Below, piece by piece: positions 1 through 35,047 of a stretch of DNA of 35,047 nt; the stretch's first letter is position 1, and each line of letters opens with the position of its first letter. The position numbers and the translations under genes were made by a program. The notes beneath the pieces are model-generated. The model saw only the letters and a list, made by a program, of their open reading frames with translations, ran no database searches and was not told the origin of the DNA. Source of the stretch: a virus. Where the stretch lies: positions 1-35,047 of IMG/VR virus record IMGVR_UViG_3300009545_000046; one strand, 5' to 3'.

Positions 1-18
1 AGGCGCAAGAAGGGTTGA
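1..18 (+). CDS. C-terminus of an upstream gene (partial)
   Basis: The first 18 bases read as Arg-Arg-Lys-Lys-Gly followed by TGA, just before the next start codon. In a packed tail module this is probably the end of a head-tail connector gene that starts outside the window. Only five residues are visible, so the product cannot be named. Confidence 0.3.
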   Translation, partial: RRKKG

Positions 19-24
19 TGCGCG

Positions 25-543
25 ATGCCCATTAATACCACGCAGGTGTACATCAATAACCTGCTCAATGGGTTGGTGTGGCCGTTTACCAACGTGCCCC
101 CTTTGGCGTCTCAGATCACCCCGCCCGACCCGAATGTCGAGGCCAACATTCCTCAGGCATACGTCTGGCCCAGCCGGGGCAAAGAAGGTCGCGATCCTCG
201 ACGTGGCGGCACCATTCCGCGTGCGACGGGTCCCAATTCACCGTCGGGTCTGAAAACGCAAACACACCGCCTCGACGTCTACCTCGTCTGGTGGGGACAA
301 GATGACGACCCCGATTCGGACACGCTATTTCCGGGCATGGTGGATTGGATCATGGAGACATTGCGTCTCACATCCGACACCACGCCTGTTCTGTTGGACC
401 CGTGGACGAACCGGGAAAGCTATCTCATCGATATCGGTGAGGATATGAACTACGAATTGACGATTCGTGCAGTGGCGGACGAACGGTACAACCGCTACGA
501 CGCACTGATCACGTGTGTCATCAACGAGGTGTTCGCAGCCTAA
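25..543 (+). CDS. putative tail terminator / head-tail joining protein
   Basis: This encodes 172 residues with no membrane segment. It sits directly upstream of the major tail protein, where siphophages usually carry the tail terminator that caps the tail tube at the head. The middle part has a Pro/Gly/Arg-rich loop (about residues 45-75). The C-terminal half alternates strands and helices, with an acidic patch around 92-97. The ATG at 25 follows AGAAGG at 9-14; an ATG at 18 is in another frame. The role is inferred from gene order and size, not from a recognised motif. A connector protein is the main alternative. Confidence 0.5.
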   Translation: MPINTTQVYINNLLNGLVWPFTNVPPLASQITPPDPNVEANIPQAYVWPSRGKEGRDPRRGGTIPRATGPNSPSGLKTQTHRLDVYLVWWGQDDDPDSDTLFPGMVDWIMETLRLTSDTTPVLLDPWTNRESYLIDIGEDMNYELTIRAVADERYNRYDALITCVINEVFAA

Positions 544-556
544 TGAAAGGAGCTGT

Positions 557-613
557 GTGACCTCAGCCAATGAGCGGCACGGTAGTGCAGCGCAGACTGG
601 AGGGGCTCAGTGA
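557..613 (+). CDS. possible 18-residue leader ORF before the major tail gene
   Basis: A GTG at 557 follows a near-ideal ribosome site AAAGGAG (546-552) by four bases. It opens an 18-codon frame whose TGA (611-613) overlaps the GTG start of the major tail gene (610-612) as GTGA. The layout matches the stop-start coupling used elsewhere in this genome. It could couple translation of the most abundant tail protein to an upstream ribosome load. The peptide has no recognisable domain, and coding status is unproven. Confidence 0.3.
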   Translation: MTSANERHGSAAQTGGAQ

Positions 614-1836
614 GCAACATTCCATCCTTTGTTTCGCCCTCCACTAAGACGTGGCTGGGGTTCGCACGTGAAACGTCTGTCGGCACCGCTGTGTTGCCAG
701 TCGTGACGATCCCCCTCGACAAGGGCACGTACGAGCCGGAAGACCTCATCAAGTACCTGCCGGATGAGGCCATCCGTGGGTCCATGGCGTTGGTCTACCA
801 GGAAGTTCAGGGCGTCGAGGACGCGTCGTTCTCGTATGGCGGTCCGGTTTTCGGCGACGTCTACGGCTATTTCTTGGACAACACTTTTGGCGACTTGTCC
901 ACCAGTGGTCAGCCGGCGATCGGCGGTAACTCCAATACGTCGGCCGCATCGTCCGCCGGCAACACCAACGTCACCGTCGCGGCGTCGGCCGGTTTCGCCA
1001 TCGGTCAGAACGTGCAGATCGACACGGGCATCGTGGCCGAGGTCGTCAAGGTGTCGGCCGTTGCCGGCAGCACGGTGACGTTTGCCGGCTACCCGTTGCG
1101 CTTCAACCACGCGAACAACGCCACGATTCAAACGGTCACTGGCTCGTACACCCACCGATTCAATTTGCTGAACAGTGGCACGGGTCAGCCTCCGACGCAT
1201 ACCGCAACGGACTACACCGCATTGACGACTACCGTCGGCGCGCGGTCGTACCCCAGCTTGTGTGTCGCACAGCTCGACTTCACGGGCAACGCCGAGGCGT
1301 TGTTCATGGGCAAGATCACCGGCAATAGCTGGATTTCCCAGCCGGCAGCCTCGACGCCGACCAACTCGACGAACTTCGTGGTGCCCGTCCCGGCGTGGCG
1401 AACGAACATCACCATCGGTTCTTCGGCGATCTACGACATTGGCCAGTGGGCCGTCAATATCAAGCGTCAGCTTCAGGTGTATTGGACGAATCAGGGCTTC
1501 CAGAATCCGTACATCATTGCGCGCGGCACGCTGGACGCCACGGGCACGCTGAACTTCTCCGTCGCTTATGACGAGACGGCGCTCTTGCAGTTCTTGAACA
1601 ACACTCAGCCGTCGGTCGTCATCAATGTCGACAACGGCCTGGCCGGCACGTCGCACATCAACTACACCTTCGTTTTTGCCCAGGCGGCGTTCGTGAAGTC
1701 AAAGATCGTCCGCTCTGGTGTGCTGATCGGCTACGACGACAGCATTCAGGCTGTGGCCAACACGTCCAATAGTGGCGGGTCTGGCGGCCTGGGCCCGGTG
1801 ACGGTCATTGTCACCAACAACTACGCGCCGTACTAA
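610..1836 (+). CDS. major tail (tube) protein
   Basis: This encodes 408 residues, the expected abundant tail-tube subunit, lying between a tail terminator candidate and the tail-assembly chaperone pair. The N-terminus has a Lys-Thr-Trp-Leu-Gly-Phe-Ala-Arg-Glu segment followed by Val-Gly-Thr-Ala, a pattern seen in actinophage tube proteins (the W-L-G-x-A-x-E-x-x-x-G-T-A type opening). Ala/Gly/Thr/Ser-rich beta-strand sequence follows. Residues about 95-180 look like an inserted domain, which would explain a length above the 200-300 residues of simple tubes. The GTG start at 610 is preceded by TGGAGGGG (598-605). The call rests on position, length and composition. Confidence 0.75.
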   Translation: MSNIPSFVSPSTKTWLGFARETSVGTAVLPVVTIPLDKGTYEPEDLIKYLPDEAIRGSMALVYQEVQGVEDASFSYGGPVFGDVYGYFLDNTFGDLSTSGQPAIGGNSNTSAASSAGNTNVTVAASAGFAIGQNVQIDTGIVAEVVKVSAVAGSTVTFAGYPLRFNHANNATIQTVTGSYTHRFNLLNSGTGQPPTHTATDYTALTTTVGARSYPSLCVAQLDFTGNAEALFMGKITGNSWISQPAASTPTNSTNFVVPVPAWRTNITIGSSAIYDIGQWAVNIKRQLQVYWTNQGFQNPYIIARGTLDATGTLNFSVAYDETALLQFLNNTQPSVVINVDNGLAGTSHINYTFVFAQAAFVKSKIVRSGVLIGYDDSIQAVANTSNSGGSGGLGPVTVIVTNNYAPY

Positions 1837-1853
1837 ATCGGAAGAGAGTAGCT

Positions 1854-2183
1854 ATGCGTATCGAGTTGCCCAGCGGTAACTGGGTCGAGGTTCGAGAGAA
1901 CCTCAAGGGCAAGGACAAGAGTGCCGTCCAGAGTGTCGTCCGCCTTTTTGTCACGGCCGGACAGGAGATTCAGGACAAGCATGAACTGGGGGGCGATCTC
2001 CAGTTCCAGATGCGTGACGCTTTGCTCGCCGGCACCATCACGGAATGGTCTTTCGATCAGCCGATTCCGGCAGTCGAAGGCGGCCCGGAAGCCGTTGGAG
2101 AACTCGATATCGACGACTACAACGAACTGCATGCACAGACTGAGCACCTCTTTAAGAAGGTGAGCAGCAAGGTCCCAAACTGA
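1854..2183 (+). CDS. tail assembly chaperone (G-like product)
   Basis: This encodes 109 residues, acidic toward the C-terminus, starting with ATG after GAAGAGAG. It lies between the major tail protein and the tape measure, the invariant place of the lambda G-like chaperone. Such chaperones bind the tape measure and recruit tube subunits. The last codons contain the slippery heptamer CCCAAAC (2174-2180) one codon before TGA. Most ribosomes should stop there and a fraction should shift to make the longer GT-like form. Confidence 0.8.
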   Translation: MRIELPSGNWVEVRENLKGKDKSAVQSVVRLFVTAGQEIQDKHELGGDLQFQMRDALLAGTITEWSFDQPIPAVEGGPEAVGELDIDDYNELHAQTEHLFKKVSSKVPN

Positions 2184-2440
2184 GGGAGAGCCAGAAACGG
2201 CTCGTCGCTTTCTTCGTGAGCCGTGGCTGGCAAGACGTCCCCCTCCCCCAAAGCATGGACCCCAAATTGTTGGTGTGGCGCTTCTTCGCAAAAACGTACG
2301 GCTGGACGCCGGACCAAGTCGAAGAAGCGCCACTCGACGTTCAGATGTGGTTTCCGTTGATCGAAGAAGCAGTTCACGAAGCCCAAGAACTGCTCTCCAA
2401 GGCTGAAGCGAGATCACAGAATACGCGCATGGGGAGGTGA
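1854..2440 (+). CDS. tail assembly chaperone, -1 frameshift product (GT-like)
   Basis: A -1 shift at CCCAAAC (2174-2180) joins the 109-residue frame to the downstream open frame, which is open from 2156 to the TGA at 2438-2440. The fusion would be about 195 residues. The added part starts P-K-L-R-E-S-Q-K-R-L and carries aromatic-rich helices plus a Lys/Gln/Glu-rich end. The downstream frame has no convincing start of its own (the first is a GTG at 2216 without a good ribosome site). That is expected if it is reached only by frameshifting, as with gpGT of lambda and most siphophages. The GT form normally bridges tape measure and tail-tube subunits and is absent from the virion. Confidence 0.8.
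2174..2180 (+). promoter_or_regulatory. programmed -1 ribosomal frameshift site CCCAAAC
   Basis: In the zero frame the codons are CCA AAC preceded by C, giving a perfect X XXY YYZ heptamer. A stop follows immediately (TGA 2181-2183). The -1 frame is closed upstream by TAA at 2153-2155, so the shift must occur in a 25-base window in which this is the only canonical slippery sequence. Confidence 0.85.
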
Positions 2441-2442
2441 CC

Positions 2443-2862
2443 ATGGCCGGCGCTGAGGGAGCCCTGTCGAGGTTGCAGGAAATGCTGTTAGCCGGAATCG
2501 ACTCTGCGGACGGCGCAGCACTGGCCATGGGAGAGGTGACCGAACGCGCTGTGCGGTCACAGTTGTCCAAGTCGTCACACCCGCTGGGCACACCGACTCC
2601 GTCCGCCCCCGGCAGTCCGCCCGCGATGATCAGCGGACGACTGCGCGACAGCGTCACCACGAAAATGACGGGGAACGGCACTGCCGTTGTGGGTGGTACA
2701 GCCCCTTATAGCCGAATCCATCAGTTTGGTGGCTATTCCGGCCGTAACCACGCTACACGCACCCCGGCTCGGCCTTATCTCGAAGCCGCGTGGGACGAAG
2801 CAGCCGGTGAGGCATATGACGCCGCGATCGACGTAATTGTAGGGATGGTCTATCGTGGCTGA
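2443..2862 (+). CDS. phage virion morphogenesis / HK97 gp10-like neck or tail-completion protein
   Basis: This encodes 139 residues. The segment I-H-Q-F-G-G (about 91-96) followed by an R-T-P-A-R-P-Y-L stretch (107-114) is the signature of the phage virion morphogenesis (Phage_tail_S, PF05069) / gp10 type of tail-completion proteins. The ATG at 2443 sits five bases after GGGGAGG (2431-2437). A GTG at 2437 overlaps the chaperone stop and is the alternative start. Such genes usually lie before the major tail protein; here the gene lies between the chaperones and the tape measure. The product probably acts at the head-tail junction. Confidence 0.65.
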   Translation: MAGAEGALSRLQEMLLAGIDSADGAALAMGEVTERAVRSQLSKSSHPLGTPTPSAPGSPPAMISGRLRDSVTTKMTGNGTAVVGGTAPYSRIHQFGGYSGRNHATRTPARPYLEAAWDEAAGEAYDAAIDVIVGMVYRG

Positions 2863-5800
2863 AGTTCTGCCTCCCGCAATTCTTGAGCTCGTCGTCGACA
2901 CTGCTCAGTGGATTGCGGGCCTGCAAGAGGCGATTGCCGCCTTGGAGGAATTCGACTCGGCGCTGGCAGAAACTTCCGCCAATCTAACGGTCTTTTCCGA
3001 CGAGATGGCCGGGGCTATGACCGACGCGGCGGCGGCCACCGAGGAAGCCGCCGCAACCGTTGTTGCCGCCACTGACGAAGCCGCCGCCGCGTACGAACAC
3101 CTCGCCGAGGCCGCTGACGCTTCTGCTGCGTCCATGGATGCTGCCGCCGCGTCGTCCGCCGAGGCGGGGAAGGCCTCAGCCGCCTCGGCGGACAGCGTGG
3201 GCGGTGCGGGTGTGGCACTCGGCGCGGTTGTCGAAAAGACCGGCCTTGCTATTGGCACCGTAGCCATTGCCAGCGCCACAATGGCAGCCGATTTTCAAGC
3301 TTCCGTCACCCGACTGGTGACCAGTGCCGGCGAATCGCAGCAGGCCACTCAAATGGTTAGCGACGGCCTGACAGGCATGGCCACCCAGGTTGGCTTCACG
3401 GCCAACGAGCTGGCGAAGGCCATGTACCCCATTGAATCGGCGGGGTATCACGCAGCCGACGGTTTGACGGTCATGAAAGCCGCTGCCGAAGGCGCAAAAG
3501 ACGAGGGTGCAGACCTGACGCACGTCGCCGACGCGGTGACCACCGTCATGCAGGACTACAACCTGAAGGCAAGCGACGCCGCAAATATTACCAGCGAAAT
3601 GGTGAAGGCCATTTCGTACGGTAAGACGAACTTCGACGCATTCTCGAAGTCGCTCGCCACGGTGCTGCCCATCGCCTCGGCGGTTCATCTGAGCTTCGCC
3701 GATGTGGCTTCCGTTGAGGCGGCCATGACGGCACATGGCACGACCGCGCAGCGTGCCGCGCAAGACGTCGCTGCTGCGATCAAGAGCTTGATCGCACCCA
3801 CGACGCAGATGACCAAGGAATTCACGCAGCTGGGCATCACGTCGGACGATGTTCAGCAGCATTTGAGCAACCAGGGTCTTGCCGGCACGCTGGAATGGTT
3901 GCGCCAGGTTGCGGAGAAGAATGCCGCCGCCATTGGGCAGACAGTTCCCGAGGCGATGAAAAAGCTGATCGGCACGTCGCCCGGTTTGCAAGCCGCCCTG
4001 GAGGCGACTAACGGCCAGGCGGACAGCCTGACCGATGCCATTAAGGCCGTCGGTTCTGCGACACAGGATGCCAATGGCGATGTCTTGGGCTTCTCTGAAG
4101 TTCAGGGAAACCTGAGCTTTAGCTTCTCGCAATTCAAGGCGCAGCTTGAAAATACGGCAATCGCCATCGGCAACGTCATGGCACCGGCGCTGAACAGCCT
4201 GTTCAAAATGCTCGACAATACGCTGGAAGGCCTGTCGAAGAACACCGCCGTCGGCGACGCGTTTAAGAACATCGTTGATGTGATCGGCAATTCTATTACG
4301 GCGCTGACCCCAGTATTTGGCCCACTGGCTGACGCTTTTCGCGATTTCATCAAGGTTGCTGGCTCACTGCTCGTCGATGCGCTGAAGATCCTCGCCCCTA
4401 TGCTTGCCGTGGTGCTGACTGCTTTCGATGATTTGATGAAGGCGATCGAACCGTTGCTGCCCATGATCGAGAAGATCGCAACGCAGCTCGGCGACATGTG
4501 GGGCAAGGCGTTGCAGCAAATGCTTGATGCGCTTACGCCCCTCTTGCCGCCGTTGACCGATTTTGTAAGTTCGATACTACAAGCGCTTGTTGACATTATT
4601 CCAGAGGCCGAGCCCGCCCTTTTGAATCTGGCTAAGGCATTCGACGGCATCGCAACGGCGCTGACGCCTTTGATTCCCGTCTTTACGCAGGTCGTCAAGC
4701 AGTCGACGCCAGGCCTTATCGAAGCTGCCAAGATTGCTGCGGGCTTCCTGGACGCGTTGGCCAGCAGCACCAAGGATGTCGTCAAGGGCTTCTCCGACGT
4801 GGTCACCTGGATTTCGTCCGCCATTAGCTGGCTCGGAAAGCTTCCGGATGCCGCCGATGCTGCGATTATGTCGGTCGGAAAATGGGTAATCGGCCTGGGT
4901 ACTCAGGCCAATACTGGCGCAAGCAATTTCGGCAAGGAATTGCAGACGGGCGCGAAGAATGCCATGGACGGCTTCCTGAAGTACATTCAGGACGGCGGAA
5001 ATCGCGTTCTCGTCTACTTCGAGCACATGCCCACTGTAATTGGCCAGCAGGTCGGCTACCTCGCCGGCACGCTGGCCAAGGGCGGTCTCGACATCATGCG
5101 CAAGTTCGACGATGGAATCTTGCAGGGCGTCGTGGCGGTGTACAACTTCTTCCGCGATCTGCCGAACAAGGTTCAAGCCATTCTGACGGATATTGGAAAC
5201 TGGCTTCTTGGTGACGGAAATTCACTCGTCAAGGGATTGAATGACGGCATCAATCAGCAGGATCAGAACGTCCTTAATTGGTTCAGGACGTTGCCTGACA
5301 AAATCCAGTCCATCCTGTCAAGCATCGGCCAGTGGCTCGTCGGCAATGGCGCTCAACTGATTCAGGGCATCCAGGACGGCATCAAGCAGAGTGAACAAGG
5401 CCTCTTCGACTGGTTCAATCAATTGCCTGGTCGGATCGGTGCGTTTTTCGTCAATGCACAAAACTGGCTCGTCAACGCTGGCTATTCCCTCGTTACGGGC
5501 CTCGCCAAGGGTATTTGGAACGGCTGGAACTGGCTCATGGGCCAGATCAACAGCTTCGCAGACAGCATCATCGCCGGCTTTAAAGCCGCGTTTGAACATG
5601 GCTCGCCTTCTCGTCGAATGGCGCGTGAAGTCGGCGTGCACCTCACGACCGGTATCGCGATGGGCATGATCAATGGCATGCCCGCCATTCAGGACGCCAT
5701 TGCTCACATCGGGGGCGTGGTTTCCAATCCGGCCATGTATCGCGGCGTGGGTGTAGCCGGATTGCCTTCCGGGATCGGCGGCGCGGCAGGCGTTGGTGCC

Positions 5801-5950
5801 GGCGGTGGCAACCTCGTCATCGTTAACAACATTGCAGGCTCCGTCGTGGCCGAACAGCAGATCCAGCGTCTCAATCAGACGCAGACATTGCGTTACGACT
5901 TCCGCAATCCGACGAACGGATTGTCGCTGTTCGGAAGGGGAACCGTCTAG
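2855..5950 (+). CDS. tail tape measure protein
   Basis: This encodes 1031 residues. It opens with a helical segment, then a long Ala/Glu-rich coiled-coil-like stretch (about 40-120). A TP901-type tape measure core follows (about 140-330, with the Q-V-G-F-T-A-N-E-L-A-K-A-M opening). Hydrophobic helical segments (about 430-640) follow, then four tandem 44-residue repeats (723-898). The end carries the H-G-S-P-S-R-R-M motif (about 918-925) typical of tape-measure C-termini. The GTG start at 2855 overlaps the upstream gene by 8 bases. Tape measures set tail length at roughly 1.5 angstrom per residue, so a tail near 150 nm is inferred. The overlap with the next gene (TAGTG) suggests coupled translation. 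Confidence 0.93.
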   Translation: MAEVLPPAILELVVDTAQWIAGLQEAIAALEEFDSALAETSANLTVFSDEMAGAMTDAAAATEEAAATVVAATDEAAAAYEHLAEAADASAASMDAAAASSAEAGKASAASADSVGGAGVALGAVVEKTGLAIGTVAIASATMAADFQASVTRLVTSAGESQQATQMVSDGLTGMATQVGFTANELAKAMYPIESAGYHAADGLTVMKAAAEGAKDEGADLTHVADAVTTVMQDYNLKASDAANITSEMVKAISYGKTNFDAFSKSLATVLPIASAVHLSFADVASVEAAMTAHGTTAQRAAQDVAAAIKSLIAPTTQMTKEFTQLGITSDDVQQHLSNQGLAGTLEWLRQVAEKNAAAIGQTVPEAMKKLIGTSPGLQAALEATNGQADSLTDAIKAVGSATQDANGDVLGFSEVQGNLSFSFSQFKAQLENTAIAIGNVMAPALNSLFKMLDNTLEGLSKNTAVGDAFKNIVDVIGNSITALTPVFGPLADAFRDFIKVAGSLLVDALKILAPMLAVVLTAFDDLMKAIEPLLPMIEKIATQLGDMWGKALQQMLDALTPLLPPLTDFVSSILQALVDIIPEAEPALLNLAKAFDGIATALTPLIPVFTQVVKQSTPGLIEAAKIAAGFLDALASSTKDVVKGFSDVVTWISSAISWLGKLPDAADAAIMSVGKWVIGLGTQANTGASNFGKELQTGAKNAMDGFLKYIQDGGNRVLVYFEHMPTVIGQQVGYLAGTLAKGGLDIMRKFDDGILQGVVAVYNFFRDLPNKVQAILTDIGNWLLGDGNSLVKGLNDGINQQDQNVLNWFRTLPDKIQSILSSIGQWLVGNGAQLIQGIQDGIKQSEQGLFDWFNQLPGRIGAFFVNAQNWLVNAGYSLVTGLAKGIWNGWNWLMGQINSFADSIIAGFKAAFEHGSPSRRMAREVGVHLTTGIAMGMINGMPAIQDAIAHIGGVVSNPAMYRGVGVAGLPSGIGGAAGVGAGGGNLVIVNNIAGSVVAEQQIQRLNQTQTLRYDFRNPTNGLSLFGRGTV
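5021..5548 (+). repeat. four tandem 132-bp (44-residue) repeats in the tape measure
   Basis: Blocks start at 5021, 5153, 5285 and 5417, each exactly 44 codons. Each opens x-x-[LM]-P-x-x-[IV], carries W-L-[LV]-x-x-G-x-x-L-[VI]-x-G-[LI]-x-x-G-I in the middle, and ends before an aromatic pair such as W-F or F-F. The two central blocks are the most alike, and the first and last have diverged. An integral repeat length fits tail-length evolution by unequal recombination of whole modules. Confidence 0.75.
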
Positions 5951-8900
5951 TGGCCGTTCCGCAGGTTGTCCAGGTCTACGACGGCTCGTGGTCGGTGACG
6001 GACACGTACAGCCAAACGCCGCCCGCCAACCAGATGCTCAATATCACGGTCAACGGCATTACCGGCGGCAACTGGATGTTCTGCTTCACGGGTTGGCACG
6101 CCGTCACGCAGCTGCCGACGACCGTGGCCGTGGGCGACGACGCCGGAAATTACTGGGTTCCACTGGCGTCGTCGCCTCCCGTTGTCGCGCCAACGGTCTT
6201 TCTGCTGAACCAGAACTACAGTTTTCAAAACGGTGTAACAGCGCCCTGGACGGTGAGCAATGGCACGCTCACAGCAGTCAACACGAAGTCGTATGGCAAC
6301 AATCCGTATTCAGGAAAGGTTGTCAACAACGGTACGAGCAATACCGTCAGCACCACTTCGGGTAATGTCAGCATTTCGGGATTCACGTCCGGCCTGGTAT
6401 CCGGAAGTGCTTACCTGTGGTTCACGAATTCCGTAACCACTGCACGTGTCGACATCAACTGGTACAACTCTTCCGGCTCCTTGCTTTCCACGACCACGGG
6501 CGCGAACAACACCATTCCGGCGCAATCGTGGACCAATGTCACCACACTGGCCGCCCCGGTGGCGAGTGCCGTTACTGCGTCTATCAATATCGCAGTCAGC
6601 GGCTCGTCACCGCCGGCAGCCGGCAATGTGTGGTACATCTCGAATGCCGGCGTGTCGCAGCCGCGCGTGCTGAATCAAAATCCGTACTTCACCACGACGC
6701 CGGCCTTGACGGGATGGACGGGAACAAACGGAACGTTTTCGTCGTCAACCGCACAGATGTACAACACTTTTCCGTCGGTTCGTATTACGCCTAATGGGAC
6801 ATCAAGTTCGGTAACGCTAAGAACTGACACGAGCCATCTGGTCAGCGTTGTCCCGAATCAGTTCTACGCAGCATCCGGTTATTTGTACTGTCCGACGGGT
6901 ATCAATTTCACCGCAGCAGAAATTCTGTGGTACAACTCGTCGCTCACCAACATTTCGACCAGCATCGGTAGTCCTTACACGTACATTCCCCCCGGAGAAT
7001 GGACCCAGGTAACCAATCTGGCTCAAGCTCCGACAGGGGCGGCGTTCGCTTCGGTGGGTGTCGGCGCTTTTAATCGACCCAATGCGTGGGATTTCTTCTA
7101 CGCCGCTCAGGTCACCCTGAACAAGACTCAGGGGTGGAGCTCGACGGCGCAGTGTTCCATCTGGGCAGCTCCGAATGTATCGCCTTCGACGACGCAGGTG
7201 TCTGTTTCCCCGTTGGGGCAGGTCACTGCGTTGGCCTCCATTGTCTGGCAGGTCAACAACATGCCGACGTGGTTGACAACCGACACCCTTGCCGCGACCT
7301 TCACCAATGAATCGTCCACTACGTCATTGACCCTTACGCCGTCGCAGGCGGATTTCGTTGTCTCCATGGCGGCGGCTGAGCGGTCGCAGCAGTGGACGAC
7401 TGATTATGCGCACATCGGTGGGTGGGATCTTTCATACAGCGCCTCGTGGGGTACAACCAATAACACGACTGTCGAGGGCGACGTATACATTAAGGTGGCG
7501 GCGCAGCCGGCGACCAGTGGCGCGTCGACTCCGCTTTTCTATTCCATTAATCCGCTGAACAACAATCCGGTCTTCGCGGCGAGCGTAACAGGCTGGACGG
7601 CGACCAACGCGACCCTCAGCTCGATTACCGGATTTACCAATCCTTCGGTTTATCACGCGGACACACGTCTCACCACCAACAACTGCGCGCTCGTGAAACC
7701 CGCAGGTGGATTCAGTGCGTTGAATATGTACGCCAACCTGGCGACCGCCCCTGCCGTGACCCCGGGGCTCGATTACACGGTGGAGGGGTACTTTTTCTCG
7801 CCGCCAGGATGGACGAGTAACGTTCTGGCCATTCAGTGGTTGAATGGCTCGCGAACGTTGCTATCGACGGCGGTGAGCTCCAACTTCACCCTGGGCAGCA
7901 GCGCATGGGCTAACACTTCATTCACCGCCGTGGCCCCACCTGGGGCGGCGTTTGCGACGCCCACGTTTGGTCAAAACGGTTCACCGCCTACGAGCGCTAC
8001 CACTTATGTCGGACGATTGACGCTCACGCAGGCCAATAACAACCTTCTGGATCTCAGTCAAACCATCGTCGGGTTGCAGCTTAATCCGCAAGCGCCGGCC
8101 ATAGTAAATCCGCTGTGGCCGTACCTGAAACTGGAGGCCGCTTTCGGCTACCCGTCCAGCACGCCGCCGGACCAGTTGCAGTACGTGGATATTTCCACAC
8201 GTTTGCTCTCGGTGAATCTCCAGCGCGGCAGGCAGTATGAACTAAACAGCCTGCAAGCAGGTACGGCGAATTTCGTGCTGCGTAATGATGACGGATACCT
8301 GACGCCCAGCAACACACAAAGCCCTTATACGATTCAAGCGTATACGCCAATTCGCCTGACCGCTATATGGCAGGGCAAAAGCTATCCGGTGTTTGTTGGC
8401 TACATGGAACGGTGGCCCGAAGTATGGAGCGATCCACACTGGGGCGAGGTCAATGCGGTCGGCGTGGACGCGTGGGCCATGTTCGTCGGCATCATGCCGA
8501 GCATCGTCAAAGGCGAACGTCTCATCGACGGACCAGCGGGTTATTGGCCATGTGGAGATGGCAACAGTTCCAGTACGGCCATCAACATCGGCGTTATGGG
8601 CAATTCGACGCCACTCCAGGTCGTACAGGCGGCGAGTGGCCCCGGCGCGGGTACGCAGGCCTTCGGCGACAGCTCGATCAAGCTGGTGGGCGACTCGGGG
8701 ACGAACTGGGCCCTGAGTGGCCTGCTGTCCAGCCAGGGCAGCCAGGGCTTCTCGCTGACGTACAGCGGCGTGCCATTGCCACCGACCGACGTAGGCGTGA
8801 CCGTCACCTGGTGGATGAAGGTCCCGTACACCGGCCCCGTAACCACAGCGGCTCGGAGCGCCATCTTCACCGCGACCGGGCCGACCGGTCCAATCATCCA

Positions 8901-10071
8901 GGTGTGGATGGACAACGGGGCCGGCATTCACGTCTCCACATGGAACGTGAACACCGGCGTTCGCACCGACCACGCACCATCTTCCGCTGCCGGCTGGGCT
9001 GACCAGGTTGTACCCATGTCGCTCATCTTCTTCGACACGGAATACACGCTGTATATCGGCAATTCAGAAATTCTGACCGGTGCCGACACGATGGCGAACA
9101 TCTGGAATCAGTTCAGCTTCTGTGGCCAAACCGATAACTTCACCAATGATTTCTACACCAATATGGCTATCAGTCATATTGCAGTGTATCCACGCATGCT
9201 CGGATTCAGCCGGATCGTCACGTACAACTTTACCGGTATTAACGGTATGGCCAACGATTACGGCGACTGGCGCGTGTCGCGATTCCTGTCGTACATGCTG
9301 TGGACAGTGCCACATCGGGTGTATTACGACGCCTTGACGGGCCTGCTTGGTGGCGCTACGGGCATCGAAGGACAAAACATCGGAGCTGCGATCGGCAATG
9401 TCGCAGACACGGAACGCGCGTTGCTGTATATCGACAAGGCCGGTTACATGGTCTACAAGACGCGTAACCACATTCTGGATCGTGGCGTTCAGGCAACATT
9501 TGGTGAAAATACGGCTGCCGGTGAACTGCCGTACTTGATCGACGTCGAACTCGACTATGACCCTCAGTACGTCTACAACGACATTCAAGTCACCCACCAA
9601 GGCACACCAGAATTCGGCTCGACTACGACCAGCAGCCCGGTGATCTACGTCAAGGAATTGTCGTCGATCAATCAGTACGGTGATCGTAGTCAGCAATTGA
9701 CCAGCCTGTTCAACCAGGTCACCCAATCGGTCGACCTGGCCAACTGGATGGGGAATCAGTACGCCCAGCCGAAGGCGCGTGTGCAGCAGATTAAATTCAC
9801 GCCCGGAAGGTTGCCGACGCTGTTCAACACGCTGTTGCAATTGGACATCGGCGATCGCGTCATCTTCAATCGCCGACCCGTGGGCGCGAACTCGATCACG
9901 CTGGACGTCATTATCATCGGCGTTCATCACGACATTGACTGGAGTAGCAACAATTGGGTCGTCACGTTTGACCTGATGCCTACAGCGGTCGCCACTTTGA
10001 CACTGATGAGTCTGACGTTGAACGACCCGGTGTTGGGGCAGCTCGACGCCGGCAACGTCTTTAACTGGTAA
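5950..10071 (+). CDS. large minor tail protein, baseplate/fibre with carbohydrate-binding-like repeats
   Basis: This encodes 1373 residues starting with GTG at 5950, overlapping the tape-measure stop. Three related beta-sandwich segments lie at about 84-232, 240-385 and 536-695. They share an N-x-N-x-x-F opening, a W-Y-N-S-S-type strand and W-T-x-V-T-x-L with Ala-Pro-x-G-A-A, resembling CBM4/9-type galactose-binding folds. Residues about 740-850 form a conserved tail-protein segment. Residues about 855-1025 look LamG/concanavalin-like (a G-Y-W-P-C-G-D opening). The C-terminal part (about 1200-1360) has the strand-rich character of distal-tail or hub domains. No separate Dit or Tal gene is visible, so hub and receptor-binding functions may be combined here. 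Virion location at the tail tip is inferred. Confidence 0.75.
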   Translation: MAVPQVVQVYDGSWSVTDTYSQTPPANQMLNITVNGITGGNWMFCFTGWHAVTQLPTTVAVGDDAGNYWVPLASSPPVVAPTVFLLNQNYSFQNGVTAPWTVSNGTLTAVNTKSYGNNPYSGKVVNNGTSNTVSTTSGNVSISGFTSGLVSGSAYLWFTNSVTTARVDINWYNSSGSLLSTTTGANNTIPAQSWTNVTTLAAPVASAVTASINIAVSGSSPPAAGNVWYISNAGVSQPRVLNQNPYFTTTPALTGWTGTNGTFSSSTAQMYNTFPSVRITPNGTSSSVTLRTDTSHLVSVVPNQFYAASGYLYCPTGINFTAAEILWYNSSLTNISTSIGSPYTYIPPGEWTQVTNLAQAPTGAAFASVGVGAFNRPNAWDFFYAAQVTLNKTQGWSSTAQCSIWAAPNVSPSTTQVSVSPLGQVTALASIVWQVNNMPTWLTTDTLAATFTNESSTTSLTLTPSQADFVVSMAAAERSQQWTTDYAHIGGWDLSYSASWGTTNNTTVEGDVYIKVAAQPATSGASTPLFYSINPLNNNPVFAASVTGWTATNATLSSITGFTNPSVYHADTRLTTNNCALVKPAGGFSALNMYANLATAPAVTPGLDYTVEGYFFSPPGWTSNVLAIQWLNGSRTLLSTAVSSNFTLGSSAWANTSFTAVAPPGAAFATPTFGQNGSPPTSATTYVGRLTLTQANNNLLDLSQTIVGLQLNPQAPAIVNPLWPYLKLEAAFGYPSSTPPDQLQYVDISTRLLSVNLQRGRQYELNSLQAGTANFVLRNDDGYLTPSNTQSPYTIQAYTPIRLTAIWQGKSYPVFVGYMERWPEVWSDPHWGEVNAVGVDAWAMFVGIMPSIVKGERLIDGPAGYWPCGDGNSSSTAINIGVMGNSTPLQVVQAASGPGAGTQAFGDSSIKLVGDSGTNWALSGLLSSQGSQGFSLTYSGVPLPPTDVGVTVTWWMKVPYTGPVTTAARSAIFTATGPTGPIIQVWMDNGAGIHVSTWNVNTGVRTDHAPSSAAGWADQVVPMSLIFFDTEYTLYIGNSEILTGADTMANIWNQFSFCGQTDNFTNDFYTNMAISHIAVYPRMLGFSRIVTYNFTGINGMANDYGDWRVSRFLSYMLWTVPHRVYYDALTGLLGGATGIEGQNIGAAIGNVADTERALLYIDKAGYMVYKTRNHILDRGVQATFGENTAAGELPYLIDVELDYDPQYVYNDIQVTHQGTPEFGSTTTSSPVIYVKELSSINQYGDRSQQLTSLFNQVTQSVDLANWMGNQYAQPKARVQQIKFTPGRLPTLFNTLLQLDIGDRVIFNRRPVGANSITLDVIIIGVHHDIDWSSNNWVVTFDLMPTAVATLTLMSLTLNDPVLGQLDAGNVFNW

Positions 10072-10097
10072 ATCTCGCCGACAAAGGACGAAGCGAC

Positions 10098-10628
10098 ATG
10101 GCTACCGTTCCTGTTCCACACCAGTTCGCCGTCGGCGAGATTGCCACTGCGGACAACATCAACACTTACTACAGTGGCATTTCCTTTCTGGAGAATCCGC
10201 CCATTGCGCTGATCTATCAGAACTCGGGCCAGGCGATCCCTACCGGGACCGCCGACACGACGTTGACGTTCGACTCGACTCTGATCGACACGTACAACGG
10301 CCACAGCAATAGCGTGAACAACTCGCGCTATACGGCGCAGGTGGCCGGCTGGTACAGGGCCAATGCGTATTGCAGCTTTGGCATCAATAGCACTGGCTAT
10401 CGAAGTGTAGGTATCAAGAAGAATGGAAGCTTCATTCAATCGAGCGTAATGCAAGGTCTTCCAGGTTCCGCCAGCTGGGGCACGTTTGCAACGCCCACGA
10501 CCTATGTGTTCATGAATGTCGGCGACTTCCTCGAAGTCGTAGTGTCGCAAACTTCGGGCGGCAGCCTGACCAATGTCGTCGGCGCTCCCGTTGGCCCTTC
10601 CCTCACCATCGCATGGGTTCACGTATAG
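10098..10628 (+). CDS. minor tail protein with C1q/TNF-like jelly-roll domain
   Basis: This encodes 176 residues. The N-terminal 35 residues carry an A-D-N-I-N-T segment, often seen where small tail proteins attach to a fibre or baseplate. The rest is strand-rich with R-Y-T-A-Q-V-A-G-W-Y-R-A-N (about 75-87), the C1q-like sandwich pattern found in phage receptor-binding tips. The ATG follows AAAGGACG. It is likely a trimeric fibre or tip decoration. Its position after the large tail protein fits a receptor-binding role. Confidence 0.6.
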   Translation: MATVPVPHQFAVGEIATADNINTYYSGISFLENPPIALIYQNSGQAIPTGTADTTLTFDSTLIDTYNGHSNSVNNSRYTAQVAGWYRANAYCSFGINSTGYRSVGIKKNGSFIQSSVMQGLPGSASWGTFATPTTYVFMNVGDFLEVVVSQTSGGSLTNVVGAPVGPSLTIAWVHV

Positions 10629-10639
10629 GAGATCGGTTA

Positions 10640-10930
10640 ATGATCGCGAATCATACATTTGCCGGCACCGTACAGGCCGTCCAGTATACGGGTAGCAATC
10701 TCTCTGAGATTGCTACCGCCCTGGGGACGGGTTGGCACATATACACCTGTGCCGCATCGAACTTCTTGGTCATCTATCAGGCCAGCAGGGAAACTTTTCC
10801 CGGCGGCGGTGCTGTCATTTCTCCTACGGATTGGCTGGTTTCCGACCCGGCTTACGGTACGAGCACTGCGTCGTTGGTCAACAACTTCCAAGTTGTCTCG
10901 AATTCGAACTTCACACAGCAGTACGCGTAA
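10640..10930 (+). CDS. small tail-associated protein, A-V-Q-Y-T-G type
   Basis: This encodes 96 residues. The N-terminal V-Q-A-V-Q-Y-T-G-S-N-L-S-E-I and the later D-W-L-V-S-D-P resemble a widespread small phage protein pattern (A-V-Q-W-T-G-x-N ... G-D-W-L-V) of unknown function, commonly encoded near tail fibres. The ATG at 10640 follows TAGGAGAT (10626-10633). The in-frame upstream ATG at 10613 lies inside the previous gene and lacks a ribosome site. Codons 18-26 contain a perfect hairpin, described separately. Confidence 0.55.
   Translation: MIANHTFAGTVQAVQYTGSNLSEIATALGTGWHIYTCAASNFLVIYQASRETFPGGGAVISPTDWLVSDPAYGTSTASLVNNFQVVSNSNFTQQYA
10691..10717 (+). other. perfect 12-bp stem, 3-nt loop hairpin inside a coding region
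   Basis: GGTAGCAATCTC (10691-10702) and GAGATTGCTACC (10706-10717) are exact reverse complements around TCT. The hairpin lies about 50 bases after the start codon and has no T-tract, so it is not a standard terminator. It could slow ribosomes, protect or process the mRNA, or be a protein-binding site. Confidence 0.7.
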
Positions 10931-10958
10931 AGCCGAGCTCGCCGACTAGGGAGTGCAA

Positions 10959-11345
10959 ATGGTGGACGTCACTTCGGTAGCCACGATCTTTGGCTCATTG
11001 GGTGCAGGATCAATAGCATTCGTCGGCGGGGCCGTTTGGTTAGTGCGCAAGGTACGTGGATTTAATACCAAGTTCGACGAGTTCATAGAAGATTGGAACG
11101 GCACTAAAGCTAGACCGGGTGTCCCTCATAAGCCTGGCGTCATGGAACGTTTGTCGGATCAAGATGCAGCGCTAGCCAAGATCGACAACCGCGTCATCGC
11201 CGTTGAAAACGAGATTGCCTTCAATGGCGGTAAATCCATGAAAGACATCGTGCATCGTGTAGATGGAAGCATGACCCACGTCAGGCGATTCGTGGACGAC
11301 CTAAACACTCGGGTGACAAACCTAGAGAAACGAGGTCGGTCATGA
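10959..11345 (+). CDS. membrane-anchored coiled-coil protein (DUF2746-like)
   Basis: This encodes 128 residues with one N-terminal membrane helix (about 5-30), a basic stop-transfer stretch, then a hydrophilic coiled-coil-like tail. The tail has N-G-G-K-S-M-K-D (about 84-91), resembling DUF2746-type proteins found next to lysis genes in actinophages. The ATG at 10959 lies five bases after AGGGAG. The gene overlaps the next one by ATGA. It may help lysis or anchor a membrane complex. Confidence 0.5.
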   Translation: MVDVTSVATIFGSLGAGSIAFVGGAVWLVRKVRGFNTKFDEFIEDWNGTKARPGVPHKPGVMERLSDQDAALAKIDNRVIAVENEIAFNGGKSMKDIVHRVDGSMTHVRRFVDDLNTRVTNLEKRGRS

Positions 11346-11779
11346 GCGATCCGGTCGTGGCGCACGATCAAGCCGAAACGCACCACTACGTGATTCACTT
11401 CCCCGAACATGAGCCACGCGACAAGGATCCGCACAAGCGCGATTTCGACGAGTACAAGCGTCGCCGCCGCGAATCTGATACTTACCATTGCGATTTCGCT
11501 GTGCAGCATCGAGGCGGGGACACTTCGGAATGTGACCTGTCAAAGCCGCTGGAATGTCATCATCAGCACATTGAATTCGCATTGCAAAATGGCGTGGACC
11601 TGACGTTGCTGGAGAAAGATTACCCCGGCGTCAGCGGCGAGGGTATCGGTGCCTGGATTGACAGCGCGGCAAACCTTGAACTGCTGTGCGTGTTTCATCA
11701 TCGAGGTCATGGCGGAAAGCACGTTCTCAGCGTTTCCGATTTCGAAGGCGAGATTTACGTCAGGGGGTTGGTCTCGTGA
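11342..11779 (+). CDS. HNH-like nuclease domain protein
   Basis: This encodes 145 residues. The N-terminal half is charged and rich in His and Arg. From about residue 50 come Cys50, Cys64, C-H-H-x-H (72-76), Asn111, Cys116, H-H (119-120) and His123. That order of paired histidines, a central Asn and a following His/Cys cluster fits a zinc-bound beta-beta-alpha (HNH) nuclease fold. The position between tail and lysin genes is unusual, since packaging HNH enzymes normally sit beside terminase. It is coupled to the next gene by GTGA. A catalytically dead zinc domain is possible. Confidence 0.45.
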   Translation: MSDPVVAHDQAETHHYVIHFPEHEPRDKDPHKRDFDEYKRRRRESDTYHCDFAVQHRGGDTSECDLSKPLECHHQHIEFALQNGVDLTLLEKDYPGVSGEGIGAWIDSAANLELLCVFHHRGHGGKHVLSVSDFEGEIYVRGLVS

Positions 11780-12663
11780 CCCGAAGAATGGTCGATTCCA
11801 TCACGCCGACGGACATTCCCGTCAATGACCCCGCTACCGGAAAGCCCTGGGATTACGTCCTCGGGTATGTGGACGGCCATTTCGGTCCCGCCGGCACACC
11901 GCCAAGTGCCTGGACGGCAGCCGCCTGGACGCGGTTCCCCGACTCGATCCACGTCCGTTGCGCCGTCTTGGCCTCCACGCTGGACGCGGACGTCCTCGAC
12001 CGCGAGAACGGTGACGCCACAGCCGTCGAGGCGGTGGCGTGGGTGAAGGCCAAGCGAGCTCGTGGCGACGCGGAGCCGACCGTGTACGTGGGCATGGCCG
12101 ACTGGGCGGCGCTTCAGGCGGCATTTGTGGCGGCTGGTGTGCCGCACCCGCATTACGCGGTAGCCGCCTATCCAGGCAGCGGGCCGGTACAGGAAACGCT
12201 GAACGGCATCACCACGGTCTTTCATCAGTACGCCGACCCGCGGTATGGCCCCGGTGGGCAGGGCTCCGGCGGTCATTACGACCTGTCCGTTGTCGTTGAC
12301 GGCTGGCTCACTTCCACACCCCTTGCGGCCCCCACGGAGGTGTCTGACATGGCTTGGATTCCCATGATGACCAGTGGTAACTGGTTCGTACAGGTTTCTG
12401 ATGAACCTGGCGGCGGTCGAATTGAGGACACGCAGGTTCAGCTGCCCAACGGGGCGACCATCAACGGCGTGCCGGTCGGAAAGTTGACCGCCGATCGCGA
12501 GGCGCGGCTTCGTGCACTTCAAGCGGCACGCGAGAACGCGATTCTCGATCCCGTGCCGCCGCCGCCGGTCACCATTGGCTCGGTGAATGTGAACGTTCCA
12601 ACGGCATGGAAGTCCACCGATTTGGGTGCGGGCGTCACGGAAATCAAAGCCGAGACCAGCTGA
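11776..12663 (+). CDS. putative peptidoglycan hydrolase, GH25-like TIM barrel (endolysin candidate)
   Basis: This encodes 295 residues from GTG 11776, which overlaps the previous stop (GTGA). The first 190 residues follow a glycosyl-hydrolase barrel pattern: Y-V-D-G after strand 1, an acidic D-x-L-D-R-E-N-G-D near 75-83, T-V-Y-V-G near 105, and H-Q-Y-A-D followed by D-L-S-V-V-V-D near the last strand. These are features of GH25-type lysozymes and related glycoside hydrolase-like domains. The C-terminal 100 residues look like a separate Trp/Gly/Pro-rich attachment part with no obvious LysM or SH3 motif. The module with a holin and a protease nearby supports a lysis role. The exact catalytic acids are uncertain. 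Confidence 0.55.
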   Translation: MTRRMVDSITPTDIPVNDPATGKPWDYVLGYVDGHFGPAGTPPSAWTAAAWTRFPDSIHVRCAVLASTLDADVLDRENGDATAVEAVAWVKAKRARGDAEPTVYVGMADWAALQAAFVAAGVPHPHYAVAAYPGSGPVQETLNGITTVFHQYADPRYGPGGQGSGGHYDLSVVVDGWLTSTPLAAPTEVSDMAWIPMMTSGNWFVQVSDEPGGGRIEDTQVQLPNGATINGVPVGKLTADREARLRALQAARENAILDPVPPPPVTIGSVNVNVPTAWKSTDLGAGVTEIKAETS

Positions 12664-12965
12664 TGAAGGACATCAATAACTGGTTGGCCGTGAAGCTCAC
12701 GGAGTTGGTGGGCACTATGTGGTGTGCCTACATCTTCGTCGGGCTTGCCATTCTTGGATTTCCGTACGGATCGGACAAGCTTCCCGATTACATTCAATGG
12801 GTATCGCAGACCTTCATCCAACTCGTCATGCTCAGTGTGATCATGGTCGGCCAAAACTTGATTACAAATAAGCAGGATGAGCACGGCGAAAAGCTCGACA
12901 CTCACGCAGAGAAACTCGACGCTGTGCACAGTCACCTTGGAATCGGTGACGAAAGCAGTGTGTAA
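12663..12965 (+). CDS. small membrane protein of the lysis module
   Basis: This encodes 100 residues. Two hydrophobic helices (about 17-33 and 48-66) are followed by a hydrophilic tail with the repeated phrase E-K-L-D-x-H/V, a short coiled-coil-like heptad pattern. The ATG overlaps the upstream stop (TGATG). Two-helix topology next to a lysin suggests a holin-like or antiholin-like protein, but the family is also found outside lysis cassettes. Confidence 0.45.
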   Translation: MKDINNWLAVKLTELVGTMWCAYIFVGLAILGFPYGSDKLPDYIQWVSQTFIQLVMLSVIMVGQNLITNKQDEHGEKLDTHAEKLDAVHSHLGIGDESSV

Positions 12966-12992
12966 GCTCACCAATAGAACGAGGCGATGGGT

Positions 12993-13820
12993 ATGACGTA
13001 CAGCAGCGTGGGTCACACCAAGTTCGGCCGCTACCAGGTCGCAGAACCACTGCGCGTGGAAACTCTACATTTCCATCGCGGTGAACCCCTGATCGAAGTG
13101 GACCACGAGCCGCCGGTTCCGGTGCTTGATCAGGAAGACTTGTTTGCCCAAGGAATTCGTACCAGCGAACTCGTGGCGGGCGCGGCCGACGTGGACGCTC
13201 TGGGCTCTTGCACCTGCAATGCGGGGACTGTGTCGCTGGCAGAACATTTGAACGGCAAGGTCGGTGCGCAGGCGGTCATCAATGCCGGCTTGTCGCTCAC
13301 CGATGCCGTGGCCAATGAAAAGTTCGCGATCAAGTTGTACCATTCCGTCACGTGGCAGACGGGCGACCCGTCGCAGGAATGGCCGCCCACGGATTGCGGG
13401 TCTACCGGTCTGTACGTTTGCCACGAGCTGGAGACGCAGGGACTGATCAAGGGGCACAAGACGGCGAATGATGTGCACGGCATGGTCTCGCTGTTGCAGT
13501 CCGGCACGGTGATTATGGGGTCGCCGTGGTTCAATGCGTGGATGGAGCCCAATCCGCAAGGCTTTGTGGACGGCAATGGCGCTATTGAGGACCTTCAGCG
13601 CGCATTGGATTCTGGCGTTGCCGGCGGTCACGAAACATGCATCAGCGCCGTGGAAAAGCTGACCTGGGCGACGCAACACAAATTCGACATGGAAAACTGT
13701 GTCGTGCGGGTGCGCAATTCGTGGAGTAATAGCTGGGGCGACAACGGCTCGTACCGTATTCACTTGTCCACCCTGCAACGTCTGGCAAGCTACGTGGACT
13801 ACAAAGCTTTCGTCGTCTAA
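12993..13820 (+). CDS. papain-like cysteine peptidase (C1 family)
   Basis: This encodes 275 residues. The catalytic set is visible: Cys73 in L-G-S-C-T-C-N-A, His213 in G-G-H-E-T-C, and Asn242 in V-R-N-S-W-S-N-S-W-G. A D-C-G-S segment (134-137) matches the C1 fold between active-site regions. There is no signal peptide, so the enzyme acts in the cytoplasm or needs holin-dependent release. The ATG at 12993 is eight bases after GAGG; the ATG at 12987 is too close. The location between lysin and holin candidates suggests a role in lysis or cleavage of host cell-envelope peptides. Virion processing is an alternative. Confidence 0.8.
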   Translation: MTYSSVGHTKFGRYQVAEPLRVETLHFHRGEPLIEVDHEPPVPVLDQEDLFAQGIRTSELVAGAADVDALGSCTCNAGTVSLAEHLNGKVGAQAVINAGLSLTDAVANEKFAIKLYHSVTWQTGDPSQEWPPTDCGSTGLYVCHELETQGLIKGHKTANDVHGMVSLLQSGTVIMGSPWFNAWMEPNPQGFVDGNGAIEDLQRALDSGVAGGHETCISAVEKLTWATQHKFDMENCVVRVRNSWSNSWGDNGSYRIHLSTLQRLASYVDYKAFVV

Positions 13821-13852
13821 CGTTTCCCCATGGACAACCCGGAAGGAATTCA

Positions 13853-14218
13853 ATGAACCTGTGGTCGAAGTTGCACAGCCTGTTGGCCTACGAGCCGGCA
13901 GTCGTTGCCTGGGCGGTGAACGGCGGCATCGCCACGGTTCTCGCCTTCCTGCTCAGCCTGGACGGCACCCAGACGGCTGCCGTCACGACCATCACCACGG
14001 CTCTAGCCGCCATCGTGACGGCGGTCCTGGCGCGGCCGGTCGCGGTCTCGCTCGTCACGGGCGCACTGGCCACGATCGCCGAGGCGGCCACCGCCTTCGG
14101 GCTCAACCTGCCGCCGACGGTCATCGGCGCGGTCACCGTTGTGGCCAGTGCCGTCCTGGGGCTGATGTTCCGACAGAACCTCACTCCGGCGATCAAGCTG
14201 GCCGACAAACAGGTGTAG
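13853..14218 (+). CDS. putative holin
   Basis: This encodes 121 residues and is almost entirely hydrophobic, with three or four membrane segments (about 15-36, 41-60, 62-82, 85-105) and a basic C-terminal tail ending Lys-Gln-Val. The ATG follows GGAAGGAATTCA. Size, topology and position at the end of the lysis module, just before a strong terminator, fit a holin that permeabilises the inner membrane at lysis time. Confidence 0.65.
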   Translation: MNLWSKLHSLLAYEPAVVAWAVNGGIATVLAFLLSLDGTQTAAVTTITTALAAIVTAVLARPVAVSLVTGALATIAEAATAFGLNLPPTVIGAVTVVASAVLGLMFRQNLTPAIKLADKQV

Positions 14219-14258
14219 GCTCGCGGCGCAACTTCCGCAGACACGGTGCAGTTGCACA

Positions 14259-14300
14259 AATCCCCCGTCCCGAGTGCCACGGGACGGGGGATTGCTTTTT
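14259..14300 (+). terminator. rho-independent terminator ending the tail/lysis operon
   Basis: A perfect 14-bp GC-rich stem (14259-14272 with 14280-14293) and a 7-nt loop are followed by CTTTTT (14295-14300). It separates the plus-strand lysis genes from the minus-strand cluster and may also work in the opposite direction. Confidence 0.92.
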
Positions 14301-14306
14301 CGATTG

Positions 14307-14489
14307 TCAGGCGAGCTTGCACTCTGCCCAATACCACCGAACGCGAGTTTCGCCGTCCTTGTTGGGCTCATCAAGCTCGACGTTCACGTGAGAAATTTCG
14401 CCGCCAAGAGTCCTGGCAACGGAAATAACCTTCCCGCGCGTGAAACCGTCAAGCGTGTACACAACCCGGCCGACGTAGTCCTCTCCCAT
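14307..14489 (-). CDS. small protein of unknown function, SH3-like composition
   Basis: This encodes 60 residues and is strand-rich (V-G-R-V-V-Y-T-L-D-G-F-T-R-G-K-V-I-S-V-A then V-N-V-E-L-D). It ends R-W-Y-W-A-E-C-K-L-A, a pattern like small SH3-type barrels. The start at 14489 overlaps the upstream stop (TAATG). It is the last gene of the minus-strand cluster. No function is assignable. Confidence 0.65.
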   Translation of the reverse strand: MGEDYVGRVVYTLDGFTRGKVISVARTLGGEISHVNVELDEPNKDGETRVRWYWAECKLA

Positions 14490-14626
14490 TACTTCATCAC
14501 CCCGGCGACGAGGCAATCGGTGGAGTTTAGGGCGTCGAGCAGATCTCGAATCTGCTCGTCGTTGCCGTCACTGTAGACGACGTATTCCGCGTGATCGTCG
14601 ACATCGGTGATCTTGATCGGCTTCAT
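14489..14626 (-). CDS. 45-residue acidic small protein, unknown
   Basis: This short gene is linked to both neighbours by stop-start overlaps: TAATG with the gene downstream and ATGA with the gene upstream. It encodes a short strand-rich start followed by a helix (D-E-Q-I-R-D-L-L-D-A-L). The precise packing and lack of any gap support it as a real gene. Function unknown. Confidence 0.6.
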   Translation of the reverse strand: MKPIKITDVDDHAEYVVYSDGNDEQIRDLLDALNSTDCLVAGVMK

Positions 14627-15072
14627 CAGGCGTACCACGCCTCCGTGAAGCCGAGCGCCCTGGCCGCCCGGTCGCCCTGCTCCTTGAGGATGGTGGCGAA
14701 CTGATCCATGTCGATGCCGGCCTCCTCCAGGCGCTGACGAAGCTCCAGATCCTCGCGCCAGTAGCCGAGGGCCTTGGCCAGAGCGTTGGCCAACACGTCT
14801 TGCGCGATGTGCTTCTGCGCCACCTTGGTCACCCGCCGACGCGGCATGGTGCGCTTCGGCTGCTCGACCTCGCCCGACGTGACCTCGCCCGACGTGACCT
14901 CGCCCGACTCGGCCAGGGCGGCGTCGGCGCGCTCGACCGCATTGAGAACGGGGGTACGGTCGACCTGCTCGACCTCGTCCGGCTGGCCCGCTTCGGCAAT
15001 CGCGGCGCGGGTCTCCTCGTCGGAGAGGATGGAGAAGTCATTGTCCGACACGTCAAGCTCCTTCTGGTTCAT
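14626..15072 (-). CDS. unknown protein with S-G-E-V-T repeats
   Basis: This encodes 148 residues. An acidic, low-complexity N-terminal half (1-75) contains three S-G-E-V units. Then comes a basic stretch (P-R-R-R-V-T-K) and a helical C-terminal half (about 85-148). The ATG follows a GGAAC-repeat leader and an 18-base distance from a good -10 box. The disordered acidic arm joined to a helical domain suggests a nucleic-acid-mimicking or partner-binding protein, but no family is recognised. Confidence 0.7.
   Translation of the reverse strand: MNQKELDVSDNDFSILSDEETRAAIAEAGQPDEVEQVDRTPVLNAVERADAALAESGEVTSGEVTSGEVEQPKRTMPRRRVTKVAQKHIAQDVLANALAKALGYWREDLELRQRLEEAGIDMDQFATILKEQGDRAARALGFTEAWYA
14867..14908. 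repeat. 15-bp tandem repeat, 2.8 copies
   Basis: ACCTCGCCCGACGTG is repeated exactly at 14867-14881 and 14882-14896, with 12 matching bases of a third copy. It encodes the S-G-E-V-T repeats on the minus strand. The lack of drift between copies suggests a recent slippage expansion. Confidence 0.9.
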
Positions 15073-15093
15073 GTTCCGTTCCGGTTCCGCTTC

Positions 15094-15122
15094 AGCCTAG
15101 CAGACGTTCCGGATCCTGTAAA
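15094..15122 (-). promoter_or_regulatory. promoter, TTTACA-17-TAGGCT, reading left
   Basis: On the minus strand the -35 box TTTACA (15122-15117) and -10 box TAGGCT (15099-15094) are 17 bases apart, and the start codon of the next gene is about 21 bases beyond. The 12-base sequence CAAGTGTTTACA ending with this -35 box is identical in the promoter at 16273-16301. Confidence 0.75.
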
Positions 15123-15131
15123 CACTTGCTG

Positions 15132-15362
15132 CTAGAACAATCCTTGATGCATTTTGATCAGCTTTTCCAGGCGATGAAGATCCCGATCGAGATCCCGTTC
15201 GTCGTCTTCGATATCGATAACGGTGTTCAGATCCGGCCCGGACATGATCATGATGTACGTTCGGCGGATCTCCGACACTTCTGTGGCGATAGAATTCAGA
15301 TAATTGTAGATCCTCCTGAATCTGTCGCCGACTGCTTCTCTTTCCGGGCTTGGTTCTGACAC
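15132..15362 (-). CDS. small helical protein, unknown
   Basis: This encodes 76 residues with a highly charged, helical composition, including a D-E-R-D-L-D-R-D-L-H-R-L-E-K-L stretch near the C-terminus. The GTG start at 15362 has AAGGGAG eight bases upstream. The gene begins 67 bases before the end of the upstream gene, an unusually long overlap for this genome. A later start would remove the conserved-looking N-terminal helix and the good ribosome site. Confidence 0.6.
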   Translation of the reverse strand: MSEPSPEREAVGDRFRRIYNYLNSIATEVSEIRRTYIMIMSGPDLNTVIDIEDDERDLDRDLHRLEKLIKMHQGLF

Positions 15363-15601
15363 TTCAACCGCTCCCTTCGGGCTTCGGGGTAGTTGAGGTC
15401 ATACCACGCCACAACCTCGTCGAGGTAAAAACCTGATACCTCTTTGCCATCAACTTGGACCGCGTGCTCGTCCGGGAAACCGTTGACGTCGCGACGTCCG
15501 CGCCACATGTACACTTGCTGGCGAGAAACTGGGTGCTTAAATCGGGCGGTCAGCTCGGCGGCGATAAAACTGTAACTACCCTCCACGCGTTCTGTGGTCA
15601 T
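15296..15601 (-). CDS. helix-turn-helix DNA-binding protein (excisionase/AlpA-like)
   Basis: This encodes 101 residues. The N-terminal half contains F-I-A-A-E-L followed by V-S-R-Q-Q-V-Y-M-W-R, then G-F-P-D. That is the winged helix-turn-helix layout of small AlpA/excisionase-like or MerR-type regulators (recognition helix followed by a F-P-x turn). A helical basic tail follows. The ATG lies five bases after AGTAGGA. It could regulate the nearby divergent promoters or act in DNA processing. No integrase is visible, so an excisionase role is unsupported. Confidence 0.6.
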   Translation of the reverse strand: MTTERVEGSYSFIAAELTARFKHPVSRQQVYMWRGRRDVNGFPDEHAVQVDGKEVSGFYLDEVVAWYDLNYPEARRERLKCQNQARKEKQSATDSGGSTII

Positions 15602-15607
15602 GAATTC

Positions 15608-15868
15608 CTACTCTCGGTAAGACTGGACGACGACCAGAACGCCTCTGGTGCTGTCGATTTTGGCAGTGTAAACACGACCTTCGAAAAACTTCGTCAACGC
15701 TTCCTGCATCTTCACTACGTCCACCCCGCTGACGAACGAGATGAGTCTCCCCTTCCTGAAGGCAGTATCCACGAAGGCATTCTCGTCAGAATTGAGACCG
15801 GTGTGGTTGATGATGGAGAGTAGCTCGTTCGTAGCGCGAAGTACTGCCGAACCGGTGCCCATGCTCAC
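15608..15868 (-). CDS. unknown 86-residue protein
   Basis: A mixed alpha/beta protein starting at GTG 15868, which overlaps the upstream stop by GTGA. An in-frame ATG two codons later is the alternative start. It shows a helix (A-T-N-E-L-L-S-I-I-N), a central V-K-M-Q-E-A-L-T-K-F-F helix and a final strand pair (Y-T-A-K-I, V-L-V-V-V). No family recognised. Confidence 0.6.
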   Translation of the reverse strand: MSMGTGSAVLRATNELLSIINHTGLNSDENAFVDTAFRKGRLISFVSGVDVVKMQEALTKFFEGRVYTAKIDSTRGVLVVVQSYRE

Positions 15869-16233
15869 TCCCCGTCGCTATCGACCGCATTGAGCGCGTC
15901 GATCAGCGCTTGTCGATGCGCAAACGTGGGGCTCTTGAGCCAGCGCCCATAATTGGCGGCCACTCGCTGCCGCTGCCGATAAACCTCTTGACGACGCAGT
16001 GCGCGGACAGCCTCATCAGAATCGGGCGGAACGACCTTGTAGCCAGCCGACCAGGACCCCGACTCCTTTGAATATCCGTCAACGATTCCGAACTTTCGCG
16101 TGGACCCCTTCACGGTGAACGTCACCTTGTGCACGCGATCGATGGTGGTCACCGATGCGTCAGTACTTCCATGTGCCATGGAATACATCACGACTTCAGC
16201 GCCGGGCTTGATCCATTGCAGCGTGTCACCCAT
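15865..16233 (-). CDS. unknown 122-residue protein, first gene of leftward cluster
   Basis: The N-terminal half is strand-rich (about 1-65, with Trp and Val-Thr-Phe-Thr-Val runs). The C-terminal half is a basic helix pair (R-A-L-R-R-Q-E-V-Y-R-Q-R-Q-R and a final L-I-D-A-L-N). It follows GAGAAACGGAA immediately before the ATG and lies 40 bases from the -10 box. The first position in the operon suggests early expression. Function unknown. Confidence 0.65.
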   Translation of the reverse strand: MGDTLQWIKPGAEVVMYSMAHGSTDASVTTIDRVHKVTFTVKGSTRKFGIVDGYSKESGSWSAGYKVVPPDSDEAVRALRRQEVYRQRQRVAANYGRWLKSPTFAHRQALIDALNAVDSDGE

Positions 16234-16272
16234 TTCCGTTTCTCCATTCCTGATCGATCACTATTCGCCGTA

Positions 16273-16301
16273 AGGATAACACCTCGATGGCCCGTTGTAA
16301 A
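16273..16301 (-). promoter_or_regulatory. promoter, TTTACA-17-TATCCT, reading left
   Basis: On the minus strand TTTACA (16301-16296) and TATCCT (16278-16273) are spaced by exactly 17 bases. It would drive the 16233-14307 cluster and forms the left half of a divergent promoter region (16234-16363). Confidence 0.8.
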
Positions 16302-16315
16302 CACTTGGCTCGTCT

Positions 16316-16342
16316 GGTCTCCTCCCGCTGAGCTGGTACTAT
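16316..16342 (+). promoter_or_regulatory. extended -10 promoter for the rightward 16364-18536 operon
   Basis: TGG-TACTAT (16334-16342) is an extended -10 box about 20 bases before the ribosome site GAAGGAG and the ATG at 16364. No good -35 box lies 16-18 bases upstream. That place is taken by GGTCTC (16316-16321), the same hexamer that clusters in the operon this promoter would drive. An activator or repressor site there is an inference. Confidence 0.5.
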
Positions 16343-16363
16343 GCACCCAGGAAGGAGATAGAC

Positions 16364-16936
16364 ATGGAAATCTTTCACCCTGTCACGCAGTCACGAGTAC
16401 CGGAAGGGTACGTGCGCCTGCGCACCGCAGGGCCCAGCGTTCAGTTCAAAGGCGAGATTGTCGCCATGTCGTCGAGCGATGTCGCCACCAAGCCGGCAAA
16501 GCCGAAGTGGACCGAATTGGAGTTGTACTGCAAGACCGACGGAACGGGCGAATACGTTCTGCATGTGGTCGCGCGATCGGTAACGTACCACGCCGCAAAC
16601 GGCTGCGATAATGGTGTGCTCGTCAAGCTCGCCGACTTGGCCAAGCGCTACCTCGACATCAATTGCGAGGAACCCACTCCTGAGCCGTGTTCAATCTGCC
16701 GTCCTGTCGATATCCTCGACAAGGAAAAGATCACGCCCGACATGATGGTGTCGGCTGAGGTGGATTGGCACACCGTCTACGCGTGCCACAGCGTGGATGA
16801 GCTTCTGGAGAACTTGCGACAGACCAAGGGGCCGAAAAAGGGACAGTTCGGCATGCCGGCATTGATCTTGCTCGATCGAGCCCGTCGCGTTGATCCGACG
16901 ATCGCTCAGGCGCTCGACGAAGTTCATACGATCTGA
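16364..16936 (+). CDS. unknown 190-residue protein, first gene of nucleotide/recombination operon
   Basis: ATG after GAAGGAGATAGAC. The first 110 residues are strand-rich (a beta domain with T-E-L-E-L-Y-C-K and Y-V-L-H-V-V-A-R-S-V-T-Y-H). A C-S-I-C pair lies near 109-112, and the C-terminal 50 residues are helical with a basic G-P-K-K-G turn. The cysteines (C91-C94 region, 109, 112, 141) could bind zinc. No family recognised. Confidence 0.65.
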   Translation: MEIFHPVTQSRVPEGYVRLRTAGPSVQFKGEIVAMSSSDVATKPAKPKWTELELYCKTDGTGEYVLHVVARSVTYHAANGCDNGVLVKLADLAKRYLDINCEEPTPEPCSICRPVDILDKEKITPDMMVSAEVDWHTVYACHSVDELLENLRQTKGPKKGQFGMPALILLDRARRVDPTIAQALDEVHTI

Positions 16937-16950
16937 ATCAGGAAAAGGAA

Positions 16951-17202
16951 ATGAGAGAACTCACCGAAGATGAGCGGCGTAATTACGCCGCTCATCTAAT
17001 CCTTGAACGCGCTCGAACCGTCGAATTCCTCGATGTCGTAGAAGGAGCTACAGCGTTCTTCGATTTCAAAGATGATGAATACCTGGATGAAGATGTCGCC
17101 GAACTTATCGATACCGATATCGGCAAGGCAATCATTCGCGTGAGCTGGCCGGATGATGACGGTGTCTACAGTGACAATTTCGGAGACGAGGACGAGGAGT
17201 GA
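16951..17202 (+). CDS. very acidic 83-residue protein, unknown
   Basis: More than a third of residues are Asp or Glu, ending G-D-E-D-E-E. The fold looks like two helices then strands. Strongly acidic small phage proteins often act as DNA mimics that occupy host DNA-binding proteins, but that is only suggested by composition. The ATG follows AGGAAAAGGAA. The stop overlaps the next GTG start (GTGA). Codons 6-16 form a 30-bp palindrome, described separately. Confidence 0.65.
   Translation: MRELTEDERRNYAAHLILERARTVEFLDVVEGATAFFDFKDDEYLDEDVAELIDTDIGKAIIRVSWPDDDGVYSDNFGDEDEE
16968..16997 (+). other. 30-bp perfect palindrome within a coding region
   Basis: The 15 bases 16968-16982 (AGATGAGCGGCGTAA) are the exact reverse complement of 16983-16997. 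The structure starts 17 bases after the ATG of the acidic protein gene and encodes its residues 6-16. RNA would fold into a very stable hairpin at the start of the gene. On DNA it is a symmetric dimer-binding site. There is no T-tract, so simple termination is not expected. Confidence 0.9.
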
Positions 17203-17696
17203 CGGTTGAGCTTGAGACCAGGTCTCACCGGCCTGGCTGGGATGAGACCTGGCTGGCCATGGCGCAGACCGTGGCCTTCCGCAGTCGTTGCACCAAGCGA
17301 CAGGTGGGCGCGCTCATCGTCACGCGCGACAATCGCCCACTGATCGCGTCGTACAACGGGCCGGCGCGAGGACATCAAGTCTCGGAGGATTGCCGAGACT
17401 GGTGTCCCCGGTCTCAGTCTCATGAGACCAGCGCGAACTACGACACCTGTTTCAGTATCCACGCCGAGGCCAACGCACTGGTACGCGCCGACTACACCGA
17501 AATGCACGGTGGCACGATCTACGTCTCATCGGCGTCGTGTATCAACTGCGCCAAGTTGGTCGCCAATTCCGGTCTCAGCCGTCTCGTGCACGTGGTCTCA
17601 CCTAAGGATCAGTATCGAGACCCGGACGGGGTTGAGACCTACCTCCGCATGTGCGGTCTCAGTGCTCAGCGTGCGACCAGGGTTGAGACCCTATGA
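17199..17696 (+). CDS. dCMP/deoxycytidylate deaminase family protein
   Basis: This encodes 165 residues of the zinc-dependent cytidine/deoxycytidylate deaminase fold. His88-Ala-Glu90 is the catalytic H-A-E and S-C-I-N-C (113-117) supplies Cys114 and Cys117. The usual Pro before the first Cys is Ser here. C-T-K-R-Q-V-G-A-L-I-V (31-41) is the family opening and S-Y-N-G-P-A-R-G (51-58) the substrate loop. Expected role: dCMP to dUMP, feeding dTMP synthesis; no thymidylate synthase is in the window. The GTG start overlaps the upstream stop. The N-terminal 10 residues, the loop at 70-77 and the tail after 125 are where TGAGACC motifs fall, often read as Glu-Thr. Cys65 and Cys69 could hold a second metal. 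Confidence 0.88.
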   Translation: MTVELETRSHRPGWDETWLAMAQTVAFRSRCTKRQVGALIVTRDNRPLIASYNGPARGHQVSEDCRDWCPRSQSHETSANYDTCFSIHAEANALVRADYTEMHGGTIYVSSASCINCAKLVANSGLSRLVHVVSPKDQYRDPDGVETYLRMCGLSAQRATRVETL

Positions 17697-18000
17697 GACC
17701 CGAGACCAGTGGTGAGACCGTGAGACCAGCGGACGATGCGAGCGAAGCCGACTGGGCCGAATGGTACTTCGATCACCGAAACGACCCTGAGACCGAAGAG
17801 GAATTAATGCCACTCCCGGGCAGCCCCATGCAGTTGAAATACCGTCGACCCGGCAAGGATCGAATGGAGAGCACAACGGTAATCGTGCCGGAGAACTGGT
17901 ACGACATGACGACGAAAGAACGCAAAGACTGGGCCCAGGGCGAATGTAATCGCGTCTGCCCTGGCGCGACCGACGTCAGCCTTCGGTGAGACTTGAGACC
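17214..18000. repeat. dense cluster of GAGACC/GGTCTC (core TGAGACC), 17 copies
   Basis: GAGACC starts at 17214, 17244, 17424, 17617, 17634, 17685, 17695, 17702, 17714, 17722, 17789 and 17995. GGTCTC starts at 17221, 17410, 17571, 17594 and 17655. Fifteen of 17 extend to TGAGACC or GGTCTCA. Near-copies with GAGAC/GTCTC occur at 17183, 17379, 17395, 17417, 17523, 17581, 17988 and 18040. By eye the rest of the window has about 16 hexamers in 34 kb, close to chance. Pairs form inverted repeats: 17213-17227 (one-base centre), 17378-17400 (8-bp stem) and 17417-17428 (12-bp palindrome). Some starts are 23 bases apart (17221/17244; 17571/17594/17617). Confidence 0.93.
17693..17989 (+). CDS. unknown 98-residue protein
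   Basis: ATG overlaps the deaminase stop (ATGA). The first 30 residues are acidic and carry several GAGACC-encoded Glu-Thr pairs. The rest includes K-Y-R-R-P-G-K-D-R and N-W-Y-D-M-T-T-K-E-R-K-D-W, a helix typical of small phage DNA-metabolism accessory proteins. No family recognised. It is placed between deaminase and resolvase genes. Confidence 0.65.
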   Translation: MRPETSGETVRPADDASEADWAEWYFDHRNDPETEEELMPLPGSPMQLKYRRPGKDRMESTTVIVPENWYDMTTKERKDWAQGECNRVCPGATDVSLR

Positions 18001-18014
18001 AGGAAGGAAACGGA

Positions 18015-18536
18015 ATGAAAGTGATCGGACTCGATCTCAGTCTCAACGGGACGGGTATCGCCTATTCTGACGGTCACACCAAGGTCGTCAAACTGGACGA
18101 GAAAAAGGGCGATCGTCGTCTCATCATCATCCAGGACGAAGTCATCGCCGCGCTTCAGCCGCACGTCGACCTGGCGGTGATCGAGACTCCGCTCCCGCGC
18201 GGATTCTCGATTCACACACAGGGCATGGTGCACGGCGCGGTGCGCGTGGCTCTCATCAAGGCCGGCGTGCCTTACGTGCACATTTCGCCGGGCACGCTCA
18301 AAGCTTTCGCCACGGGGAGCGGGAAGGCCGACAAGGCGGCGATGATCCTGGCCGCGTACAAGCGCGGCGGCCGAGAATTCGTTGACGACAACGAGTGTGA
18401 CGCCTGGTGGCTGCGCGCCGCCGGCCTCGATCAGTACGGCGCGGCAGAGGTCAAGCTGCCCGAAGCGCAGCGGAACAAGCTAGCCGCCGTGAAGGACTGG
18501 CCGACGCTGGTTGGTCCGACCATCGTTGCGGGCTAA
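18015..18536 (+). CDS. RuvC-like Holliday junction resolvase
   Basis: This encodes 173 residues of the RNase H-like RuvC fold. Asp7 in G-L-D-L-S-L-N-G-T-G is the first catalytic acid. Glu57 in V-I-E-T-P is the second, and Asp125/Glu127/Asp129 in D-D-N-E-C-D-A-W-W-L the last. A G-S-G-K-A-D-K loop (101-107) supplies the conserved Lys. Length matches RuvC. It would resolve branched DNA before packaging or during recombination. The ATG follows AGGAAGGAAACGGA. It is the last gene of its operon and is followed by a strong terminator. Confidence 0.88.
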   Translation: MKVIGLDLSLNGTGIAYSDGHTKVVKLDEKKGDRRLIIIQDEVIAALQPHVDLAVIETPLPRGFSIHTQGMVHGAVRVALIKAGVPYVHISPGTLKAFATGSGKADKAAMILAAYKRGGREFVDDNECDAWWLRAAGLDQYGAAEVKLPEAQRNKLAAVKDWPTLVGPTIVAG

Positions 18537-18553
18537 ATGTGTTACCCTAAACG

Positions 18554-18593
18554 CGATTAAGCCCCCCACGGCTCACCGTGGGGGGCTTAATCG
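18554..18593. terminator. bidirectional terminator between convergent operons
   Basis: An 18-bp perfect stem (18554-18571 with 18576-18593) with a 4-nt loop has a C6/G6 core and AT-rich flanks (GATTAAG / CTTAATC). It sits between the resolvase stop and the converging gene at 18602, so it can serve both strands. Confidence 0.9.
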
Positions 18594-18601
18594 TCACGCG
18601 G

Positions 18602-19207
18602 TTACTTCAGGAAGTCCCGGTTCTGGGCGAACCACTTCATGGCGATCTCACGATCTGCGGCCGTCGGCGCGTCGATCGTCCAGAACAAGTCGGCACGCTT
18701 CACGTCCTCGGCCGACGGATTGGTCGCCAGCCACGCCGCCACCTTTTCGATGGTGTCGTACTGCTTCTGGAAATCGGCGTTCTTGCCCAGCATGCCGACA
18801 CGACCCAGAATGACATCGGAGTCGTTGAACTTGTTCTTGATGCCGTTCTGGGTGAAGTAACGCCCACGGAAGATGTCGCCCACCTTGCCGCACGGCTCCG
18901 GCTTCGCGCCGAACGGCGCATCGGCCCCGGGGCTCGCGTACACCGTCTCCTCGCCGTCGAGAACGGCAATGTCGATGGTGAAGCGAATGACCTTCGGCAC
19001 GTCGCCCGTAAAGCCGGGGTTGCGGTAGCCGTCAACTTCCTGCTCGCCGCGCTTGCGCCACGCCACGAGACGGCCCGCCAGGTCCTTTGGGCCACGCGGC
19101 CCCATGCCGCCGCCGCCAGACGGATTGCCGAACGGGTCGGCCATGCCGCCAGGTGCGCCGAACGGGTCGGCGGCAGGAGCGGGCGACGAGTTGAACGGGT
19201 CGGTCAC
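18602..19207 (-). CDS. DNA-metabolism protein with N-terminal DPF motifs, possible ssDNA-binding protein
   Basis: This encodes 201 residues from GTG 19207. The first 40 residues are disordered, Gly/Pro-rich, and hold three D-P-F motifs (3-5, 14-16, 24-26). The remainder is a folded domain with a strand-rich centre (V-I-R-F-T-I-D-I-A-V-L-D-G) and a helical C-terminal part (about 145-201). It lies next to a RecB-like nuclease, and proteins in this position in phages are often single-strand DNA-binding proteins. No OB-fold signature or acidic tail is certain, so the function is tentative. Confidence 0.5.
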   Translation of the reverse strand: MTDPFNSSPAPAADPFGAPGGMADPFGNPSGGGGMGPRGPKDLAGRLVAWRKRGEQEVDGYRNPGFTGDVPKVIRFTIDIAVLDGEETVYASPGADAPFGAKPEPCGKVGDIFRGRYFTQNGIKNKFNDSDVILGRVGMLGKNADFQKQYDTIEKVAAWLATNPSAEDVKRADLFWTIDAPTAADREIAMKWFAQNRDFLK

Positions 19208-19262
19208 GATGTTCTCTTTTCTCTATGCGCGATGTCGAAGTGGCTTCACGTGCCGTCGGTGA

Positions 19263-20351
19263 CTATGCGCTATGGATAATAGGTGAATCCTGCCGGATGA
19301 TGGTGAATTCATTCCAGCGATTGCTGCCCAATTCGGCCAGCTCCGGGGGGATCCGACCCCGGAAGTATTCGAACATTTCCGCGCCCAGCGCTGTCAAGTC
19401 TGCCTGTGAGGCGGCGTCACGCAAGCGCAGGGCATAGCGCTCAATGGCGCTGAGTGAGCCGCTGAGCGTGTCCAGGGGTCGCCCCCAGCGCTTGCCTGCG
19501 GCGCGCAGGGTTCGGACGTCAGAGACCAGCTGACAGGCCTTCCAGCCCTCGGCGATGTCGACCTGGTAGAGCTGCACCCGATCCGGGTCGTCGCCGTCGT
19601 GCACCATCGGCATGTGGGCCACGATGGCAATGTCCCACGACACGGGCGGCATGTCGATGTAGCACCACTTGTCGTGGTCCCACATCGCGTCGGCGTGCGC
19701 ATACAGCGCGAGCTGCATCGCGATTTCCCACCAGGTATAGAACTTCTTTTGCGTCTTCAAGTCGCCAATGAACAACGGATTGGCGGTTAATGACGGCTCA
19801 GCATAGGCAAGAACGCGGTCGAATGTGCCGGCGAGACCAAACCGCTCAATGACAACCCGACATTCGATCATACCAGGCACTACTTCCAGCAACGCCTCGG
19901 CCATTGCTCTCTGGTAATTGACCAGCTTGGGGTTCCATATCGATCTTGCGGTGACCAGTTCACCACGGTCGACTTGATCCGTATAAGCATGCAGCGCGGT
20001 GCCGGTCTCGTTGCCGCCTTCACCATACGAAAAACCGACACGATCCGACTTAGCCGCCTCCATGGCCCGGTCGGCAATCTCTATGATGCCGTCTTTGTCG
20101 TCGGTCGGCAACGTACGCAACAAGTCATACAGATCTTCGCGCTTCAGCAGGCCCACCAGCATCTGCCACTGCTGCCAGCGATTCAGGGCCCACGTGTCGC
20201 TGACCGTTTTCACGAAATTGGTGACACGCGTCCTGGCCACCGCTTTGGCGGTCGGGTCGCCGACCGGGGGGAGGTAATACCGGCCGTTGCGAATCAACGA
20301 CGGCTTGGGTATCGACGGCGACCCGAACGGGTCGCCAGGAAAATCGATCAC
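19263..20351 (-). CDS. RecB-like PD-(D/E)XK exonuclease
   Basis: This encodes 362 residues. The nuclease core is visible as G-T-A-L-H (117-121), G-T-F-D-R (175-179, Asp178), D-L-K-T (197-200, Asp197 and Lys199) and A-M-Q-L-A-L-Y (211-217, Gln213). This is the RecB/Cas4-type order H ... D ... DxK ... QxxxY. It should degrade or process double-stranded ends for recombination-dependent replication. The GTG at 20351 lies eight bases after AGGGG and just after the upstream stop. A start at 20393 would overlap 31 bases and lacks a ribosome site. The D-P-F-G motif at residues 7-10 matches those of the adjacent gene. Confidence 0.85.
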   Translation of the reverse strand: MIDFPGDPFGSPSIPKPSLIRNGRYYLPPVGDPTAKAVARTRVTNFVKTVSDTWALNRWQQWQMLVGLLKREDLYDLLRTLPTDDKDGIIEIADRAMEAAKSDRVGFSYGEGGNETGTALHAYTDQVDRGELVTARSIWNPKLVNYQRAMAEALLEVVPGMIECRVVIERFGLAGTFDRVLAYAEPSLTANPLFIGDLKTQKKFYTWWEIAMQLALYAHADAMWDHDKWCYIDMPPVSWDIAIVAHMPMVHDGDDPDRVQLYQVDIAEGWKACQLVSDVRTLRAAGKRWGRPLDTLSGSLSAIERYALRLRDAASQADLTALGAEMFEYFRGRIPPELAELGSNRWNEFTIIRQDSPIIHSA

Positions 20352-20362
20352 AGATAGAACCC

Positions 20363-20605
20363 CTAGCGCGTCGTGTTCCAGTACGTGTTCCACTGCTCGC
20401 GATCATACTCGGCTGCCTCAACGTTCAGCTCTGCTTCGAGCTGTTCCGGTGTGCATTTGTTACACGGCCACGGGTCGGCGATGATCGCATCCGGAAACTC
20501 CCGGTCGTCATTCGGGTCAGCCACCATGACGTGCTTACTGTGCGCACACCACATACCCCACTCGGCGACCGGAACGCCATTGATGTGCGTACGTTTCGTC
20601 ATCAT
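20363..20605 (-). CDS. small Cys/His protein, possible zinc-binding
   Basis: This encodes 80 residues. W-C-A-H-S-K-H (about 19-25) and P-C-N-K-C (about 47-51) could form a Cys/His zinc site. The tail is acidic and helical (E-Q-L-E-A-E-L-N-V-E-A-A-E-Y). The ATG at 20605 overlaps the upstream TGA, and an alternative ATG follows directly. Function unknown. Confidence 0.6.
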   Translation of the reverse strand: MMTKRTHINGVPVAEWGMWCAHSKHVMVADPNDDREFPDAIIADPWPCNKCTPEQLEAELNVEAAEYDREQWNTYWNTTR

Positions 20606-20769
20606 CACTTCGCATTCTTGGTCAAGTGCCAGACGTTCTTAGCGGCTGAGTGTTTCCCGCATCGGTAAACGCGACATTCGCCACGATACGTCGGAAGTCT
20701 CACGAGAGCCTTGAGGGCAGCATCCTTGCTCCGATATCTAATCTTCGAGCATCGTACTTTGTTCTTCAC
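20605..20769 (-). CDS. 54-residue C-x-Y-x-C..W-H-L-T small protein
   Basis: A short gene coupled on both sides: GTGA with the gene upstream, TGATG with the gene downstream. It starts with GTG six bases after GGAG. The product is very basic: C-S-K-I-R-Y-R-S-K-D-A-A-L-K-A-L (7-22) then C-R-V-Y-R-C-G-K-H (32-40) and W-H-L-T-K (47-51). This matches a widespread small phage/actinobacterial protein pattern (C-P-S-K-x-x-Y ... A ... Y-x-C-x-x-C-x-x-W-H-L-T), probably a one-zinc ribbon binding nucleic acid. The biochemical role is unknown. Confidence 0.75.
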   Translation of the reverse strand: MKNKVRCSKIRYRSKDAALKALVRLPTYRGECRVYRCGKHSAAKNVWHLTKNAK

Positions 20770-20984
20770 CTACTTCTCCGTTCCATGAACCAACGAACCA
20801 TGGCCTCTTTGGCGTCCAGATACGCCGGCTTGAAGGAGCGCGCGTTCCATGCCTGTCGACGCATCTCTCGGATTTCCGGTGGAACCATTTGCCAGCATCG
20901 CGCACATGCCCAGCTACTGCCGATCGGACAATCGCAACCGGGACAGAATCCATTGATCGGAACGAACGTGCGATCCGTCGTCAT
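20766..20984 (-). CDS. zinc-ribbon small protein
   Basis: This encodes 72 residues. C-P-G-C-D-C-P-I-G-S-S-W-A-C-A-R-C (about 14-30) gives two C-x-x-C pairs, a treble-clef or ribbon zinc site, followed by a helical Arg-rich tail (R-E-M-R-R-Q-A-W-N-A-R). The ATG at 20984 overlaps the upstream TGA (ATGA). Longer in-frame starts would run through the upstream gene. A nucleic-acid-binding or adaptor role is likely; the exact function is unknown. Confidence 0.65.
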   Translation of the reverse strand: MTTDRTFVPINGFCPGCDCPIGSSWACARCWQMVPPEIREMRRQAWNARSFKPAYLDAKEAMVRWFMERRSR

Positions 20985-21268
20985 GCGCGGCCCGGGTCGG
21001 AGTCGACGCAACGTGGTGTAGGTGTTGCAGCATCCATGATTGTCACGGTGCCGCCATAGAGCTCGATTAAATGATGCGCCATGTCGACCAACTTGTCCAA
21101 TGACCCTTGAGTCGACGCCCATTCGAGCACCGTATCGGGACCGCGCGATGGTACTTCAACGTCGTAGTAGTTGCGATCGCCACTTTTGACCTTGCCGGCC
21201 GTGGTCAGTGTGGTGACACGAATCGACATGGTGTATGACGTCTGCGGTTCAATTGCCTTACTGTCCAT
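20981..21268 (-). CDS. unknown 95-residue protein
   Basis: An alpha/beta protein: strands at 13-22 (Y-T-M-S-I-R-V-T-T-L) and 33-40, a helix around 47-72 (V-L-E-W-A-S-T ... A-H-H-L-I-E-L-Y), then strand V-T-I-M. The ATG at 21268 lies 11 bases inside the upstream gene. No family recognised. Confidence 0.6.
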   Translation of the reverse strand: MDSKAIEPQTSYTMSIRVTTLTTAGKVKSGDRNYYDVEVPSRGPDTVLEWASTQGSLDKLVDMAHHLIELYGGTVTIMDAATPTPRCVDSDPGRA

Positions 21269-21575
21269 TGTTGAGCTTCCTTACCTCTTGTGCTGTGCCG
21301 AATGTCTGCGGCACCCGTCCCCATATATCATGCATCTGATCCTCGCCAACCGCGATGGCGAAATGCCACTCCTCTTCTTCGTGCTCCCAAATCGCGTAGC
21401 CGAACCCTTCATCACCGCAGATCTCAACACCGCGCCGGCCGTCAGGTGCGGTGAAGTCCCACACGGCGACAACGAGCGCCGCCATGCCGTGATAAGCGGG
21501 GCCTTCGATAGGATCATCACGCTCCATTCTGATGTACTTGCCGATCAGATGCGCGTAATCGATGGCACGCTTCAT
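21258..21575 (-). CDS. unknown acidic protein, 105 residues
   Basis: The ATG at 21575 overlaps the upstream stop (ATGA). The product has a short basic start, then a mixed strand region (A-A-L-V-V-A-V-W-D-F-T-A-P-D-G) and an acidic Trp-containing loop (A-I-W-E-H-E-E-E-E-W-H-F). No catalytic motif recognised. Confidence 0.6.
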   Translation of the reverse strand: MKRAIDYAHLIGKYIRMERDDPIEGPAYHGMAALVVAVWDFTAPDGRRGVEICGDEGFGYAIWEHEEEEWHFAIAVGEDQMHDIWGRVPQTFGTAQEVRKLNNGQ

Positions 21576-21787
21576 GCTGGCTCCCAGTCTGATCTCACAC
21601 GCTTGGCGACGCGATACGTGGCATTCGGGAATCGCTTGTTGAGTCTGACGATCTGCGCCTCGGCGATCTCCATCGACTCGAAGACCGTGACGTTCCCGTC
21701 GCCCCACTCCTCATACTCTGACCAGTACCCCTCATCGCGAGTAGCGTTCCACAGCTGGACGGCGTACTCAGTTTTCGGCTCCGTCAT
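21572..21787 (-). CDS. small protein, paralog of the next gene upstream
   Basis: This encodes 71 residues. E-Y-A-V-Q-L-W near the start, a D-E-G-Y-W turn and Y-R-V-A-K-R-V-R-S-D-W-E-P at the end match the neighbouring product (E-Y-G-L-Q-Y, D-D-G-W, Y-R-V-V-E-R-D-V-S-E-W-R-P). The ATG at 21787 gives the usual ATGA overlap; an in-frame ATG at 21799 is possible. Probably a tandem duplication. Function unknown. Confidence 0.6.
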   Translation of the reverse strand: MTEPKTEYAVQLWNATRDEGYWSEYEEWGDGNVTVFESMEIAEAQIVRLNKRFPNATYRVAKRVRSDWEPA

Positions 21788-21990
21788 AACGGTCGCCATT
21801 CAGACACGTCGCGCTCGACGACGCGATACACGAAAACGTTGGTGAGACTTTCCTTGAAAGTCTTCTCGTTCTCGACAGTTGAACGGCTCTTGGATCGGAA
21901 ATTGAGACCCTGTTCGATCACCCACCGCCATCCGTCGTCATCGTCCTTGTGGCGATACTGCAATCCGTATTCCTTGTGATCTGCTTCCAC
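21784..21990 (-). CDS. small protein, paralog of the gene downstream
   Basis: This encodes 68 residues from GTG 21990, six bases after GAGAGGAAG and two bases beyond the helicase stop. It has an acidic D-D-D-D-G-W turn at 16-21 and the shared Y-R-V..R..S-x-W-x-P ending. Longer in-frame starts fall inside the helicase gene. Function unknown. Confidence 0.6.
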   Translation of the reverse strand: MEADHKEYGLQYRHKDDDDGWRWVIEQGLNFRSKSRSTVENEKTFKESLTNVFVYRVVERDVSEWRPL

Positions 21991-21992
21991 GG

Positions 21993-23756
21993 CTACTTCC
22001 TCTCTGCTATCTTCAGAATCTGAGCCACGTAGTAATCCACGCGCGGTGTCGCAATTGCGGTGTCGATGGCCACGGACACCTCGTTTCCGGTCATGCCCTC
22101 CTTGACATCGCAGCCGAGACGACGCGCGTAATTGAGCTGCTTCTCGCCGGCCACGCGCTTGCGCCACGGCGCGTTTTTACTACCAAAATCACTATCGTTG
22201 TCGCCGAGCTCATTCACCATCGTCTCAGCCCAGTTCATGGCGTATTCCATGCTCATGCCGCGATGTTCGGTGAAGTCACCAAACCGAGGGCCGCTCGGTG
22301 TCGGGTACGCCACATTTATTTTGGTGCACCACGCCACGTCCCACTTACCTGGATCGACATCCGGCAGCGTGCTCGGCACCAAAAAGATGTAACGCTTTTC
22401 GCCCCAAGCGAGAAAGTGGGTGCCACCCTTTGTCTGCATCCATGTGCGCTTGCTGCTCTCCGCGCGCTTAGCCGGATCAAACGCCACGAATGCAACAGGG
22501 CCCTTGTACGGGGCAATCTCGACTTTCTCGCCCGCCGCCGCAGCCGCCTCGGCAAGGGACTGACCTTCACGGATAACGAGAGGCTTGTCGGTGAGGTCGA
22601 TCAACGTGCGCAAGTCGTTGTTCGCACCCGCGCCAGCCGCGTCGATAAGGAGTGCCTTCTCGCGCGCACGGAATCGGCGCGGAATGCGTACAGCTTCAAG
22701 ATCCGGTCGCAGGATACGGCCAGTGATTTGTTGGAATAGCGGCTTCGACCGAGTGGGGCGAGCGAGGGCGGCAACATCGGCCCACGGCGCGTCAAACCCT
22801 TCGGTCAAAACCATGCAATTACTGACGACCTGAACATCACCGAGGCGAAAGCGATTCAAGATGTCACGACGCTCGTGCATCTTCAGCGCGCCGTGGATCA
22901 CCTCTGTGTCGATGCCACGCTCGTTCATCGCCTCCGCGCCGACGTACGCGGCATCGACCGTGGGCCAGAACGCCAACCCGGCATGCTCCTTCGCGTACCT
23001 CACGTACGCGTCGGCGATCAGCTCCGGCGCGAGTGATTCCGTCATCGCACGACCGAGGTCGCCATCTTGAAAATCGCCGCGTGACTTCTTGACCGAACTC
23101 AAGTCCAGGTCGGGCACCTCAACGGAGACGCCTTCGATGTCGAGCAGATAGCCGCGCTCGATCATGAACAGAATGTCGCGCGAAATGGCGACCGACTGCC
23201 AGACTTTGTTCAGCTGGCCGCCGTCACCGCGCATCAGCGTGGCGGTGAAGCCAACGGTGTACACAAAGCCCTGTGCCTGCTGCGCGTAGAACTCCGCCAC
23301 ATCGCCAGGGCCGAATGCGCCGTAATGCGTCAACACGTCGATGTACGTCTTGGCGGTGGCGTGGTGACACTCATCGACGATGATTAGGCCGATATTGGTG
23401 ATCTGTCGGCGACGTTCTTCGCGCCGAAGCGACTGCACCGATGCGACAATGATGGGTGCCCACACGTCATTGCGCGGACCCTTGACGATACCAACGGGGA
23501 GATGGGGCGCGACTTCCTTGATCTTCTTCGCGGCCTGATCAACGAGTTCGTCGGTGTGCGCCAGAATGAGTACGCGCTTGTTCGGGTTCTCGGTCAGAAA
23601 CTTCTTGACCAGATGCGCGAAGATGACTGTCTTACCAGCGCCAGTCGGCAGCACAACTGCCGGACGAAGAACGCCGTTTTCCCATTGGGCATAAACGGCG
23701 TCGATCGTCTCCTGCTGGTAATCGCGCAGCGTGAGGAGCTGGCCGGGGCCGGTCAT
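21993..23756 (-). CDS. SF2 DEAD/DEAH-box DNA helicase
   Basis: This encodes 587 residues with all core superfamily 2 motifs: Q-motif region (R-D-Y-Q-Q-E, 11-16), Walker A P-T-G-A-G-K-T (37-43), D-E-C-H (128-131), T-A-T (171-173), T-E-G-F-D-A-P (318-324, motif V) and Q-I-T-G-R-I-L-R (343-350, motif VI). The C-terminal 200 residues are outside the helicase core and end in a helical module. Related phage helicases unwind branched DNA in replication or recombination. It is encoded with nuclease and resolvase genes. The start follows a GGAAACGGAACGAGAGGA leader. Confidence 0.92.
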   Translation of the reverse strand: MTGPGQLLTLRDYQQETIDAVYAQWENGVLRPAVVLPTGAGKTVIFAHLVKKFLTENPNKRVLILAHTDELVDQAAKKIKEVAPHLPVGIVKGPRNDVWAPIIVASVQSLRREERRRQITNIGLIIVDECHHATAKTYIDVLTHYGAFGPGDVAEFYAQQAQGFVYTVGFTATLMRGDGGQLNKVWQSVAISRDILFMIERGYLLDIEGVSVEVPDLDLSSVKKSRGDFQDGDLGRAMTESLAPELIADAYVRYAKEHAGLAFWPTVDAAYVGAEAMNERGIDTEVIHGALKMHERRDILNRFRLGDVQVVSNCMVLTEGFDAPWADVAALARPTRSKPLFQQITGRILRPDLEAVRIPRRFRAREKALLIDAAGAGANNDLRTLIDLTDKPLVIREGQSLAEAAAAAGEKVEIAPYKGPVAFVAFDPAKRAESSKRTWMQTKGGTHFLAWGEKRYIFLVPSTLPDVDPGKWDVAWCTKINVAYPTPSGPRFGDFTEHRGMSMEYAMNWAETMVNELGDNDSDFGSKNAPWRKRVAGEKQLNYARRLGCDVKEGMTGNEVSVAIDTAIATPRVDYYVAQILKIAERK

Positions 23757-23802
23757 CGCTCGCCGTCCTCTCGTTCCGTTTCCGATTCACCGTTCGCAAA
23801 AT

Positions 23803-23830
23803 ATTGTATCATGGCTTTCGGGAATGTCAC
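23803..23830 (-). promoter_or_regulatory. extended -10 promoter before the helicase gene
   Basis: On the minus strand TGA-TACAAT (23811-23803) is an extended -10 box. GTGACA (23830-23825) lies 16 bases upstream as a partial -35 box. It starts a 5' leader of about 40 bases before the helicase ATG, so the distal half of the leftward operon can be transcribed separately. Confidence 0.6.
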
Positions 23831-23834
23831 GCAA

Positions 23835-24074
23835 TCATTCCCAACCCTCCGCCTTGCGGTGTTCGCTTGTGATGTCCTCGGCCCATTGCGTCCAGCCGTC
23901 CTGGCCGCGCAACACGATGGCACGCGCGCAAACGACCTTCTCGTTGTCTGGGCCGGTATGACCGTTGAATTTCATGTGTGGTACTCGATCCTTGCCGCCG
24001 ATGTCCAGTGTGACGTCAGCATCTACGCCGCAATGTGGGCATGGGGTGTGGGTGTTGAACTTTCTACGCACCAT
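23835..24074 (-). CDS. zinc-finger-like small protein
   Basis: This encodes 79 residues. T-P-C-P-H-C-G-V-D-A-D (about 10-20) with downstream His and Cys (H-M-K-F-N-G-H ... V-V-C-A-R-A) suggests a single zinc site. The ATG at 24074 lies seven bases after GGAAAGG. The longer in-frame reading through the upstream gene lacks support. Function unknown. Confidence 0.6.
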   Translation of the reverse strand: MVRRKFNTHTPCPHCGVDADVTLDIGGKDRVPHMKFNGHTGPDNEKVVCARAIVLRGQDGWTQWAEDITSEHRKAEGWE

Positions 24075-24078
24075 GTCG

Positions 24079-24372
24079 CTACCTTTCCAGCTCAGGGTAC
24101 ATGCCGGCGTCGAAATCACCGACGAAGTCTTCCATGGCCTTTGTGTGCGCCCATTCGAAAAATGCGCCGTCCTGCGTGTCCGCGAAGAAGCCGCAGGTGA
24201 GGCTAACGCGAGGGCGCTCGCCGCTCTCCCGAAAGGCGTACTCGGCAATGGCGCAGTATCTGCCCTGGCCGCGCATCGCCTTGATGCCCAGATCGCCGAA
24301 GAGACGTCGGATCTCCGCCGGGGTCTCGAATTCGGACAGCTTCGCGATCACGTCTTGCGGGGTCATAGTCAT
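24079..24372 (-). CDS. unknown 97-residue protein
   Basis: ATG overlaps the upstream stop (ATGA). Helical start (P-Q-D-V-I-A-K-L-S-E-F, then A-E-I-R-R-L-F-G-D-L), then a strand-rich part with C-A-I-A-E-Y and V-S-L-T-C-G-F-F. The ending is acidic and aromatic. Alternation of helix and sheet suggests a compact alpha/beta fold. No family recognised. Confidence 0.6.
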   Translation of the reverse strand: MTMTPQDVIAKLSEFETPAEIRRLFGDLGIKAMRGQGRYCAIAEYAFRESGERPRVSLTCGFFADTQDGAFFEWAHTKAMEDFVGDFDAGMYPELER

Positions 24373-24776
24373 TGCTGCCTCACAAATGTCGTGGCGATTC
24401 CGGCGTCCAGCAGCATCTGCCGAACCCGACTCGCGGGCCCGGGGCGACGACGCACCTGGTCAGCTGGTTGGGGCGTCGTGGACGTCTCGGTCCCGTCGAG
24501 CGTGTTCTTGATCTTGTACGCGGTCACGCCACCCGGCACGGCCACGGTCTCCTCCACGGTCCACACCGTGTTGTTCGGAGCCCAAACCTCGTCCCCCTCA
24601 GCCACCTGGGACCACGTGGAGGGCTCGAACGGCGCGAGCTCGTAGACGGTGAGCACCTTCGGCTTGTCGTGCCAGGGCACCTGGCCGAGCACGGCCGCCA
24701 TGACGGCGGCGTAGTCGTCGAATTCCATGACGTGGTGCGTGTCATCGCTGTCGAGTACAGAAAGTCTGTACGTCAC
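24369..24776 (-). CDS. unknown 135-residue protein, first gene of the leftward replication operon
   Basis: GTG start at 24776 after GGAAAGGTGACGGAG. The N-terminal 95 residues are strand-rich with D-E-V-W-A-P and V-W-T-V-E-E, a small beta-barrel-like pattern. The C-terminal 40 residues include a basic helix (R-V-R-Q-M-L-L-D-A-G-I). As the promoter-proximal gene it may be expressed most. Function unknown. Confidence 0.6.
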   Translation of the reverse strand: MTYRLSVLDSDDTHHVMEFDDYAAVMAAVLGQVPWHDKPKVLTVYELAPFEPSTWSQVAEGDEVWAPNNTVWTVEETVAVPGGVTAYKIKNTLDGTETSTTPQPADQVRRRPGPASRVRQMLLDAGIATTFVRQQ

Positions 24777-24862
24777 GCTCCGTCACCTTTCCGAGTCGTT
24801 CCGTCGCGGTGCCGGCGAGACGTCAGAACCGTGGGTGTCGGCTCAACCTCGGTCCCGCCAGC

Positions 24863-24922
24863 TTGACCACCCTACAACGATCACTAGTGACGGGTCAATG
24901 GCTCGTCGTGTAGGGTGGTCAA
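24863..24922. promoter_or_regulatory. inverted-repeat operator and divergent promoter region
   Basis: TTGACCACCCTACA (24863-24876) is the exact reverse complement of 24909-24922. The 10-bp palindrome TCACTAGTGA (24881-24890) lies near the centre, with another GGTCAA copy at 24893-24898. On the minus strand TTGACC (24898-24893) and TAGGGT (24874-24869) are 18 bases apart. On the plus strand TAGGGT (24911-24916) has a weak -35 18 bases upstream (GTGACG). Each arm thus overlaps the -10 box of one promoter. The adjacent ribbon-helix-helix gene is the natural candidate for the binding protein (inference). Confidence 0.7.
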
Positions 24923-24951
24923 CACGCCCACGAGCAGGGAGGACGGGGAAA

Positions 24952-25209
24952 ATGAGCACTCCTCAACTTGACGTGCCGCCGCAGCGTGACCGTTGGCATC
25001 CACCGAAGCAGTACCCGCGACAGTTGATCGTGATGGCCACCGACGAGATGGGTGACTTTGTCGAGGCGCTTGCCGGCCTGCGGGGCGTCTCCAAGGCGGC
25101 CGTCCTGCGGGACCTGGTGCAGGCGGGCATCGATGCCTTAGATCCAGGCAGTCGTGCCCTGGTCGAGATGAGCGCGAGGGACGATGGACAGTCCGAGGGA
25201 GGTGACTAA
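24952..25209 (+). CDS. ribbon-helix-helix (Arc/MetJ-type) DNA-binding protein
   Basis: This encodes 85 residues. A basic N-terminal arm leads to a strand (R-Q-L-I-V-M-A), helix A (M-G-D-F-V-E-A-L-A-G-L) and, after the R-G-V-S-K turn, helix B (A-A-V-L-R-D-L-V-Q-A-G-I-D-A-L). This is the RHH order, which dimerises to place the strand in the DNA major groove. The ATG follows GGAGGACGGGGAA. It lies 30 bases beyond a long inverted-repeat operator, so autoregulation and control of both divergent operons is likely. It is followed by the primase gene. Confidence 0.78.
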   Translation: MSTPQLDVPPQRDRWHPPKQYPRQLIVMATDEMGDFVEALAGLRGVSKAAVLRDLVQAGIDALDPGSRALVEMSARDDGQSEGGD

Positions 25210-25306
25210 GAGGCACGGACGGTGATGCGGAACGCCGCCCGAACGCAGGCCCGCGTCCAGGCGGCGCATGATCACATGTTGAGAATCATGAACTCAAAGG
25301 AATCCC

Positions 25307-27802
25307 GTGACCGATCGTACCAGCAATTCTTATGCGCTGGCACACGACTACGCAACGCGTGGCTGGGCAGTCATCCCGCTGCATTGGGGTGTGGGTGGTG
25401 GTTGCTCATGTGCTGGTGGCCCGAATCCGTGTGGTGGTGACTCCGCCGCAAAGCACCCGCTGAAGAAGCGCTGGTCATCGGGTGATCGGTTGTCTGGCGC
25501 TGACGTGCACGCCATTTGGATGGACGAGACGCCGAACGCTAACGTCGGCATCCGAACCGGCGTGATCAGCGGTTTCTTCGTGCTCGACGTCGACCCGAAG
25601 GCCGGCGGATTCCAGTCCCTGCAAAAGCTTCAGGCCGACATCGGCGTATTGCCCAATACGTACGTGGTCAAAACCCCGAGTGGCGGCTATCACTTCTACT
25701 TCACCATGCCAGACTTCCCGATTCGCAATTCCGCGAATCGGGAGCTGCTGCGTCGCTACGGCCCCGGGCTCGACATCCGTGGTGACGGCGGTCAGGTCGT
25801 GGCCCCGCCGAGCGTCACGCCACATGGCAAGTACACGGTGCAGATGAACGCGCCGATCGTGGCCGCGCCGAATGCCCTGCTTGACCTGCTGCGCGCCCAA
25901 GGCGACATTGCCGGCCCGGATGCCACACCGATCGAAGACCTGCCGGCAGCGGCCGACCTGAACGCCAGCGAGGCGCAGCGCGCGCAGAAATACGCTCAGA
26001 GCACGATCGAAATCGTCACGGCGGAATACCGTGACGCGGTGCCGGGCACTGGGAACGACACGCTGTTCAGGTCGGCATGCTCGGCAATCGAAATCGCTCA
26101 GGCACCCTGGAACACGTTCACCGTCGCGCAGGTTTACCAAACCCTGCACGACGCGGCAAGAGCCCGCAGAGCAACACATCCACAAGGCGGTGGCCAAAGT
26201 GATGCAGAGTTCGAGCAGGTATGGCGCTCAGCGCGTAATCGCACGGTAGGTCAGGGGCGCGCACTGCCCGTGAATCCGAGCGAGGCATTTGCGTTCCCTT
26301 TCGGGGATACGGGCGTCGCTGATCCTTTCGCCGCGCCCAGCATCGTCGACATGCCGACTGCGCCCATCCCGCCAGCCGCGCCGGCACCTGCGGCTATGGA
26401 GAGCGTGAGCGCTCCCGAGACGGAACGAGCCATTTCCGCGGCCGTAAAAGTCGCCGAGCCTCCGGTGGTGGAAACGACCGAGGCGGGCATCGACATCCTG
26501 GCAACGCTTCCCGTGGAATTCTACGAGCGACGCGTGTGGCTCAAAGAATTGCGACGCATCGCGCATGAGCGCATGGCAGCAGCGGATGCTGTGCTGGGAA
26601 GCTATCTGGCCATCGTCGCCAGCCAGATTCCGCCCGGCCTGCGCCTGGACACTTCTATCGGCTCGCCGTTGACCGCGTCGCTGTACGTCATCATGGTGGG
26701 CCCGTCCGGGCGCGGCAAGACCAAGGGCACTTCGGTCGCCAAGAAACTGTATCGCGAACAGATCGTGTCGGAAGTCCTCGCTACTGGCGAAGGGCTTGTC
26801 GAGGCATTCTGGGGTAAAACCAAAATCCAAGATCCCACGACATTGAAATTCACTACTGAACGCGCGCAAATCCACACGAACAAGCTTTTCGTTCTCGACG
26901 AAGGTCAAGGCTTGTTGCAGATGGAGAAGCGCGTCGGCAATATGACCGGCGTGATTCTCCGGAGCGCGTGGTCCGGTAGCGACGCTGGTCAGTCCAACGC
27001 GACCGAGGAACGCAAGCGCAAGCTCGAAGCCGGCTCTTACAATCTCGGCCTCGTCATGGGTATGCAGAACGAAGTGGCCGGCGAGTTGCTCGCCGATCCT
27101 TCACTGGGCACGCCGCAGCGATTCCTCTGGTTCTCCGTCATCGACCCCACGATGAAGCTCACCGACGTCGATCGCCCTTTCGATGACGTGCTTACGCACC
27201 CTATTCACCCGAGTCACATCCGGCTCGCGCCGCCGTCATTTATCGGCGGATCGACGACACTCGATCTCACACCCATGCCGATGACCCTCGACGCCAGTAT
27301 TCGTTTGCGGCTCCGCGAGGAAGACTTCCTCAAGAGCACGGGTCAAATCGCTGTCGATGAACAGGATTCACAGAAGCCAGCCTCCCTGGGCAAACTGGCC
27401 ATGATCTTCGCCTACCTGGACGGTCACGACCACGTCAGCGAAGACGATTGGGACATGGCCACGACGATTTACGACACGTCGGCGCTCGTGCGTGAACAGC
27501 TACTGGAGATAGAGCACCGCCGGCAACGTGACGGCAAGCTCGCCATCGCCCAGGACAAGGCCCGCGAGAAGCAGGCCATCGGCCGCTACGGTCATGAGCA
27601 GGTCGAAACAATGCAGAAGATCTACGACTGGATCGCCCACGGCAAGACCACCCGACGCGCTATCACCCAAAACGCCAAGGGCGCACGACGAGAAGTGCTC
27701 GCCGACGTGCTCGATCAGATGGTCAAGAACGGATACCTGAAAGAGATTGACGCGGGCAATCGGCAGATTCGTTACGAGCGCGTCGAAGGCAAGGCCCCCT
27801 GA
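25307..27802 (+). CDS. prim-pol/ATPase replication protein (bifunctional primase-polymerase with helicase-like domain)
   Basis: This encodes 831 residues. N-terminal prim-pol domain (PF09250-type): a Cys-rich loop (33-42) and K-H-P-L (49-52), catalytic Asp94 and Asp96 in L-D-V-D-P-K, His129 in G-G-Y-H-F-Y, and G-L-D-I-R-G-D-G-G (154-162). A Pro/Ala linker (about 325-380) carries D-P-F-A-A-P (339-344). The second half is a P-loop ATPase of the DUF3987/helicase type: G-P-S-G-R-G-K-T (465-472), L-D-E (530-532), then a C-terminal winged-helix-like part (about 760-825). It should prime and unwind at the phage origin. GTG start; AAAGGA lies five bases upstream. The 97-base gap before it contains no good gene. 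Confidence 0.9.
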   Translation: MTDRTSNSYALAHDYATRGWAVIPLHWGVGGGCSCAGGPNPCGGDSAAKHPLKKRWSSGDRLSGADVHAIWMDETPNANVGIRTGVISGFFVLDVDPKAGGFQSLQKLQADIGVLPNTYVVKTPSGGYHFYFTMPDFPIRNSANRELLRRYGPGLDIRGDGGQVVAPPSVTPHGKYTVQMNAPIVAAPNALLDLLRAQGDIAGPDATPIEDLPAAADLNASEAQRAQKYAQSTIEIVTAEYRDAVPGTGNDTLFRSACSAIEIAQAPWNTFTVAQVYQTLHDAARARRATHPQGGGQSDAEFEQVWRSARNRTVGQGRALPVNPSEAFAFPFGDTGVADPFAAPSIVDMPTAPIPPAAPAPAAMESVSAPETERAISAAVKVAEPPVVETTEAGIDILATLPVEFYERRVWLKELRRIAHERMAAADAVLGSYLAIVASQIPPGLRLDTSIGSPLTASLYVIMVGPSGRGKTKGTSVAKKLYREQIVSEVLATGEGLVEAFWGKTKIQDPTTLKFTTERAQIHTNKLFVLDEGQGLLQMEKRVGNMTGVILRSAWSGSDAGQSNATEERKRKLEAGSYNLGLVMGMQNEVAGELLADPSLGTPQRFLWFSVIDPTMKLTDVDRPFDDVLTHPIHPSHIRLAPPSFIGGSTTLDLTPMPMTLDASIRLRLREEDFLKSTGQIAVDEQDSQKPASLGKLAMIFAYLDGHDHVSEDDWDMATTIYDTSALVREQLLEIEHRRQRDGKLAIAQDKAREKQAIGRYGHEQVETMQKIYDWIAHGKTTRRAITQNAKGARREVLADVLDQMVKNGYLKEIDAGNRQIRYERVEGKAP

Positions 27803-27804
27803 GT

Positions 27805-27857
27805 CGACCAACGGGCAGCCCTGCTAGACTGGCCGCTGCCCGTTGGTCGGGTTCTTT
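27805..27857 (+). terminator. terminator after the primase gene
   Basis: A 14-bp perfect stem (27805-27818 with 27836-27849) has a 17-nt loop and is followed by GGGTTCTTTC. The long loop is unusual for a minimal terminator but the stem begins two bases after the primase stop codon. Confidence 0.75.
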
Positions 27858-27864
27858 CGGGGTT

Positions 27865-27897
27865 ATTGTCAGATCGTTGTGGGGACTGTCTGACAAT
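27865..27897. other. 9-bp inverted repeat with 15-nt spacer
   Basis: ATTGTCAGA (27865-27873) and TCTGACAAT (27889-27897) are exact reverse complements between two stronger hairpins. It has no T-tract. It could be a small RNA stem or a protein site in the convergent intergenic region. Confidence 0.6.
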
Positions 27898-27910
27898 CGG
27901 GGAAGACGCG

Positions 27911-27946
27911 AATGGCCCCGGTACGCAATTGCGTACCGGGGCCATT
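27911..27946. terminator. 36-bp perfect palindrome, bidirectional terminator
   Basis: 27911-27928 is the exact reverse complement of 27929-27946, with a GGCCCC core and AAT/ATT ends. It lies ten bases from the stop of the converging minus-strand gene, so it probably ends that operon and backs up the primase terminator. Confidence 0.8.
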
Positions 27947-27956
27947 CGTTCGTACA

Positions 27957-28517
27957 CTACTCGGCGTGGTCGGCGGCCTCCAGCTCCGGCACCACGTTCG
28001 CCTCCGACAGGAAGGCATTCGCAAAGGCGGTGGCCTGACCCTTCTTGAACTCGTTCGCCACAACATCGTATCGCCCGTGGAAACGCTCCCGAATCGACGC
28101 GGTCCCCGTGGAGTATTCGGCGTTCACCGCTTCGAGGGCTTCTCCGTACGCCTTGCGGGCGACCACGTTGTATCCGGCGAGCTCCTCCGCCGCTTCCAAC
28201 GCGCGACGCGCCTCCGTGGCGACCTTCTGGTACGCGTCTTCGTACGGCTTCATCGCTTCGCTGTATTCCGCGTCGATGGGCTTCTCGGCCTCGCGCTGCG
28301 CGGCGAAAACCGTGTCCATGTCAGCGTCGTACACGTCGTACGCCTTGAAGGTGAGCAGCTCCTCTGCCGCCCAGCTCCAGTCGAAGTCGCCCGCGTGCTT
28401 GACGCACAGCTCGACCGTCACCTCGGTGCCGTCCGGGAACAGCTTGGCGAAGAAGTCGCGCTCCTCCTGGCAGGCTCCGAGCCTGCGCAGCAACTCGACG
28501 GTGATCTTCTTGCTCAT
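27957..28517 (-). CDS. helical unknown protein, 186 residues
   Basis: The N-terminal 55 residues hold L-L-R-R-L-G-A-C ... F-F-A-K-L-F-P-D-G-T-E-V-T, then F-D-W-S-W-A-A-E-E-L-L, a small repeat-like helical module seen in phage and bacterial hypothetical proteins (G-A-C ... F-P ... D-W-x-W-A-A). From 60 onward it is a long Ala/Glu-rich helix likely to form a coiled coil, followed by an acidic end. The ATG follows a GGAAAAGAAAAGGAAACC leader. It ends at the 27911 terminator. Function unknown. Confidence 0.7.
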   Translation of the reverse strand: MSKKITVELLRRLGACQEERDFFAKLFPDGTEVTVELCVKHAGDFDWSWAAEELLTFKAYDVYDADMDTVFAAQREAEKPIDAEYSEAMKPYEDAYQKVATEARRALEAAEELAGYNVVARKAYGEALEAVNAEYSTGTASIRERFHGRYDVVANEFKKGQATAFANAFLSEANVVPELEAADHAE

Positions 28518-28548
28518 GTGGTTTCCTTTTCTTTTCCGTGTGTCATAG

Positions 28549-28577
28549 ACGTTACACCTTGCCGTCGGTCACGGCAA
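28549..28577 (-). promoter_or_regulatory. weak promoter candidate before the 28517 gene
   Basis: On the minus strand TTGCCG (28577-28572) and TAACGT (28554-28549) are 17 bases apart. The -10 box is poor. The -35 box lies within the hairpin at 28558-28578, so formation of the RNA hairpin by upstream transcription and promoter use share the same bases. Confidence 0.35.
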
Positions 28578-28578
28578 G
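28558..28578 (-). terminator. hairpin at the end of the paralog operon
   Basis: CTTGCCGT (28558-28565) pairs with ACGGCAAG (28571-28578) around a 5-nt loop, about 30 bases after the last paralog stop. The downstream sequence GTGTAACG is not T-rich, so termination is partial at best. Confidence 0.4.
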
Positions 28579-28607
28579 ACAGGAGTGACTGCGGGCGGCG
28601 AATTCTT

Positions 28608-28967
28608 TCAGTGGACACCCAACGCCCACGCGCGACGACGCGCCTCCGCCAATGCCCTGCCCCACGTTTCGTTCATGTCCTGAACGCGTTGCGCGGCACG
28701 AAGAATGGATGCCACGCCATACGACAGATCCACTACATCGCTCAGGCTGCCGGATTCCCAGAGGCTGTAGACATTACTTCCGCAGCCTTCCAGACGACTC
28801 AACGGAACGCCGACTTCGGCGAAAACGCATCCGACAATGCACCACGGAACGAGCTCGTTATCTTCCCAGGTAACATACACGCAACCGCGCTTCGTGTCGC
28901 GACCATGTTTCGCGACCACGTGTTCCAGCAATTCGAGAGCACGTTCAGCGGTGATCTGTTCCGTCAT
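28608..28967 (-). CDS. DUF6197-like tandem paralog 1
   Basis: This encodes 119 residues. Family pattern shared by the whole array: helix with L-E-L-L-E-H-V-V, K-R-G-C-V-Y, C-I-V-G-C-V-F-A-E-V-G-V-P-L, then L-R-A-A-Q-R-V-Q-D-x-x-x-T-W-G-x-A-L. It resembles the DUF6197 type of small proteins (central C-[IL]-x-G plus A-Q-x-x-Q-D-x-x-T-W). It is the most downstream copy and the most diverged around 60-80. Function unknown. Confidence 0.7.
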   Translation of the reverse strand: MTEQITAERALELLEHVVAKHGRDTKRGCVYVTWEDNELVPWCIVGCVFAEVGVPLSRLEGCGSNVYSLWESGSLSDVVDLSYGVASILRAAQRVQDMNETWGRALAEARRRAWALGVH

Positions 28968-28971
28968 GACA

Positions 28972-29067
28972 TCATCCCGCTATTCCAGCAGCCATGCTGA
29001 TCAGCACAGCATCCTTCGCCGCTGCGCTGGATTGCTCGATGGCCGCATACGGCATTGGGATTCTCAT
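28972..29067 (-). CDS. possible 31-residue ORF in the gap between paralogs
   Basis: An ATG-TGA frame with only a poorly spaced AAGGA next to the start. It fills most of the 124-base gap between two paralog genes that otherwise overlap or abut. The composition (Ala-rich helix) gives no clue. It may be a decayed remnant rather than a gene. Confidence 0.2.
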   Translation of the reverse strand: MRIPMPYAAIEQSSAAAKDAVLISMAAGIAG

Positions 29068-29091
29068 TCCTTGTTGCCGACCCTTGCTCCG

Positions 29092-29448
29092 TCATTCTTC
29101 GTCGCCCCATTCCTCAGCCGTGTCGAGCGCGGCCCCCAGGGCGACCCCCCACGTGCTGGGAGTGTCCTGCGCGCTCTGAGCATCGTGGAGAACTTCCGTA
29201 GCAGCCTCCGTGAGCTCGATACCGTCAAGCGGCCAGCTCAGCGCAAGCTCATTAACACACGTGCCCTCGTTGGCGCTCAGCGTCGACAGCGACACGCCCC
29301 ACGCAAAAAAGAAGCAGCCGGCGATGCAATTCGGCACATTCAACGAATGGTTAACGTACCGATTGCTGCGCACGGTATCCGCGCCGTGCTGATCGACGAG
29401 TGTCCGCAGGGTATCGATCACCTGCATCTTGGTGATCGTCTTCGTCAT
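29092..29448 (-). CDS. DUF6197-like tandem paralog 2
   Basis: This encodes 118 residues with M-T-K-T-I-T-K at the start, N-C-I-A-G-C-F-F-F-A-W-G-V-S-L in the centre and A-Q-S-A-Q-D-T-P-S-T-W-G-V-A-L-G near the end. The first residues match those of the relic at 30585 (M-T-K-I-I-T-K-T), showing they are close relatives. It overlaps the upstream stop by ATGA. Function unknown. Confidence 0.7.
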   Translation of the reverse strand: MTKTITKMQVIDTLRTLVDQHGADTVRSNRYVNHSLNVPNCIAGCFFFAWGVSLSTLSANEGTCVNELALSWPLDGIELTEAATEVLHDAQSAQDTPSTWGVALGAALDTAEEWGDEE

Positions 29449-29798
29449 CGTGTCACCTGATCATGCATCTTCCGCGCCGCTTCGAGAGCATCGCCCCACG
29501 TCTTGTTTTCATCCTGGGCATACTGCGCCACATCCAGGATCTCCGCAGCGTTTTGCGTAAGTGTAAACCCGCCAAGAACGCGAGTGCCCATGTAGAAAAC
29601 CGACTTGCCTTCGAATTCGGCAAACGCATCCACCGGCATACCCGCCTCGGCCAGTACACACGCGGCGATGCAGTGCGCCTTGCCGTCGACCACGTACCTG
29701 CATTCACGCTTGATGTCTTCACCCTCGCGTTCGACCACCAATTCCAAAAGCTCCATGACTTCCGGAACGGTGATGACATGCACCTCATCGTCACTCAT
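29445..29798 (-). CDS. DUF6197-like tandem paralog 3
   Basis: This encodes 117 residues. V-M-E-L-L-E-L-V-V-E-R-E-G-E-D-I-K-R-E-C-R-Y-V-V (about 14-37), H-C-I-A-A-C-V-L-A-E-A-G-M-P, and A-Q-Y-A-Q-D-E-N-K-T-W-G-D-A-L. The ATG at 29798 overlaps the stop of the next gene upstream. Longer upstream reading is a shadow of that gene. Function unknown. Confidence 0.7.
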   Translation of the reverse strand: MSDDEVHVITVPEVMELLELVVEREGEDIKRECRYVVDGKAHCIAACVLAEAGMPVDAFAEFEGKSVFYMGTRVLGGFTLTQNAAEILDVAQYAQDENKTWGDALEAARKMHDQVTR

Positions 29799-30142
29799 TC
29801 GCCTGCCTCCAATGACGCCGCTCGTGCCCGTGCGCGCTCCAGTGCTTCGCCCCACGTGAGCTCGTTGTCCTGGGCAATCTGCGCACAACGCAGCACGCGA
29901 CCGGCGTACATGCTCAAATTGACTGCAAGGCCAGCCTTGTCGGTCCACGCGTACACGGAACGATGCTCCATGGCCACGAGCTCAGGCAGCGGAACGCCCA
30001 GCTCGAACAGGACGGTTCCGCCGATGCACTGCGGTGCGTCATCAACCACGTAACGGCATTCGCGCTTGGTGTCCGCGCCTTCGCGCGCGACCACGAGCTC
30101 CAGAACTTCCAGCACGCGCTCGACGCTGATTTGGTCATTCAT
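29795..30142 (-). CDS. DUF6197-like tandem paralog 4
   Basis: This encodes 115 residues. It is very similar to paralog 5 in the N-terminal half (V-L-E-V-L-E-L-V-V-A-R-E-G, Q-C-I-G-G-T-V-L-F-E-L-G-V-P-L) and differs in the variable loop at about 57-75. It ends with A-Q-I-A-Q-D-N-E-L-T-W-G-E-A-L. Recent duplication is clear at the DNA level (39-bp identical stretch). ATGA coupling on both sides. Confidence 0.75.
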   Translation of the reverse strand: MNDQISVERVLEVLELVVAREGADTKRECRYVVDDAPQCIGGTVLFELGVPLPELVAMEHRSVYAWTDKAGLAVNLSMYAGRVLRCAQIAQDNELTWGEALERARARAASLEAGE

Positions 30143-30457
30143 TCGATCTCCCCCATCGCCTTCGCCTTGGCCATCTCCAGCGCCTCGCCCCATACGCAGC
30201 CGGCGTCTTGGGCGACCTGAGCGGTGCGCAATACGCGGCCGGCACCGTCGCTCAAGCTCACGCCGCCGACGGACGTGAATGAACTCACGGAAGTCCCCTC
30301 CAATTTTACGAGGTGACTGAGCGGCACGCCCAGCTCGAACAGCACCGTGCCGCCGATGCAATGCGCCTGGCCGTGGACCACGTACTTGCATTCACGCTTG
30401 GTGTCTTCACCTTCGCGTGCGACCACGAGCTCCAGAACTTCCAGCACGCGCTCGACG
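30087..30457. repeat. 39-bp direct repeat between paralogs 4 and 5
   Basis: 30087-30125 and 30419-30457 are identical over 39 bases, starting GCGACCACGAGCTCCAGAAC. The 332-bp spacing equals one gene plus its overlap, so recombination between them would delete or add exactly one coupled gene. Confidence 0.85.
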
Positions 30458-30474
30458 GTAATCTGGTCACTCAT
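30139..30474 (-). CDS. DUF6197-like tandem paralog 5
   Basis: This encodes 111 residues. Conserved H-C-I-G-G-T-V-L-F-E-L-G-V-P-L-S and A-Q-V-A-Q-D-A-G-C-V-W-G-E-A-L (Val replaces the usual Thr before Trp). The ATG at 30474 overlaps the relic's stop. The relic's own start at 30585 is in frame with this gene, so a 37-residue N-terminal extension could be made from the same mRNA. Confidence 0.72.
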   Translation of the reverse strand: MSDQITVERVLEVLELVVAREGEDTKRECKYVVHGQAHCIGGTVLFELGVPLSHLVKLEGTSVSSFTSVGGVSLSDGAGRVLRTAQVAQDAGCVWGEALEMAKAKAMGEIE

Positions 30475-30585
30475 TCCGCGTCCGCCTTTGTCATAGCCGC
30501 CTTCAGTGTCTCGCTCCAGGTGACGCCACCGTCCTGGATCATCTGCGCGGCACAGCACGTCCGTCTTGGTGATGATCTTCGTCAT
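30471..30585 (-). pseudogene. internally deleted and frameshifted sixth paralog
   Basis: The first 11 codons (M-T-K-I-I-T-K-T-D-V-L) match the start of paralog 2. After them the family C-terminus (A-A-Q-M-I-Q-D-G-G-V-T-W-S-E-T-L-K-A-A) follows in another frame, and the central ~75 residues are missing. Both gene junctions survive as ATGA overlaps. The length, 115 bases, is not a multiple of three, confirming the frame break. A deletion joined the two ends of an intact copy. Confidence 0.8.
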
Positions 30586-30842
30586 CTCTTCCACACCGCT
30601 TCCGAAACCCAGAGAAACGCCTCGACAGTGCCGTCCCGCTTGGCGGGATCCACCCGGTAGCCACGATAGCGGAAACTGCACAGCTTGTCACCGAGGAAAA
30701 TCGGCCGCCAATCCACAGCGGCGATGTTCTTCAATTCCGTGGCGGATTCGACCGTAATTGTGCCCAGCTCCACACCCGCTTCATTGCACACATGCACGAT
30801 AATGTCGGGATTCGGCAGCTTGTACGCCTTACGCGGGGCCAT
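30582..30842 (-). CDS. unknown 86-residue protein
   Basis: Alpha/beta composition: I-I-V-H-V-C-N then L-G-T-I-T-V-E, F-L-G-D-K-L-C-S-F-R-Y-R-G-Y-R and V-E-A-F-L-W-V-S-E at the end. ATG at 30842 and ATGA overlap with the relic paralog. Unrelated in sequence to the paralog array. Function unknown. Confidence 0.6.
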   Translation of the reverse strand: MAPRKAYKLPNPDIIVHVCNEAGVELGTITVESATELKNIAAVDWRPIFLGDKLCSFRYRGYRVDPAKRDGTVEAFLWVSEAVWKR

Positions 30843-30996
30843 TGATCACCCATCCTTCCGCATCCACCACGTCAGGCGATTCGTCGTCTTGCGTCGGGAT
30901 GATTGGCGGACGGCGCAGCGGGGTGGCCGCACCGGTCGTCACCTGCTCCACTTGCTCGTGCAGCCACCCCAACATGACGTGCGACAGCGCACTCAT
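30829..30996 (-). CDS. 55-residue small protein
   Basis: A short gene between two recognised genes. Its start overlaps the upstream stop (TAATG) and its end overlaps the next start by 14 bases. It has an N-terminal helix (L-S-H-V-M-L-G-W-L-H-E-Q-V-E-Q-V) and a Pro-rich acidic tail. The precise coupling supports it. Function unknown. Confidence 0.6.
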   Translation of the reverse strand: MSALSHVMLGWLHEQVEQVTTGAATPLRRPPIIPTQDDESPDVVDAEGWVINGPA

Positions 30997-31631
30997 TAGC
31001 CGAACAGCTTCTTCGCCTCGGCCACCTTCGCCTCGGCCTGCTCGGCGCGGGCCTCAGCCGCCTCGGCGCGGGCCTTCGCCTCGGCGAACTCTCGCTCCAG
31101 CTGCGAAACGCTGCCGGCCTGGGCAAGCACAACCCGAAGCGCGTCCATGGCGTCGGACAGGCCCGTGGCGTTGCCATTCGTGGCCGGCACGACGTCCTGG
31201 ACAACCGATCGCGGCTTCTCCTGAGCGGGCCCTGACGTCCTGGACGGCTCGGCCTTGACCGGCTTCGTCGCCGATTCGACCGTCACCTTCCTGACGGCAC
31301 GCACGGCGCGCCTGGCGTTGGCCGCCTCCTTCTCGGCGTTCCTGGCGCGACGCTCCTCCGGCGTGATGTGGGCATTGCGGTGCGGGAAGACGCTGCGAGG
31401 ACTCTCGGCGGCGAACTGGCAATCCGCGCAGCCGTAAGCGAGGGTGTCGTCCGCCAGCAGCAACGTGCGCACCGACTTCCAGTTGACCGTCATGGGCCTG
31501 TAGCCCCGACTGGTCCCCGACACCTGCGTGTCATCCGTGGCCTCCACCGAGACGTGCTTGCCGTTGTCGAGCTCGACGTATCCGTGCTCGCCCCACGCCT
31601 CGCCTGCGAACGGCTGCTTGATCCACCACAT
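30996..31631 (-). CDS. zinc-finger and coiled-coil protein, 211 residues
   Basis: The N-terminal 60 residues are strand-rich (Y-V-E-L-D-N-G-K-H-V-S-V). Next comes G-C-A-D-C-Q-F ... P-H-R-N-A-H (about 67-86), a C2H2-like zinc site, then a basic segment. The C-terminal 40 residues form an Ala/Glu heptad coiled coil. Similar finger-plus-helix proteins occur in actinophages. The ATG follows GGAAGGAACAAACC. It is the first gene after a good promoter. Function unknown. Confidence 0.7.
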   Translation of the reverse strand: MWWIKQPFAGEAWGEHGYVELDNGKHVSVEATDDTQVSGTSRGYRPMTVNWKSVRTLLLADDTLAYGCADCQFAAESPRSVFPHRNAHITPEERRARNAEKEAANARRAVRAVRKVTVESATKPVKAEPSRTSGPAQEKPRSVVQDVVPATNGNATGLSDAMDALRVVLAQAGSVSQLEREFAEAKARAEAAEARAEQAEAKVAEAKKLFG

Positions 31632-31668
31632 GGTTTGTTCCTTCCGGGTCGGTTCCGTGTCATCGCTG

Positions 31669-31697
31669 ACACTAGCGAACCATTGATGGTTTGTAAA
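31669..31697 (-). promoter_or_regulatory. promoter, TTTACA-17-TAGTGT, reading left
   Basis: On the minus strand GTGTTTACA ends at 31692 and TAGTGT (31674-31669) lies 17 bases further on, with a 37-base leader to the ATG at 31631. Same -35 context as the promoters at 15094 and 16273. It should drive the paralog array. Confidence 0.75.
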
Positions 31698-31702
31698 CAC
31701 CA

Positions 31703-31735
31703 GGCCCGTACCTGCCGTTTCCGCAGGTACGGGCC
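31703..31735 (-). terminator. hairpin terminator just upstream of the paralog operon promoter
   Basis: A 13-bp perfect stem (31703-31715 with 31723-31735) has a 7-nt loop, followed on the minus strand by TGGTGTTTAC. It ends the rightmost operon after the gene at 31742, only six bases before the next -35 box. Confidence 0.75.
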
Positions 31736-31741
31736 ATGGTC

Positions 31742-31936
31742 TTACCTTGACTTGAGTCGACGTCGCAACGCTGGCCCGACCGTGTCAAGGTGGTGGTTGA
31801 TCTCGCCCAGCATGCGCGTCTCCAGCGCGTTCCGCCCTTCGTGAAGTTCATCCCCCAGGGCGCTCTGGATTGCCTGCGCCTCTTTACGGAAAGCCGCAAG
31901 ACGTTCGATGAGTTTACCTATGGCATTGACGTCCAT
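31742..31936 (-). CDS. 64-residue helical protein
   Basis: All-helical and charged (L-I-E-R-L-A-A-F-R-K-E-A-Q-A-I-Q), with a basic end R-R-R-L-K-S-R. It could be a small coiled-coil protein. ATG at 31936, five bases beyond the previous stop; the ribosome site is weak. Last gene before the terminator. Confidence 0.55.
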   Translation of the reverse strand: MDVNAIGKLIERLAAFRKEAQAIQSALGDELHEGRNALETRMLGEINHHLDTVGPALRRRLKSR

Positions 31937-31940
31937 GGCG

Positions 31941-32066
31941 CTACTGAGTCACCCCCGTCGATACCGGAACTGCCGGCGCGGCGTTCGTGTGTGAATGCTT
32001 CGTCACCATGATCAGCACCAACACGAACACCAACGCGGCAACAAAAGTCTTCGCTCCTCTGGTCAT
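31941..32066 (-). CDS. 41-residue single-pass membrane peptide
   Basis: M-T-R-G-A-K then a hydrophobic helix (about 8-22, V-A-A-L-V-F-V-L-V-L-I-M-V), then a short Thr/Pro/Ala tail. Looks like a membrane-anchored or exported micropeptide. Preceded by a promoter candidate overlapping the upstream gene's stop and by a GAAACGGAAACGGAAG leader. Function unknown; superinfection exclusion is one possibility for such phage peptides. Confidence 0.5.
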   Translation of the reverse strand: MTRGAKTFVAALVFVLVLIMVTKHSHTNAAPAVPVSTGVTQ

Positions 32067-32100
32067 TCTTTATCCGACTTCCGTTTCCGTTTCTTGACGA

Positions 32101-32129
32101 TGTATACTACTGCTTCTTTGCCGCGTCGA
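32101..32129 (-). promoter_or_regulatory. promoter candidate TCGACG-17-TATACA, reading left
   Basis: On the minus strand TATACA (32106-32101) is a good -10 box that overlaps the end of the 32107 gene. TCGACG (32129-32124) is a partial -35 box at 17 bases. It would transcribe the small membrane peptide. Confidence 0.5.
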
Positions 32130-32310
32130 TCTGTGCACTCACCATGCGCATCGTGTTGTCCAGCTGAAGACAGGCGAGCCTGACTTCATGTACCACACGA
32201 TGCTGCTCACCGAGGCCGTTGATCGCTTCGACCTGCTGGCTTTCCAGCTGCCCGAAAACAGACTCCAACTGCTTCAGGACAGCCGTCATGACGCGAATTT
32301 CCTCAGTCAT
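32107..32310 (-). CDS. 67-residue helical coiled-coil-like protein
   Basis: All-helical: V-L-K-Q-L-E-S-V-F-G-Q-L-E-S-Q-Q-V-E-A-I-N then E-V-R-L-A-C-L-Q-L-D. Heptad hydrophobic positions suggest dimerisation. It overlaps the upstream gene by 8 bases. Function unknown. Confidence 0.55.
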   Translation of the reverse strand: MTEEIRVMTAVLKQLESVFGQLESQQVEAINGLGEQHRVVHEVRLACLQLDNTMRMVSAQIDAAKKQ

Positions 32311-32476
32311 ACTGTTCCGCCCATTCCTTTACGGTGACCTTGTGACCACTGGAATCGAAATTCGGGTACACGGGCTTGTCGTTGACGTAGTGTATCCAGC
32401 CGAACGTCCCGGACCAGTACGCCGGATTGTCGCACGTGTCGCAAAAAGGATCTTTGCGTTCGATGTCATCCCACAC
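32303..32476 (-). CDS. small C-x-x-C protein, 57 residues
   Basis: GTG at 32476, 11 bases inside the HAD gene. F-C-D-T-C-D-N-P-A-Y-W-S-G (about 11-23) and Y-P-N-F-D-S-S-G-H-K-V-T are typical of small zinc-binding phage proteins. A competing ATG at 32469 makes the usual ATGA overlap but opens another frame of low-complexity Thr/Arg/Ser-rich sequence, judged a shadow. Start and frame are therefore less certain than elsewhere. Confidence 0.45.
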   Translation of the reverse strand: MWDDIERKDPFCDTCDNPAYWSGTFGWIHYVNDKPVYPNFDSSGHKVTVKEWAEQYD

Positions 32477-32987
32477 TGTACGTTCCGATCTCCCGGTCCC
32501 ACCACTTCTCGACGTATTCGAGATGGGCCTCCAAAAGGCCCACGTTCTCGTCGGTTCGCAAAAGCAACGTCCCCGGCCGAATCGACGACCACCGGTGATC
32601 CGCTGGCGTGAACTGATCGTCGATCCACACCAGCGGCCGAGCTCCCACCGCTGCCAGCACCTCACGCTGCTTCCAGTGCGGCCCCGGCTTGACCCGGAAC
32701 GGCGGCGTCACCTCGATCACCGGGAGGGCCGGCAAGCCGATCCTCGGCGCGATCTCAGTGTTGGCGTGCTCGTTCCACGTCGTGGCCCACATCAGATCGG
32801 CGCTCAGCGCCTCGGCCAGCTGAACGAGCCTCGCGCCGTGGTCCGGATGCAACCACAAATCGAAGTGACTTCCATCAACTGGCACGGCGCGATGCTTGAC
32901 GAAACCGCGCCGATCGAGCTTGGCTGGATTGCCCAATGGATTAAGCACGCCATCGACATCCAACGCGACGACGAGACGATCGGTCAT
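32466..32987 (-). CDS. HAD-superfamily phosphatase (HAD_SAK-like)
   Basis: This encodes 173 residues. Asp10 and Asp12 in A-L-D-V-D-G-V-L-N are motif I, Thr69 in W-A-T-T-W motif II, Lys106 in W-K-Q-R motif III, and Asp123-Asp124 in W-I-D-D motif IV. The W-A-T-T-W-N-E-H-A-N and L-W-L-H-P-D-H-G segments match the HAD domain of Swiss Army Knife-type RNA-repair proteins (PF18143-like), widespread in actinobacteria. It may dephosphorylate nucleotides or nucleic-acid ends. No partner kinase or ligase is in the window. The ATG at 32987 overlaps the upstream stop. Confidence 0.78.
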   Translation of the reverse strand: MTDRLVVALDVDGVLNPLGNPAKLDRRGFVKHRAVPVDGSHFDLWLHPDHGARLVQLAEALSADLMWATTWNEHANTEIAPRIGLPALPVIEVTPPFRVKPGPHWKQREVLAAVGARPLVWIDDQFTPADHRWSSIRPGTLLLRTDENVGLLEAHLEYVEKWWDREIGTYSVG

Positions 32988-33181
32988 TTCCTCACCGTCC
33001 TTACAGTAATCGCGCAACCGCCATCTCGGAAGCCCATTTCTTTCGTGATCTCGCGCACGGCGGTCGACAAATGCCTGCCGCAGGTGTAGCGGCCGTCGGT
33101 ACCGTCCACGTAGAACGTGACAAAAAACGAGGCACCATCGGAACAGGTGAATCCGCTACGCCCGCGACAAGCTTCTGTCAT
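32984..33181 (-). CDS. small Cys-rich protein, 65 residues
   Basis: C-R-G-R-S-G-F-T-C (about 5-13), Y-T-C-G-R-H-L (about 33-39) and G-G-C-A-I-T-V form a Cys/His set with strands F-F-V-T-F-Y-V-D-G between them. Probably a small zinc-stabilised beta protein. ATGA overlaps on both sides. Function unknown. Confidence 0.6.
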   Translation of the reverse strand: MTEACRGRSGFTCSDGASFFVTFYVDGTDGRYTCGRHLSTAVREITKEMGFRDGGCAITVRTVRK

Positions 33182-33600
33182 GACGTCTCGCCGTCCAGGG
33201 CGCGTCGCAGGAACCAGTTGTAGCGTTCGTCGTCGTCGGAATACAGGACATTGGCAATCCATGTCGCAAACTCACCAATGGCCATCTCGTGTTGCACGCC
33301 GCGTTTGATCGCTTCAGTGAAAATCGCCGTAGCGATGGTCACCGCTTCGGCGCTCAACAGGCCCTGGGGGTCAACGTCGCCCCGGGCAACCGCGTGCGCC
33401 GCCTCGATGCGCAACTCACACCACTCACACGTGACCTTCGAATTCCCGACGTCTCGCCAGTCGTCCGACACGGGAACAAGCTTGCCGGTGAGATCGCACA
33501 GTGCGCGACGAAACGGACTCGCCGGCTTGCCATCGACGACGTGATCCTTGTTCACGTCGCAATGTGTGATCCCGGTTTTTGGATTGAGCAGGTTTCCCAC
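33178..33600 (-). CDS. zinc-binding paralog with extra C-terminal domain, 140 residues
   Basis: GTG at 33600. Residues about 1-70 (G-N-L-L-N-P-K-T-G-I-T-H-C-D-V-N ... A-L-C-D ... V-T-C-E-W-C) align with the whole neighbouring product, including an H-x-D-x-N and a C-x-x-C. Residues 70-140 add a helical domain (A-T-A-I-F-T-E-A-I-K-R and W-F-L-R-R-A-L-D). Looks like a duplicated gene that gained or kept an extension. Function unknown. Confidence 0.58.
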   Translation of the reverse strand: MGNLLNPKTGITHCDVNKDHVVDGKPASPFRRALCDLTGKLVPVSDDWRDVGNSKVTCEWCELRIEAAHAVARGDVDPQGLLSAEAVTIATAIFTEAIKRGVQHEMAIGEFATWIANVLYSDDDERYNWFLRRALDGETS

Positions 33601-33602
33601 GG

Positions 33603-33806
33603 TCAGGCCGCCGTCGCCACGTGCTGAATGTTTTCGATCAGCATCGCGCAGTCGGCGCAGGTGATCGGAGCGGCACCGCACTCAACGAAGTCGTCCCAGC
33701 TCACCACCGTGGCGGGGTCGCAGAACAGGGCCGACACCGGCGTATTCGCCAGCACGTTGATGTCGGCATGGATCACGCCGGTGTGCACGTTGATCAGATT
33801 TGCCAT
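33603..33806 (-). CDS. zinc-binding small protein, 67 residues, paralog of previous
   Basis: N-L-I-N-V-H-T-G-V-I-H-A-D-I-N at the start, L-F-C-D-P-A in the centre and P-I-T-C-A-D-C-A-M-L-I-E-N near the end give one Cys plus a C-x-x-C, likely a zinc site. The ATG follows a GGAAAGGGAAAGATC leader and an internal promoter candidate. Function unknown. Confidence 0.6.
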   Translation of the reverse strand: MANLINVHTGVIHADINVLANTPVSALFCDPATVVSWDDFVECGAAPITCADCAMLIENIQHVATAA

Positions 33807-33836
33807 GATCTTTCCCTTTCCGGTTCGTTACGGCAG

Positions 33837-33866
33837 ACCGTATCACGACCTGTTTCGTCGGCGCAA
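33837..33866 (-). promoter_or_regulatory. internal promoter candidate TTGCGC-18-TACGGT
   Basis: On the minus strand TTGCGC (33866-33861) and TACGGT (33842-33837) are 18 bases apart, with a TGA giving an extended -10. It overlaps the end of the 33843 gene and precedes the 33806 start by about 30 bases. Confidence 0.45.
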
Positions 33867-34010
33867 CGGCGACACCACATTCGCCAGCAGGCCCGCGCCA
33901 ACGGCGGTGACCAGCCAGAGCACGTCGCCCGTTCCGATCAGCAGCACGACGCTCAACAAGCAGGCAATCGCCAGCACGACGCCCGCGACCTTGCGCAATT
34001 CAGCAATCAT
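33843..34010 (-). CDS. 55-residue two-helix membrane protein
   Basis: M-I-A-E-L-R-K, then two hydrophobic segments (about 8-27 and 30-47) joined by G-T-G-D, ending in the basic tail P-L-R-R-R-N-R-S. Overlaps the upstream gene by ATGA. Hairpin topology is common in phage accessory membrane proteins (holin-like, exclusion, or lysis-timing proteins). The exact role is unknown. Confidence 0.6.
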   Translation of the reverse strand: MIAELRKVAGVVLAIACLLSVVLLIGTGDVLWLVTAVGAGLLANVVSPLRRRNRS

Positions 34011-34264
34011 CGACGGATCATATCAGCGCATGCCGCGATAGCGTGCAGGAGTGCCTTTTCGTGGTCCATCTGAAGCTTCCGGCTCGGCTCCCAGACCTCG
34101 CTATACGCATCCAAGGCCTTCTGTCGCAGGTCATTACGGTCGAGACCGCTCGTGAGACCCAAAGCCTCCAGCTCACGACGCACATCGTCAGAGCTGAGAC
34201 GGTCATTCTCATGGTCGATTTTCGTCTTGGCCCTTTTGACTTCAGGCCAGGGTCGCGTCGCCAT
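34007..34264 (-). CDS. 85-residue helical protein, unknown
   Basis: Basic start (P-W-P-E-V-K-R-A-K-T-K-I), then a helical segment S-S-D-D-V-R-R-E-L-E-A-L-G-L-T-S-G-L-D that resembles the SAP/HeH-like helix-extension-helix pattern of small DNA-binding domains. It ends with A-C-A-D-M-I-R-R. TAATG overlap with the next gene. DNA binding is suggested, not shown. Confidence 0.55.
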   Translation of the reverse strand: MATRPWPEVKRAKTKIDHENDRLSSDDVRRELEALGLTSGLDRNDLRQKALDAYSEVWEPSRKLQMDHEKALLHAIAACADMIRR

Positions 34265-34488
34265 TACCGCCCCTGCCTCTCCATCGACGGGATGATCTGC
34301 TCACGCAGCAGCCGCGTCACACCGCCCAGAGCCGCGATGGCGACGAAGCTCTTAATTCCCGGCTTGATGCGCATCTGCGCTTCGAGCCAGCCGGTCAGCG
34401 TGACGAAGCGCCTCAATGCTTCGACGTCGCCCGGCTGAAAGATGTTCCGCACAGCCTCATCAACTTCACTTTGCTGATTCCGGTTCAT
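34264..34488 (-). CDS. 74-residue helical protein
   Basis: ATG at 34488 overlapping the upstream TAA. Acidic first helix (V-D-E-A-V-R-N-I-F), then a Phe/Leu helix (A-L-R-R-F-V-T-L-T-G-W-L-E) and basic end. A longer in-frame reading upstream is a shadow of the neighbour. Function unknown. Confidence 0.55.
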   Translation of the reverse strand: MNRNQQSEVDEAVRNIFQPGDVEALRRFVTLTGWLEAQMRIKPGIKSFVAIAALGGVTRLLREQIIPSMERQGR

Positions 34489-34769
34489 TACTTCCACTCC
34501 CCTTCGACGAATCGCTTGCCGTCGGTCCACATGTCCAATGTCATCAAGGCGTTGGTGTAGGTCACGCGCCCCTCCGAATCGACCGGCGCATTCCACACCC
34601 GATACCCCTTGGCATCGAGAATGTCATAATGCTGATCGGCCACGAGAAACGGTGAATGGGTAGAGCGCAAACGGCCGACGAACTTCCCGTCACGAAGAAC
34701 CCGCCACCAGTACACGCCGCCGCTGGACTCGTCATTGACACAGGCCCAGTCGTGATCCTCGAAGGCCAT
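34488..34769 (-). CDS. 93-residue beta-rich protein
   Basis: Many Trp/Tyr strands: V-Y-W-W-R-V-L-R-D-G-K-F-V-G-R-L and Y-D-I-L-D-A-K-G-Y-R-V-W. Linked to both neighbours by one-base TAATG/TGATG overlaps. It resembles small WD/beta-hairpin phage proteins but no family is recognised. Confidence 0.55.
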   Translation of the reverse strand: MAFEDHDWACVNDESSGGVYWWRVLRDGKFVGRLRSTHSPFLVADQHYDILDAKGYRVWNAPVDSEGRVTYTNALMTLDMWTDGKRFVEGEWK

Positions 34770-34981
34770 CAGGAGTTCCGCTTCTCGCGCCAGTACGTCC
34801 GCGTCGCCGCCTCGGCGTCACCACGCGTCTTGTACGCGTTGTCGCGGCGATTCCAGCCGGGACCACCAGACATCCCGTGGAAGTCCTCCGCCATGGCGTG
34901 CCAGCCGTTGTGCACGGGGTACACCACGCCGCACTTCTCCCCGTTGTCGAGAACGGGATAACTCTCTGCTTCCTCTGCCAT
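34769..34981 (-). CDS. 70-residue protein, first visible gene of the rightmost operon
   Basis: ATG at 34981, seven bases after AAAGGA and directly behind GGAACGGAA; the ATG at 34996 lacks a ribosome site. V-V-Y-P-V-H-N-G-W-H-A-M and a Gly-rich turn (M-S-G-G-P-G-W-N-R-R) precede a basic helix. Mixed alpha/beta, unknown function. Confidence 0.6.
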   Translation of the reverse strand: MAEEAESYPVLDNGEKCGVVYPVHNGWHAMAEDFHGMSGGPGWNRRDNAYKTRGDAEAATRTYWREKRNS

Positions 34982-35004
34982 TTCCGTTCCTTTCATTCTT
35001 CCGA

Positions 35005-35013
35005 ATTGTACCA
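35005..35013 (-). promoter_or_regulatory. extended -10 promoter of the rightmost leftward operon
   Basis: On the minus strand TGG-TACAAT (35013-35005) is a strong extended -10 box about 24 bases before the ATG at 34981. No clear -35 box is seen. It would start the 34981-31742 gene string. Confidence 0.65.
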
Positions 35014-35047
35014 GAAAACAAAGCTATTGCACTAGCACTTGATCTCG

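Follow-up and report, generated by a model that had tools for sequence, protein, structure and literature searches.

Introduction

The closest described counterparts of the arrays considered here are the clt/TRS sites of pSVH1, pIJ101, pJV1 and pWTY27, where short repeated words lie near the gene for an FtsK/TraB-like translocase. Known clt loci occupy about 50-175 bp, hold few direct repeats and are bound by the translocase, and in Streptomyces the clt/TRS words lie partly in coding sequence and differ from element to element. TraB reads 8-bp TRS repeats at clt (PMC4170104) and TraA binds a clt of 7-bp repeats (PMC3583192); the clt word of pWTY27 is TGACACC (PMC3583192). A further precedent is SpdA2 of pIJ101, which binds sps, a word within its own coding sequence (PMC4170104). 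Unlike the present arrays, sps is a 12-bp palindrome in 1-3 copies, and SpdA2 affects plasmid stability, not transfer. The transfer module of the Streptomyces phage-plasmid pZL12 consists of a major tra gene and two adjacent genes, and the literature searched reports no cis site for it. FtsK KOPS and SpoIIIE SRS are likewise short words tied to an FtsK-type pump, polar and spread genome-wide. Repeated asymmetric or short binding sites also occur in phage or plasmid DNA as the stoperators of Cluster A mycobacteriophages and the parS clusters of ParB; their readers and layout differ from those of the present arrays.

The window, by which we mean the whole stretch of 35,047 nucleotides that was analysed, is a linear IMG/VR record carrying a dense cluster of TGAGACC, a word that resembles that of pWTY27. 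Like clt/TRS words, those described here are short, repeated, partly coding, different per element and placed near a translocase gene; unlike them, they run to 15-40 copies over about 1 kb on both strands, have a second array 56 kb off, and by covariation follow the HTH of a membrane protein. They recall SpdA2 and sps in that the word of a plasmid Spd protein lies inside its own gene, and differ from KOPS and SRS in being clustered and in both orientations. The gene order is that of the pZL12 transfer module (membrane-HTH protein, second protein, FtsK-like protein), although no strong array was detected in ZL12. We propose, with a probability of about 0.68 judged from sequence, that the cluster in the window is a distal array of sites for a membrane-anchored HTH protein, clt- or centromere-like in serving translocase-driven DNA movement.

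One word across a deaminase gene

GAGACC occurs 33 times in the window, and 17 of these copies fall within 787 bp (17214-18000), 12 on the plus and five on the minus strand. Of the 18 copies of the heptamer TGAGACC, 15 lie at 17213-18000; both strands and all three reading frames are used. This recount agrees with an earlier note made from the sequence alone, both in the 17 hexamers, 15 of them TGAGACC, and in their spread over strands and frames. Dinucleotide shuffles gave an expected 4.5 TGAGACC per window and never reached the observed 18, whilst every other 7-mer in the window stays at six copies or fewer per 800 bp. The core word is YGAGAC(C), with CGAGACC and TGAGACT as further variants (Table 1).

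Table 1. Positions, within the window, of the array, its notable parts and the genes under and around it
Feature	Position	Strand	Remarks
Distal array	17213..18000	both	15 TGAGACC, 2 CGAGACC and TGAGACT variants; irregular spacing
Inverted pair TGAGACC-A-GGTCTCA	17213..17227		deaminase 5' end
Inverted pair GGTCTCAgtctcaTGAGACC	17410..17429		deaminase variable loop; wholly conserved in G002
Densest head-to-tail run	17684..17727	+	TGAGACC x4 and CGAGACC, spanning the junction of deaminase and 98-aa ORF
Final copy, within a TGAGACT-TGAGACC pair	17994..18000	+	12-nt gap there in G002
dCMP deaminase gene	17199..17696	+	PF00383, E=1.9e-14; hosts 10 TGAGACC
98-aa ORF	17693..17989	+	first codons nearly all motif; different start in G002
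RuvC-like resolvase gene	18015..18536	+	PHROG 159, E=5.6e-36; downstream boundary of the array
Prim-Pol (PF09250) primase-polymerase	25307..27802	+	candidate word reader, set aside

The zinc site of the deaminase (HAE, CxxC) is intact. In an alignment with four phage homologues, the motif-coded residues fall mostly in the variable N-terminus, one loop and the C-terminal tail, but a few copies encode conserved residues (DETW, VETYL), and the earlier claim that the motifs avoid the conserved core thus holds for most positions and fails for these. A synonymous null that kept the protein and chose codons according to the phage's usage (3000 draws) gave 0.25 TGAGACC in the deaminase gene (maximum 4) against the 10 seen, and 0.11 in the next ORF against 4. 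This excess over the synonymous expectation means that the constraint acts on the DNA, in line with the earlier note, which had placed it on the nucleic acid. The best deaminase match, from the Actinomycetia phage DSL-LC01, has no comparable cluster at the equivalent locus. Perhaps a gene tolerant of change, lying where structural genes give way to replication genes, simply offered space for a distal array; a second anchor point in the deaminase gene may also help DNA looping.

Relatives of the phage and turnover of the sites

A 104.8 kb contig, G001, overlaps the window and is 99.84% identical to it over the 10.5 kb compared, and the 35 kb contig G002 shares 76-82% DNA identity with it. Among the genes of the phage are those for tape measure, tail and terminase, and we regard it as a large phage of the actinobacterial type; relatives of its translocase module (below) occur in circular phage-plasmids. 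Megablast against known phages returned no DNA match, and searching IMG/VR by translocase and Prim-Pol gave no close relatives beyond the contigs already found. Many IMG/VR matches to the tripled word were ordinary in-frame tandem protein repeats; a reversed-word control found 0 contigs, against 7 for the true word. The phage also carries two genes of RNA-repair type (L124, 1895-2656 and 17841-18407), a RlaP nucleotidyltransferase (PF10127) and a PNKP-like phosphatase (PF25109).

G002 retains the cluster, in which single sites have been lost and gained by point changes and by small motif-bearing indels (6, 12 and 21-23 nt). Of the 15 sites, eight survive unchanged in G002, compared with 32.5% for other 7-mers; in the reverse comparison eight of 10 do. 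Such fast turnover, with small indels that consist of the motif itself, is what a self-spreading or mutation-driven repeat without function would show. However, the word is found in only two places, is kept above background between relatives and changes with the HTH across lineages, the last of which speaks against the purely self-spreading repeat among the options of the earlier note; we regard this explanation as very improbable.

A second array and its module

G001 holds a second array at 71.16-72.15 kb, 56 kb from the first, with 25 GAGACC copies, 12 on the plus and 13 on the minus strand, the words being TGAGACC and CGAGACC. Neither this array nor that of the window (12 and five) has the polar orientation of KOPS or SRS. 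The word is confined to these two places in 105 kb, which speaks against a general word bias, named beforehand as a refuting outcome; in the count of 7-mers over the window TGAGACC alone is so clustered, and with the second array the enrichment is not confined to the deaminase operon. G051, a contig from the same metagenome as G002, carries a homologous second array with 18 TGAGACC, in which turnover is heavy and density conserved.

The second array covers three adjoining stretches: the 3' portion of the gene encoding a 366-aa protein, the intergenic spacer, and the 5' portion of the gene encoding a 453-aa protein. An RNA-binding array, as suggested earlier, sits poorly with this partly intergenic position and with the use of both strands. 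The module, known from G001 and outside the window, runs in the order 366-aa membrane-HTH protein, 453-aa membrane protein and 726-aa FtsK/SpoIIIE-like ATPase, the FtsK/TraB-like translocase. Some 0.8 kb separates this primary array from the translocase gene, so that a word beside a TraB/FtsK-like gene, as in clt/TRS, is found at the primary array of G001, the array of the window being distal. The 366-aa protein combines a Spd/DUF2637-like membrane part, a disordered linker and a predicted C-terminal HTH ('...LSRATVARRLATARERF'). It has no Pfam match but aligns with its equivalents, including those of L157 and L165, both of which match PF10935. Predicted structures are of low confidence (pLDDT about 48-55: 48 for the full membrane protein, 54.5 for the HTH fragment), a search for solved structural relatives of the HTH found none, and Pfam gave weak generic HTH matches only for the L148-type HTH domain. 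Between the two membrane-protein genes lies a near-perfect palindrome, CGCGCCCCGGTCTCATGAGACCGGGGCGCG (L124 11840-11872; G001 about 71.84-71.87 kb), built around two motif copies.

Considering that the arrays overlap gene starts and this intergenic palindrome, and that HTH proteins are often regulators, a silencer, operator or regulatory array for the operon, possibly with autoregulation by the HTH protein, has to be weighed. Yet operators seldom consist of 15 to 40 copies scattered deep within coding sequence, the protein proposed as reader carries membrane helices, and a deaminase gene 56 kb off is also filled with the word; we consider regulation improbable as the explanation.

Replication-origin iterons, with a phage initiator or the Prim-Pol as their binding protein, would suit the place of the window array between tail and replication genes. 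Indeed, searching by the word alone found eight unrelated viral contigs with mixed-orientation TGAGACC clusters beside primase-helicase genes. These clusters, intergenic and often AT-rich (L042 3161-3974; L052 6314-6664; L037 643-907; L013 619-891; L105 713-1029; L024 4757-5528; L091 5893-6012; L137 3835-4129), adjoin DUF927, VapE, DUF5906/PriCT_2 or AEP+AAA_25 genes, and are likely origin iterons sharing the TGAGACC word. The window array, however, has no AT-rich region adjoining it, and the Prim-Pol gene is 8 kb off; there is no GC-skew switch at either array, and an array of equal size stands in a different module. An origin is therefore improbable here.

The Prim-Pol was also considered as the reader of the word, by analogy with template-specific primase-polymerases, and was rejected: PF09250 is present in three of 50 cluster-bearing records, two of them of this phage type, a scarcity that also counts against the origin.

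Arrays beside related translocases

Relatives of the ATPase were found in circular actinobacterial phage-plasmids and in phages, several of these records combining terminase, portal or tail genes with GntR or KilB plasmid functions. As in G001, a membrane protein is encoded upstream of the ATPase in the relatives (with DUF2637 in L157 and L165); several of these membrane proteins have a predicted HTH at their end, and ZL12 shares the three-gene order of G001. Near each of 22 FtsK-like ATPase genes we took the highest-scoring 7-mer cluster that occupied both strands and several frames: 15 of the 22 loci reached a -log10p of at least 10 and 18 a value of at least 8, seven being without a strong array by the stricter threshold. 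Among control tiles, four of 46 reached 10 or more, two of which are the window cluster and its G002 homologue, and one a short GAATTCC cluster. The latter, with eight copies on both strands in about 70 bp of Saccharomonospora phage PIS 136 (L144, about 11130-11200), is probably an iteron or operator.

The words differ between lineages. GAGACC is used by the window phage, S. albidoflavus and S. muensis, TGAGCCG by L148 and L158, and CGGACC-type words by L159, L161 and L163, whilst phage PIS 136 has CGGAACC, pAmyja1 CGGGGAC and pGBA129-24a GGACGGG. With relatives using other words, the density of type IIS restriction sites to which the earlier note drew attention seems incidental. The array lies mostly inside the membrane-protein gene and fills the disordered linker in most loci checked; in phage P1312 the HTH comes first, followed by the linker and then the membrane part. 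Most relatives carry one array, beside the translocase, as do L149, L148, L158 and P1312, where it is the only one. A distal second array is found only in the window phage type and in pAmyja1, which has two weaker CGGGGAC arrays (L145 25625-26229 and L146 36853-37444).

Directly after the translocase gene of two elements, whose translocase C-terminus is unlike that of the relatives, stands an array of seven CCCACTA copies in 120 bp (L153 12221-12339, L154 12218-12336), which may be another type of docking site.

The probable reader of the word

Arrays that adjoin translocase genes invite the view that they are recognition sequences of TRS or KOPS type, read by the translocase's own C-terminal wHTH or gamma domain, as TraB and TraA read theirs; Pfam FtsK_gamma is indeed present in some of the translocase relatives. 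Against this, GAGACC is paired with three unrelated translocase C-termini (G001, L149, L155), and the words differ within pairs whose C-termini are nearly identical (L148 and L149; L155 and L159). Word similarity was not significantly correlated with that of the translocase, with Mantel values of 0.15 for the C-terminus (p=0.09) and 0.02 for the core (p=0.40), against r=0.42 (p=0.0006) for the HTH and 0.32 (p=0.004) for the rest of the membrane protein. Reading by the translocase thus appears unlikely, and by covariation a word read by its C-terminus, as in clt/TRS, is not what these loci display; since the word does not track that C-terminus, we do not claim membership of the clt/TRS class.

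Judged by these sequence comparisons, the word follows the HTH of the membrane protein and not the translocase. L155 and L159 amount to a natural swap: translocase, gamma domain and membrane part are common to both, the HTH differs, and the words are CGAGACC and CGGACCG. Conversely, L155 and L149 differ in the translocase C-terminus, yet they have the HTH type in common and share the word GAGACC. It was predicted beforehand that loci with an L155-type HTH would carry GAGACC-type arrays, and all three new loci had GAGAC arrays (CGAGACC x20, TGAGACC x14 and TGAGACG x9), with the caveat that the query extended into some 20 residues of the linker, part of which the motif encodes. With an HTH-only profile, every match at E<1e-9 came with a YGAG-core array, weakly so in L176, and none of 32 weak profile matches had an array at a -log10p of at least 10. 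In three of six extended loci, ATPase-sized genes carrying a Walker A motif lie 1.5-4.3 kb from the array. The HTH of G001 is weakly similar to those of L149 and L155 (SW 56-58), and about equally to that of L157 (63), which has a different word.

A putative residue-to-base code

In a recognition helix of the form x1 x2 [AS] T x3 x4 [RK] R L, serine at x1 goes with T at base 1 (12/12) and proline with C or G (3/3), whilst alanine at x4 goes with C at base 7 (6/6) and glycine with G (9/9); neither link has an exception in 15 rows, the rows being related so that these counts are not independent events. Base 5 is A in all nine rows with R/K at x2 and C in five of the six with P/Q/E, the exception being L206 (1582-1849; HTH SEATAARRL, word TGAGAGC). 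In column tests the top-ranked position was x4 for base 7 and x1, together with a coupled R/K position, for base 1. The base-5 rule is confounded by relatedness, since columns that distinguish a single clade score equally high there; it is nonetheless backed by L208, which has R at x2 and A at base 5 on a TGAGCCG-like backbone.

Proposed role

That the window array consists of sites for the 366-aa HTH protein is, in our judgement, highly probable, and the suggestion in the earlier note of a repeated DNA site to which a phage protein binds finds good support. We posit that the HTH of this protein would bind the TGAGACC word, and that many bound copies would keep the DNA of the phage or phage-plasmid close to the translocase, at the membrane or septum. 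DNA so held could pass from cell to cell or from one hyphal compartment to another, or be segregated, as with clt or a centromere, and the array in the deaminase gene would give a second anchor point or help to bridge the genome. Partition comes nearest among the options listed earlier; the module is encoded 56 kb off, outside the window. For a role of the arrays in transfer or segregation, we would put the chances at about even.

More broadly, actinobacterial phages and phage-plasmids could possess a self-contained docking system, in which a membrane HTH protein reads an array in its own disordered linker, copies of which are seeded into unrelated genes. A residue-to-base code in the recognition helix would set the word, tying the evolution of word and reader together and possibly giving the FtsK-like pump a mark of DNA identity; for this generalisation the balance of probabilities is level. 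A search of the open-access literature found no description of word arrays read by a membrane-protein HTH. Were the idea correct, phages would have a second kind of site for transfer or segregation, one read by a membrane protein instead of the pump, with sites written into protein-coding DNA at a cost borne by disordered linkers. It would come with a testable code (S/P to base 1; R/K or P/Q/E to base 5; A/G to base 7), and clt-like sites and their readers would become predictable from sequence in many unannotated actinobacterial phage-plasmids. Perhaps it would also offer a handle on how FtsK/TraB-type transfer selects double-stranded DNA, an open question for Streptomyces plasmids.

Separately, related viral contigs (L135 7131-7180, L138 295-344) have a small inverted TGAGACC group next to a tRNA gene, possibly an integration-site feature.
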